Part shown: positions 1 through 44,140 of the stretch, piece after piece
Layout of the letters: every line of letters begins with the position of its first letter
Numbering within the stretch: position 1 is the first letter of the stretch
IMG/VR virus record: IMGVR_UViG_3300042541_000210
Coordinates: 1-44,140 of that record
Origin: a virus
Direction: 5' to 3' (one strand)
DNA length: 44,140 nucleotides
The notes under the pieces: model-generated
Seen by the model: the letters and a program-made list of their open reading frames with translations, nothing else
Told to the model about the DNA's origin: nothing
The model's database searches: none
Program-made: the position numbers and the translations under genes

Positions 1-51
1 CCGCTGTGTAACGGATCAAAATCCGCCTGTAACAAGAATTACTCTATTCAT
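1..51 (-). pseudogene. 5' end of a cytidylyltransferase-like nucleotidyltransferase gene, cut by the window edge and apparently frameshifted
   Basis: Read leftward from the ATG at 51-49, the codons give M-N-R-V-I-L-V-T-G-G-F and then an in-frame TGA. If one T of the TTTT run at 18-21 is skipped, the reading becomes GGF-D-P-L-H-S-G. That is the N-terminal nucleotide-binding signature of the RfaE/cytidylyltransferase family (GGFDPLHxGH), which transfers a nucleotide to a sugar or alcohol phosphate. The start overlaps the stop of the HNH gene as ATGA. A diverged copy of the same first codons lies at 731-787. The extra T could be a sequencing or assembly error near the contig edge, a real inactivating mutation, or a +1 frameshift site. 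Only 17 codons are visible, so the substrate cannot be inferred. Confidence 0.6.
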
Positions 52-713
52 TGATTACCACCCCCTTTTGTTGTTGTAACTCGGCCTTTAACCCATCCGC
101 TGGGTTGAGTTTCCTCGATGTAGTATTTTGTTTTACCTTCTGAATTATGATAAATTTTCATACCTTGTATTTTGTTACACTTCGTTCTACGTATCTCTAT
201 CTGATGAAGGTCAGTAAATTGTTTTTTGTTAGCTTCGCGCCAACGAGATAACGTTTCTTCAGAATATACTTTACCTTTCCGGGCAGGCATAATCTGTAAG
301 GCTCGTTTTTCTCTCATTTTTTGCCGTACTTCTTCGGAATGTTTTTTTCCGTAATATGGATTGTTGCTGCCTTTTAGGTTATTACCTATAGTAGCTTTTG
401 TTTCTTCTATTATAGATTCATAAATTTTAGATGATATTTTATATCTCTGTTGGTATTGATTTTCTCTGTTCATCATAGTTCTTATAGCATAAGACATTTT
501 TACTTTGTTGTGTCCTTCTGTCATCTTAACCAATAACCTATGGCAAATAAAATGTTCCCTGGCAGATAGTTTAACTAAATTTTCGTTTTTGTTTGATCCG
601 CCCATACTCTTAGGAATAATATGATGTTTTTCTATATACCCAGTTAATGGATTTAATTTTCTATTTTTAATAATTTTATAATACAATAATGTATATTTGT
701 TTTCGATAAACAT
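48..713 (-). CDS. HNH homing endonuclease with NUMOD3-type DNA-binding motifs
   Basis: This 221-aa protein is a free-standing homing endonuclease. An HNH nuclease module spans about residues 29-58 (H30-H31, then N-E-N-L and H54/H58), in the style of phage HNH proteins. A NUMOD3 motif (G-S-N-N-P-Y-Y-G-K-K-H-S-E-E) lies at about 115-137, with a degenerate second copy at 145-165 (G-K-V-Y-S-E-E-T). NUMOD3 repeats bind DNA in GIY-YIG and HNH homing enzymes. The ATG at 713 follows an AAGG ribosome-binding site and a late-type promoter at 732-739, so the cassette carries its own expression signals. It is flanked by two diverged copies of the 5' end of a nucleotidyltransferase gene, so it probably targets that gene. 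Such genes usually cut endonuclease-free alleles and spread by repair. The target is inferred from position. Confidence 0.88.
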   Translation of the reverse strand: MFIENKYTLLYYKIIKNRKLNPLTGYIEKHHIIPKSMGGSNKNENLVKLSAREHFICHRLLVKMTEGHNKVKMSYAIRTMMNRENQYQQRYKISSKIYESIIEETKATIGNNLKGSNNPYYGKKHSEEVRQKMREKRALQIMPARKGKVYSEETLSRWREANKKQFTDLHQIEIRRTKCNKIQGMKIYHNSEGKTKYYIEETQPSGWVKGRVTTTKGGGNQ

Positions 714-730
714 ATAATTTCCTTATATGT

Positions 731-787
731 TTATTTATCTAACTTAGGGTCAAATCCACCTGTAACAAGAACAACCTTATTTAACAT
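731..787 (-). pseudogene. Truncated duplicate of the nucleotidyltransferase N-terminus upstream of the HNH cassette
   Basis: The ATG at 787-785 opens an 18-codon reading frame, M-L-N-K-V-V-L-V-T-G-G-F-D-P, then K-L-D-K and a stop. The first 14 residues are homologous to the frame starting at 51 on the other side of the HNH gene (V-V/I-L-V-T-G-G-F-D-P), with several synonymous differences at DNA level. Homology ends immediately after the GGFDP codons, which marks the left junction of the inserted cassette. The start overlaps the 3' end of the methyltransferase gene by 11 bp, as expected if the methyltransferase and nucleotidyltransferase were once adjacent, translationally coupled genes. Confidence 0.7.
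732..739 (-). promoter_or_regulatory. T4-type late promoter (GATAAATA) for the HNH gene
   Basis: GATAAATA on the minus strand lies 18 bp upstream of the HNH start codon. It matches the NATAAATA late-promoter class of T4-like phages, and the same octamer recurs before other genes in this window. It lies inside the truncated 5' gene fragment at 731-787. Confidence 0.6.
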
Positions 788-1676
788 ACCGCCCCTTGGC
801 AGCTCTGAGTACGCCCATAGACTTCATCTGTTTGGTATTTTTAGTTACTGCCGGTGCTTGCTCTACAGTAGTCTTGTCAGACGCTACTACAGTGTTGACT
901 ATACCAGTTTCGCTGTGTACAGCTTCTGCTGGCACTTCGGTCCATTGTGGAATCCAATCTATGTAATAGTTTTCTTTATCCAACCAAGGATACAATAATT
1001 CTTCTTGGCGTACATGGCCAAATTTATTAAGACTGTTAATCACACTTGGATGTAGCAGTCCTGTGTTCATTAGATCAAACCAACTAGTGGTAGCAGGATC
1101 CATCGGTTTAACATCTGACTTGTATACCGCAATGTTGATCCACGGATCGTTAAACTTTTTCAACATATAAGCATCGCGGGTGTCAAACCCATTTACGGCC
1201 AGCATATAGATCAATGAAGCCGGTGTGTGATTGTAATAACAACCACTGTGGCTTCTACTGTAGTATTTGTTGTATTCAACACCGCTGGCTGTTGGCACGC
1301 TTAATACCAGCATGCCGTTAACGTTCATCTGTTCGTTCCACAGTTTTAATGTTTCTAACGGATTAGTGCTGTATTGTAATACATCGTGAGCAAATATTAA
1401 ATCAGCTTCGCGCGGTAAACATCGTTTGGTAAAGTCGCCTGTTAATTTGTGTAGGTTTGGTAAATTAGGGATATTAGCCAATTTGGCAGGGTCGTTATCA
1501 ATAGCCCAACAGGTATAGTTATAGGGCTCTGGACGATCGTCACGTGTTTCTAACGTAGCCCACCAAGTGATATCTTCACCGGTACCACAGCCTAGATCTG
1601 CGATAAACTTCAAACTATCTAAAAAACTATCATACTCACGTAGGCAGTTTAATATCATCTCACTGTGTCTAGCCAA
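777..1676 (-). CDS. Class I SAM-dependent methyltransferase
   Basis: The 299-aa protein has a Rossmann-type methyltransferase core. Motif I is D-L-G-C-G-T-G at residues 27-33, an acidic D-N-D follows the second strand at about 60-62, and a Methyltransf_11-like segment follows (A-H-D-V-L-Q-Y-S). The last ~80 residues are family-specific, with a Lys/Thr-rich tail. It should transfer a methyl group from S-adenosylmethionine, but the acceptor is not identifiable. It overlaps uvsY by 8 bp upstream and the broken nucleotidyltransferase start by 11 bp downstream, so it belongs to the same leftward transcription unit. With the radical SAM and glycosyltransferase-like genes nearby it may take part in small-molecule or glycan modification. 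That role is inference. Confidence 0.8.
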   Translation of the reverse strand: MARHSEMILNCLREYDSFLDSLKFIADLGCGTGEDITWWATLETRDDRPEPYNYTCWAIDNDPAKLANIPNLPNLHKLTGDFTKRCLPREADLIFAHDVLQYSTNPLETLKLWNEQMNVNGMLVLSVPTASGVEYNKYYSRSHSGCYYNHTPASLIYMLAVNGFDTRDAYMLKKFNDPWINIAVYKSDVKPMDPATTSWFDLMNTGLLHPSVINSLNKFGHVRQEELLYPWLDKENYYIDWIPQWTEVPAEAVHSETGIVNTVVASDKTTVEQAPAVTKNTKQMKSMGVLRAAKGRYVK

Positions 1677-2124
1677 TTGATGCGTCCTCCATACCAGCAG
1701 TACGTAATCTAGTTACATGCCCTAGCATAAAGTTTTTGCTTTCTAGACCTTTCATAATACCCAGCCATTTGTTACGTAGTAGAGCTACTTCATTAATGAT
1801 AGTTTCCATATCAATGACTTCGTCCTCGCCATCCACATACTTTTCAGCATCACGTGATGTAAGCGCACGATTGTAGGCTTCTAAGTATTTTTTAAAGTGT
1901 TCTTTGCGGATCTTTCGTAAGCGAATGTTTAATAGGTTAAGTACTGCTTCAATCTCTTGTAGTTGATTAAAGCGTTGCTCTGTAATACCCGGCAAGGCTG
2001 CCAAGTTCTTTTCAATATTGCCGTAGACACCTACTTCTTTTTTAGCTACAGCTAACTCATTAGTGTAGTAATCAATGAAGTCCGGTAGTGCGCCTATATT
2101 TTGTACTACTTTATTATACCACAT
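1669..2124 (-). CDS. uvsY: UvsY-like recombination mediator
   Basis: This 151-aa helical protein resembles T4 UvsY (137 aa). The C-terminal third has the UvsY pattern of an acidic linker followed by W-x-x-I-M-x-G-L-x-S-K-N-F, then H-V-x-x-L-R. In T4 the corresponding segment is W-x-I-L-L-D-F-C-x-G-A-L-x-A-I-x-S-R-G-F. The middle is basic and helical (L-R-K-I-R-K-E-H-F). UvsY loads UvsX recombinase onto gp32-coated single-stranded DNA, and genes for both partners lie a few kilobases upstream in the same orientation. The start overlaps the upstream radical SAM gene by 19 bp, indicating coupled translation. The match is by pattern, not by alignment search. Confidence 0.7.
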   Translation of the reverse strand: MWYNKVVQNIGALPDFIDYYTNELAVAKKEVGVYGNIEKNLAALPGITEQRFNQLQEIEAVLNLLNIRLRKIRKEHFKKYLEAYNRALTSRDAEKYVDGEDEVIDMETIINEVALLRNKWLGIMKGLESKNFMLGHVTRLRTAGMEDASIG

Positions 2125-3368
2125 CGTTTAAATTCTTCCAGTAACCAAGGGAATGTTTGTTTCCAATCTAAATTTCTTCTACGATCAATTTCAGTTAAGT
2201 ATTCTAATAGTTTATGCTGTGTCGGTAAATCTTCTGTTGCTTGTTCTATATGTTTAACAATACCTAAAAATGTATCGCTAGCACTAGCAGGCATTAACTT
2301 TACTGTTTCTTCTATTGCCTGTTTGAATAGTGTGTAGTCAAATATAGTTGCTCGCAACACGTTATCTTCAAAGGGCAGTAAATTGTTCACATACCAATGT
2401 ATAGGTCTATGCTTATTCCACTCAACAAATTTACCTGCTAGCATAGGCAAAGTATTAATACTCAAAGAAGTAATCACACTCAATATACTTAAATGTAAAT
2501 ATTTCTGTGTTAGTAAGTATTGTACATTCTTTTCAAAAATATCGCAATCGAAACCGTGTCTAATATACTCTTGTTCTTGGCCCCAACAGTCTACACTGGC
2601 TAATATCTTAACCTGTTTGAGTTTGCCCTGGGCAATCATCTGTTTTACCCTAGCACAAAACTGTTCTAACTTGGTTGTTTTGAGTATCAGATTGCTGATA
2701 ATACTAACTTCTAACTTGGGATTAGGGTGTTGTTCTATATAATCAAACAGCCTATCTAGATCATCTTGAATAAACGGCTCACCACCAAGTATGTTTATAC
2801 GCTGTAGTTTGCTGTATCCTGTGTCTAACCACTGCCAAAACAACTCTACAAATTCATTGTATTTGTTGTCGCTATCGTCTGGATGGTATAACCCCGTAGC
2901 AGGTATTCCTACTGTGGGCACTAGTTTACCATGTATCCTGTTCTCTGTGGCAATGCGCGAACTTAAAGATTCTTCACAGTATAAACAGGCCAAATTACAG
3001 GTATTCTTAAAAAAAATTTCAAGTACGCTGGGATCAACTTGGGTTAGTGTAGAGTCAACATCAAGTTCTAGTGGATACTCATTGGGCACAGTATTTTGAA
3101 ATAGTCTGTCGCTAAGATTACTATGCTGTTCTATATCACGACAGTGCTCACACCCATCGCCGGGCCATTGGCCTTCTAGCATTAATTCTCTAGCCTTGAC
3201 CTTTTCGTCTGTGTTGTGAAAATTACCAAACGTGTCTGCTGTTAATTTTGAGAAACTAGCACGATGACAACTAGCAGTTTTTCCATTATTTAAATACAGT
3301 GTAGACCAAGACCACTTTAAGCGGCAGGCTGTAGCTGTATGTATAGGGAAAAACTTTTTATCAGACAT
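2106..3368 (-). CDS. Radical SAM protein with N-terminal twitch-type Cys segment
   Basis: The 420-aa protein has the canonical radical SAM cluster motif C124-x3-C128-x2-C131 (C-N-L-A-C-L-Y-C), which would ligate a 4Fe-4S cluster and cleave SAM. A G-G-E-P motif at 195-198 is typical of the SAM-binding second strand. The N-terminal 100 residues carry C15, C34 and a C73-x2-C76 pair (G-C-E-H-C). This resembles the auxiliary cysteine region of phage proteins annotated as twitch-domain radical SAM proteins. The start overlaps the stop of the 81-aa gene as TAATG. The substrate is unknown. It is one of three radical SAM genes within 9.4 kb on this strand. Confidence 0.85.
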   Translation of the reverse strand: MSDKKFFPIHTATACRLKWSWSTLYLNNGKTASCHRASFSKLTADTFGNFHNTDEKVKARELMLEGQWPGDGCEHCRDIEQHSNLSDRLFQNTVPNEYPLELDVDSTLTQVDPSVLEIFFKNTCNLACLYCEESLSSRIATENRIHGKLVPTVGIPATGLYHPDDSDNKYNEFVELFWQWLDTGYSKLQRINILGGEPFIQDDLDRLFDYIEQHPNPKLEVSIISNLILKTTKLEQFCARVKQMIAQGKLKQVKILASVDCWGQEQEYIRHGFDCDIFEKNVQYLLTQKYLHLSILSVITSLSINTLPMLAGKFVEWNKHRPIHWYVNNLLPFEDNVLRATIFDYTLFKQAIEETVKLMPASASDTFLGIVKHIEQATEDLPTQHKLLEYLTEIDRRRNLDWKQTFPWLLEEFKRCGIIK

Positions 3369-3613
3369 TAATAGTCGTCACTGCCGTCGAGATCTTCTTC
3401 TTCATCAAGATCTTCTTCTTCGCCTAGATATTCTTCTACAGCACGTTTAAGATAGCTGTCAGTACCACCAAATGATTTGAGATCGGCTTCGGTAATGCTA
3501 TGGTCAGCGACAACACTGATCACATGGTCTGCGGCTGCTTGTTTATCTTTAGGGTTAATATACTCTTTACAGGTTAACCACATTTCGCCTAGGATATCTA
3601 CTTCTAAACTCAT
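3368..3613 (-). CDS. Conserved small acidic phage protein, function unknown
   Basis: The protein has 81 residues. The first ~65 form a compact helical domain (D-I-L-G-E-M-W-x-T-C-K-E-Y-I, then A-A-A-D-H-V-I-S). The tail is almost entirely Asp/Glu. Small proteins with this I-L-G-E-M-W start and a D-H-V/I segment occur widely in T4-like marine phages, as I recall, so it is more likely a core phage gene than a partner of the radical SAM enzymes on either side. It lies 4 bp after one radical SAM gene and overlaps the next. The acidic C-terminus could mediate protein contacts, as acidic tails do in gp32-type proteins. That is speculation. Confidence 0.75.
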   Translation of the reverse strand: MSLEVDILGEMWLTCKEYINPKDKQAAADHVISVVADHSITEADLKSFGGTDSYLKRAVEEYLGEEEDLDEEEDLDGSDDY

Positions 3614-3617
3614 TTTA

Positions 3618-5180
3618 TTACACTCCTTCTGTTAGCATATTAGCTATTAAATTATCAAACTTTTCTTTAACTTCTAAATTTGAACTCTTAAAATGAACCA
3701 TTTCTCTGATATGATCCAGTAGTCGTTGTATTACATCAAACGAACGAGGATATCCAAGTTCTACACTTAACCTATTTGTTTCTAAAAATCTACGATACTT
3801 CTCGTGATTAGTTAGTCCCGGATTAGTGTCTGATGTCCATAGAGTATTTCCATACTCATTATTAAACAAATGAATGCCTAATTCTTCCTGCATGCCTGTT
3901 TCAGCCAATGGAGTATTACGTAAGTATACCATCGGTTCTGATAATACCAGCATGGTGATTGTTTCATCTATTAGATATTTTTGATAGCGTCTAAGCATAT
4001 TCAATGTATCGTGATGATCTTCTAATGTTTCTGTTGGGTAACCAGTGAACATTAATAAAGAATTTGTAATTTTATATTTAGAACACATAGCATAGTGATA
4101 GTCTATGTCTTCATTGCTAAACTTCTTACCCATGTGCTCACGCACTCTATCACTACCCGATTCGATACCTACTTCTAATCGATGACAGCCGGCTTGCTGC
4201 ATTAGTTCGTATAGATATTCTGGATGATGCTTGATTGGGCGCACAATAAATTGCCCGCTAAACTTTAACTGTTTAAACTCTGGGTATTGTTCTTGTAGTT
4301 GTATAATGTTCTTTAGTAGATCGATGAACTGTTTCAACGAGCCGTTGATTAAACTATCAGTAAAATGATATGTTAGGATACCTGTTTGTTGATAGTGATG
4401 TAGTAGCTCTTGACTAATGTTGTCGCCACTACGGAATCTAAACTTCTTCCAAATATTACCTACGTCACAGAATGTACATCTGCGCACACAGCCTCTACTG
4501 CCGGTTATACTAGCAATGGGTGTTCCTGTGTCATTAGCTGAACTAATATATTCTCTAAACTTAACTTTTTTATAGCTAGGAAATGTAAGACCATCTAGAT
4601 TGTCAATCTGCGGAACCCAATTTTCCCATTTGGCTCCTTTAACGTTTAATCCTAGTTCGTGCTGTCCTTTAAGGAATGCCTCAAATATATAGTCACCTTC
4701 ACCTAATACATAGTAGTCAAGTAACCCTTGGTCCATTAACTGCTTGCCCATAGTAACGTTAGGCTCTGTTTGATATCCTATGCCCGGGCCGCCAGCAATG
4801 ATAGTTGTGGTCATTTTTTCACGTATAGCTTGTGTGACTAGCTTTGCGTAAGGATGTTGTATAAAGCTCAAGACTGAAACAGCAATAAGGTCCGGATTGT
4901 ATGCTATGAGTTTGTCTACACCTGCTGATATAGCCTGTTTAACCTGTGCTAATAACTCAGGGTCAATGGTTACAAAATGGTCACCTTCAACGGGAACTAC
5001 AAACAGTCTTTCCCATAGACTAATGCCTAGAGCGTTCTTTACAATGATATTAAAGTCAAAGATATCATACTCTATGTCAAGTTTTTCACAAATGCCTGCT
5101 AGAAATGCGCTAGACGCAGGTGGGCGATCTACACTTAATAGTCCTGTTGATAGTACAGCTATTCGTTTGTAATTACTCAC
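3618..5180 (-). CDS. B12-binding-type radical SAM protein
   Basis: The 520-aa protein has two domains. Residues ~1-175 look like a B12-binding Rossmann fold (I-A-V-L-S-T-G-L-L at the start, I-I-A-G-G-P-G-I at ~127-134, Y-V-L-G-E-G-D at ~157-163). The DxHxxG cobalamin-ligand motif is not visible, so corrinoid binding, if any, may be base-off or absent. The radical SAM core follows with C231-x3-C235-x2-C238 (C-V-R-R-C-T-F-C) and a later E-V-G-I-E-S-G-S-D motif, typical of the class with B12-binding N-termini. These enzymes often methylate unreactive carbons or rearrange substrates. Its target is unknown. The start overlaps the upstream gene by 8 bp. Confidence 0.85.
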   Translation of the reverse strand: MSNYKRIAVLSTGLLSVDRPPASSAFLAGICEKLDIEYDIFDFNIIVKNALGISLWERLFVVPVEGDHFVTIDPELLAQVKQAISAGVDKLIAYNPDLIAVSVLSFIQHPYAKLVTQAIREKMTTTIIAGGPGIGYQTEPNVTMGKQLMDQGLLDYYVLGEGDYIFEAFLKGQHELGLNVKGAKWENWVPQIDNLDGLTFPSYKKVKFREYISSANDTGTPIASITGSRGCVRRCTFCDVGNIWKKFRFRSGDNISQELLHHYQQTGILTYHFTDSLINGSLKQFIDLLKNIIQLQEQYPEFKQLKFSGQFIVRPIKHHPEYLYELMQQAGCHRLEVGIESGSDRVREHMGKKFSNEDIDYHYAMCSKYKITNSLLMFTGYPTETLEDHHDTLNMLRRYQKYLIDETITMLVLSEPMVYLRNTPLAETGMQEELGIHLFNNEYGNTLWTSDTNPGLTNHEKYRRFLETNRLSVELGYPRSFDVIQRLLDHIREMVHFKSSNLEVKEKFDNLIANMLTEGV

Positions 5181-5706
5181 TGGCCAACATTTCCTCTAAC
5201 TGTTTTAGGTAGTAAATAAGCGTTTGTTTTTTTGATTCGTTGTAGTCGCCAACAAGTGTTTCTTTAGCATCATACACTGCTGAATTAAATTTATTCTTTT
5301 CTTCTAATATCCAGCTGATAAATGGCATCTTAAACTTTACTCGCCATTCTCCGTTGATACCCCACGTTAATCCGTTTGGGTATGTTTGTTCTTTAGTATA
5401 GTACACGCCAGAGTATTTAACAAAATCGGGAACAGCTACTCCACCAATTTGTATCTGCTCTAAGGTTACTATTTGGTCTTCAATGATTTGATCATCAACG
5501 ACTTTTGTGTTGTTGTGAGTTTTATCGTATAATTCTATGGTTAGTTCATGTTCGCCATCAACAAGAACCAAAGGGATATCTACCCTAGCCGATGGCCCTG
5601 TAAAGGTATAATCCTCGTACAGGTCATCGTCAAGATAAAATTTAAGTTTAGGCCAACCGTTGTATTGGCTGGCACTAAACACTAGAGATAGATTGTCATC
5701 AGTCAT
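5173..5706 (-). CDS. Hypothetical protein with beta-rich, possibly carbohydrate-binding N-terminal segment
   Basis: The 177-aa protein has an N-terminal ~110 residues rich in short beta strands (L-K-F-Y-L-D-D-D-L-Y-E-D-Y-x-F, V-D-G-E-H-E-L-T-I-E-L-Y-D). The layout is reminiscent of small jelly-roll carbohydrate-binding modules: a ligand strand, then an 'H-x-L-x-I-x-x-x-D' edge strand. The C-terminal ~50 residues form a helical coiled segment (L-I-Y-Y-L-K-Q-L-E-E-M-L). I do not recognise the family with certainty. It lies between uvsX (13 bp) and the B12-type radical SAM gene (8-bp overlap) on the same strand, so it is co-transcribed with both. Confidence 0.6.
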   Translation of the reverse strand: MTDDNLSLVFSASQYNGWPKLKFYLDDDLYEDYTFTGPSARVDIPLVLVDGEHELTIELYDKTHNNTKVVDDQIIEDQIVTLEQIQIGGVAVPDFVKYSGVYYTKEQTYPNGLTWGINGEWRVKFKMPFISWILEEKNKFNSAVYDAKETLVGDYNESKKQTLIYYLKQLEEMLASE

Positions 5707-5718
5707 AGTTAAGTAAAA

Positions 5719-6795
5719 TTATTCAACAGATTCGGCGTCAGCTTCTTCTGTTATTTCATTTGTACTTAGCAAATGAGAGTTGGATGAAATTTCTTTCATA
5801 ACTTTATCTAAACTACCATCTTCGTTACGTTCCCATGCTTTACGGAATTGTTTAATAACAGTGCCATCAGCAAGTTTGTAGACTAGACTGTTACCTTCTT
5901 TTGATAACAAGCTCTTAGCTTCTAACATATCTACCATACCCGAGTAAGGACTCATACCTGTTTCATATGGAATCTCTACTTGTACTGACTCAAACGGTTT
6001 AGCATAACGTGTTTTCATAATCTTACAAGCGGCACGGATACCGTTAACTGTTGTAGTCTTATTACCATCAGCATCTGTTTTAAGTTTAAGTTTGCGCATA
6101 GCTACTACAATACTTGATGCGTAGATAAAGCCTTGACCACCTGAAATCTTATCATCTGGGTCAAACATATCTTGACTAGCGTAGGTATGGTTAGTTGCTA
6201 CTAGACCTAAGTTCAATGTACCAAACATGTTTACACAGTTACGTACAAGTGCTGTAAGTGCTTTAGGTTTACGACCCATATCACCTTTCATTTCACCGGC
6301 TTCAAACTGGTTAACGTCTGTTGGAGTTAACATCATACCCAAACTGTCTAGTACAAACAATACCTTAGGACGATCTTCTTCTGGTAAGGTACGATATTCT
6401 TTAACAAAGTCACTGATAACTTTAGCCACATCATCGATCATAGCCATATTAAGTTTAAGTAGTTTGCTTTCATCTGTGTCTACACCTAATGCGTGTAACC
6501 ATGCTTCGTCAAGTGCGTTTTCTGTATCAATTAAGATTACATAAATGCCTTGATCTTGTGCGTTTTTAACAATGTTACCACTACAGATAAATGATTTACC
6601 TGCGCCCGATTCACCGGCGAATACAGTTACCTTACCCATTGGAATACCTTTGTGAAAGTCTCCACTTAATAGATAGTTTAATGTGTAGTTACCAGTTGAG
6701 ATCCAATCGGTTGGATCGTTAAAGCCAATACCTAAGCCTTCAATTGACTTGGTAATCGACTTGCGAAATTTACTAATGTCGAATGGTTTTGCCAT
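5719..6795 (-). CDS. uvsX: UvsX RecA-like recombinase
   Basis: This 358-aa protein is the strand-exchange recombinase of T4-like phages. Walker A is G-E-S-G-A-G-K-S at residues 61-68, and Walker B is V-L-F-V-L-D-S at ~145-151. A RecA-type L2/DNA-binding region follows (N-H-T-Y, then G-G-Q-G-F). Length fits UvsX (T4, 391 aa). The acidic C-terminus (E-E-A-D-A-E-S-V-E) is typical. It forms filaments on single-stranded DNA for recombination-dependent replication and double-strand-break repair, with UvsY and gp32. The ATG at 6795 follows an AAGGATTAATC leader. A strong hairpin separates it from gene 32 upstream. Confidence 0.96.
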   Translation of the reverse strand: MAKPFDISKFRKSITKSIEGLGIGFNDPTDWISTGNYTLNYLLSGDFHKGIPMGKVTVFAGESGAGKSFICSGNIVKNAQDQGIYVILIDTENALDEAWLHALGVDTDESKLLKLNMAMIDDVAKVISDFVKEYRTLPEEDRPKVLFVLDSLGMMLTPTDVNQFEAGEMKGDMGRKPKALTALVRNCVNMFGTLNLGLVATNHTYASQDMFDPDDKISGGQGFIYASSIVVAMRKLKLKTDADGNKTTTVNGIRAACKIMKTRYAKPFESVQVEIPYETGMSPYSGMVDMLEAKSLLSKEGNSLVYKLADGTVIKQFRKAWERNEDGSLDKVMKEISSNSHLLSTNEITEEADAESVE

Positions 6796-6817
6796 GATTA
6801 ATCCTTATTGAAGTAAT

Positions 6818-6838
6818 GGGCGGGGATATACCCCGCCC
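6818..6838 (-). other. Strong hairpin between gene 32 and uvsX
   Basis: An 8-bp perfect GC-rich stem (GGGCGGGG with CCCCGCCC) around a 5-nt loop lies in the 57-bp gap between gene 32 and uvsX. On the transcript it is not followed by a U-run, so it is not a classical intrinsic terminator. It could attenuate read-through, stabilise the abundant gene 32 mRNA 3' end or mark a processing site. Confidence 0.7.
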
Positions 6839-6852
6839 TGCGTGTTTAACTA

Positions 6853-7881
6853 TTACGCTTTGTTTTGACGACTACGGATCATCGCTAGGATGTCTTCAGC
6901 ACGTTGGCCGCCAGCGGCTGGAGTAGCTACTGGTGCTGTTGGTGTTGGTTCGTCTGCTTCAAATGGAGGATTTTCGGCTATCGGAGCTACTACAGCAGCA
7001 GGTTGTGCTACCGGAGTACTTTCAACATGTTCACTAACAACTGCGCGATCACCTACCGGAGCTGCTGAAGTTGCTGAACCTGATGGAGCTGCAACCCCAC
7101 GTGGACGATAGTAAGCACCCCAACGTTCTGTGTCGTATGCTTGACCATCAACTGATGCTTCAAACATTTCTTTAATGACTTTTAACTCAGCATCACTTGG
7201 TTTCTTAGGTAAGAAATCACTTAGGTTGTGAAGACCGTTAGTGTCAATTGCTGTTGCTTCTTCTGAGGTTAGCGCACTTTCTTTACGTGACCATTTACTA
7301 GTACTATAGTCAGCATAACCACCTTTTGATGTTTTAGACACTGTAAAGTCTAGGCCACCTTGGTAGTCTGTTGGCAAGTTTTCTAACTCAGGGTCAAGTA
7401 GTGCTGACTTAACTAAGTTAAAAATCTGTGGACTAATAATAAATCTACGGATTGGGTTAGCTGGCGTGTTATCATCAGCTAGTGGATTGTCACGTACAAA
7501 GCCTTGGAACAAATATGATTTCTTTTTCCAATACTTACGACCCATTTCTTCTAAACTTGGATCCTTAAACCATGTACGCACTTCTGCTAGTACTGGACAT
7601 TGGTCACCGTACATTTCCACGCATGGTACTTGTACTGTAACTGGTTTACTATCTGGTTGACCTTTAACGCCCGCAAACGTTAAGTTGATCATTAGACGTT
7701 CTGCCCAAAAGAATGTATTCTTTGGATCTGCGTCTGGGAGGAATCTGATTCTTGCCGAAGTGCCTTCTGGAATGTTCCAGTGAGCGTAGATAGCGTTGTC
7801 GCCACCTTGTTGTGAATTACCTGAACCACGAGTTTCTTGTGCTTGTAATTTCGCACGAATTTCTGCTAATGATGTTGCCAT
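6853..7881 (-). CDS. 32: Single-stranded DNA-binding protein gp32
   Basis: This is the T4 gp32-type ssDNA-binding protein, about 342 aa from the ATG at 7881 (M-A-T-S-L-A-E-I-R-A-K-L). That start has an AAGGAAAA ribosome-binding site, so the longer upstream in-frame extension is rejected. It has the basic N-terminal region, the Y/F-rich OB-fold core (H-W-N-I-P-E-G-T-S-A-R-I-R-F-L-P-D) and a C-V-E-M-Y-G-D-Q-C segment in the place of the gp32 zinc site. A Pro/Ala/Glu-rich linker and a conserved short C-terminal helix follow, unlike the T4 acidic tail in composition. It coats single-stranded DNA in replication and recombination with UvsX and UvsY. Confidence 0.92.
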   Translation of the reverse strand: MATSLAEIRAKLQAQETRGSGNSQQGGDNAIYAHWNIPEGTSARIRFLPDADPKNTFFWAERLMINLTFAGVKGQPDSKPVTVQVPCVEMYGDQCPVLAEVRTWFKDPSLEEMGRKYWKKKSYLFQGFVRDNPLADDNTPANPIRRFIISPQIFNLVKSALLDPELENLPTDYQGGLDFTVSKTSKGGYADYSTSKWSRKESALTSEEATAIDTNGLHNLSDFLPKKPSDAELKVIKEMFEASVDGQAYDTERWGAYYRPRGVAAPSGSATSAAPVGDRAVVSEHVESTPVAQPAAVVAPIAENPPFEADEPTPTAPVATPAAGGQRAEDILAMIRSRQNKA

Positions 7882-7956
7882 GATGTTTTCCTTTATGTTA
7901 AGTTGGTCTTTAATATGCCTAAAACGTATAAGCATTTATATACTATACGCTATAAT

Positions 7957-7964
7957 TATTTATC
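7957..7964 (-). promoter_or_regulatory. Late-type promoter (GATAAATA) upstream of gene 32
   Basis: GATAAATA directly abuts the stop codon of the SGNH-like gene and lies 75 bp before the gene 32 start. A related TATAAATG occurs at 7933-7940. Together they could give gene 32 transcription independent of the upstream cluster. Confidence 0.5.
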
Positions 7965-8642
7965 TTACAAGAGATATTTTCGAATTTTTTCTACCAAAAG
8001 CATATAACCCTGTAGGTTAGGGTGTACATCGTTCCACTGTTGGTTAATAAGGTCAAATTTGGTGCTAGATTCTAACATTATTTGTTTAATTTCTGTACCA
8101 AACTTGAGCATAACTTCTACATTATCATTAAGTTGCGCAAACCACTCAAAGTCACTTAAGTACACATCTGTTGCTGTAGGTATTAGCAATTCTGTTATAC
8201 TAGGAACAGCCGGTATTAAATTGCTGTAATTATATATACTAGGATGTAGTTTACTCCAACCGCCTAAACAGATAATTGGTTTATTTAATCTGTTTAGCGT
8301 TGTGTATAGGTTATTGTAATATACATCTAAACAATGATCAATCGAATCAAATGTAAGTAAGTGTTTAAAAAATACGGGTCTTAGTTTCTTAAACCCATCT
8401 TTATGTTGACAATGCTCCCTAAACGGATCTGTTTGTAAAAACAGTATATGATCTGCTGTGTTACCTTTAATACGCTGTGCTATATTATTATTAGCATCTC
8501 CAGCAACACTGATGTTGGTCACAGTGTATCCCTGTGATTCTAATATAGTTTGAATTCCTTGCCCTGTAGCAGTATATACTCCATTCACAGTTTGATATAC
8601 GCCTATGCCCCAACTATCTCCAGCTAGCAGTATCTGTGTCAT
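7965..8642 (-). CDS. SGNH/GDSL hydrolase-like protein
   Basis: The 225-aa protein begins with I-L-L-A-G-D-S-W, the block I signature of SGNH hydrolases, with nucleophile Ser10. It ends with N-D-V-H-P-N-L-Q-G-Y, resembling block V, with His207. A G-D-A-N-N-N segment at ~48-53 could supply the Gly/Asn oxyanion residues. Block V normally has Asp three residues before His; here that position is Asn204 and the Asp is at 205, so catalysis needs testing. SGNH enzymes hydrolyse or transfer acyl groups on sugars and lipids. It overlaps the upstream glycosyltransferase-like gene by 4 bp (ATGA), pointing to a joint role in glycan acylation or deacylation. That role is inference. Confidence 0.65.
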   Translation of the reverse strand: MTQILLAGDSWGIGVYQTVNGVYTATGQGIQTILESQGYTVTNISVAGDANNNIAQRIKGNTADHILFLQTDPFREHCQHKDGFKKLRPVFFKHLLTFDSIDHCLDVYYNNLYTTLNRLNKPIICLGGWSKLHPSIYNYSNLIPAVPSITELLIPTATDVYLSDFEWFAQLNDNVEVMLKFGTEIKQIMLESSTKFDLINQQWNDVHPNLQGYMLLVEKIRKYLL

Positions 8643-9661
8643 TGCTGTGCCCGTATTACATCTAAAAATACTTGCCTATTATGCTCTAATACGGGTTTCA
8701 TTTCGGAGTACAGATTATTAATATCGGCATATGATAGCGTTGCTATACTATCTATTTCTGCTAGTACTGCTTGTTGTCGTAGATGGACATTGTCTATACT
8801 ATCGTAACTTTCATCTATCCACGGTGCAAATGTTTTAAACCCGTAAGACTGTAGTTTAGCCAGCGTGCCCGCCCCACTCATGACAATAAAAGGTTTACCT
8901 ATGTATAGATTTTTAATTGTCTTTTCGGTAATCCAACTAGTACCAAGCACATCGGTTTCACAAACAATCTCCATAAAGTATTCATTGTAGGGGTGGCGTT
9001 GACCTACTATTAGTTCGTGTGTGTAGGTTCTATTAGGAAACAGTTGATCGTAGACTATAGGGGTATGCTGTTCTGCCCAGGCAATTAACTCTTGATTATA
9101 ATCAGTCATTTTTCTATCAACTAGCACGCCCTGTTCTTGATAGGATATTATACTGTCATTCAAATAGTGTTCGTACAAGTGCTGTGTAATAGCTAATCTA
9201 AATATAGTACCACGATTAAACCAAACAGCAAACTTTTTTGTAAAATTGCCCTGCGGTATAGAGATACCTTTAACACTGCTATACAATACCTTACACCAAT
9301 AGGGTACACAATCAACTACATCAACTGTGGCATTAGGTATTGCTATCTCTTCTCTACAGATAACTGCGCAGGTGCTAGCAGTTAAATTAAACGTTTTAAT
9401 TATATTGTTGATTACATCAATGGCACCAGAATGTTCTAGTATAGCACCATCTTCGGATATAAAAATAAAACGTTTATCTTGCCCTATTTTGTGTAGGTAA
9501 TACAACAATTGATCATTGGCCCGTAGTGTTCGCTCACGCTCGTACAGGCAATCAAAGTTAATTACTAGTGTGTCGCCAAATTCTAATACAGTTTCATATC
9601 GATCATTTTGATCAATAACATTGTATACCTGTTGCCAGAAGAAATTAACTAAATCAGACAT
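8639..9661 (-). CDS. Glycosyltransferase-like protein (fucosyltransferase-type C-terminal motif), copy 1
   Basis: The 340-aa protein has a variable N-terminal half and a conserved C-terminal third. The conserved part reads W-I-T-E-K-T-I-K-N-L-Y-I-G-K-P-F-I-V-M-S, then G-F-K-T-F-A-P-W-I-D-E-S-Y-D. This resembles the donor-site region of GT10-type fucosyltransferases (V-T-E-K-L-W, followed by a P-hh-h-G strand). A paralogous C-terminal domain is present in the next gene. It is arranged with ATGA-type overlaps between the SGNH-like gene and copy 2. The likely role is sugar transfer to a phage or host glycan. Assignment to a CAZy family would need a profile search. Confidence 0.5.
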   Translation of the reverse strand: MSDLVNFFWQQVYNVIDQNDRYETVLEFGDTLVINFDCLYERERTLRANDQLLYYLHKIGQDKRFIFISEDGAILEHSGAIDVINNIIKTFNLTASTCAVICREEIAIPNATVDVVDCVPYWCKVLYSSVKGISIPQGNFTKKFAVWFNRGTIFRLAITQHLYEHYLNDSIISYQEQGVLVDRKMTDYNQELIAWAEQHTPIVYDQLFPNRTYTHELIVGQRHPYNEYFMEIVCETDVLGTSWITEKTIKNLYIGKPFIVMSGAGTLAKLQSYGFKTFAPWIDESYDSIDNVHLRQQAVLAEIDSIATLSYADINNLYSEMKPVLEHNRQVFLDVIRAQQ

Positions 9662-10643
9662 TGTAAAATACCCGTTTAACTTTATGAGCTGTTAGTCCAA
9701 TAAATGTGTTATAGTTATGTTCTAATATATCATTCATAAGATCTAACATTTCAGTTAGTTGAGACACCTTATATGTTGATATTAGATCAAGCTGTGTGTG
9801 TATTGCTCGTATACGATCAGCTTCTGCGTAACTATCGTACTCCTCTGACCAAAACTGATCAAATGTGCGGAATCCCAATTTTCGCAAATTACTTAGATAA
9901 TCTTTATTGCTCATTACTATAAAAGGTCTGCGTGCTATTATACAGCGCCACAACTTTTCTGTTACTAATAAACAATTGCCGTGAACATTGGGTTCAACCA
10001 CAACATCTAAGAATATGTCGTGATAGTAATCTAATAATTTTAAATTTTCCGGATGTTGTATAGGCTCTAAAATCTGAGGCATATCTAGTGTACGTGGGCA
10101 TGTACCAATAAACTTAGCTGCTTCTATATACATATCACAGCCCTGTCTAATCAAATCATCTATTCCTGTGTATAATTTAGGATTATAATTGTTAGTTGTT
10201 TGGTCGTACAAGTATGTTTGTAATGTTTTATCTGAGTAATAGGTATCTAATATAGTTGCTATCCATAGTCTTGACCAGTTTGTTCTACTAGAAAAGTTAG
10301 CAAAGTGTTTGGATGGAGTAGTGCCGGTTGATATAGTTCTATTAGACAACCATTCCTGTATGCTGCTAATCTCATACCAGCTGTTAGCATCACGTATTAT
10401 TCGATATTCGCTATGTTGCTCTAACATATTAGCTGTTTTAATTGTAACGTTAGATTTAGGGTATCCGGTAGTATCACAGAACTGATCTAATAATTCATAC
10501 AATCCTAATCCAATAGCACAAGACCCTTCAGGCAACATGTCTATTGTTGCTCGTTTGTTGTTGGTAAGGCAGTGGTATAGGTAGACTAGGATTAGATCCT
10601 TGCTCCATATCTTACGATCAAGTGTGCCAATGCTTAAGGTCAT
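9654..10643 (-). CDS. Glycosyltransferase-like protein, copy 2
   Basis: The 329-aa protein shares its C-terminal ~100 residues with copy 1 in the same order: V-T-E-K-L-W-R-C-I-I-A-R-R-P-F-I-V-M-S, G-F-R-T-F-x-Q-F-W-S-E-E-Y-D, and a final L-E-H-N ahead of the C-terminus. V-T-E-K-L-W is an almost exact match to the GT10 fucosyltransferase donor motif. The N-terminal halves of the two proteins are much less alike. The start overlaps the radical SAM gene stop as ATGA, and the 3' end overlaps copy 1 by 8 bp. The pair probably arose by tandem duplication and divergence. Confidence 0.5.
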   Translation of the reverse strand: MTLSIGTLDRKIWSKDLILVYLYHCLTNNKRATIDMLPEGSCAIGLGLYELLDQFCDTTGYPKSNVTIKTANMLEQHSEYRIIRDANSWYEISSIQEWLSNRTISTGTTPSKHFANFSSRTNWSRLWIATILDTYYSDKTLQTYLYDQTTNNYNPKLYTGIDDLIRQGCDMYIEAAKFIGTCPRTLDMPQILEPIQHPENLKLLDYYHDIFLDVVVEPNVHGNCLLVTEKLWRCIIARRPFIVMSNKDYLSNLRKLGFRTFDQFWSEEYDSYAEADRIRAIHTQLDLISTYKVSQLTEMLDLMNDILEHNYNTFIGLTAHKVKRVFYNV

Positions 10644-11491
10644 TTTATTTTTTTAGTTGACACATTTTCTAAATGTATAATTTTAGAGTCAATGTCGTCT
10701 ACAGTAGGGCATTGACGGCAAATACTATTGGGCTTGCCAAAGTTAGCTAAAAATCGTTCTAATTCTAAATCAGAGCAATCAGAACCTATACCATGATCTA
10801 TCATCGGTTCCCACAACTCCACATTAGGATTGCCTACTTTGTCTAGTGTTTCTTTTACTAACCCAGCAGTACTACATTTATGTAGTTTACCCTTGTGTAA
10901 TAGCGGGCACGTTTGTTGACAACAAATAGCAAATGCCTTTGCTGGATCATTGTCGTGCGGTTTCATATCGCTGTATGTGCCTTGATATGTTTTATAGAAT
11001 GTATCTGGACGCTTTACATGAAATCTAACACGGTCACCTGTGGTATGGCGTTGTATACCGTATTCAGTTACAGGTTGCCAATCGTATCTATCATAGATAC
11101 GTTGTATGGTTGTTTCTAATCTAGGATCATCTACATGTACACCAATTTTAATCACACAGTTACCAATGTCGTGTAGTAGATCTACTATATGAAACTTTTT
11201 ATCTAGGTTAATGCCATTTGTAGTAAAACGTATTTGAGCCTTGGGCATCAGTTCACGTAGTCCCACAATCCATTTGTCTACTTCCGGATTGACCAATGGT
11301 TCGCCACCTAAGATACCAAAGTCTAATATATCAACTCGATCCAGCCATGCTTCTAGTTCTTGACGTCCTTGCGCCCAAGTAACAAATCCAGTGTGTGTTA
11401 GGTCACTGTAGTTAGTACAGCCGTGACAACTTAGATTACACACCTGCGTAATCATAGTTTCAACAAATGGTAATACTAGTTTTATACTCAT
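10640..11491 (-). CDS. Radical SAM protein with C-terminal Cys cluster
   Basis: The 283-aa protein has the cluster motif C18-x3-C22-x2-C25 (C-N-L-S-C-H-G-C) and G-G-E-P at 62-65. It also has a Cys-rich C-terminus (C-C-Q-Q-T-C, H-K-C-S-T-A-G and a final C-R-Q-C) that could hold an auxiliary iron-sulfur cluster, as SPASM/twitch proteins do. SPASM enzymes modify peptides or sugars. No precursor peptide is apparent nearby, and the adjacent ATGA-overlapping gene is glycosyltransferase-like. The start codon at 11491 is only 5 bp from a GATAAGTA element, and an intrinsic terminator of the preceding unit lies just upstream, so this gene heads its own transcription unit. Confidence 0.85.
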   Translation of the reverse strand: MSIKLVLPFVETMITQVCNLSCHGCTNYSDLTHTGFVTWAQGRQELEAWLDRVDILDFGILGGEPLVNPEVDKWIVGLRELMPKAQIRFTTNGINLDKKFHIVDLLHDIGNCVIKIGVHVDDPRLETTIQRIYDRYDWQPVTEYGIQRHTTGDRVRFHVKRPDTFYKTYQGTYSDMKPHDNDPAKAFAICCQQTCPLLHKGKLHKCSTAGLVKETLDKVGNPNVELWEPMIDHGIGSDCSDLELERFLANFGKPNSICRQCPTVDDIDSKIIHLENVSTKKIK

Positions 11492-11496
11492 ATAAT

Positions 11497-11504
11497 TACT
11501 TATC
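11497..11504 (-). promoter_or_regulatory. Late-promoter-like GATAAGTA, 5 bp from the ATG
   Basis: GATAAGTA-ATTAT-ATG. The octamer differs from GATAAATA by one base. In T4 late promoters transcription starts about 6 nt after the octamer, which here is the A of the ATG. Gene 17 has the same arrangement, GATAAGTA-ATTAC-ATG. Confidence 0.5.
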
Positions 11505-11511
11505 AGCCAAC

Positions 11512-11538
11512 AAAAAAGGCACTATAAAAGTGCCTTTT
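11512..11538 (-). terminator. Intrinsic terminator after the 685-aa gene
   Basis: A 10-bp perfect stem (AAAAGGCACT with AGTGCCTTTT) around a 5-nt loop is followed on the minus-strand transcript by a U6 run. It lies 19 bp past the stop codon at 11558 and just ahead of the next promoter element. Confidence 0.88.
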
Positions 11539-11557
11539 CTAATTGATATTATATTTG

Positions 11558-13615
11558 TTATTTTACTAAGCCCGCTATCTTACGCATTTGTGCGATGTCT
11601 TCATCGAACTGTTTATTGTATAGTGTTACATCGTCTTCTGGTTCGCCCTTGGCCATTGCCTTAATACCTTGAGGAATAGTTTTAAGTTTGTCTTTGAAGC
11701 TTAATGGTTTTGCGCCCATACGTTTTAGTTTTTCATCTTTGTTAACGTGATCGTCACCTGCTACAGATTCGTCCATTTCTTCATTACCATTGTCACAGCA
11801 ACATTTAGCACTGTCGCATGCGTCACAGTATTCTTCTGATAAGTGTTTTTCTAATTGTTCAGGTAACTCTGAATATTCTACGCCTACTTCACGATATACT
11901 TCGCGGACCATAATGCTAATATCGCTTGAGCCTAATTCTTCTACCGGTGCGTGGAATGATGCTACATCACGTGCGGCATTCATAACACCATCTGGACCTG
12001 CTTTCATTAATAGTTCTTGATGTTGTCCAATATTACCCAAGATTCTACGTAGGATAGCTGATTGGATAGATTCAATTTGATCTTCGCCCGCATAGTCATC
12101 ATGTGCTTCATCTACCACCGGTTCATCTGTACCGCTTGCGCCATATGTGTCACCTTCGGGTAATGATTCTGCTTTTTCGTTAGCCGCAACACGTAGTTCA
12201 TCATCACTGACGTTCATTACTTCTTCTGGGCTTGCGCCTAAAAAGTCTAACAATTCAGCACGTGTCATGCTATCAACTGGGGCATCACCTGTGCCAGACT
12301 CGCCTAATTCGCCCGAGTCTACATCACCAATTTCGTTCATAAGCTCTTGATACACTGTTGGAGCATTATCATATACCCAACTAACAATACTGTCACGGGC
12401 ATCGGCGTCTGGATTTTGTTTGGCCTGTGCTACTAGTTTGCTTTCTAATTCGTTGCTATTAATAGCATCACGTATTGCTGCTACTGCGTTAATACCATCA
12501 ACCCCAAACGGGACTGGTTCAGCTAATAAGTCTGCTAGATCATCAACACTAATCGGTTCATTACCGGCATCGTTGCTATCATCCCAGCTTTCAGCTACCC
12601 CATTGGCCCAATTTTCAAATTGTGCCGAGTATTGATTTGCGTTTTCTTTTTTCATATTATAAGCCTTGTGTACAATTGGTAGTGCTTGTGATAGTCTGTC
12701 AGGAAACACTTTCTTAACAAACTTCTCACGTAATTCATCTTCATTAAACTCGTCTGTTTCGTTCAACGGAGGAGTATATGATTCTTTATATTCGTTATAG
12801 CCTTTTTTACCCTTCAGTTTCTTAAGAGTATTTTTAAGCAGGCCGTGATATTCAAATGCTGATTCTAACATATCGTTAGTAGTAGCATCTTCAAATTGTC
12901 TATGACGCATACTGTGAACAAATGGGCGCAGTTTGTTTAATTCTTCAACCATTTCACAGATATGTTGACCAAATTCGTCACTCGGTGTGCCACCTGCGCT
13001 GATATGACGTGCCATAGCACGGGTGCCAATTAGGCTTTCGAATGGCATACGGAAACGCTCGCCTTGATTGTTTTCTACAAACAATGCCGCAATGTTACGT
13101 GAACGTGCACCACGTGTTTCGTCGGTAATAGGTTTAGCATGTGCTACCTTGATACGCACAGGACCAAAGTCCTCATAGCTACGATTCATTGTGCCATACA
13201 TACGACTTTCACTAACTACTTCGTCTTTATCGTAGGTACTATCAGCTTTGCTTACCTGTTGTAGATCACGATGTTTAAGTGTTGCGCGAGTGATATCACG
13301 TGGCTCAAAACTTAGTAAATTACGTTTAGAAAATTCACGTAGTTCACGTAAGAACGCATACCATTTGTCGCGCTCTTCATCTTGTAATTCGTGGCTAATG
13401 TTTTTACTAAAATATACTTTAAGACTAGACTCGTCAATAAGGCTAATAGTAATATTGCCGTAGTTTTTATCATCGACTACATAGTCAAAGTTGAAGAAGC
13501 GGGCATTTTCAGGATCTTGTGTGGCTTTAGCTTTATCGTCGCCTAGGCTAACATCCTCAAATCTGTCACGTATTTTTTCAAATAACGCTTCTGCTATTTT
13601 ATCTGTTTCTCTCAT
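11558..13615 (-). CDS. Large acidic protein of unknown function, possible virion-internal protein
   Basis: I do not recognise this 685-aa protein. The N-terminal ~130 residues look like a folded alpha/beta domain (R-F-F-N-F-D-Y-V-V-D, L-K-V-Y-F-S-K). The middle is helical with repeated acidic stretches. A Cys-rich patch near the C-terminus (C-D-A-C-D-S-A-K-C-C-C) could bind metal. The last residues are M-R-K-I-A-G-L-V-K, a short tag also seen in two neighbouring proteins. Several V/L-x-E-S sites (V-S-E-S, L-G-E-S) resemble T4 prohead-protease sites. It is encoded directly before gp17 on the same strand, has a GATAAATA element 5 bp from its ATG and its own terminator, so it is probably a late, virion-related protein. 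Confidence 0.7.
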   Translation of the reverse strand: MRETDKIAEALFEKIRDRFEDVSLGDDKAKATQDPENARFFNFDYVVDDKNYGNITISLIDESSLKVYFSKNISHELQDEERDKWYAFLRELREFSKRNLLSFEPRDITRATLKHRDLQQVSKADSTYDKDEVVSESRMYGTMNRSYEDFGPVRIKVAHAKPITDETRGARSRNIAALFVENNQGERFRMPFESLIGTRAMARHISAGGTPSDEFGQHICEMVEELNKLRPFVHSMRHRQFEDATTNDMLESAFEYHGLLKNTLKKLKGKKGYNEYKESYTPPLNETDEFNEDELREKFVKKVFPDRLSQALPIVHKAYNMKKENANQYSAQFENWANGVAESWDDSNDAGNEPISVDDLADLLAEPVPFGVDGINAVAAIRDAINSNELESKLVAQAKQNPDADARDSIVSWVYDNAPTVYQELMNEIGDVDSGELGESGTGDAPVDSMTRAELLDFLGASPEEVMNVSDDELRVAANEKAESLPEGDTYGASGTDEPVVDEAHDDYAGEDQIESIQSAILRRILGNIGQHQELLMKAGPDGVMNAARDVASFHAPVEELGSSDISIMVREVYREVGVEYSELPEQLEKHLSEEYCDACDSAKCCCDNGNEEMDESVAGDDHVNKDEKLKRMGAKPLSFKDKLKTIPQGIKAMAKGEPEDDVTLYNKQFDEDIAQMRKIAGLVK

Positions 13616-13620
13616 AGTAT

Positions 13621-13628
13621 TATTTATC
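13621..13628 (-). promoter_or_regulatory. Late promoter GATAAATA, 5 bp from the ATG
   Basis: The arrangement is GATAAATA-ATACT-ATG. No Shine-Dalgarno sequence fits between the octamer and the start codon at 13615, so a leaderless transcript is the simplest reading. Confidence 0.6.
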
Positions 13629-13678
13629 TATTCTTCTTAGCAGCGTGTACTGCTTATACCAATTCATAATAAAAGGTA

Positions 13679-15247
13679 TTAAAAAAGTATGAATGGCATT
13701 GGCTCGATCATGTCATCCAATGTATCTCTCATAGCATTGTCGAGACTACTGTCATATGATTGTAATAACATTGCCATGCGGACTGACAACAGTAAACTCA
13801 TCACTAGGTCATCAGTTTCACCGGGTTTAGCAGCATAACTAGGACCATTGGCCACAAACGTTTTAAGTTCGCTAATAAGATTCTTACTATTAACAGTCAT
13901 CTTTCTACTTTCTATTAGGTTTTTTAACTTAGCGCAGGCACTTAATTTTGATTTATTTGTAGTATTAAATCCTTTACGATATCTGCGGCCGCCGCCCATT
14001 GACTTAGGCTCACTCAAGAATGTTCCTTTGATATTTTCCTCGCCCAACTCCGCTAGTGCCACTAACGCGGCTTCTCCTAATGTATTATTTTCTAAGCTAT
14101 AGTAAATGTTATTAACAGAAACTGTTTCACTTAGGTACTTGGTAATTTCACTGAGAATAGCAATTTGTCTTTGTACAATAGTACGATTATGTTGCCACTC
14201 ACCCACTTGTATAAATGTAGGCAGTTCAAATACCTGTATAGCACTAGGGTCGCCACCTGTGCCTAGACTAGGATCTAAACTTACAAGATATGTTTTGTTA
14301 GCTTCTGGCTTTTTATACCATCGTACTTGGCCCTGGCGCTCTATAGGGTCTTTACCTTCCATATCAACTAAATGACTAGGATTAATTAATGTTTCGTCCC
14401 AGATAATGAACTCACAGTCCATTTCACGGCGGAAACGTTCATCACCTAACTGTGCTCTTTGCTCCATAGCCCATTTTTCGTCACGATCTGGATGTTCTCG
14501 CCAGTAGCTACGGAATGCTCTGAATCCATTTATTCCTAACTCAGTTGGATTGCCAAACTCATCTACGCATTTGTTCGCACCTTTCCATAGGGTAGCAAAC
14601 TGGTCTTCATCGCTGTTGGGCGTTGAAGTAATAATACATTTACCACCAGTTGCTAGTGTGGGACTAATAGAAGTCCAAAATTCTCGTCCTATGGTAGGGC
14701 GAACGAACGCAAACTCATCGCAATATAGTAGTGATATAGACATACCACGACCTGTGTTTTCAGTAGTTGTGGCACTTACTATACGACTACCATTATCAAA
14801 ATCTATACTACCTTTGTTATAGCTAGTAGCACCAGCACGTATATAATCGGGTACGCTTTCGTAAGCATATCGAATACGCTGCATAATTTCTTGTGAACCT
14901 GTGTATTTGTGTGCGGCAATTAGGATAGTACTATCTGGTACAAACATAGCGTACCATAACAAGTAACCTGCGGCACTTGTTGACTTACCTGTTTGTCTGG
15001 GCATTAACGATATACTATAACGATAGTTATGGTAGCTGTTAATTAGGCCTTTTTGATAGTCAAATGGTTGATACAACATACGGCCCCGAGTAGGATGCTG
15101 TATGTAAAAATAATTACTCATAAAGTATTCTGGCCCAGTAATAGGGTCAGCGCACTTTGCGAATTCTTGTAGTTGTTCTTGTGTGTAACTCTCAATGGTA
15201 TGAGGTTTCTTTACTAGAACGTTTTCGGTTGCTCTGGGTTGTGCCAT
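13679..15247 (-). CDS. 17: Terminase large subunit gp17
   Basis: This 522-aa protein is the packaging motor ATPase-nuclease. ATPase: Walker A M-P-R-Q-T-G-K-S-T at 82-90, Walker B L-L-Y-C-D-E at 173-178 with catalytic Glu178, and a coupling motif I-T-S-T-P-N at ~206-211. Nuclease (RNase H fold): Asp325 in V-S-L-D-P-S, Glu386 in Y-S-L-E-N-N, and Asp479/480 in G-E-T-D-D. It cuts concatemeric DNA and translocates it into the prohead through the portal, guided by gp16. It is a little shorter than T4 gp17 (610 aa), lacking N-terminal residues. A GATAAGTA element lies 5 bp before the ATG. Confidence 0.97.
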   Translation of the reverse strand: MAQPRATENVLVKKPHTIESYTQEQLQEFAKCADPITGPEYFMSNYFYIQHPTRGRMLYQPFDYQKGLINSYHNYRYSISLMPRQTGKSTSAAGYLLWYAMFVPDSTILIAAHKYTGSQEIMQRIRYAYESVPDYIRAGATSYNKGSIDFDNGSRIVSATTTENTGRGMSISLLYCDEFAFVRPTIGREFWTSISPTLATGGKCIITSTPNSDEDQFATLWKGANKCVDEFGNPTELGINGFRAFRSYWREHPDRDEKWAMEQRAQLGDERFRREMDCEFIIWDETLINPSHLVDMEGKDPIERQGQVRWYKKPEANKTYLVSLDPSLGTGGDPSAIQVFELPTFIQVGEWQHNRTIVQRQIAILSEITKYLSETVSVNNIYYSLENNTLGEAALVALAELGEENIKGTFLSEPKSMGGGRRYRKGFNTTNKSKLSACAKLKNLIESRKMTVNSKNLISELKTFVANGPSYAAKPGETDDLVMSLLLSVRMAMLLQSYDSSLDNAMRDTLDDMIEPMPFILF

Positions 15248-15252
15248 GTAAT

Positions 15253-15260
15253 TACTTATC
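15253..15260 (-). promoter_or_regulatory. Late-promoter-like GATAAGTA, 5 bp from the gene 17 ATG
   Basis: GATAAGTA-ATTAC-ATG is nearly identical, over 16 bases, to the element before the radical SAM gene at 11491. An AGGA overlaps the octamer 11 nt before the ATG, a distant alternative ribosome-binding site if transcription starts further upstream. Confidence 0.5.
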
Positions 15261-15285
15261 CTGGCTGCGAGGTGGTATTGCTAAA

Positions 15286-15603
15286 TTACCAGGGACTTTC
15301 ACCTGTTAGATATGGTTTACTAAACCATAAACGGAACCATTCTGGACTTCCTGGTTGTACGTTGTTTTCGTTTTGATAGTTAATCTTTTCCATAGCAGTT
15401 ATACTTGTATTACTACCTGCTGTAGTTACACTACCTGGGGTAGTATATTCTTGTAGACGGCCTACATTAAGACCAGGAGTTAAACTAATACCAGCTAATC
15501 GTTTCATATCCAATAGAGGATCATTTTCATCTAATACTGCTTCAGGTATAAGATCTTCTGTTTTATAAAAGTCAGTCGACTTTAAATGTATATGATTAGA
15601 CAC
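15286..15603 (-). CDS. Hypothetical 105-aa protein of the terminase block
   Basis: No ATG start fits until residue 33, so the likely start is the GTG at 15603, which overlaps the stop of the upstream gene. The sequence has an N-terminal acidic half containing D-M-K-R-L-A-G-I, a Thr/Ser-rich middle, and a C-terminus ending S-P-E-W-F-R-L-W-F-S-K-P-Y-L-T-G. The R-L-A-G-hydrophobic tag is shared with two neighbours. The aromatic C-terminus suggests a docking peptide. I do not recognise the function. Its place just before gp17 is where assembly or head proteins lie in this phage. Confidence 0.6.
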   Translation of the reverse strand: MSNHIHLKSTDFYKTEDLIPEAVLDENDPLLDMKRLAGISLTPGLNVGRLQEYTTPGSVTTAGSNTSITAMEKINYQNENNVQPGSPEWFRLWFSKPYLTGESPW

Positions 15604-15955
15604 CGTATTTGTTCTTTTTGCGTTGAGCTACTGGACTAGTTTTATTAACTTTATCTAGTTCAGAAGATTTTTTATTACTTTGTTTTTTAGTAGGAATACC
15701 AAATTTCTTTTTAGCATGATCAATGATTTCGCGTTCGCCTTCTGTATAGGCAATAGTAGCAAATTCACTGCCCCAGCCGCCTTGATCATCAACGTCACGA
15801 TCACTATTAGGACTGCCTGCTAGTTCAATGCCAAATCGATACGCCAAATATGGATTATTGTTATTATCCAGGCCCGGGTAGCTTTCTAAGCCAGGGATAG
15901 CTCTACGAGCTCCCTTTCTTAGTTTAGCTTCAGTAACGATTTCGTTAATTTTCAT
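15596..15955 (-). CDS. Hypothetical 119-aa basic protein with capsid-targeting-like N-terminus
   Basis: The N-terminus M-K-I-N-E-I-V-T-E-A closely resembles the T4 capsid-targeting sequence of internal proteins (M-K-T-Y-Q-E-F-I-A-E-A), including a hydrophobic-x-Glu-Ala site where prohead protease gp21 would cut. The mature part is basic (K-K-x-K-K, R-K-K-N-K-Y), as expected of a DNA-associated internal head protein. A central W-G-S-E-F segment looks folded. It overlaps the genes on both sides by a few bases. Function is inferred from these features only; no family was recognised. Confidence 0.6.
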   Translation of the reverse strand: MKINEIVTEAKLRKGARRAIPGLESYPGLDNNNNPYLAYRFGIELAGSPNSDRDVDDQGGWGSEFATIAYTEGEREIIDHAKKKFGIPTKKQSNKKSSELDKVNKTSPVAQRKKNKYGV

Positions 15956-17976
15956 TAGGCTTTGATATCGCTAATTAAACTTTCGTAGTCTTTCCATAGG
16001 CTTTCTTCAACTGCTAACGGATTAGCAGCTTTATTAGCTGTGCGTGGATCTTGACGTTTAGATTTATGTAAATCAGTACCATTCGGAATTGCTGCGCTTA
16101 GTGGAGCAATTTTTTCATTTGGTGTATTTACATACTCAATGTCACGTTCTTCAGCAACTTCACCGCCCTCGTCACCTACTGGAATTTCTTGTGCTACCGG
16201 CACTTCAGGAGCAGCCACTGGCACTGTTGGTTCGGCTGGTAGCTCTGCTGATTGTAATCCAGCTAACAACTGTAATACATGAATACCATCAGCACTATCT
16301 GCTGACGCATTAATTGTTACGTTAATAGCTTCTTCAACTTGTTGTTTTTCTTGCGATACGTCACCAGAAACACTATGAGTTTTACCACCAACTACAAATG
16401 TATCTTTACCTGACTGTATAGCATCAAGACGTGCTTTAGTAAATTCGTTACCTTCATCTACAGAAACTTCTGGAGTAGTATCTACGCCACAGGCATTTAA
16501 GAACATATCACGTTTAAAACGTGGATTTTGTTGAGCAAAAATACCAGCATGGTGATGTGCTAACTCTGTAGCTTTCGCACGGTCTGGATTTGCTTTGATT
16601 AAATCAGCAACCATACGGAAATCTTTACGACTAACAGCTTCATCAAGTTCAGTTACTTCAAGTACTGCTGGTTTAACTGTTGGAGGTAAACCTGCTAATC
16701 TAGCAATCTCATCTAATTCTTCAGTGTTTGATACTATTGGTGCTGACACAGGTGCTGTCATTGGAACAATACTGCTTTCAGCAAGTTCTTTACAATAGTG
16801 AGCATAAGCACTAGCTACATCGCCCAAGAAGTCTTCATCCATTAATAAAATGTTTCTAGCACGTTCTGGTTTCATACCGCGTGCTACCATTTCTTTACGT
16901 ACAGCCGCTTCAAAATCACCAGTTGATGTGTCTAAATTTGGATTGTCTTCAGCTAATGCTTTGCCAATTTCTTCGTAATAATAATCACTCTCTTGGATCA
17001 TACGACTTTCTTTAAGTTTAGTAGGTTTAGCTTTTTTCATATCAGGAGCAGAATTTTTAATAGTGTCGCCAAACTCTGTACCTTCATCTAAATTACCTGC
17101 TTTTTTTGCTTTCCATGCTGTAGCATAAGCAATGCCTTTTTCTTTCTTAGATAGATTACCGTCTTTACTATAACCTTTCTTAATGTGTTTAACCATACGT
17201 TCGGCTTTAGCACCTGGAGGTGCTACTTCATCTAAATCGCTAACGTCATCTTTCTGTGCAGCGCCACCGTAGGCTTTACCAGCAACTTTACGGATTGGGG
17301 TGTTTGTATTGCTACCACCACGCTCAGCACGTTCGTCTTCTTGACGGTCTTTTAATGCTTGTAGACGTTTACGTTTAGCAATAGCATCGGCATTAGGTGC
17401 TTCTGGCTCGTCGTAAGCCGCTTCATTCATCGTTGCTTCTTTCTTTTTCATTGCCGCAACAAAGTCTGCTAGTTTACAATCAGGATTAGATTTTTTAAAT
17501 TTTTCGTAGTTTGCTTTGAACTTAGGGTGTTTAGGATCATCAAGTGTATATGGACCTTGACCTTCTTTAATTTTTAGTTTGCTGGTTAGATCTTTTGCGT
17601 CACCGCCAAACATATCTTTAAACGCACCTTTAGCATTGTTCTTATCTTTAACTGCTTTCTTAGGTGGTTGATTAAAAGATGAGGAGTGACGTACACCGTA
17701 TTCATCGTAGTCGTCGCTACTAAAAGGTTCAGCTTTTTTTTCCTTAGCAGCTTTCTTCATTGGCTCTTTCTTGTCGCCATCTTTGTCCATGTCTAAGAAG
17801 TCTGGTTTGGCAGATTCGTTAAATGTTTGGAATTTAGCTTCTAAACTTTTAACAGCTTCCATGATATCACCTTTTGGCTCTACACTTTCGTATAATGGCT
17901 CTGATGATTTTGGAGTTGCTACTTCGGTAGCAAACACTGATTTTAATTTACCTAAGATATCGTACATATTGCTCAT
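15955..17976 (-). CDS. Large modular low-complexity protein, candidate internal head or scaffold protein
   Basis: This 673-aa protein is mostly predicted disordered, Lys/Glu/Ala-rich, with short ordered islands. These include D-M-D-K-D-G-D-K-K-E (EF-loop-like) near residue 62, a D-P-K-H-P-K-F-K module, a G-Y-S-K-D-G-N-L-S-K-K-E-K-G-I-A-Y-A-T-A module and an A-Q-Q-N-P-R-F-K-R module ending in F-L-N-A-C-G-V. Similar islands recur in other marine phage proteins, as I recall. At least five sites match the T4 prohead-protease rule L/I-x-E-S/G (L-Y-E-S, I-K-E-G, L-K-E-S, I-Q-E-S, L-A-E-S). The I-A-R-L-A-G-L tag is also present. Composition and position suggest a protein cleaved during head maturation. 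This is inference. Confidence 0.65.
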   Translation of the reverse strand: MSNMYDILGKLKSVFATEVATPKSSEPLYESVEPKGDIMEAVKSLEAKFQTFNESAKPDFLDMDKDGDKKEPMKKAAKEKKAEPFSSDDYDEYGVRHSSSFNQPPKKAVKDKNNAKGAFKDMFGGDAKDLTSKLKIKEGQGPYTLDDPKHPKFKANYEKFKKSNPDCKLADFVAAMKKKEATMNEAAYDEPEAPNADAIAKRKRLQALKDRQEDERAERGGSNTNTPIRKVAGKAYGGAAQKDDVSDLDEVAPPGAKAERMVKHIKKGYSKDGNLSKKEKGIAYATAWKAKKAGNLDEGTEFGDTIKNSAPDMKKAKPTKLKESRMIQESDYYYEEIGKALAEDNPNLDTSTGDFEAAVRKEMVARGMKPERARNILLMDEDFLGDVASAYAHYCKELAESSIVPMTAPVSAPIVSNTEELDEIARLAGLPPTVKPAVLEVTELDEAVSRKDFRMVADLIKANPDRAKATELAHHHAGIFAQQNPRFKRDMFLNACGVDTTPEVSVDEGNEFTKARLDAIQSGKDTFVVGGKTHSVSGDVSQEKQQVEEAINVTINASADSADGIHVLQLLAGLQSAELPAEPTVPVAAPEVPVAQEIPVGDEGGEVAEERDIEYVNTPNEKIAPLSAAIPNGTDLHKSKRQDPRTANKAANPLAVEESLWKDYESLISDIKA

Positions 17977-17977
17977 G

Positions 17978-18601
17978 TTATTTCTGTCCTTTTTTAGCGG
18001 ATGGGATCTTATTTTGATTGCTACCTACAGGGCTAGTATTGCCTTGTGGTAATTCGTTGGTTGTTTTACCGTTGTTGCTTTCTGGTGTGTCATCTTTACC
18101 TTCAGCAATATCTTCTTTAGGTGTTGATAATTCTTTAAGAATACTATTAAAACTCGCATAGTCTTTACCAGCCTGTGTTGCTGCCGGATTGTCTTCGTAA
18201 GGTTTATCTAATACTGCTTCGCCTTGTTTAAATTCACGTAGATCGCTGTCACCACTTTCGTTCCAACGCCATAGTTCTTCTGGGTGGTTCTTAGGAACAA
18301 CAAACACATTAGCTGCCGGAATATTAGCACGTTCAGCAATAACAGCACGAACCTGATCATTATTACATGGGTATTTAAGTACCGCATCTAATAGATATAC
18401 TTGACAATTTTTGATGTTAGGAAAATCAATATCGCTTTCCATGATTGGCAAACGCTTTGGTGTACTTACGCTTTCTACCGCGTATGCTTCGAGAGCTGCT
18501 TTGATTTGGTCCATTCTTTCGTTAGGGTCAAAGTTAGCAATCTTAACACGGAATTCGTAAGTTTTTTGATTCTCTGCTAGATAATTTAAAAAGTTCTTCA
18601 T
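17978..18601 (-). CDS. Hypothetical 207-aa protein with capsid-targeting-like N-terminus
   Basis: The N-terminus M-K-N-F-L-N-Y-L-A-E-N fits the T4 capsid-targeting pattern (M-K-x-F/Y-x-x-h-h-A-E), with an L-A-E cleavage site. Residues ~15-110 form an alpha/beta domain (Y-E-F-R-V-K-I-A-N-F, V-Y-L-L-D-A-V-L-K-Y-P). The last ~50 residues are Ser/Thr/Gln/Lys-rich and disordered, ending in a basic tail, with a further I-A-E-G site. The family is unrecognised. It is preceded by a CATAAATA late-type octamer and an AGGAT ribosome-binding site, and it is followed after one base by the 673-aa gene. Confidence 0.6.
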   Translation of the reverse strand: MKNFLNYLAENQKTYEFRVKIANFDPNERMDQIKAALEAYAVESVSTPKRLPIMESDIDFPNIKNCQVYLLDAVLKYPCNNDQVRAVIAERANIPAANVFVVPKNHPEELWRWNESGDSDLREFKQGEAVLDKPYEDNPAATQAGKDYASFNSILKELSTPKEDIAEGKDDTPESNNGKTTNELPQGNTSPVGSNQNKIPSAKKGQK

Positions 18602-18625
18602 ACTCGTAAGGATCCTGTATAGTGT

Positions 18626-18633
18626 TATTTATG
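18626..18633 (-). promoter_or_regulatory. Late-type promoter CATAAATA
   Basis: The octamer abuts the stop codon of the gp16-like gene and lies 24 bp before the ATG at 18601, leaving room for a leader with an AGGAT ribosome-binding site. Confidence 0.5.
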
Positions 18634-19140
18634 CTACTTTGGCAAATTACTCTTGCCCAAAAGCTGGTTTAATAGTTCGTTGCGATCAAGTATAACGCCT
18701 TTACCGTCTTCGGCGTCTAGTAGCTTGCTACCGTCGGTTTTTTCAGCATCTTTGGCTGCTTGTTGATCTAAGCGCATTTTCTTAAGCTGTAGGTCTACCA
18801 TACGTAGCTTCTTATCTAACTTGGCTTGTTTAGCTGTAATAGCATGTCCTAGCAGTGTGCCCGCTGTGGCTAAGATATGCCCGCTAAAACGTGCTTCCAC
18901 GTTCATGCCTAGATCAATTAGGTCATTGAACTTTTCTTTAGCTAGATCGCTTAGTTCATCTAGTTCTTTATCACTAGTGTCTAAATCTGCTACAAATGGC
19001 AGTGCAGCATCTATTTTATCAATCGCACGATCAACGTCTTCAATCATAGCGCGATTGTCTTCTATAGTGTTCTCTGCTTGTTCAACTGTTGTTTCTTCCG
19101 CAGGCGGTAAATTAAATAGGTCTGATAGTTTTTGTGTCAT
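18634..19140 (-). CDS. 16: Terminase small subunit gp16-like protein
   Basis: The 168-aa protein is almost wholly helical. An acidic N-terminal region is followed by a long central coiled-coil segment (F-S-G-H-I-L-A-T-A-G-T-L-L-G-H-A-I-T-A-K) and a basic helix (K-K-L-R-M-V-D-L-Q-L-K-K-M-R). The C-terminus is short and contains D-R-N-E-L-L-N-Q-L-L. This matches the length (T4 gp16, 164 aa) and layout of T4 gp16, whose central helices form the ring that engages DNA and stimulates gp17. Its place two genes from gp4 and 3.4 kb before gp17 in the same block supports this. Sequence identity to T4 is low, so the call rests on architecture and context. Confidence 0.62.
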   Translation of the reverse strand: MTQKLSDLFNLPPAEETTVEQAENTIEDNRAMIEDVDRAIDKIDAALPFVADLDTSDKELDELSDLAKEKFNDLIDLGMNVEARFSGHILATAGTLLGHAITAKQAKLDKKLRMVDLQLKKMRLDQQAAKDAEKTDGSKLLDAEDGKGVILDRNELLNQLLGKSNLPK

Positions 19141-19150
19141 AGTTTATTAT

Positions 19151-19582
19151 TTAACGTTTCATATTCTTGAAGATGTCGTATTCGGTTACAACTCTAAATC
19201 GAATATTGTTGGCTCTACACCACGCATCAGCGGCGGCCCATTTGGCCATGTTCATTGCTACCATAAGTTTATCACGATAACTACGTGCTGATTCCATCGT
19301 GGTTTCAGTACTGGGTTTAATTTCGATTAGTTCAGTGTGCTTACGTTGATTAGCATCTACATAGACTATTAAGAAATCTGGTACATAGATTGTCTGTTTG
19401 CCTTTTACAGGATTGAAATAAGGGATCTGTATTGCTTCACTGGCCCAATTAACTATTGCTGGATTATTATCGCAAAAACTACAAAAAGTAAATTCCCAAC
19501 TGCTACGATAGGTAGGAACTTTTTTACCTATGTATTTTTCTGGGTGTTTGATTGTGTATTTGCCGTTGGCATACTTACTCAT
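19151..19582 (-). CDS. 4: Head completion nuclease gp4
   Basis: The 143-aa protein is the T4 gp4-type head-completion protein, related to TnsA-like nucleases of the PD-(D/E)xK fold. Active-site residues are visible: Glu30 (S-S-W-E), Asp69 (Y-V-P-D-F) and Glu87-x-Lys89 (I-E-I-K-P). The Cys35/Cys37 neighbourhood (F-C-S-F-C) is typical of the family. It is thought to trim or process DNA at the portal vertex after packaging so that the tail can join. The stop of the next upstream gene (19585) is 2 bp from its start, so the two are co-translated. Length and motif spacing match the family well. Confidence 0.88.
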   Translation of the reverse strand: MSKYANGKYTIKHPEKYIGKKVPTYRSSWEFTFCSFCDNNPAIVNWASEAIQIPYFNPVKGKQTIYVPDFLIVYVDANQRKHTELIEIKPSTETTMESARSYRDKLMVAMNMAKWAAADAWCRANNIRFRVVTEYDIFKNMKR

Positions 19583-19584
19583 AA

Positions 19585-19947
19585 TTACGCTAGAATTGCT
19601 CGTTGAATGTATTTGTTAATAGGTGGACTGTTGCTAATGCCTAATAGACTAGTTTCTACTCTATTAAAGTTTAACAACATTGCTAGGTACGCACTAAGTT
19701 CTTGTGTTTTTAGTTTACGGAATTCATCTAATAGCGACATAATATCCATACCCTGTGTTTGAGCAGTATAGATAACTGACGCCGCTAGTAATGTGCCGCT
19801 AGATTTATCTCCAGTTACAGACTGGAAGTATCCAACAACCGCATCGTTGACGTTTTGATTAACATTATAATTTTGTGAAAAGAAATTGTTAAAGTATTCA
19901 GTTGTGTTATTTAAACTTGAACTTGGTGGTAAATTGCCGATAGCCAT
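19585..19947 (-). CDS. Conserved hypothetical structural-block protein (120 aa)
   Basis: The protein has an N-terminal Asn/Ser-rich stretch (Y-F-N-N-F-F-S-Q-N-Y-N), a central helical domain (V-V-G-Y-F-Q-S-V-T-G-D, A-Q-T-Q-G-M-D-I-M-S-L-L-D-E-F) and a C-terminal Y-L-A-M-L-L-N-F-N-R-V-x-T-S-L-L-G-I. A gene of this size and pattern is found next to baseplate and tail genes in T4-like marine phages, as I recall. It sits 9 bp after the tube-fold baseplate gene and 2 bp before gp4. A head-tail or baseplate role is inferred from position only. Confidence 0.6.
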   Translation of the reverse strand: MAIGNLPPSSSLNNTTEYFNNFFSQNYNVNQNVNDAVVGYFQSVTGDKSSGTLLAASVIYTAQTQGMDIMSLLDEFRKLKTQELSAYLAMLLNFNRVETSLLGISNSPPINKYIQRAILA

Positions 19948-19956
19948 AGTTGTTCC

Positions 19957-21051
19957 TTATACGTTTGTGATACCTTGATTACTTGACGGTAATTGATTAT
20001 CTTGACTATTAATATTGTTTGTATTGGTAATCTTATTAACACCCGGAATTGCGCTAATTGCCTTGCTAATACCTTGATTAATACCAGCGGCTGTTGGAAC
20101 AAAAACTGTGCTCAATGGATTTTGGCCACGCAATATATTTTTACCCAGTTGTTGTAGTTCTGCCGATGCTACGTTTTTCAAATTGGTATTTTTAAAATTA
20201 TTTGCTGTTCTAAATCCACCCAAGGCAGCCTGTACAAAATTGCCATTGGCTAGGTTAGTTGTTACATCGCCTATACCTTCAATAAGACCACCTGGGCCTA
20301 AGATGCTTGTGGTGCCACCACCTAAACTGCTCAGTGGGCTTGCTTGGTTGTCGTAGTGTATTACATTAAATCCTTGTACTGTGCCATTGGTTACTGGACC
20401 AGTTTCGTAGCGTACTGCTTCGTATGCTACAGTCATACTATGTTCCATAGTATCGTATTCGCCAGCTATGTGTTGGCCGTGTTGGAAGTTAGTAATAGTT
20501 GGGCGCATCAATATATAAGAACTAAAGCTCTTTTGATGTAGGCTGTATATTCTTATAGCGTTAATATAGGTTGGTGTGTTATTACCGCCTTGTGGAGTAT
20601 ATCCCCAAGTTTGTTCTTGTCTTTGTTTATATTTGTGATCTTGATGGAAAAGTGATTCTTCGTGATCGGCATCTCTATAGTAGTAAGAGTAATAGTTGTA
20701 CCAAAATTCACGCACTACATCTGCGCTATCATCGTGGAATGTTAGCGAAATTGGATCATAGTTAATACGTTCTTGTATTATGTTCTTTCTGTTGTAGGCG
20801 TTTAATGTTTTAGTTTGTACACTAAACTTAGGTAAGTTTACACTTTTAGCCATTAGCCCAATTTCAATTTGACTATTTTGATCTACTGTTGCTACTGTTG
20901 GATTAAGGTCAATGAACACATGGTACATTGTGCCAATTTTAGGACTTAATCTATATAGACCATCAACAAAGGTACGAGAGGCATGTTGCCAGTCGTGAAT
21001 TTCATCACCTGTACCTAATTGTTGTAAAAATTGGTTAAAGAACCCTGCCAT
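19957..21051 (-). CDS. Tail-tube-fold baseplate protein (gp48/gp54-like)
   Basis: In the 364-aa protein, residues ~35-220 follow the tail-tube fold pattern also seen in gp19. The pattern includes a Y-H-V-F-I-D-L-N strand, a S-V-N-L-P-K-F-S-V-Q-T-K-T-L-N-A-Y-N-R-K segment, P-I-S-L-T-F-H-D-D, and a late M-T-V-A-Y-E-A-V-R-Y strand. In T4, gp54 and gp48 initiate and cap the tube at the baseplate. The length equals T4 gp48 (364 aa) but the residues visible do not decide between the two. The C-terminal ~110 residues are Gly/Asn/Ser-rich. It follows gp19 and has its own late promoter and RBS. Confidence 0.6.
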   Translation of the reverse strand: MAGFFNQFLQQLGTGDEIHDWQHASRTFVDGLYRLSPKIGTMYHVFIDLNPTVATVDQNSQIEIGLMAKSVNLPKFSVQTKTLNAYNRKNIIQERINYDPISLTFHDDSADVVREFWYNYYSYYYRDADHEESLFHQDHKYKQRQEQTWGYTPQGGNNTPTYINAIRIYSLHQKSFSSYILMRPTITNFQHGQHIAGEYDTMEHSMTVAYEAVRYETGPVTNGTVQGFNVIHYDNQASPLSSLGGGTTSILGPGGLIEGIGDVTTNLANGNFVQAALGGFRTANNFKNTNLKNVASAELQQLGKNILRGQNPLSTVFVPTAAGINQGISKAISAIPGVNKITNTNNINSQDNQLPSSNQGITNV

Positions 21052-21070
21052 AATGTTTACCTATTTACAT

Positions 21071-21078
21071 TATTTATC
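21071..21078 (-). promoter_or_regulatory. Late promoter GATAAATA for the tube-fold baseplate gene
   Basis: The octamer lies 19 bp upstream of the ATG at 21051 and immediately after the gp19 terminator, so it separates two transcription units. Confidence 0.68.
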
Positions 21079-21083
21079 GAGAT

Positions 21084-21111
21084 AAAAAAGCCCGGATTTT
21101 AACCGGGCTTT
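21084..21111 (-). terminator. Intrinsic terminator after gp19
   Basis: A 9-bp stem (AAAGCCCGG with CCGGGCTTT) around a 7-nt loop is followed by a U-rich stretch on the minus-strand transcript. It lies 17 bp past the gp19 stop codon. Confidence 0.9.
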
Positions 21112-21128
21112 AAGTTGTGTCATCTGGA

Positions 21129-21746
21129 TTAACCAGTAGTTGTTACACCTAACGTTCTAGCTACTGTACTACCAATACCTGTTTCTTCTGGAGTTTGTAC
21201 AGCATTGTCATAGCGGATTGTTAACGCAATAGTCATTGGATCATTTGTACTATAATCAGCATCGCCGTAATCAGCATTACTAATATAGCAACCATATAGT
21301 TCCCAAGTTTCAAGAACATTAACTTGATTTGCTCCGTTACCACCATCCAATACTTCTAGTTTAGTGATAAATTTATAGTCAATGCCGCTTGATGCGCTTG
21401 ATTGTTCCATAAAGTCGAATTGTTTTTGCATTTGCTCGCCAACACGTTTAGAAACACCGCCCGATGCGTCATCGCGCATTGTAACGGTAACTGTTTCCCA
21501 TGTTGGTTTGCCTGCTAAGTAGATCTTACTGTTGTAAACAGGGATTATAATTTCTTCAAAACTTAGTTTAGGACGAGTAAAGTTCATAACTTGTTTTGTT
21601 AATTCTGTAGTAGCCGGATCTACACCAAAGTTTTCAAAAGTTACGCGAAAGCGGAACTTTAATTTTGGCATTAACAGGCCTTGAGCTGATGCGCTTTGGT
21701 CTGTTGCTAACGGTACTGTAAATTTGCTTAATGACGCTGTTGCCAT
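21129..21746 (-). CDS. 19: Tail tube protein gp19
   Basis: This 205-aa protein is the major tail tube subunit, stacked as hexamers inside the sheath. Family features are the P-K-L-K-F-R-F-R-V-x-F-x-N-F-G strand near the N-terminus and the hallmark N-F-T-R-P-K-L-S-F-E-E-I-x-I-P-V-Y-N-S loop. W-E-x-V-T-V-T-M-R-D-D and the W-E-L-Y-G-C-Y-I-S-N-A-D-Y-G-D-A-D-Y-S strand pair are also present. Length is slightly above T4 gp19 (163 aa) because of N- and C-terminal extensions. It has its own TATAAATA promoter and terminator, fitting the high copy number of this protein. Confidence 0.95.
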   Translation of the reverse strand: MATASLSKFTVPLATDQSASAQGLLMPKLKFRFRVTFENFGVDPATTELTKQVMNFTRPKLSFEEIIIPVYNSKIYLAGKPTWETVTVTMRDDASGGVSKRVGEQMQKQFDFMEQSSASSGIDYKFITKLEVLDGGNGANQVNVLETWELYGCYISNADYGDADYSTNDPMTIALTIRYDNAVQTPEETGIGSTVARTLGVTTTG

Positions 21747-21764
21747 TTTATTATTCCTTTTATA

Positions 21765-21772
21765 TATTTATA
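21765..21772 (-). promoter_or_regulatory. Consensus late promoter TATAAATA for gp19
   Basis: This is an exact T4 late consensus octamer 18 bp before the gp19 ATG, with an AAAGGA ribosome-binding site between. Confidence 0.8.
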
Positions 21773-21791
21773 CCAATTCGTCTCATAAAAT

Positions 21792-21813
21792 CTAGGGGAA
21801 TTTCTTCCCCTAG
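21792..21813 (-). terminator. Intrinsic terminator after gp18
   Basis: A 9-bp perfect stem (CTAGGGGAA with TTCCCCTAG) around a 4-nt loop is followed by ATTTTAT on the transcript. It lies 6 bp past the sheath stop codon and 20 bp before the gp19 promoter. Confidence 0.85.
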
Positions 21814-21819
21814 CTTATG

Positions 21820-24800
21820 TTATAATTGGGCTCCTGTACTTCTAATACGTACTGGAACATAGATGAACTCAATTGCTTTGACTGGTTTAATAGCAATATC
21901 AACATACAATTCATTACGATCAATACGATCCGGTGTATTGTTTGTTTCGTCACATACTACCAAGTAGTCGTATAAACCACGTTTAGCAACTACATCATTC
22001 AATACTGCTTCAAATGATGATTTAACTTGGTTACGAGTAATTGTATCATTTGGTTCAAATATGAACGGACGAGCAACTTTGTCTAATACTAAACGTAAGT
22101 AGCAAATTAAACGTGCTACGTTAACACGATCCATTGCGCTTGTCATTGGGCTACGAGTTTTTTGACCGTATGCTACTAGACCAACACCTGGTAATACTGT
22201 TAGCGGGTTAACTCTGTCTGCGTATAGTACATCACGTAGGCCAACTGTTACACCAATGCTACGGAAAATGCTTTCTGTAGTGTCAATATAACCAATTGCG
22301 CTAACGTTATCAATAACGCCACGGCGTACACCAGCAGGAGCAAACCATGGGTAACTAACATTATCACTACGGATGTATGTACGTAACATCATGTGTGATG
22401 CTGGAACTACTACGCTTTCACCACCTAAATCTGTACCAAATCCAGCTGGGTAGTAAACACCTAAATATTCACTGTTACTTACTAGACCTTTAGGACCGTT
22501 GTCTAATGCTAGGTTAGTATTTTTAATCCAAGGTTCAATATTAGAACTGTTTAGATCTAATGGACTATCACCAATGATGAACGCTGTTTGTTTGCGATCG
22601 TTGTTTAGTGTAATCATGTTTTGAATTAGTTCTGGGTAACCTGGGCAAACAATTAAGTTAAACTCTGTTTGCTCTTCACGTAACTCAGTACTTGATTCAA
22701 TAGCAGATTTCATTGCTTCAACGATAGTGTTGCGTTGTGCTTTGTGTCCAAAGTATGGAACAGCATCGCTATCAACACCACTATGTGAAACCCATGCGCT
22801 TACTACTGTGGGCTCTGGGCTTGCGCCTTTATGCCATGTGCTTTCAAAACGTTTAACATTGTAACCACTACGACGTGTATTAAACAATAACGCACCGCGT
22901 GGATATAATTGGTAATCAGGAGCATCTTGGTCTAAATAATCACTTAATGCTAGTGTACTGATAGCTACAGCATCTGCTGTAATTGGGTTAACTGTACCGC
23001 TAGTGTCCCAACGGGCATCAGCAAACACAATACCATCAACGTTAATTTGATCAGTATTATCAATTAATTCCCATGTTGCGCCATCATAGCGACGAATTAC
23101 TGGATAATTTTCTAAGTCACCTGTGTCAATCCATAGCTCGCCTGGTACTACTGGGCTTGAACCATCTGATTGTGTTGTTGGTTGTGTAGCACTTAGGATT
23201 GGGCCTTCTGAATCTGTTGCTGTTAAATCATAACCACGAGCGTCACTACCAACTTGTCTATATCCTTTCCAGCCATTTGTGCCATCATGAATCATAATGT
23301 CAACTTCTAATGGGCTGTTATAGTACCATAGTGTACCATCAGTTGGGTTGCTGTATGGAGCAGATACTGATGGTGTATAAACTAGATCTCTAAATGGACT
23401 AGCAAAGTACACGTCTGTATCAATTTCTTCTACGCCTGGTGCTGTGTTTAAACCAGCATCACTAATAGGAGTACCAGAACCTTCTGATAATTTAATTGTA
23501 CCACCAGCTAGGTGTGTAATGCTTACTGCTCCGCTTGATTCAACAGTAGCAATAACATCTCTTAAATTAGCACTTAAAATATCAGCTACGAATGATGAAG
23601 CAGTTGAACCGCTCATTGTGATTGTTGCTGATTGTGGTGTAATATTACCTGCTACACTTACTTCAATTACAAATGTTTCAGTTGGAGTAAATGATGGAGT
23701 AATATCTTGACCTGTAATTTTAAAAATACCAGCGGTATTTTTTCTACGTAGTTTAAATGTACCTTCAGCATTGTCCATGAATGTGCCAGTATTAACATCA
23801 TACTCTACATAGATAAAACCAGCTTCTAATGTGCCACCACCACCATTTGGATCTAATCCGTAAATTGCGGCATTATCATTAGCATATAATGGAGCACTTA
23901 ATGTTTCCCATGAAGCTAATGCTGAACTGTAGCGTTTGATACCAAAATTAGCACCGTTGCCGGTTGCTGATGTTTTAAACCATACAGAACCTGCCGGGCG
24001 TGTATTTGGAGCATCGCTTTCTCTCCATGCTGGGATATTACGATAGTCACTAAATTGGATTGTTGGACCGTTAAATGTCTGTGTATTAGATGTAAGTAAA
24101 CCTAGTTTAGCCGCAGCATCAACTCCGCCAATTGTAGTTCCTTTAGCAATAGTTACTTCACCATCGGCTGTAGTGCCGTTGCTTTCTGAGTTACGATCAA
24201 TACGAATTTCAATTTGACCAACGCTATTTACTGTAGCTTTTACGCCAGCAATACCAGATGAACTAATTTGTTGTGCTACGTTTGCTACTGTAGTACCAAT
24301 AAGTGTAATATTAGCACCGTTGATAACTAGTTTATCTCCAACGCTTAAATTAGTTGGATTAGATACTGTACCGGTTAATGTAACAACGTTACTTTCCCAT
24401 TCTTCAGTGCCTACTAAATTCCATCTATTTAAATAACCTTTTTGGTATATTGGGTTGTTGGTGTTTCTAGCAACTACAGCATATTCACCGATCGCACCAA
24501 TTGAAGATTTAGGAGTAGTACCATCTACATCATCCGCACTAGTAATTACGCGAGTTGATTGTAGAGTAAATCCTGTTCTTGCTGTGTTAAATTCGTATAT
24601 ACCAGCACTAGTAGCACCTAAATCTAACCAATATGTTCCATCAGTCGGAGTGCCAGTTGGGCGGATTGTTGTTCCTTCTAACTGTGCTAGGTCAACGTTT
24701 GCACGTTGGATATAAATTTGATTTGAAACGCCCAATGCGCTGTAAGCCGCTAACAAGCCGTACTCGTTACGCTCGTCGCCATGTATTGGGTTGTCTGATG

Positions 24801-25032
24801 CATCAACTTGGAATGTTGGTGTACCATATTTCAACACTAAATCGCGTTGACTGGTAATTTTTTGTAATTTACCAGCAGTAGCTAGTGTTGTGTAGGATGC
24901 TAGATCGCCGCCCGGTGTATCTTTATCTTGAGCAGTAGCAAGTAAAACATAAGCAACTGTGCCTGCCGCTGTTGGAGTATATTGACTTTCATCAATTACC
25001 GTTACCTGTACTCCTGGTGAAATTAGTGCCAT
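21820..25032 (-). CDS. 18: Tail sheath protein gp18, greatly enlarged
   Basis: This 1070-aa contractile sheath subunit compares with 659 aa in T4. The N-terminus (I-S-P-G-V-Q-V-T-V-I-D-E-S) and the C-terminal ~300 residues (W-F-A-P-A-G-V-R-R-G, N-P-L-T-V-L-P-G-V-G, R-P-F-I-F-E-P-N-D, final Y-V-P-V-R-I) are standard sheath core. Between about 115 and 740 lie extra beta-rich domains. There are five copies of a short motif of the type G-T-L-W-Y-(x)n-D-G-x-x-W (about 126-155, 343-378, 561-592, 627-656, 709-735) and two related inserts (about 213-300 and 451-520). In T4, such insert domains lie on the outer tail surface. Promoter TATAAATA, RBS AGAGGA. Confidence 0.95.
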   Translation of the reverse strand: MALISPGVQVTVIDESQYTPTAAGTVAYVLLATAQDKDTPGGDLASYTTLATAGKLQKITSQRDLVLKYGTPTFQVDASDNPIHGDERNEYGLLAAYSALGVSNQIYIQRANVDLAQLEGTTIRPTGTPTDGTYWLDLGATSAGIYEFNTARTGFTLQSTRVITSADDVDGTTPKSSIGAIGEYAVVARNTNNPIYQKGYLNRWNLVGTEEWESNVVTLTGTVSNPTNLSVGDKLVINGANITLIGTTVANVAQQISSSGIAGVKATVNSVGQIEIRIDRNSESNGTTADGEVTIAKGTTIGGVDAAAKLGLLTSNTQTFNGPTIQFSDYRNIPAWRESDAPNTRPAGSVWFKTSATGNGANFGIKRYSSALASWETLSAPLYANDNAAIYGLDPNGGGGTLEAGFIYVEYDVNTGTFMDNAEGTFKLRRKNTAGIFKITGQDITPSFTPTETFVIEVSVAGNITPQSATITMSGSTASSFVADILSANLRDVIATVESSGAVSITHLAGGTIKLSEGSGTPISDAGLNTAPGVEEIDTDVYFASPFRDLVYTPSVSAPYSNPTDGTLWYYNSPLEVDIMIHDGTNGWKGYRQVGSDARGYDLTATDSEGPILSATQPTTQSDGSSPVVPGELWIDTGDLENYPVIRRYDGATWELIDNTDQINVDGIVFADARWDTSGTVNPITADAVAISTLALSDYLDQDAPDYQLYPRGALLFNTRRSGYNVKRFESTWHKGASPEPTVVSAWVSHSGVDSDAVPYFGHKAQRNTIVEAMKSAIESSTELREEQTEFNLIVCPGYPELIQNMITLNNDRKQTAFIIGDSPLDLNSSNIEPWIKNTNLALDNGPKGLVSNSEYLGVYYPAGFGTDLGGESVVVPASHMMLRTYIRSDNVSYPWFAPAGVRRGVIDNVSAIGYIDTTESIFRSIGVTVGLRDVLYADRVNPLTVLPGVGLVAYGQKTRSPMTSAMDRVNVARLICYLRLVLDKVARPFIFEPNDTITRNQVKSSFEAVLNDVVAKRGLYDYLVVCDETNNTPDRIDRNELYVDIAIKPVKAIEFIYVPVRIRSTGAQL

Positions 25033-25064
25033 AGTATTGTTCCTCTAATTAGGTTACTTTAAAC

Positions 25065-25072
25065 TATTTATA
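25065..25072 (-). promoter_or_regulatory. Consensus late promoter TATAAATA for gp18
   Basis: The exact consensus octamer lies 32 bp upstream of the sheath ATG, divergent from the plus-strand promoter at 25119-25126. Confidence 0.8.
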
Positions 25073-25118
25073 AGTTATTTTAATTTTTGGTTGGTTATGC
25101 CGCCCTTTTAAAGGTTCA

Positions 25119-25126
25119 TATAAATA
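25119..25126 (+). promoter_or_regulatory. Consensus late promoter TATAAATA, 5 bp before the plus-strand HNH start
   Basis: TATAAATA-ACTGT-ATG. The exact octamer sits at the spacing that would place the transcription start on the ATG itself. No usable Shine-Dalgarno sequence is present between them. Confidence 0.7.
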
Positions 25127-25131
25127 ACTGT

Positions 25132-25482
25132 ATGCAATGGCGAAATTTATGTTCTGTGTGCGGCAAAAAGCCCGTAGCTGTCAACTATAAACGTGAAGGA
25201 AAAACGTATTATAGGACTCGTTGCGACAGTTGTATTAGAAAAAAGAAAAATATCCCTGTGCCAAAACCAAAATGGCTAGCAGTAGGATATAAGAAAAAAC
25301 CACACTGTGAAAAGTGTGGCTTTAAGTTTAAGTACAAAGAACAATCATTTGTATTTCACGTCGATGGCAATTTAAACAATACTAACTTATCTAATCTAAA
25401 AACAGTCTGCGCCAACTGTCAAATTGAAGTTGCTAAAGAAGGACTAGGCTGGCGTCAGGGCGATCTCGTCCCCGACTTTTAA
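25132..25482 (+). CDS. Small zinc-finger HNH-type protein
   Basis: The protein is 116 aa from the ATG at 25132 (M-Q-W-R-N-L-C). A longer reading frame begins at 25087 but would start upstream of the promoter, so it is rejected. Cysteine pairs C7/C10 with C31/C34, and C59/C62 with C93/C96, would hold two zinc ions. The core H-V-D-G-N-L-N-N-T-N-L-S-N-L-K-T-V-C matches the HNH motif found in small marine-phage endonucleases. It lies alone on the plus strand between leftward gp18 and the dNMP kinase, and its 3' end overlaps the kinase gene tail-to-tail by 39 bp. It is likely a free-standing homing endonuclease or a nicking/repair nuclease. Confidence 0.75.
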   Translation: MQWRNLCSVCGKKPVAVNYKREGKTYYRTRCDSCIRKKKNIPVPKPKWLAVGYKKKPHCEKCGFKFKYKEQSFVFHVDGNLNNTNLSNLKTVCANCQIEVAKEGLGWRQGDLVPDF

Positions 25483-26106
25483 TAGTTCCTCTACTTGTTC
25501 GTACAAGTCCTCAATGGTAGTATCGTTAGTAATAACTTTATCAAACTTACTACCTACCCAACTATATTCACTAGCATGAACGTTGGCTTCGTCTAATGCG
25601 TGTTTGCCTAATGCCCACCCAATACGTTTCTGACCTTTGTTGTAGTTCTTAGCATGCTCGTACCATTCTGGCTCAGGGCCGCGTTTAACTCTGAGTACTT
25701 TGGCGCCTATATTTTTTAGGGCTTTAATTTCGTTTGGAAAACGACAGTCAGTAATAACAATATCGTCTTTGCTGTGTAACAGTCTATTCTCCAGACTAGC
25801 CACCCACATGTCGTTATGGAATCCTCTACGTACTACTTCAGTGCCCCAGTACTGTAGAACCCAGCGAGGAGTAATATCCTGCTTTAGGCGTTTACTCCAC
25901 CACTCGTCTCGAGTTTCGCGCCATTCACGGCTTTGTTTAGTTCGACCTTCTAGCAGTTCACGGTCCCAACCAAACACTACGCTTACAGCATCTTTAAGGC
26001 TGTTGGCAAAACTTTCTCTTTTGTAACCGTGGAAATTAACTAGATAATCGGCTATGGTGTCCTTGCCGGAACCCATAAAGCCGCAGATGGCGATGATAGA
26101 ACTCAT
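25444..26106 (-). CDS. 1: Deoxynucleoside monophosphate kinase (gp1-type)
   Basis: In the 220-aa protein, the P-loop G-F-M-G-S-G-K-D-T at 9-17 begins a kinase fold of the T4 gp1 type. The family segments F-A-N-S-L-K-D-A-V-S-V-V-F-G-W-D-R-E-L-L-E-G and W-V-L-Q-Y-W-G-T-E-V-V-R are present, and I-V-I-T-D-C-R-F-P-N-E follows as the Walker B-like strand. These kinases phosphorylate dNMPs, in T4 including the modified hydroxymethyl-dCMP, to feed phage DNA synthesis. Length is close to T4 gp1 (241 aa). The start has a TAGGAG ribosome-binding site. A weak sigma-70-like promoter lies upstream at 26130-26158. Confidence 0.85.
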   Translation of the reverse strand: MSSIIAICGFMGSGKDTIADYLVNFHGYKRESFANSLKDAVSVVFGWDRELLEGRTKQSREWRETRDEWWSKRLKQDITPRWVLQYWGTEVVRRGFHNDMWVASLENRLLHSKDDIVITDCRFPNEIKALKNIGAKVLRVKRGPEPEWYEHAKNYNKGQKRIGWALGKHALDEANVHASEYSWVGSKFDKVITNDTTIEDLYEQVEELLKVGDEIALTPA

Positions 26107-26129
26107 TGAAAACTCCTAATTGATATACT

Positions 26130-26158
26130 ATTGTAATACAGTTAAGCTATTAGGTCTA
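26130..26158 (-). promoter_or_regulatory. Possible sigma-70-like promoter for the dNMP kinase gene
   Basis: On the minus strand TAGACC (4 of 6 to the -35 consensus), a 17-bp spacer and TACAAT (5 of 6 to -10) precede the kinase start. This would allow early expression, fitting a nucleotide-metabolism enzyme. AT-rich DNA produces such matches easily. Confidence 0.35.
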
Positions 26159-26167
26159 GCAGTTTGG

Positions 26168-27070
26168 TTATCCAGTTATCCATGTCATTGGCATTCCGCC
26201 ATCGACGTAATTTCTAATATCTTCGTCTAACTTGTCAAGCATTGCTTGACCCTCTGTTTTAAGTTGGGTTCCGTTAAGAGTGGTGCCGCCTTGTGGGCCA
26301 GCAATACTAGCAAATTTTTCACGTGCTTGGCCGACACTGATCATAACCAATGCCAATGCGTAATCTTGGATCCACGGAAATGCTGTATGATCATTTAATA
26401 ACATTGCGTCTGGTTTGTAGTTGTCTATGTGTAATAGAACGCCTTCATTCCAATCTTCACTGTATGTAGGTCCTTGATATGGCATCTTACGCACAAGTGT
26501 TAGCTTATGTGTAGTTTTGTTCCAATGGTAATTAACATACCCACCAAACATCTTCATAGCTAGTTCTTGGTATCCAGTAAACAATTCATAGTTCACTAGT
26601 CCGCCAACACGACCAGCTACTAACATGTAGGTGTTTAAATACCCACTAGCAAATGGTTCGAATTGACTAGCAGTAGTACCAGACACGCTACCAATACCTC
26701 GACGATAGACCGCTCGAATATTCATAATCTCTCTTGGCAATATATATTCTTGCGTTTCTGGATATAATTCTAAGAACGCATAGCTTTCTTCTACGCTATT
26801 TGAACTACGCTGACGATAACGAATAAGGGCTTGTTTGATGCCCATGTCAAAATGCTCTTTGTCTGCTTCAACATCGACCATTCCGTCACCTAATCGTAGG
26901 CGTACATAGTCAATAATGTCGTTACGTTGATGATCAAGTGTAGCTAGTTCATCCTGTATGCTAGCACTGCTAAAGTCAATATGCCCGGCACCTGTACCTG
27001 TGTTGGCATTGAATAGATTGTCTGTAGTAATACTTAGACGAGAGTTTAGATTTCCGGTAGCTGTTGCCAT
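26168..27070 (-). CDS. 13: Neck protein gp13-like
   Basis: The 300-aa protein has an Asn/Thr-rich N-terminal stretch. It then follows the gp13 pattern of I-I-D-Y-V-R-L-R-L-G-D-G-M-V-D-V-E, an I-K-Q-A-L-I-R-Y-R-Q-R helix, an E-Y-I-L-P-R-E-I-M-N-I-R-A-V-Y-R strand and a C-terminal W-I-Q-D-Y-A-L-A-L-V-M-I-S-V-G-Q-A-R-E. Length is close to T4 gp13 (309 aa). In T4, gp13 and gp14 complete the head neck after packaging and make the site for tail joining. The ATG follows an AGGAT ribosome-binding site that lies inside the 27073-27118 inverted repeat. Confidence 0.65.
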   Translation of the reverse strand: MATATGNLNSRLSITTDNLFNANTGTGAGHIDFSSASIQDELATLDHQRNDIIDYVRLRLGDGMVDVEADKEHFDMGIKQALIRYRQRSSNSVEESYAFLELYPETQEYILPREIMNIRAVYRRGIGSVSGTTASQFEPFASGYLNTYMLVAGRVGGLVNYELFTGYQELAMKMFGGYVNYHWNKTTHKLTLVRKMPYQGPTYSEDWNEGVLLHIDNYKPDAMLLNDHTAFPWIQDYALALVMISVGQAREKFASIAGPQGGTTLNGTQLKTEGQAMLDKLDEDIRNYVDGGMPMTWITG

Positions 27071-27072
27071 TT

Positions 27073-27118
27073 AAATTATCCTGTTATCGTGTATTTATTA
27101 TCAATAACAGGATAATTT
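27073..27118 (-). repeat. 15-bp perfect inverted repeat enclosing a late promoter and the gp13 ribosome-binding site
   Basis: Arms 27073-27087 and 27104-27118 are perfect reverse complements, with a 16-bp loop. The loop contains the AATAAATA octamer at 27092-27099. The arm nearest the gp13-like gene contains its AGGAT ribosome-binding site. Read-through RNA from the 396-aa gene could fold into a 15-bp hairpin that hides the site, whereas RNA started inside the loop could not. It could also act as a terminator of the upstream gene, although only a short U3 follows the pairing. Confidence 0.8.
27092..27099 (-). promoter_or_regulatory. Late-type promoter AATAAATA
   Basis: The octamer lies 21 bp before the gp13-like ATG, within the loop of the inverted repeat described at 27073-27118. 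Confidence 0.55.
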
Positions 27119-27121
27119 TGT

Positions 27122-28312
27122 TTATGCTACTTTAAGTAGGATAGTGTCTACGTTAATACGGCCATTAAGTTTGATATCAGTTGCTTTGATATTATCCATA
27201 AACTTACGTAGCTCAATCTTGCCGGCACTTAAAAAGTCTTTTAACTGTAGCTCTGGCTTGCGGAGAGTTTTTTGTACGCTCTTAGACTCGTTAAAACCTG
27301 TTATAGCAGTACCCTTAACACCAAGTGCGCCACCCATTTCTTCTGCTACATACTTACCTAGCTTACGTGTTTTGGTGTTATAGACCCAAAGCTCTTGTGC
27401 TCCGATGATATCTACAGGACTAACCGAAACGAGTTTATTAGTTGTATCATTCTTTTGATACTTAAGTTTAGCAACCAACTTCTCTTTTTGTGGTGGTTTA
27501 CGCACACTTGCTTTCTTAGTTGCTTTCTTAACCTGCCCGTATTGGGCGATGCCATCAAACAGTTTTGTATAGAAAGCATCGTAGCGTTTGTAGTCTGCTG
27601 ACTTCATATAGCTGTATGCTTCTTTAAGATCTTCGTCATCTGTAGTCTTGGCTTCTACGATTTCAGCATAGCGACGTTCAAACACTGCCTGTATCTTGCC
27701 TAACATAGCCTGTGGTACGCTTTTGCCTGATAGGTATTCGTAGGCTTTTGGGTCTACCGTGGCACCTTCGTATAGACTATCTTCCAACTCTTCAAAGTGT
27801 AGGATATGAGTACGCATAATTTCGTTCATACGGTCTTGAATAGTAGGAACCTTAACTACTGTAGCATTGGATTTTTCTACTATTTCAGCAATCTTTTCTT
27901 CGCCAGCATCCATTTCTAATGTTTTATGAACAACGCCAATAATATACTTAATTTCTCGCTCACGCAACGGCATACCTTTACTGTGTGCTTTAATCAGCGC
28001 AGGAGCAGTTAACGGAGTATATCCATCTGTGCTTTTAGCAAAACGTGTAATAGTTACAGCATCTAATTTGTGTGCAACACCCGCTGTCTGCTTTAACCAA
28101 TCAACTAAGTATTTTTTAAGCTCTTTGCTAGAATAGAAATAGTTGTAATAGCGCAAGCTCACACGCATGTGATGGTCAAAATCAACGTCATCCATTTTAA
28201 GAGCACGTTCGGTATCCCATACTGGTTCACTACCCACTGCTTTTTCATCAGCAAAAATTGGATCACGTGTTACTTTTGTTTTTTTCTTTGCTCCATCAAT
28301 TTTAATTGCCAT
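27122..28312 (-). CDS. Conserved hypothetical protein, 396 aa
   Basis: The protein has a basic N-terminus (K-K-K-T-K-V-T-R), a helical domain with many Tyr/Lys (R-V-S-L-R-Y-Y-N-Y-F-Y-S-S-K-E-L-K-K-Y) and a long charged middle. The C-terminal beta domain (V-S-P-V-D-I-I-G-A-Q-E-L-W-V-Y-N-T-K-T-R-K-L-G-K-Y) is followed by K-F-M-D-N-I-K. This C-terminal pattern is familiar from uncharacterised T4-like phage proteins, but I know no function. It overlaps the upstream small gene by 11 bp and is the third gene of a unit driven by the consensus sigma-70-type promoter at 28793-28821. It is therefore probably expressed early, unlike the structural genes around it. Confidence 0.65.
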   Translation of the reverse strand: MAIKIDGAKKKTKVTRDPIFADEKAVGSEPVWDTERALKMDDVDFDHHMRVSLRYYNYFYSSKELKKYLVDWLKQTAGVAHKLDAVTITRFAKSTDGYTPLTAPALIKAHSKGMPLREREIKYIIGVVHKTLEMDAGEEKIAEIVEKSNATVVKVPTIQDRMNEIMRTHILHFEELEDSLYEGATVDPKAYEYLSGKSVPQAMLGKIQAVFERRYAEIVEAKTTDDEDLKEAYSYMKSADYKRYDAFYTKLFDGIAQYGQVKKATKKASVRKPPQKEKLVAKLKYQKNDTTNKLVSVSPVDIIGAQELWVYNTKTRKLGKYVAEEMGGALGVKGTAITGFNESKSVQKTLRKPELQLKDFLSAGKIELRKFMDNIKATDIKLNGRINVDTILLKVA

Positions 28313-28490
28313 TTGCTATTTCCTTTTCTAATTCTCGCTTGACCATTTTATAGGCTGTTTTTGTGTGGGTGTCTATATCATCCCATTCAGTTTCGATTGC
28401 CTTAAGTGCCGCCCACAGATTGCGAACACCACTCATTTCTCCAAACCCTTGTACTTCTGCGTATGCTTCTTCTATTGTCATAATTAACAT
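28302..28490 (-). CDS. Small hypothetical protein, 62 aa
   Basis: The frame is open from a TTG at 28517, but the ATG at 28490 is preferred because an AAAGGG ribosome-binding site lies 7 nt before it. The protein (M-L-I-M-T-I-E-E-A-Y-A-E-V) is helical and charged, with no recognised domain. It begins 24 bp after the stop of the upstream gene and overlaps the 396-aa gene downstream by 11 bp, so the three form one translationally linked operon. Confidence 0.6.
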   Translation of the reverse strand: MLIMTIEEAYAEVQGFGEMSGVRNLWAALKAIETEWDDIDTHTKTAYKMVKRELEKEIANGN

Positions 28491-28513
28491 TATATAGCCC
28501 TTTCTATTAAAAG

Positions 28514-28783
28514 TCAACCAGCTAGTAATACCGCAAATGTTAGCATTCTATCATAAGATGCTATCTCTTCATTAATCTTATCTAGCATTTCTTTATGGAC
28601 ACGTGTTTGTTTTTGATATCTACGACAGTTTATTTCTTCTTTACTTAGGTCTTTAACCATTAAACCAATATTATGACTAATGTTCCATAGATCATTAGTA
28701 TACTTGTTCATTTTGTGTATGGTTGCTTCAAGTGCTGTTTGAGTAGCTGGCCAATCTAAACTAGTCTGTATTTGGTATCTCAT
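28514..28783 (-). CDS. Small coiled-coil protein, 89 aa, first gene of an early-type operon
   Basis: The protein is largely helical with heptad-like spacing (I-H-K-M-N-K-Y-T-N-D-L-W-N-I, L-D-K-I-N-E-E-I-A-S-Y-D-R-M-L). It ends in a short hydrophobic stretch (F-A-V-L-L-A-G). I do not recognise a family. Its ATG lies 9 nt after the -10 box of a perfect sigma-70 consensus promoter, leaving a predicted leader of only 2-3 nt and no Shine-Dalgarno sequence. Confidence 0.55.
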   Translation of the reverse strand: MRYQIQTSLDWPATQTALEATIHKMNKYTNDLWNISHNIGLMVKDLSKEEINCRRYQKQTRVHKEMLDKINEEIASYDRMLTFAVLLAG

Positions 28784-28792
28784 AGTTTTAGT

Positions 28793-28821
28793 ATTATAAC
28801 ATCATTTGGCTAGCTTGTCAA
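28793..28821 (-). promoter_or_regulatory. Perfect consensus sigma-70-type promoter (TTGACA-N17-TATAAT)
   Basis: On the minus strand TTGACA at 28821-28816 and TATAAT at 28798-28793 are separated by exactly 17 bp, both perfect matches to the bacterial housekeeping consensus. It points to the 28783 operon and predicts early transcription by unmodified host RNA polymerase. Its -35 box lies 4 bp from the divergent late promoter at 28826-28833. Confidence 0.82.
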
Positions 28822-28825
28822 TGAC

Positions 28826-28833
28826 GATAAATA
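28826..28833 (+). promoter_or_regulatory. Late promoter GATAAATA for the plus-strand operon
   Basis: The octamer lies 21 bp before the ATG at 28855, with a TTAGGA ribosome-binding site between. It drives the gp14-like, gp15 and Nudix genes, divergent from the sigma-70-type promoter. Confidence 0.7.
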
Positions 28834-28854
28834 CTAGATAATTAGGAATGTTAA

Positions 28855-30282
28855 ATGCCACGTTTAAGTTTATGGCGCGAGAACAAAGGTAACGATTACA
28901 GGTTCTTTGATCGTCGAATTAGTGAAATGTTCACTGTAGGTGGTACTGATGTATACGTACACAAGTACCTTGGCCCTAACACAGGTAATGTTGCTATCAG
29001 CGCAACTGAACCTGGATATGCCAGCGACAGTGCTAAAAATATTCAAGACCTACTGTTCTTAGAAAACCGTGATCGCAAATATGACGCAGATATCTATAAA
29101 ATGCGTGCTATCTATCGTGTTAATGATAACGATTTTGACCTACAGCAATTTGGGTTATTCTTAACCGGTGACACTATATTCATGACCTTACACCTGAACG
29201 ACATGGTCGATTCGATGGGCCGCAAGGTAATGGTTGGTGATGTGTTAGAATTGCCGCATCTTAAAGACTATTATGCGTTAGACGAAGGGTTAAGTGGTGC
29301 GCTTAAGCGTTACTATGTAGTACAAGATGCTACACGTGCGGCAGAAGGCTTTGCCCCAACTTGGTATCCGCACCTATGGCGCATTAAACTAGCACCAATG
29401 GTAGATAGTCAAGAATTCAAAGACATTATTAATCGTGTTGATATCGATACCGACGGTGACGGCATTCCGGATACTAGTTTAGGTCAACTAAACAGTACAT
29501 TAAACAAACTATTAGAGATAAACGATGCTATTGTTGATCGTGCTGAAGTTGATTTGCCTGCCAGTGGATACGATACCAGCTGGATGTATACTGCTCCAGT
29601 AACAGAAAATGGGTTTCCGGGTGATCCGGGGCCACTAGATGCTAGTACCCTTACCGAAGACACTAGCGATAGCGTTCAAGATACTACCGCAGGAACAACA
29701 CCGCCAAGCGCAAAAATACAAGGTTATTTAACTGGTGACGGTGTTCCACCAAACGGTGCTGTAGTTGCTGCTGGTATAGCGTTTCCAAGCAATGCGACCA
29801 CTGGTAATTTCTATTTAAGATTAGATTACCAACCAAACAGACTATTCCGCTTCGACGGCAAGCGTTGGGTTAAAGTTGAAGACAATGTGAGAACAAATCT
29901 TACACCGGGTACTACTAACAAAACACAGCGCAATAGTTTTATCAACAACTCCAATGCTAGTTATAAAAATTCATTAGGTTGGGACGTTATTAAAATTGCC
30001 AATACTTATGTTCCGCCTGCTAATGCGATCACAAGTTCGTTTAATATCAGCACCGGGGCAGTAGTTACCGAGATTAGATACAATGCCAATTACGGTGTTA
30101 AAACTTTAATCAACGGAACTAAAGTCAACAACACATTAAGCAATAGCAGTGGTAATCTAGCAGTTACCGTTGGTACTGAAAACTTATTAATTGGGTCGCT
30201 ATTAGAATACACAGTGTATGCTAATGTGGTCTATGAACGCCAAGGGCTAAGTGATGCCCTACGCCCAACATCGGATAATTAA
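28855..30282 (+). CDS. Virion structural protein, probable neck protein gp14-like, with surface-type C-terminal extension
   Basis: In the 475-aa protein, residues ~20-195 fit a gp14-type pattern. This includes an E-M-F-T-V-G-G-T-D-V-Y-V-H-K-Y segment, G-D-V-L-E-L-P-H-L-K-D at ~128-138, K-R-Y-Y-V-V-Q-D-A-T-R-A-A-E-G-F at ~151-166 and W-Y-P-H-L-W-R-I-K at ~170-178. A calcium-loop-like D-I-D-T-D-G-D-G-I-P-D-T follows at ~196-207. The C-terminal half is Thr/Asn-rich and contains the T-G-N-F-Y ... F-D-G-K-R-W motif (about 310-341), also present in sheath, gp15 and fibres. It is followed after 2 bp by gp15. The gp14 name is tentative; T4 gp14 is 256 aa. Confidence 0.5.
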   Translation: MPRLSLWRENKGNDYRFFDRRISEMFTVGGTDVYVHKYLGPNTGNVAISATEPGYASDSAKNIQDLLFLENRDRKYDADIYKMRAIYRVNDNDFDLQQFGLFLTGDTIFMTLHLNDMVDSMGRKVMVGDVLELPHLKDYYALDEGLSGALKRYYVVQDATRAAEGFAPTWYPHLWRIKLAPMVDSQEFKDIINRVDIDTDGDGIPDTSLGQLNSTLNKLLEINDAIVDRAEVDLPASGYDTSWMYTAPVTENGFPGDPGPLDASTLTEDTSDSVQDTTAGTTPPSAKIQGYLTGDGVPPNGAVVAAGIAFPSNATTGNFYLRLDYQPNRLFRFDGKRWVKVEDNVRTNLTPGTTNKTQRNSFINNSNASYKNSLGWDVIKIANTYVPPANAITSSFNISTGAVVTEIRYNANYGVKTLINGTKVNNTLSNSSGNLAVTVGTENLLIGSLLEYTVYANVVYERQGLSDALRPTSDN

Positions 30283-30284
30283 CT

Positions 30285-31691
30285 ATGGCCGCACTTCAAC
30301 AATTCTTTTATGATGCGCAAATTGAACGCTTTTTGGTTCAATTTATACGTATGATCAGTGGTTTCCAAGTAGAATTTGGCGCAGATCAATCAGGTAATAC
30401 AACCTTACAGCGTGTACCTGTATACTACGGCGATGGCAGTAAACAAGTAATGAATATTATTCAAAATAATAGCGAAAACACATTACCAACAACACCCGCT
30501 ATGACTGTGTATATTAGTAATCTTAACTATGATCGAGATCGTGTTCAAGACCCTGCTTACATAGGCAAAATGCATGTGCGTCAACGTTACTACAACGAAG
30601 CTACTCAAGAATACGAAAATCGTCAAGGTAATGCGTTTACTATTGAGCGATCAATGCCAGTTCCGTATACTATAGAATTAAAAGTAGATATTTGGACTAG
30701 CAACACTAAACAAAAATTACAGTTAATCGAACAAATAGTTCCGTTATTTAATCCTGCTTTTGAAATACAAAGCACAGATAACTACATTGATTGGACTAGT
30801 CTGAGTGTTGTTTATTTAGATAGTCCAAATTGGTCTAGTCGTAGTATCCCAGTTGGCACCGAGAATCCAATTGATGTTGCTACATTGACATTTAAATTAC
30901 CTGTGTGGATTAGTCTACCAACTAAAGTTAAAAAACTTGGTGTTATTCAAAAAATTATTGCTAGTATACACGATGCGCAAGGTGATCTAAGCACAGAAGT
31001 ATATAATAACTCTAATATCTTAGGCATGCGTCAATACTTTACCCCAATGGATTACGGATTGCTGTTAATTGGCAATAACTTAACCTTGCTTAAAGTACAA
31101 GACGTCGAAACTCCTAGAGAACCCACACTAGAAACTCCTACTAAAATTGGTACTAGAGATCAATGGCGTAATTTAATTAATGTCTACGGTGTATTAGAAA
31201 ATGGTATTAGTCAAATTAGACTATTACAGGAAGATGGCATTACTGAGATTGTGGGACAAGTCAGCTATCACCCAACTGATGAATTGTTAATGATTTTTAA
31301 TCCCGACATAGATACATTACCAAGCAATACCCTGTCAGCTATCAATGCGATTATTGATCCTACTAAAGCCACAGTCGATGCTAGCATACTCAGTCCAGCT
31401 ACCGGTACTCGCTACCTAATACTTAAAGCAATTGGCAGTTGGGATAATCTGCCTGGCGAAGGTGCTATTGCTTGGCGCGGTTCAGATAATAGAGACCTAG
31501 TAGCCAACGCAAACGATATTATTGAATACAACGGAACTCATTGGAATATTGTATTTGACAGCCAGCAAGAAGATAATGTACAATATGTAAGTAATCTAAC
31601 AAGTGGGACGCAATATAAATGGAATCTCAATCAGTGGGTGAAAAGCTGGGAAGGCGAATACAAAAACGGCCAATGGACTCTCGTCCTTTAG
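30285..31691 (+). CDS. 15: Tail terminator / proximal sheath stabiliser gp15, C-terminally extended
   Basis: In the 468-aa protein, residues 1-~230 follow T4 gp15. They show F-F-Y-D-A-Q-I-E-R-F at the start, R-V-P-V-Y-Y-G-D, M-T-V-Y-I-S-N-L-N-Y-D and P-Y-T-I-E-L-K-V-D-I-W-T-S-N. Then come I-E-Q-I-V-P-L-F-N-P-A-F and a T-L-T-F-K-L-P-V-W strand. In T4 gp15 forms the hexameric ring that ends the tail and meets gp13/gp14 at the neck. T4 gp15 has 272 aa; the extra ~200 residues include two aromatic D/N-G-x-x-W motifs (~393-468) of the type decorating the sheath. Cotranscribed with the gp14-like gene, and the Nudix gene starts within its 3' end. Confidence 0.85.
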   Translation: MAALQQFFYDAQIERFLVQFIRMISGFQVEFGADQSGNTTLQRVPVYYGDGSKQVMNIIQNNSENTLPTTPAMTVYISNLNYDRDRVQDPAYIGKMHVRQRYYNEATQEYENRQGNAFTIERSMPVPYTIELKVDIWTSNTKQKLQLIEQIVPLFNPAFEIQSTDNYIDWTSLSVVYLDSPNWSSRSIPVGTENPIDVATLTFKLPVWISLPTKVKKLGVIQKIIASIHDAQGDLSTEVYNNSNILGMRQYFTPMDYGLLLIGNNLTLLKVQDVETPREPTLETPTKIGTRDQWRNLINVYGVLENGISQIRLLQEDGITEIVGQVSYHPTDELLMIFNPDIDTLPSNTLSAINAIIDPTKATVDASILSPATGTRYLILKAIGSWDNLPGEGAIAWRGSDNRDLVANANDIIEYNGTHWNIVFDSQQEDNVQYVSNLTSGTQYKWNLNQWVKSWEGEYKNGQWTLVL

Positions 31692-32101
31692 AAAGTGTAG
31701 GCGCTTTTATCTATTGTACCACAACCAAACGGTATCTATTCCTATTGCGTAACAGTAGTAAGTATTCTGGCACGTGGGGAGTTGTTGGTGGAAAGATAGA
31801 ACAGGGCGAGCGTATAATTGAAAGTCTGTTGCGAGAGATACGCGAAGAGCTTGGTGGAACAATTCAAGACTCAAAACTTATTCCTATAGAAAAATTTACC
31901 AGCGACAACGGTAACTTTACATATCACACATTTATTGCGCCAGTAGATACCGAATTTGTTCCTGTGTTGAACAACGAGCATAGAGGTTACTGCTGGGTTG
32001 AGTTAGAAGACCATCCTAAGCCCTTACACCCGGGAGTTTGGCGTACTATTAATTTTAATGCCGTTGCGGCTAAGATTAAAACGCTAGAAGCAATACTATA
32101 G
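31673..32101 (+). CDS. Nudix hydrolase
   Basis: The protein is 142 aa from the ATG at 31673, which lies inside the gp15 reading frame. The frame is open further upstream (31619), but the domain begins directly after this ATG (M-D-S-R-P-L-E-S-V-G-A-F-I-Y). The Nudix box G40-x5-E46-x7-R54-E55-x2-E58-E59-x-G61 is complete, so Mg-dependent hydrolysis of a nucleoside diphosphate linked to another moiety is expected. The overall pattern is closest to GDP-mannose or NDP-sugar type Nudix enzymes, which would fit nearby glycosylation genes, but substrate cannot be read from the box. It overlaps gp15 by 19 bp and the leftward gene at 32096 tail-to-tail by 6 bp. Confidence 0.9.
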   Translation: MDSRPLESVGAFIYCTTTKRYLFLLRNSSKYSGTWGVVGGKIEQGERIIESLLREIREELGGTIQDSKLIPIEKFTSDNGNFTYHTFIAPVDTEFVPVLNNEHRGYCWVELEDHPKPLHPGVWRTINFNAVAAKIKTLEAIL

Positions 32102-32833
32102 GTCCGCTTCTAATACCATATCACGATAACTAATACGTCTGAGATTCGAACAATACTTCCAGCTTTCTGGGATTCTATGGCGACCTGTTTCACTAACATG
32201 AATAAAGTCAACATCATCGTATACATCAAATATGCTTTTTTGATTTTGTTCCCATTTGCTGCCAGATATTGATGCTGTCCTAGCATCATAACCATTTGTA
32301 TCAGCATATATATTATTGTTTCTTACTGCGGATTCTTGCCCATCAAATCCCAACATATAGATTCGTTTATGACCATCAAAAGCAGCTAGATATAAAGCAG
32401 TAGTACCAGCATCTGCGTATATATCGTGCGGAATTAGATAAAACTTATTAGGGAACTCTAACATAATATCAACACGAGTGTAGACTACATTATCAGCAGT
32501 AAAGTTGCTTGTTACTAATTCTTGGGCAACCCTACGATCCGAGCACACCAAAAAGTCCGGAGTGTAGTCTCTATAGAAAGCATTACACGCATACGTTTGT
32601 AGTGTGTCTGCTCCCAACAAGCCCGATTTATGACCCATTACATGTTTGGTATTAAATGTTAGTCGACTTTCGCCGTTGCCAAATACTACAGCACGATTTG
32701 ATATTTGATTATTTGTAACATTATTAGGTACATGTTCTGTAACTGTATTCCAGTTACCATCTTGAAGAGTACGCTGGGCAATAATCTCTTCCCCAGTGTA
32801 CCCTCTTCTATAAAGTTTATTAATTTTTAGCAT
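32096..32833 (-). CDS. MptE/sialyltransferase-like (GT42-type) protein
   Basis: The 245-aa protein contains V-V-F-G-N-G-E-S-R at 49-57, like the nucleotide-binding G-N-G-x-S loop of Campylobacter CST-I-type sialyltransferases and MptE/DUF115 proteins. A C-N-A-F-Y-R-D-Y-x-P-D-F-L-V-C-S-D segment follows, and later A-G-T-T-A-L-Y-L-A-A-F-D-G-H, then I-Y-M-L-G-F-D-G. In CST-I the same order (G-N-G, C-N-x-F-Y, G-hh-A-L-x-L-G, I-Y-L-x-G-x-D) makes up the CMP-sugar site. It starts 6 bp after the 1656-aa fibre gene. A role in glycosylating phage fibres or host-surface glycans is possible. The fold is a moderate-confidence call; the substrate is unknown. Confidence 0.6.
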   Translation of the reverse strand: MLKINKLYRRGYTGEEIIAQRTLQDGNWNTVTEHVPNNVTNNQISNRAVVFGNGESRLTFNTKHVMGHKSGLLGADTLQTYACNAFYRDYTPDFLVCSDRRVAQELVTSNFTADNVVYTRVDIMLEFPNKFYLIPHDIYADAGTTALYLAAFDGHKRIYMLGFDGQESAVRNNNIYADTNGYDARTASISGSKWEQNQKSIFDVYDDVDFIHVSETGRHRIPESWKYCSNLRRISYRDMVLEADL

Positions 32834-32839
32834 TTATGT

Positions 32840-35800
32840 TTACACAATGTATGTTGTTTGTACTTTAACGTTACTGTTACTCAATGCTGTTGTATAATAC
32901 AACCGCACATTACCACTAACTACGTTAGCAGTCAATGAACCCATTGCGTAACCAGCATTTATAATACCATATGTTGTAATATACGCATCGGCCGAAGTTG
33001 AAACCACCAATGCTTCCATTGCCTCAATGTTAGCTCCGTTTTTAACCTGTACAATATATTTGGCGCTTGAGTAATTTGATGTCGCAAAACTATCTATCAC
33101 TGTAGTAGTTGAACTTGTATTAATTGCTGTTTGATCGTGTACGATATTGCCAGCAAAAACATTTTTCCAACGTTTAGTTGCGCTACCTAAATTGTATGTG
33201 TCATCGACGTTTGGTGTTACACTACTATTAACGTCTGCGTTAAACGCTACATTATCGCCAGCAGTATCACCAATAGTAATTTGTCCATCACTATTACCTT
33301 TAACAGTTAGGTTACCGTAGATTTCTACATCACCTGTAAATGTAGTAAGACCTGTTGTGTCTACTAACATTCGAGTTTCGCCCGATGATGTTCCAGTTGT
33401 TAAGAATAAGTAATCAACGTTTGCTTTAAAGTTGTTAAATCCAGATCCAATCTCAGCAACCGTTACAGTTGTGGTTAACGAACGAACATCAATAACGTCA
33501 CCTGTTTCTGGAGACTCAGTGAATGCTAGCACATTGCCGCTGATACTATATGATGTAGAAGGAATTTGTACTACACCGTTGATCATAACCATTGTAGCGG
33601 TTGTAGTGGTACTGCTTGACAACACAAACGTATTAGCTACGCCATTGCCGTTAAAGTTATCAGAGGTGATAACAGTAAACGCACCCTGTGATGTTTGCCA
33701 ACCGCCATCGATATAGTATTCAAATACGTTTGTAGTACTGTTTAAACGTATCATACCATCAACGTCAACGTTGCCTGAACTTCCTGGGCGATCAGATGAC
33801 GCACCAATTGGAATAATCATCGCACCATTGCCGTTAACACGAAGTGTTGTGCCAGCTACAGAAGCAACATTACTGCCACCGATGGTAACTGTATCAGTTA
33901 CACTGTCGGCGTAGATTAATGTATTAGCAAATTTACCATATACACGGAATGGATTTAGTGATTGGTTGATATTAAACTGCGCACCATCACCAACGTTAAT
34001 GTTTCCGTCAATGCCTGCTCCGCCTGTTTCAATAACTAACGCACCGTTGTCTACACTAGTGCTTGGGAAACTACCTGTAATAATAGTTCCGCCAACTACA
34101 GCAATACTTGGTGTAATAATATTAGCTGTAATGAATGCTCCGCCATTAACTACTAGGGCAGCATTACCACCTGTGTCAGCATTTTGATTAGATATAACAC
34201 GTAAATGACTACCGACAGTTACATTACTACGAGCAATCACTTCACTTGTTGAACTACCAATTCTGATACTTGTAGCATCACCTAACAAATCTGCTGTGGT
34301 AGTTACTGTGTTAGCAAAGCTAAGTGTTGATTGACCGCTGAATATTGTACTTGCGTTTGGCAAGTACAAGTTTGCGTTACGTATATTAAACGTACCACTT
34401 GCGGCACCTGCTACAACACTAGTTGCAGCACCAAACGCATTAACTGTAGTGGTGTCTGTATTAAACACTGCTACTGTGGCCTGTGTACTTGCTATGTTAG
34501 CCGCATTAGGCAAGTAGATATTACCACTGTCTATGCGTGTGTATCCTGTTGCGTCACCTAATGTTAACGCTGTTGCGGCATCCCATGCTGTAACAGTTGT
34601 AGGAACATTGTTCATAAACGCTACAGTTGATTGACCACTAAACACTGTTGAAGCATTTGGCAAGTACAAGTTTGCGTTACGTATGTTAAACGTACCACTT
34701 GTAGCACCTGCTACAATACTAGTTGCGGCGCCACCTACATTTAACGTAGTAGCATCTGTGTTTAATAAATTAAATGTAGCCGCTGTAGTTGTAAGGTCGC
34801 CACCGTTAACTGCTATATCACCCACTGTAGTAAAATTACCAGTACCTGATAAGTTTGCTACTAGTGTTTCAGCACCGTACCATTTAAAGTTAAATCCGCT
34901 GGTAGCTTCTGGAATACTAGACCACATTGTTGCGCTGTCAATACCAATAGCGTAATCAACTGTGCTACCACTTAGTGCTGGGTAAAGAACTACTTTAGTA
35001 CCATCAGTTCTTGTGGTAAATGTTGGAGCACCTGTACCTGTAGCCGCCCAGTCAATACGATTGCTTGTTGCTCCGTTTAGGAATATTTGCCCATCGCCAG
35101 TTGTGGCACTACCAGCACGTGTGCTGACTATTTGCCCAGGTGTTGTAACTGTGGCATTGCGTAATGTTAGTGTACCTGTAGTTGCTCCAAGAACAAGAGC
35201 AGTGGCTGCGCCACCAATACTTAATGTTGTTACATTTACATTAGCAATATCAAGTGTCGATTGTCCACTGTATAATGTTGTAGCGTTTGGTAAGTACACA
35301 TTTGCGTTACGTATATTAAACGTACCAGTAGTGGCACCTGCTACTACACTAGTTGCGTCACCAGCAAAGTTTAACGTTGTAGCAGTTGTATTATACAATG
35401 CTTGTGTTGTTTGTGAGCCAACTACGGTTGGGTTGTTGATTGTTAATGTACCACTAGTAGCACCAAATTCTAAATCAGTTGCAGCTTTAAATGCGTCTAC
35501 AGTGGTCGCGTTAGCATTTAATAAATTAAATGTTGCCGCTGTAGTAGTTAAGTCACCACCGTTAACTGCTAGATCGCCAGACAGTGTAGCATCTATGCCT
35601 ATTAGTGTCTTATTAATGTTCCAACTTGTTGTAGCATGTGTGTATAAGATAGTTGCGCCGGCGCCATCAACTGTTAAACCTGCACCGTCTGCCGCTGCAC
35701 TATCAGCAGCACCTTTGGCTACTGTGATGTTTAAATCTTCAACATCTAAAGTTGATGTATTTAACGAAACAACGTTACCTTGAACAGTTAAATCACCAGT

Positions 35801-37810
35801 TACCGTTAAGTTAGCACCAATCCATACATTACCTGCGATACCTGCGCCGCCGCTTACACGTAAGGCACCAGTTGATGTTGATGTACTTGGTGTAGACGCT
35901 GTAATTTCTATGTTGCCAGCAACAGAATTGTTACTACCAACATATAAGTTGCCAGCAACACTAGCACCACCAGTTACTTGTAATGCTCCACTATTTACTG
36001 CGGTAGCCTCTGTTGTGTCTTTAACGTATACAATCCCGCCGGCGGCTACTGTTAAATCGTCACCTATATGGGCAGTACCATTGATACCCACGTTTGAGTT
36101 TAATTCATCAATGTAGACAATAGCAGCACTACTGTCACCATAGAATGCCGTGGTATTAGCGTTAACTGTAATAAATCTTACAGCATCAACATTACCTGTA
36201 ATTTGGCCGGCGGCTGATCCAGTATCAGTAATAGTAATATCACTGTCATCGTCTTGAATGTTGGTAACAGCACTTGAAATTTGTGTATTTAAATAGTTTA
36301 AAGTTACAGCATCTTGTAATTCTGTTGGGTCAGCAACATTAGCCAATGTAGCACTGCCAACATCAACTATACTACTTGATGGCAATAAATTAATGTTACC
36401 CGATGATGTAGCAATTGTATTGGTGTCGCCATCAACGCTTAAATTTCTAATAGTTAAGGTGTCTGTAACAAACGTTAAGTTTGCGCTGTCAGTAATTACA
36501 TTAGCAGTTCCGACAAATGTAACACGTGTTTCGGTTAATGCTGTATTGTAGATATTAGTAAACTTACCGGTTGCTGGAGTTACATTACCAATTACGGTGC
36601 TGTTAATATCACGAGCATTTAATGTTAGGTCAACATCAACATTGTTTTTAATGTTTGTTGTACCGCTTGCAGCACCAATATTAACACTTGTTGCAGCACC
36701 AGCAAAATTCATTGTGGTTGCTACTGTGTTGTATAAGTTTTGTGTTGTTTGTTGTCCGACTAATGTCGGGTTGTTAATTGTAATTGTGCCGCTGCCCGCG
36801 CCAATGTTAGCTGTAGTTGCTGCACCAAATGCGTTTACAGTTGTAGCAGCTGTGTTAAACACATCTTGTGTAGATTGGCTACCTACAAGTGCGGTGTTGT
36901 TAATTTTAAATGTACCGCTGGTAGCGCCAATCTCTATGTCGGTGGCTGCTTTAAATGCGTCTACAGTCGTAGCATTAGCATCAAATAACGAAATCGTTGC
37001 TTGACTAGTAAAGAATGTAGTAGCATTTGGAAACGCTACGTTAGCATTGCGAATAGTTGCTGTGCCTGATGTAGCACCTAATGTTAATGCTGTGGCTGCT
37101 CCAGCAAAGTTTAATGTTGTTACATTTTCGTTTGCCAACGATAACGTTGATTGACCACTGTACAATGTAGTGGCATTGGGTAGATAAATGTTAGCATTAC
37201 GTAGATTGAATGTACCAGTGGTGGCACCTGCTACTACACTGGTTGCGGCACCAGCAAAGTTTACTGTAGTAGCATCTGTGTTTATTAGATTAAATGTACT
37301 AGCAGTGGTAGTAATGTCACCACCGTTGACTGCTAGATCACCTGTTAGTGTAGCATTGGTTAAATTTAATGTACCAACAGAAGCAATATAATCAACAGTA
37401 ATATTACCAATGTGTAGGTTAGCAAAACTGCTGGCTGTTACATTACCGTAAGTAGTGCCTGTTTCACCTGTGCCTATTAAGCGGAATTCGTCTTCTGTTT
37501 CGTCCCAGATAAATGCTTGGTTAGTGTCACTACCACGATTGAACAATAGACCAATGTCATATAAATTAGTGCCTGCGTAGGCATTGTTCATAACGATCAA
37601 CGGATCGTTTACGTAGGTATTAGTACTAGCTACTGTTAGGTATGTACTTGACCCCTGTACTGTCAAGTTACCAGTAATAGTAACATCACTGGTCATTGTT
37701 AGGTTAGCATTAAATAAGCTACCTACTATAGATCCCGGAACAATCTTGGTGTTAGCAAGGATTGTTGAATCCGTAATCTGATTATTCTTAATTCTGGTTA
37801 AGTTTGACAT
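32840..37810 (-). CDS. Giant repetitive tail fibre protein, 1656 aa
   Basis: The N-terminus (L-T-R-I-K-N-N-Q-I, then a V-T-I-T-G-N-L-T-V-Q-G strand) resembles fibre N-termini of marine myoviruses. Most of the protein consists of a ~35-residue repeat of the form T-T-V-N-A-F-G-A-A-T-S-V followed by G-A-x-S-G-T-x-x-I-R-N-A-N-x-Y-L-P-N-A, more than ten copies, likely a long trimeric beta shaft. Near the C-terminus is a module with V-M-I-N-G-V-V-Q-I-P and V-I-D-V-R-S-L, also present in the 1312-aa fibre, and a Y-I-D-G-G-W motif. No enzymatic or collar domain is visible at the end. It probably reaches host receptors. A weak TATAAAAT (37835-37842) lies 24 bp before the start. Confidence 0.88.
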   Translation of the reverse strand: MSNLTRIKNNQITDSTILANTKIVPGSIVGSLFNANLTMTSDVTITGNLTVQGSSTYLTVASTNTYVNDPLIVMNNAYAGTNLYDIGLLFNRGSDTNQAFIWDETEDEFRLIGTGETGTTYGNVTASSFANLHIGNITVDYIASVGTLNLTNATLTGDLAVNGGDITTTASTFNLINTDATTVNFAGAATSVVAGATTGTFNLRNANIYLPNATTLYSGQSTLSLANENVTTLNFAGAATALTLGATSGTATIRNANVAFPNATTFFTSQATISLFDANATTVDAFKAATDIEIGATSGTFKINNTALVGSQSTQDVFNTAATTVNAFGAATTANIGAGSGTITINNPTLVGQQTTQNLYNTVATTMNFAGAATSVNIGAASGTTNIKNNVDVDLTLNARDINSTVIGNVTPATGKFTNIYNTALTETRVTFVGTANVITDSANLTFVTDTLTIRNLSVDGDTNTIATSSGNINLLPSSSIVDVGSATLANVADPTELQDAVTLNYLNTQISSAVTNIQDDDSDITITDTGSAAGQITGNVDAVRFITVNANTTAFYGDSSAAIVYIDELNSNVGINGTAHIGDDLTVAAGGIVYVKDTTEATAVNSGALQVTGGASVAGNLYVGSNNSVAGNIEITASTPSTSTSTGALRVSGGAGIAGNVWIGANLTVTGDLTVQGNVVSLNTSTLDVEDLNITVAKGAADSAAADGAGLTVDGAGATILYTHATTSWNINKTLIGIDATLSGDLAVNGGDLTTTAATFNLLNANATTVDAFKAATDLEFGATSGTLTINNPTVVGSQTTQALYNTTATTLNFAGDATSVVAGATTGTFNIRNANVYLPNATTLYSGQSTLDIANVNVTTLSIGGAATALVLGATTGTLTLRNATVTTPGQIVSTRAGSATTGDGQIFLNGATSNRIDWAATGTGAPTFTTRTDGTKVVLYPALSGSTVDYAIGIDSATMWSSIPEATSGFNFKWYGAETLVANLSGTGNFTTVGDIAVNGGDLTTTAATFNLLNTDATTLNVGGAATSIVAGATSGTFNIRNANLYLPNASTVFSGQSTVAFMNNVPTTVTAWDAATALTLGDATGYTRIDSGNIYLPNAANIASTQATVAVFNTDTTTVNAFGAATSVVAGAASGTFNIRNANLYLPNASTIFSGQSTLSFANTVTTTADLLGDATSIRIGSSTSEVIARSNVTVGSHLRVISNQNADTGGNAALVVNGGAFITANIITPSIAVVGGTIITGSFPSTSVDNGALVIETGGAGIDGNINVGDGAQFNINQSLNPFRVYGKFANTLIYADSVTDTVTIGGSNVASVAGTTLRVNGNGAMIIPIGASSDRPGSSGNVDVDGMIRLNSTTNVFEYYIDGGWQTSQGAFTVITSDNFNGNGVANTFVLSSSTTTTATMVMINGVVQIPSTSYSISGNVLAFTESPETGDVIDVRSLTTTVTVAEIGSGFNNFKANVDYLFLTTGTSSGETRMLVDTTGLTTFTGDVEIYGNLTVKGNSDGQITIGDTAGDNVAFNADVNSSVTPNVDDTYNLGSATKRWKNVFAGNIVHDQTAINTSSTTTVIDSFATSNYSSAKYIVQVKNGANIEAMEALVVSTSADAYITTYGIINAGYAMGSLTANVVSGNVRLYYTTALSNSNVKVQTTYIV
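34290..37330 (-). repeat. Tandem degenerate DNA repeats encoding the fibre shaft
   Basis: Units of roughly 105 bp recur within the 1656-aa fibre gene. For example, the segments near 34320-34440 and 34625-34735 match at most positions, as do those near 35275-35350 and 37150-37260. The repeats are imperfect and coding, so they are fibre-shaft repeats and a likely substrate for length change by recombination. Boundaries are approximate. Confidence 0.75.
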
Positions 37811-37927
37811 CTCAGGTTAATACTCCGCAATATTATTTTATAACTGTATGTGTGCTTGCGGTTCCATATCCCCTGAGCAGACAGTGTGTTTAATGTATTT
37901 AGCTGAGAGAGAAGTTTTTGAGTTTGG

Positions 37928-38284
37928 TTAACATCGGTGAATATAGTGTTTAATAGTATGATAATCAAACACATAGAATAAAAATACACTTTTACCTGAA
38001 TTAATTTGTTTTAGTAGTCTATGTCTGCCATCTATCATTCTATATTTTTTATTATATGGATTAGGCATCCCGTCAACAGCAAACAGCGGATAGATAACAT
38101 CTGCTAGTTTATATCTAGGGTGATCAATTTCAATAGTATCTAGGGGTTTGTGGGCAAATTCGTCAATGTGTAATTCAACAGGATTCATTTTTTTATATTT
38201 AATAAATGGATATAAATTAGCAGTTATAATCTGTGACCGGCCTATACCCTGTATTTGCCACTCATCTTCCATTAAATGAATCAT
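37928..38284 (-). CDS. ParB/Srx-like small protein
   Basis: The 118-aa protein has the ParB N-terminal-like pattern. There is a short ligand strand (P-V-E-L-H-I-D-E-F), a D-V-I-Y-P-L-F-A-V-D segment, and the hallmark M-I-D-G-R-H-R-L at ~83-90, followed by a helix and a hydrophobic strand (S-V-F-L-F-Y-V-F). In ParB and sulfiredoxin-like proteins the D-G-x-H-R motif binds a nucleotide (CTP or ATP). The helix-turn-helix of true ParB proteins is absent. The start overlaps the stop of the oxygenase gene as ATGA, so the two are co-translated. A role in the fibre region is not obvious. Confidence 0.65.
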   Translation of the reverse strand: MIHLMEDEWQIQGIGRSQIITANLYPFIKYKKMNPVELHIDEFAHKPLDTIEIDHPRYKLADVIYPLFAVDGMPNPYNKKYRMIDGRHRLLKQINSGKSVFLFYVFDYHTIKHYIHRC

Positions 38285-38808
38285 TTTTCAAATAACCTAA
38301 AGCCAAAACTGTATCTATTACATTCGCTATAAACACAGTGCCAATAATACGGCTCTGTACTTACTACATCAAATACTCTTACGGTTAACTTTTCAGAATC
38401 CCAATCAGTTGTTATTTTATTATTTACAGACGATCTAAAAAATGATTTATTGGGTTCGTCTACGTATGTAATATAAACACGTTTTTCTGGTTTATCTGAA
38501 TTTGTATGCCAACTCATGTAACCACCATTTGGGTAATACCAATGCCCGGACACCAATGGTTTATAACCCGGAAACATTTTTTCAACATACGAGTATAATT
38601 TGTCTGCTATTTTTAAATCAGCAAAATCAAACGTGTATCTATACTTGCCAATTGCTGCGTCTTTATTGTCAAGCGAATCTAAGTATTCTTCCGATACATA
38701 ATGTTTTCCATCAATTTTTGGTTTATCATTTTTAAGCCAAGCATGATATTTAATTAATGGAATATTCTTTTCAATTATAGATTGAATTTCATTTAAGTTT
38801 TGATTCAT
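38281..38808 (-). CDS. 2OG-Fe(II) oxygenase-like protein
   Basis: The protein is 175 aa from the ATG at 38808; the frame is open from a TTG at 38826, and no clear ribosome-binding site decides between them. The C-terminal half has Y-P-N-G-G-Y-M-S-W-H-T-N-S-D, the iron-binding H-x(1-3)-D region. It also has R-V-Y-I-T-Y-V-D, a V-R-V-F-D-V strand, and W-H-C-V-Y-S-E-C-N-R-Y-S-F-G-F-R with the distal His and the Arg that would bind 2-oxoglutarate. Such enzymes hydroxylate proteins, nucleic acids or small molecules. It is flanked by fibre genes and co-translated with the ParB-like gene, so hydroxylation of a fibre residue is conceivable but unproven. Confidence 0.72.
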   Translation of the reverse strand: MNQNLNEIQSIIEKNIPLIKYHAWLKNDKPKIDGKHYVSEEYLDSLDNKDAAIGKYRYTFDFADLKIADKLYSYVEKMFPGYKPLVSGHWYYPNGGYMSWHTNSDKPEKRVYITYVDEPNKSFFRSSVNNKITTDWDSEKLTVRVFDVVSTEPYYWHCVYSECNRYSFGFRLFEK

Positions 38809-39283
38809 ATTTGGCCATATAATCAATAGTTAGTTCAATAGGCATATTAGAATAAAAATCTTTTACTGTTAGTTTATTTGACCAATCAATATTATCGGGG
38901 GTATCTCGTAATACTGTTTTATCTGCTTCAATTTCTGCGATTACTTCTGATTTATTTGCTAGCATCGCCCTAGTTTGAAGAGAATCTAAAATTTTAAATA
39001 CTTCGTTTCTTTTTTGTCTAAATACATCAAGAACATATATATCAAATAATTCTTTATTAAAAACAATATCTGTTGGATTTGTAGCATCGTTGAATGTAAA
39101 AAAATCAACATGGTAAATTGAATATCGTAAATCAAGATCCGATTCATCATAATCTTTAATTAAGGTTGCCGAGTTACTAGGAATAATTCCCTGTTCTTTT
39201 AGCTCACTGACCGAGTCATTAGAAATAATTGTAGCTAGTTTTCCGGTTTCTACCAATGGAGTAAAAAATATAATTTTTTGCAT
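38789..39283 (-). CDS. Hypothetical protein, possible fibre assembly chaperone
   Basis: In the 164-aa protein, the C-terminal half is helical, with R-Q-K-R-N-E-V-F-K-I-L-D-S-L-Q-T-R-A-M and E-I-E-A-D-K-x-x-L-R-D-T-P. This layout (R-N-x-x-h-x-x-L-D, R-A, L-R-D-x-P) is seen in tail fibre assembly/chaperone-like proteins encoded next to fibres. It starts 17 bp after the 273-aa fibre gene on the same strand, which is the usual place for a fibre chaperone. No family was identified with confidence. Confidence 0.5.
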   Translation of the reverse strand: MQKIIFFTPLVETGKLATIISNDSVSELKEQGIIPSNSATLIKDYDESDLDLRYSIYHVDFFTFNDATNPTDIVFNKELFDIYVLDVFRQKRNEVFKILDSLQTRAMLANKSEVIAEIEADKTVLRDTPDNIDWSNKLTVKDFYSNMPIELTIDYMAKYESKLK

Positions 39284-39300
39284 TGTTAATCTGCTACCTT

Positions 39301-40122
39301 TTAAAATACAACAACTGTTATACGTTCTGGGTCAAACAAGGCCGCTGCAAATTGTTGTGCTTCGTTACCATCATTACCACCAGCATAGAACAAGCCGGTA
39401 TTGTAATTACTATTAGCTAGAACAGTAAAGTTTGAACTTGTGATAGAAAATATACCAACTCCGTATACTTCTAAATTTAGGGTTGTAAACGCTGAAGAAA
39501 CTACATGCCCTCTACTAATAGCAGTTACCATCGGCGCATAATTTACTGTACCGTTTTGAATTCCTGCAGCTAGTGTTATTGTAAAATTACCAGCGGCTAT
39601 TTTAGATACAGACAGATTTTTTGACGCAAACACAGCACCATCTGATGGTCTAAAACTTATATATCCTTTGGCAATTGCGCCTGCTTGAATGGTTGCTAGC
39701 TCCCCTGCCTGTACTGCAGCGTTGGCTGTTAGTGTAGCAATAGCACCAGCTTGTACTGCGGCATTTGATGTTAGTGTCGTGTTTATCGCATCAACGTACC
39801 CTTTCATAGCAGTGTTAGCAGTAGTAATAGCACCTGATTGTACTGCGGCATTTGATGTTAGTGTCGTGTTTATCGCATCAACGTACCCCTTCATAGCAGT
39901 GTTGGCTGTAGTAACTGCTGACCCAAGAGCATAATTAGCAGCTGGCGTTCCGCCAAGGAAGCTGGCATTGTTTGCCAGACTAGCGGTTCCTGTAAAATTT
40001 GTAGCAGTTACATTACCTGATGATATATTACCAGTAACCGTTAGACTAACCAAAGTACCTACTTGAGTAACATTACTTTGTATATTATGTAGTACGTCTG
40101 GTGTTACCTGTGTTAATGACAT
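39301..40122 (-). CDS. Short tail fibre-like protein, 273 aa
   Basis: The N-terminal ~60 residues include V-S-L-T-V-T-G-N-I-S-S-G-N-V, a fibre-type strand. The middle contains two near-identical copies of T-A-N-T-A-M-K-G-Y-V-D-A-I-N-T-T-L-T-S-N, also seen once more in degenerate form in the 1312-aa fibre. The C-terminal ~110 residues are a different, beta-rich globular domain (A-K-G-Y-I-S-F-R-P-S-D-G, F-S-I-T-S-S-N-F-T-V-L, G-L-F-Y-A-G-G). This could be a receptor-binding or trimerisation head. The start overlaps the stop of the long fibre as TAATG. The shared repeats suggest it attaches to or alternates with the long fibre. Confidence 0.75.
   Translation of the reverse strand: MSLTQVTPDVLHNIQSNVTQVGTLVSLTVTGNISSGNVTATNFTGTASLANNASFLGGTPAANYALGSAVTTANTAMKGYVDAINTTLTSNAAVQSGAITTANTAMKGYVDAINTTLTSNAAVQAGAIATLTANAAVQAGELATIQAGAIAKGYISFRPSDGAVFASKNLSVSKIAAGNFTITLAAGIQNGTVNYAPMVTAISRGHVVSSAFTTLNLEVYGVGIFSITSSNFTVLANSNYNTGLFYAGGNDGNEAQQFAAALFDPERITVVVF
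39751..39903 (-). repeat. Near-perfect 66-bp direct repeat (period 87 bp) in the short fibre gene
   Basis: Positions 39751-39816 and 39838-39903 match at 65 of 66 bases (the single difference is in the run encoding K-G-Y). The near-identity implies a recent duplication or gene conversion. Confidence 0.9.
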
Positions 40123-43100
40123 TAACTAATCCTCATAATGTATGCTAGAGCATAGTATGGTGGCAAGTTAGCATTGGTACCACTTGACCCTTCTGTATTC
40201 ACTGTTGTGCTTACTGAGCCACTTGGGGTACCTGCCGATTCAGATGATATCGACGTTCCTACCGTAATTCCAGTAGTGGCAGACGGAACAGTTACTCCAG
40301 AAGGTGCGGTGCCGTCATTACCATTTACAAATTTAGCGGTGCCAGTTTCGCCATTTGACATACTAGTTACGTTGTGAACGTGGCCGGGGTCAGTTACAGT
40401 CGAAGTAGCCGAGTGTGAATGTGATCCTAAAGGACTGCCACTAAATGTTGACGAAGCAGAGTGCGAGTGGCTTACTACTATAGCATCTTTACTACCGCCT
40501 GTAGCGCCAGGAGCATACGTACTACCTGCTCCAACAATAAATCTATCACGTAGGTCTGGTGTTCCGTTACTACCGTTACACAGTGCCCATCTTGTTGGTA
40601 TTGAAGCGATATTTCCGCTCCACATAATAATGCCACCTACTGGCACAATACCGCCAACAACACCATCCTGGGTCATTGTACCTGTGATACTAGTATTATT
40701 AGCAGTTAGGTTACCTACAGTTGCTGGCCCTGTTGCTGTTACTCCAGTTGAAGTTAATTGTCCTATTTTTAAATTACTGTAGGTAGCATTAGTAAAGTCA
40801 ATGGTAGTTGTTGGTTCAGCTACTACATTGGCAAATAATTTCCATGTGCCATCAGTAGCATCACGTGCCAATCCTGTATGTTGATAGCCGCCGTTAGTGA
40901 ATGAACTCACAAATCCTATGTCAAGTACGTCTGCGCCATTAGCATCAGCTAGATAAATTAAGGCATCTTGTATAGTTACATTATTACTATTAAATGATGT
41001 TACATTACCCAATACATTTAAATTGCCGCCCACAGTTAAATTACCAGTAACGGTTGTAGCACCTGTAATATAGGGTACACTAATATTACCTGTAAATGTT
41101 GCTCCACTCAATGCGGCTTTTTCTGTGTCCAATTCTGCCAGAGCATCTTGTACATTAGTAGCACTAATTGTGCCAACTGGACTACTGTAGGTTATGTTAG
41201 CATAGGCATTGTAATCGGTGTAAGCATCAATTTCGGCTAATATCACTGTGCCTGAACTTACACTAGCCGCCAATGTAATAGCCGAACTATTAGTTTCTGT
41301 GTAGGCACTATCGAACTGCCTGACACCGTTGATGTATATACGCAGTTGCCCGGTACCTGGTGTAAAGGTACCTAGTCCTGTAAATACTGTTTGTCCTGAA
41401 GTGGCTGTTTTATAAACACGACTAGTGCTGATTATAGTGCCTACTGCTCCGCTCGAACCTGTATCGCTGGCGGCCCAGTAATAGCTTCCAGGTCCTGACG
41501 TTTTTAATACGTAACCGCTAGTTTCACCGCTTGGGAATAGATTGTTTAACGCTTCGCTTGAACTTGTTGCTCCTGTACCACCGGATGATATAGCCAATGC
41601 TGTAGTTGATAGTGTTAAACTTGGTGCGGATATTGCGCCACTAAATGATGCTCCTACTAATTGCGCATAGCTACTTTGTATAGTCGCAATATTACCTGCT
41701 TGTAAACTAGCATTGGCAGTTAAGGTAGAATTGATAGCGTCAACATATCCTTTCATTGCGGTATTGGCTGTCGACAGTTGCCCGTCGACATAGCCTTTCA
41801 TTGCTGTGTTAGCAGTGGTGATAGCTGTTGTTGCGTTGGCAATGGCACCTGATTGAACTGCGGCGTTGCTGTACACCGCATCTAATATACTTACTCCATT
41901 AGCATAATTAAAATTATTAGCACTAATATTACCTGTTATTTCTACAGGAACTTGTATGCTAACTTTATTAGCACCAACTGTTACTATATTGCCACCGTCG
42001 ACAGTAATTAGAATATTACCGGCACTGGTTCCGCTGTCAACTATTTGTATACTTGAATCGTCTGCTTGTATAATTGTAGCATCTAATCCACTAATTTGTG
42101 AATTAAGATAACTTAAGGTAACCACATCTTGTAGATCAACGGGATCTTCTGCTTGAAGTTTAGTTAATGCACCGTTAACGGTTGATGTTAGTACACCGTT
42201 ATTATTTGTGATTGCCATTCCACCTAAATAGATTGTTCCACCGCTTAAGTAGAGATCTTTCCACCAATTAGTTTCGCTACCTAGACTATATGTTACGTTG
42301 GCAGATGGAATTAAATTCCCAGATACATTAACATTACCTGTGGACAACTCAACAAACGTTGGTCCTAGCGCCAATCCGGTAACAGTTGTAGCTCCGTTGG
42401 CAATCCGGCGAACTTCGATAACGTCTGACGTCAACGGTACTTCACTAAATGTAATTACATTTCCTGATACATCATACGATACATGTGGTTGTTGTAGAGT
42501 ACCGTTGATCATTACTAGTACTGATTCAGCTGTGGTATTATCAGACAGCACAAACGAATTAGCAGTGCCGTCAGGCGACAGTACTTGACTAGTAATAGGT
42601 TGGATACCTGGACTTATCCAATCAGCGCCATCCCAATATTCAATAATATCATTGTCTGTGTTATAACGGAAGTAGCCAACTTCTGGGTTAGCTGGTCGCG
42701 TGCTTGAGTCTCCAGCAGGCAAACCTACCGCGTCGCCACCGCTAAACTGTACTACTCCGGTACCTGTGGCATTTAAGTAAATGTTAGCATTGTTTAATGA
42801 AGAAATTGTAATACTACTATTGCTGTAGATATTAGTATCATTAAAACTAACATTTGCTACCTGTGTTAAGGTAACATTAGCAATATTTGTAATACGGCCA
42901 TCTGCCCCAACAGTAATTTTAGGAATCTTATCTGTATATTCGTCGTCAGCAGCACCATACGTGCCCGGTGTTACTCCGGTTGACGATAATGTTACATAGA
43001 TGTTTGATATGTTTCCGTAGCCAACAGCACTGCCTTTGATGTGAATATTACTATCTTCTGTTATTACACGATCATCATCTTCGTAAATTGCAGTAGCATT

Positions 43101-44060
43101 AAGGATACCGCTAATTGTTGCGTTGGTTAAATTACCAATATTAGCAGTAAGACTGCCGGTAACCACAAGATTGGCAATATTTGATGCGATGTTAATATCA
43201 CTGGCCGCCGATATCGTTGTATCGTTGATAGCAATATTGCCCACTTGATTTAACGTAACATTACTAACTGATGTTGCTCTACCTTTACTGTCAAACGTTA
43301 TCTGTGTTACTACAAGATTAGAACCGTAGGTACCCGATACAATACCGGTATTGGTTAAAGAAACTGGTATATTAGCATACGTACCAACTCCGGTGACATC
43401 ACCAGATATTGAAATATTTGTTGCTTCGGTTATTACTCGATTATTATTGTCGTACACTTCAACGGCACGCAATGCGTTAACATCAATATTACCACTAATG
43501 TCAATGCTGTCTACAGTGATGTTTCCTAAATTAGTAATATTAGGTTGATCACCAGTTAATATCGTACCGTAGATTCCGGCTGAGTATATAGTGTTAGCAT
43601 AAAGTGTGTTCCACCATAGGCTAGTATTGCCAATAGTTCCAGCTATGTTGCCGGTTGGCAGTATTTGATTTGATACTGTTAGGTTGCCGTTTATAGCTAG
43701 TCCGGTTAGTGTACCTAGACTAGTAATGTAGGGTTGTGAATTTTGGGTTATTGTTCCGTCTACGTTGCCGGCAACAAAACTGTCAGCCGTAATACTCTGA
43801 ACATAAATTTTGTCCCACCAATTGGTTAGAGAACCTATATTATATTGTAAATTGCCAGATGTATAAAGGTTGCCAGAAGTAATTAATATATTACCATCAA
43901 CTTCTAATGCTTCAGATGGAGTTGGCGTATTAATGCCTGTGCGGAAGTTAGCAAAGTCCATGTAGACTAAAGCATTTCCTGAGGTTGTGAACTGGAGATC
44001 TACGCCTTGACGGTCAAGGTCCGATACTAACGATGCTCCAAGAACGCGACTAATTGCCAT
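40122..44060 (-). CDS. Long tail fibre with C-terminal tail-collar domain, 1312 aa
   Basis: The N-terminus (R-V-L-G-A-S-L-V-S-D-L-D-R-Q-G-V-D-L-Q-F) and three repeats of the form I-G-(S/N)-x-(T/S)-x-W-W-x-x-(I/L)-Y belong to fibres of this phage group. The middle has beta-strand repeats (I-S-G-N-I, V-T-L-x-Q-V-G-N-I), a module shared with the 1656-aa fibre (V-M-I-N-G-T-L-Q-Q-P) and A-N-T-A-M-K-G-Y-V-D repeats. From about residue 1136 comes a tail-collar domain (G-G-I-I-M-W-S-G, L-C-N-G, P-D-L-R-D-R-F-I-V-G-A-G, final L-P-P-Y-Y-A-L-A-Y-I-M-R). It includes three H-x-H motifs (H1198/1200, H1214/1216, H1227/1229). Late promoter GATAAATA and AGGAG ribosome-binding site precede it. Confidence 0.92.
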   Translation of the reverse strand: MAISRVLGASLVSDLDRQGVDLQFTTSGNALVYMDFANFRTGINTPTPSEALEVDGNILITSGNLYTSGNLQYNIGSLTNWWDKIYVQSITADSFVAGNVDGTITQNSQPYITSLGTLTGLAINGNLTVSNQILPTGNIAGTIGNTSLWWNTLYANTIYSAGIYGTILTGDQPNITNLGNITVDSIDISGNIDVNALRAVEVYDNNNRVITEATNISISGDVTGVGTYANIPVSLTNTGIVSGTYGSNLVVTQITFDSKGRATSVSNVTLNQVGNIAINDTTISAASDINIASNIANLVVTGSLTANIGNLTNATISGILNATAIYEDDDRVITEDSNIHIKGSAVGYGNISNIYVTLSSTGVTPGTYGAADDEYTDKIPKITVGADGRITNIANVTLTQVANVSFNDTNIYSNSSITISSLNNANIYLNATGTGVVQFSGGDAVGLPAGDSSTRPANPEVGYFRYNTDNDIIEYWDGADWISPGIQPITSQVLSPDGTANSFVLSDNTTAESVLVMINGTLQQPHVSYDVSGNVITFSEVPLTSDVIEVRRIANGATTVTGLALGPTFVELSTGNVNVSGNLIPSANVTYSLGSETNWWKDLYLSGGTIYLGGMAITNNNGVLTSTVNGALTKLQAEDPVDLQDVVTLSYLNSQISGLDATIIQADDSSIQIVDSGTSAGNILITVDGGNIVTVGANKVSIQVPVEITGNISANNFNYANGVSILDAVYSNAAVQSGAIANATTAITTANTAMKGYVDGQLSTANTAMKGYVDAINSTLTANASLQAGNIATIQSSYAQLVGASFSGAISAPSLTLSTTALAISSGGTGATSSSEALNNLFPSGETSGYVLKTSGPGSYYWAASDTGSSGAVGTIISTSRVYKTATSGQTVFTGLGTFTPGTGQLRIYINGVRQFDSAYTETNSSAITLAASVSSGTVILAEIDAYTDYNAYANITYSSPVGTISATNVQDALAELDTEKAALSGATFTGNISVPYITGATTVTGNLTVGGNLNVLGNVTSFNSNNVTIQDALIYLADANGADVLDIGFVSSFTNGGYQHTGLARDATDGTWKLFANVVAEPTTTIDFTNATYSNLKIGQLTSTGVTATGPATVGNLTANNTSITGTMTQDGVVGGIVPVGGIIMWSGNIASIPTRWALCNGSNGTPDLRDRFIVGAGSTYAPGATGGSKDAIVVSHSHSASSTFSGSPLGSHSHSATSTVTDPGHVHNVTSMSNGETGTAKFVNGNDGTAPSGVTVPSATTGITVGTSISSESAGTPSGSVSTTVNTEGSSGTNANLPPYYALAYIMRIS

Positions 44061-44079
44061 CTAAAAACTCCTATTGTTG

Positions 44080-44087
44080 TATTTATC
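44080..44087 (-). promoter_or_regulatory. Late promoter GATAAATA for the 1312-aa fibre
   Basis: The octamer lies 19 bp before the ATG at 44060, followed by AATAGGAG, a good ribosome-binding site. Confidence 0.75.
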
Positions 44088-44094
44088 AGGAGAA

Positions 44095-44140
44095 CTAAGC
44101 GGCGGTTGTGCTAGCGAAATTATGTAAGATATAAATTGGC
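44095..44140 (-). CDS. Possible 3' end of an upstream leftward gene
   Basis: One frame from the window edge reads P-I-Y-I-L-H-N-F-A-S-T-T-A-A and stops at 44097-44095, just before the late promoter, which is where an upstream gene would be expected to end. Another frame stops slightly earlier (L-Y-L-T, stop near 44120), so the frame is not decided. Too little is visible to name it. Confidence 0.3.
   Translation of the reverse strand, partial: PIYILHNFASTTAA

Follow-up and report, generated by a model that had tools for sequence, protein, structure and literature searches.

We analysed a linear virus contig of 44,140 bp, the whole of which we call the window. Judged by its gene content, which includes a UvsY-like protein, terminase- and tail-like open reading frames (ORFs, recognised by eye) and T4-type late promoter boxes, the window is from a T4-like phage. 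The features described here lie on the minus strand (Table 1). In minus-strand order they run from a uvsY-like gene (2124-1669) through a methyltransferase gene, the truncated start of a nucleotidyltransferase (NTase) gene and an HNH/NUMOD3 gene to a second NTase start, within which the contig ends. The initial annotation had described the HNH gene as flanked by two diverged NTase 5′ ends and the methyltransferase gene as overlapping the older start. Both descriptions hold, and the overlap is 11 nt.

Table 1. Features of the HNH cassette and its surroundings in the window.
Feature	Position	Strand	Basis or remark
Methyltransferase	777..1676	-	Pfam Methyltransf_31; upstream of the target; NTase neighbour in HNH-free relatives too
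Relic: the NTase 5′ end that the recipient had before, truncated after GGFDP (MLNKVVLVTGGFDPKLDK, then stop), 18 codons	731..787	-	Sequence
GATAAATA, late-promoter-like box (T4-type) of the HNH gene	732..739	-	Sequence; predicted promoter
HNH/NUMOD3 homing endonuclease, 221 aa	48..713	-	phrog_655, E 8e-40; NUMOD3
GGGGGTGG, ribosome-binding-site-like, for the replacement NTase start	58..65	-	Sequence; G-rich counterpart in frameshifted relatives
Replacement NTase 5′ end, ATG at 51, ended by the contig edge	1..51	-	Full gene in locus L003
Shift site TTT TGA, with UUU in the P site and UGA in the A site	16..21	-	Sequence; predicted frameshifting
Span corresponding to the mobile unit, from GACCC in the relic (left edge) to 17 nt beyond the shift (right edge, window base 1)	1..752	-	751-bp identities, L003/L085 and L091/L127

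The HNH protein belongs to the phrog_655 homing endonucleases and matches NUMOD3 above cutoff. Residues H30, H31, N45, H54 and H58 are invariant in an alignment of 14 HNH relatives. Solved structures gave a weak match at best (E 0.056), and the AlphaFold model has a mean pLDDT of 67. The ORF has its own start and stop, and the whole cassette unit has no intron match in Rfam. By these features the gene is a free-standing homing endonuclease gene, outside any self-splicing intron or intein, and its product is predicted to cleave DNA.

A late promoter for the HNH gene, as the initial annotation proposed, is plausible. The box GATAAATA differs by one base from TATAAATA, which sits 26 and 40 nt upstream of two other minus-strand ORFs in the window (21129-21746 and 21820-25032). 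Several related cassettes carry TATAAATA exactly. Elsewhere in the window (31619-32101, plus strand), a NUDIX-like ORF (GGKIEQGERIIESLLREIREELGG, recognised by eye) overlaps the end of a preceding 468-aa ORF in another frame.

Allele types and movement of the cassette

Methyltransferase relatives without an HNH gene have an NTase gene shortly downstream, with one in-frame GGFDP (rarely GGFDC) start. Each HNH-free relative has a single NTase 5′ end, downstream of a methyltransferase or uvsY-like gene. No HNH-free relative carried the tandem 5′ ends that would have spoken against the initial annotation's reading. HNH relatives occupy the same place in other phages, and diverged HNH genes keep the two-copy layout in many of them; the layout is therefore not a chance resemblance. 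Occupation of this one fixed site is sporadic, with empty alleles among relatives.

The cassettes fall into two families. HNH relatives at 59-71% identity, together with others at 100% in different hosts (L085 and L086), carry TTTTGA. In the sister family (family B; HNH identity ~55%; L097, L101 and L240-L247), the same Phe codon is changed to Tyr (GGATAY, encoding GGYDP) and there is no frameshift. Across all fetched loci we distinguished 189 in-frame Phe haplotypes, 16 frameshifted and 8 Tyr haplotypes. Of 20 HNH-bearing haplotypes, 19 have a change in the Phe codon or beside it (13 TTTT, 6 Tyr), and HNH-free alleles are unaltered in 86 of 90, a linkage that is partly trivial because the altered site lies within the mobile unit. 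The twentieth, L248, is the sole HNH-bearing in-frame Phe allele and has DPCHSG, absent from all other in-frame haplotypes.

Several further alleles and HNH genes are recorded here as observations. Two HNH-free loci (L193 and L211, NTase start near position 3000) encode GGYDP (GGGGGATAY) and share GTACAGGGGGATAY with family-B cassettes; they are possibly resistant alleles remaining after cassette loss. Eight others (L016, L017, L020, L022-L024, L074 and L075) are HNH-free and encode GGFDCLHSG (GACTGC) instead of GGFDP, possibly as natural target variants. HNH modules are shuffled in the alignment: L095, of the frameshift type, has a family-B C-terminal part, L248 joins a frameshift-type middle to a family-B end, and L090 is the reverse in the middle. 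The DNA-recognition parts of these proteins seem to recombine. In one HNH-rich phage record (G013, 147,839 bp, which includes L247), the window HNH protein has six matches, several of them distant from the NTase gene.

Sequence comparison indicates that the cassette is mobile and is transferred horizontally, independently of the host genome. Within each of two pairs of unlike phages, a tract of exactly 751 bp that begins at GAYCC in the old 5′ end is identical, with flanks at 42-70% identity. In the first pair, L003 (the window type) and L085, the tract comprises 38 bp upstream of the HNH start and 713 bp from that start; its left edge is exactly GACCC of the upstream copy and its right edge lies 17 nt past the start of the GAT codon. 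Identity outside this tract is 63.7% upstream and 70.5% in the NTase gene. The second pair, L091 and L127, has a tract of equal length with the same right edge, NTase genes at 58.6% identity and unrelated upstream DNA. Several cassettes moved recently, with HNH genes 99-100% identical in unlike hosts. These tracts and the single-copy relatives bear out the proposal that the cassette is mobile, that its insertion point lies at the GGFDP codons, a short way into this sugar-nucleotide enzyme gene, and that a replacement 5′ end arrives with it.

The origins of the two copies can be read at L086, where the upstream copy equals the empty allele L011 through GGCGGATTT and the downstream copy is that of a different lineage, L003. 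At the 5′ end the relic thus matches the recipient and the replacement matches the donor, as the initial annotation had anticipated. On a tree of 190 NTase bodies the frameshift label requires 14 changes, at least 9 of them forced by well-supported branches: frameshifted alleles are rare and scattered among in-frame relatives. The shift site lies inside the mobile unit in all frameshifted cassettes.

Upstream of its present cassette, L127 also retains the scar of an earlier one belonging to family B. Ahead of its HNH gene (start at 5001), positions 4841-5000 hold two tandem relic 5′ ends, the first ending GGCGGATAT and followed by GGGAGAATTATTAAAAAATG, which resembles the family-B cassette tail. 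This looks like two successive invasions of one gene.

A frame-anchored pattern search of IMG/VR found 27 frameshifted stretches, and the same type of pattern was absent from prokaryotes (one genome from each of 84,980 species). We found no methyltransferase relative among INPHARED phages. NTase relatives there are all below 60% identity, and the two that we checked are annotated with starts upstream of the motif.

The extra T and the +1 reading frame

The initial annotation held that both copies encode GGFDP. This is true of the upstream copy, but the downstream copy (ATG AAT AGA GTA ATT CTT GTT ACA GGC GGA TTT TGA TCC) has TTTT (run 21-18) instead of TTT, so that codon 12 (18-16) is a UGA stop. 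DPLHSG continues in the +1 frame (ACA GGC GGA UUU UGA UCC), in which GAT starts at 17. Longer contigs (L002, L003 and L070) have the same TTTTGA followed by a 236-codon body in the +1 frame, open from GAT through to the stop, with cytidylyltransferase-like and mannose-6-phosphate-isomerase-type cupin domains. In L003 the gene is complete, with the ATG and then the body at 7660-8367. The downstream frame is thus that of an NTase gene, as first proposed. An error at the contig edge or in the homopolymer was ruled out as the source of TTTT by its identity across many independent assemblies; the TTTTGA allele occurs in 16 distinct haplotypes from many samples.

Frameshifted genes share several features with prfB-type sites: UUU_UGA is present in 16 of 16 haplotypes, placing NUU_U before an in-frame UGA, and the bodies are open in the +1 frame. 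A Shine-Dalgarno-like GGCGG or GGAGG ends 1 nt upstream of UUU, rather than at the 3-nt spacing of RF2 genes (PMC5009743). The sites are mostly UGAU rather than UGAC, and UGAC is not enriched in frameshifted alleles (p = 1). Given the 1-nt spacing and the prevalence of UGAU, frameshifting at UUU_UGA may be inefficient. The first Gly codon before TTTT is GGC in 14 of 16 frameshifted and 62 of 189 in-frame haplotypes (p = 2e-5; Fisher p-values are descriptive because haplotypes are not independent), an excess that common ancestry may explain.

By sequence criteria the FRAMESHIFTED gene is alive. All 34 complete frameshifted loci, many of them mutual duplicates, keep full-length bodies of 236-249 codons. 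Across 11 frameshifted lineages, the Thr-Gly-Gly codons before TTTT vary at third positions only, and the eight codons after TTTT have the same periodicity when read in +1. Ahead of TTTT, the 0-frame segment has a pN/pS of 0.26, as expected of coding DNA. Decay, in the form of a lost start, stop or changed GGFDP, affects 8 of 17 relics and 0 of 17 replacements (p = 0.003). For 13 of 16 haplotypes, the stretch from the preceding stop to GAY has no start codon in +1, and internal initiation therefore cannot supply the N-terminus in these. A TTG in L146 (from the same record as the window type), L155 and L096 was considered as a +1 start and rejected, as its use would lose the Gly-Gly motif. In 14 frameshifted records searched, most of them incomplete, we found no second full-length NTase gene that could act as a backup; two frameshifted records contain a short, distant NTase-like match.

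Some frameshifted genes persist without an intact HNH gene. The HNH gene is absent in four lineages (L142; L254/L260/L262; L256; L257/L259) and reduced to remnants in L123 and L131. Bodies are open in these genes, with a late interruption in L259 compared with its near-copy L257; L256 has no cupin domain, like some in-frame relatives. Cassette scars are present in L142 and L131, whose genes likely and clearly descend from cassettes, respectively. Such descent is unproven for L254, L256 and L257. The frameshifted NTase genes of these three loci (L254:3077; L256 and L257, both minus strand) lie in other genomic settings; the L256 gene adjoins what looks like a tRNA gene, and L256 and L257 have GGAGGA before TTTTGA.

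Proposed mechanism and competing explanations

We consider it likely that the locus is a homing cassette: a single extra base would shield its replacement 5′ end from cutting, and +1 frameshifting at UUU_UGA would rescue that end. The HNH enzyme would most likely nick or cut phage NTase genes that lack the insertion, at their conserved TGGFDP-x-HSG codons. Repair would then copy a unit of about 751 bp, comprising the late promoter, the HNH gene, a ribosome-binding site and a complete replacement 5′ end, and would leave the recipient's own 5′ end as the relic. Because the recognised codons form an active-site motif and are not freely changeable, the replacement would carry one T inserted between the halves of the site (TTTGA to TTTTGA), which should prevent recutting. 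To restore the protein, tRNA-Phe would slip by +1 from one UUU onto the overlapping one while UGA occupies the A site. The initial annotation's one-step restoration of the gene thus stands insofar as a replacement is brought in, but restoration would require a +1 shift by the ribosome.

The relic still contains GGNTTYGAYCC, and the enzyme must therefore presumably also read the right-hand half of its site. On this model, recognition by the enzyme covers the TGGFDPxHSG codons to either side of the insertion point. The relic retains the left half alone, and the replacement retains both halves, either separated by the extra base or with an altered Phe codon, so neither should be recut. On balance, we think it more likely than not that the one-base insertion and programmed +1 frameshifting serve as a self-immunity device whose recoding site outlives the endonuclease in several lineages. 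By the same reading, and with the same confidence, selfish DNA would have a repeatable route to creating programmed frameshifts.

An unlikely alternative is that the extra T simply knocks out a dispensable NTase and that the body is open only because the insertion is recent. Plain UUU_UGA may indeed mostly terminate, and because of the recent transfers body dN/dS in frameshifted lineages does not measure selection after insertion; we have set it aside. A knock-out is hard to reconcile with full-length open genes persisting in the four HNH-free lineages, two other lineages having HNH remnants, with a coding-like 0-frame segment whose Thr-Gly-Gly is invariant, with decay confined to the relic and with an in-frame gene kept by the sister family. 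Marginally less probable still is a frameshift that arose primarily to regulate the NTase, for example by sensing RF2 or slow termination, with the HNH gene inserted later and protection as a by-product. Frameshifted alleles without HNH exist and RF2-type shift sites are regulatory in bacteria (PMC5009743), yet the alleles are scattered on the tree and travel with HNH genes, L142 and L131 bear cassette scars, and the sister cassette changes the same codon without a frameshift.

It is highly improbable that splicing or a long ribosomal bypass joins the two copies, with the upstream copy as a functional exon. Group I rules are formally possible, by eye, at GACCC-T / G-TTACAC, and in T4 gene 60 a homing gene does occur together with bypassing. 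However, the unit lacks an Rfam intron match, only about 70 nt lie outside ORFs, and the upstream copy is absent or startless in L092, L123, L131 and L142. Equally improbable is protection by synonymous recoding of the GGFDP region alone, the explanation first put forward. Wobble differences between the two copies exist, but natural targets vary at the same positions, which a spreading enzyme must tolerate, and the change shared among cassettes is one inserted T or, in the sister family, the Tyr codon.

Comparison with known recoding and homing systems

The origins of programmed frameshift sites can seldom be observed; in this case the site moves together with a selfish gene. An amino acid change serves the same end in the sister cassette, and scars reveal frameshifted genes that remain after endonuclease loss. 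Annotation pipelines will label such genes broken or misplace their starts. In the literature searched, which took in few subscription journals, we found no report of a homing cassette with a +1 frameshift.

As in bacterial prfB (RF2) genes, an early in-frame UGA follows a slippery NUU_U and the +1 frame contains the body; among natural RF2 shift sites UUU_U is rare, being used by a minority of prfB genes (PMC5009743). Unlike in prfB, the Shine-Dalgarno-like stimulator is weaker and closer (1 versus 3 nt), UGAC is not required and the product has no autoregulatory role. The endonuclease belongs to the same protein family as the PHROG 655 HNH homing endonucleases, whereas none of the 19 checked loci where more distant relatives of the window HNH gene occupy other sites has a duplicated 5′ end.

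In layout, the closest parallel is the mobile ORFs of fungal mitochondria that replace C-termini, as in Allomyces atp6 and Glomus atp6, atp9, cox2 and nad3 (PMC3630166). There too an endonuclease ORF inserts, a foreign gene end is supplied and the native end becomes an unused duplicate. The mitochondrial hybrids are described as in phase or as simple replacements (PMC3630166); the present case differs in its phage host, its HNH enzyme, the replacement of the 5′ end and the frameshift within it.

In function, the closest parallel is T4 mobA and gene 60, in which an HNH gene adjoins a 50-nt translational bypass (PMC5009743, PMC2988022). Both systems pair an HNH homing gene from a T4-like phage with a recoding element in the target gene; the element is thought to protect that gene from cleavage, and the protein would still be made by translation across it. 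Here a single inserted nucleotide with presumed +1 frameshifting takes the place of the bypass, the 5′ end is duplicated, the target is an NTase-cupin gene rather than a topoisomerase gene, and the gene is not split into two proteins. Should the immunity role be confirmed, T4 gene 60 would cease to be an isolated case, and translational recoding would offer homing endonucleases a general means of targeting codons that are not free to change.
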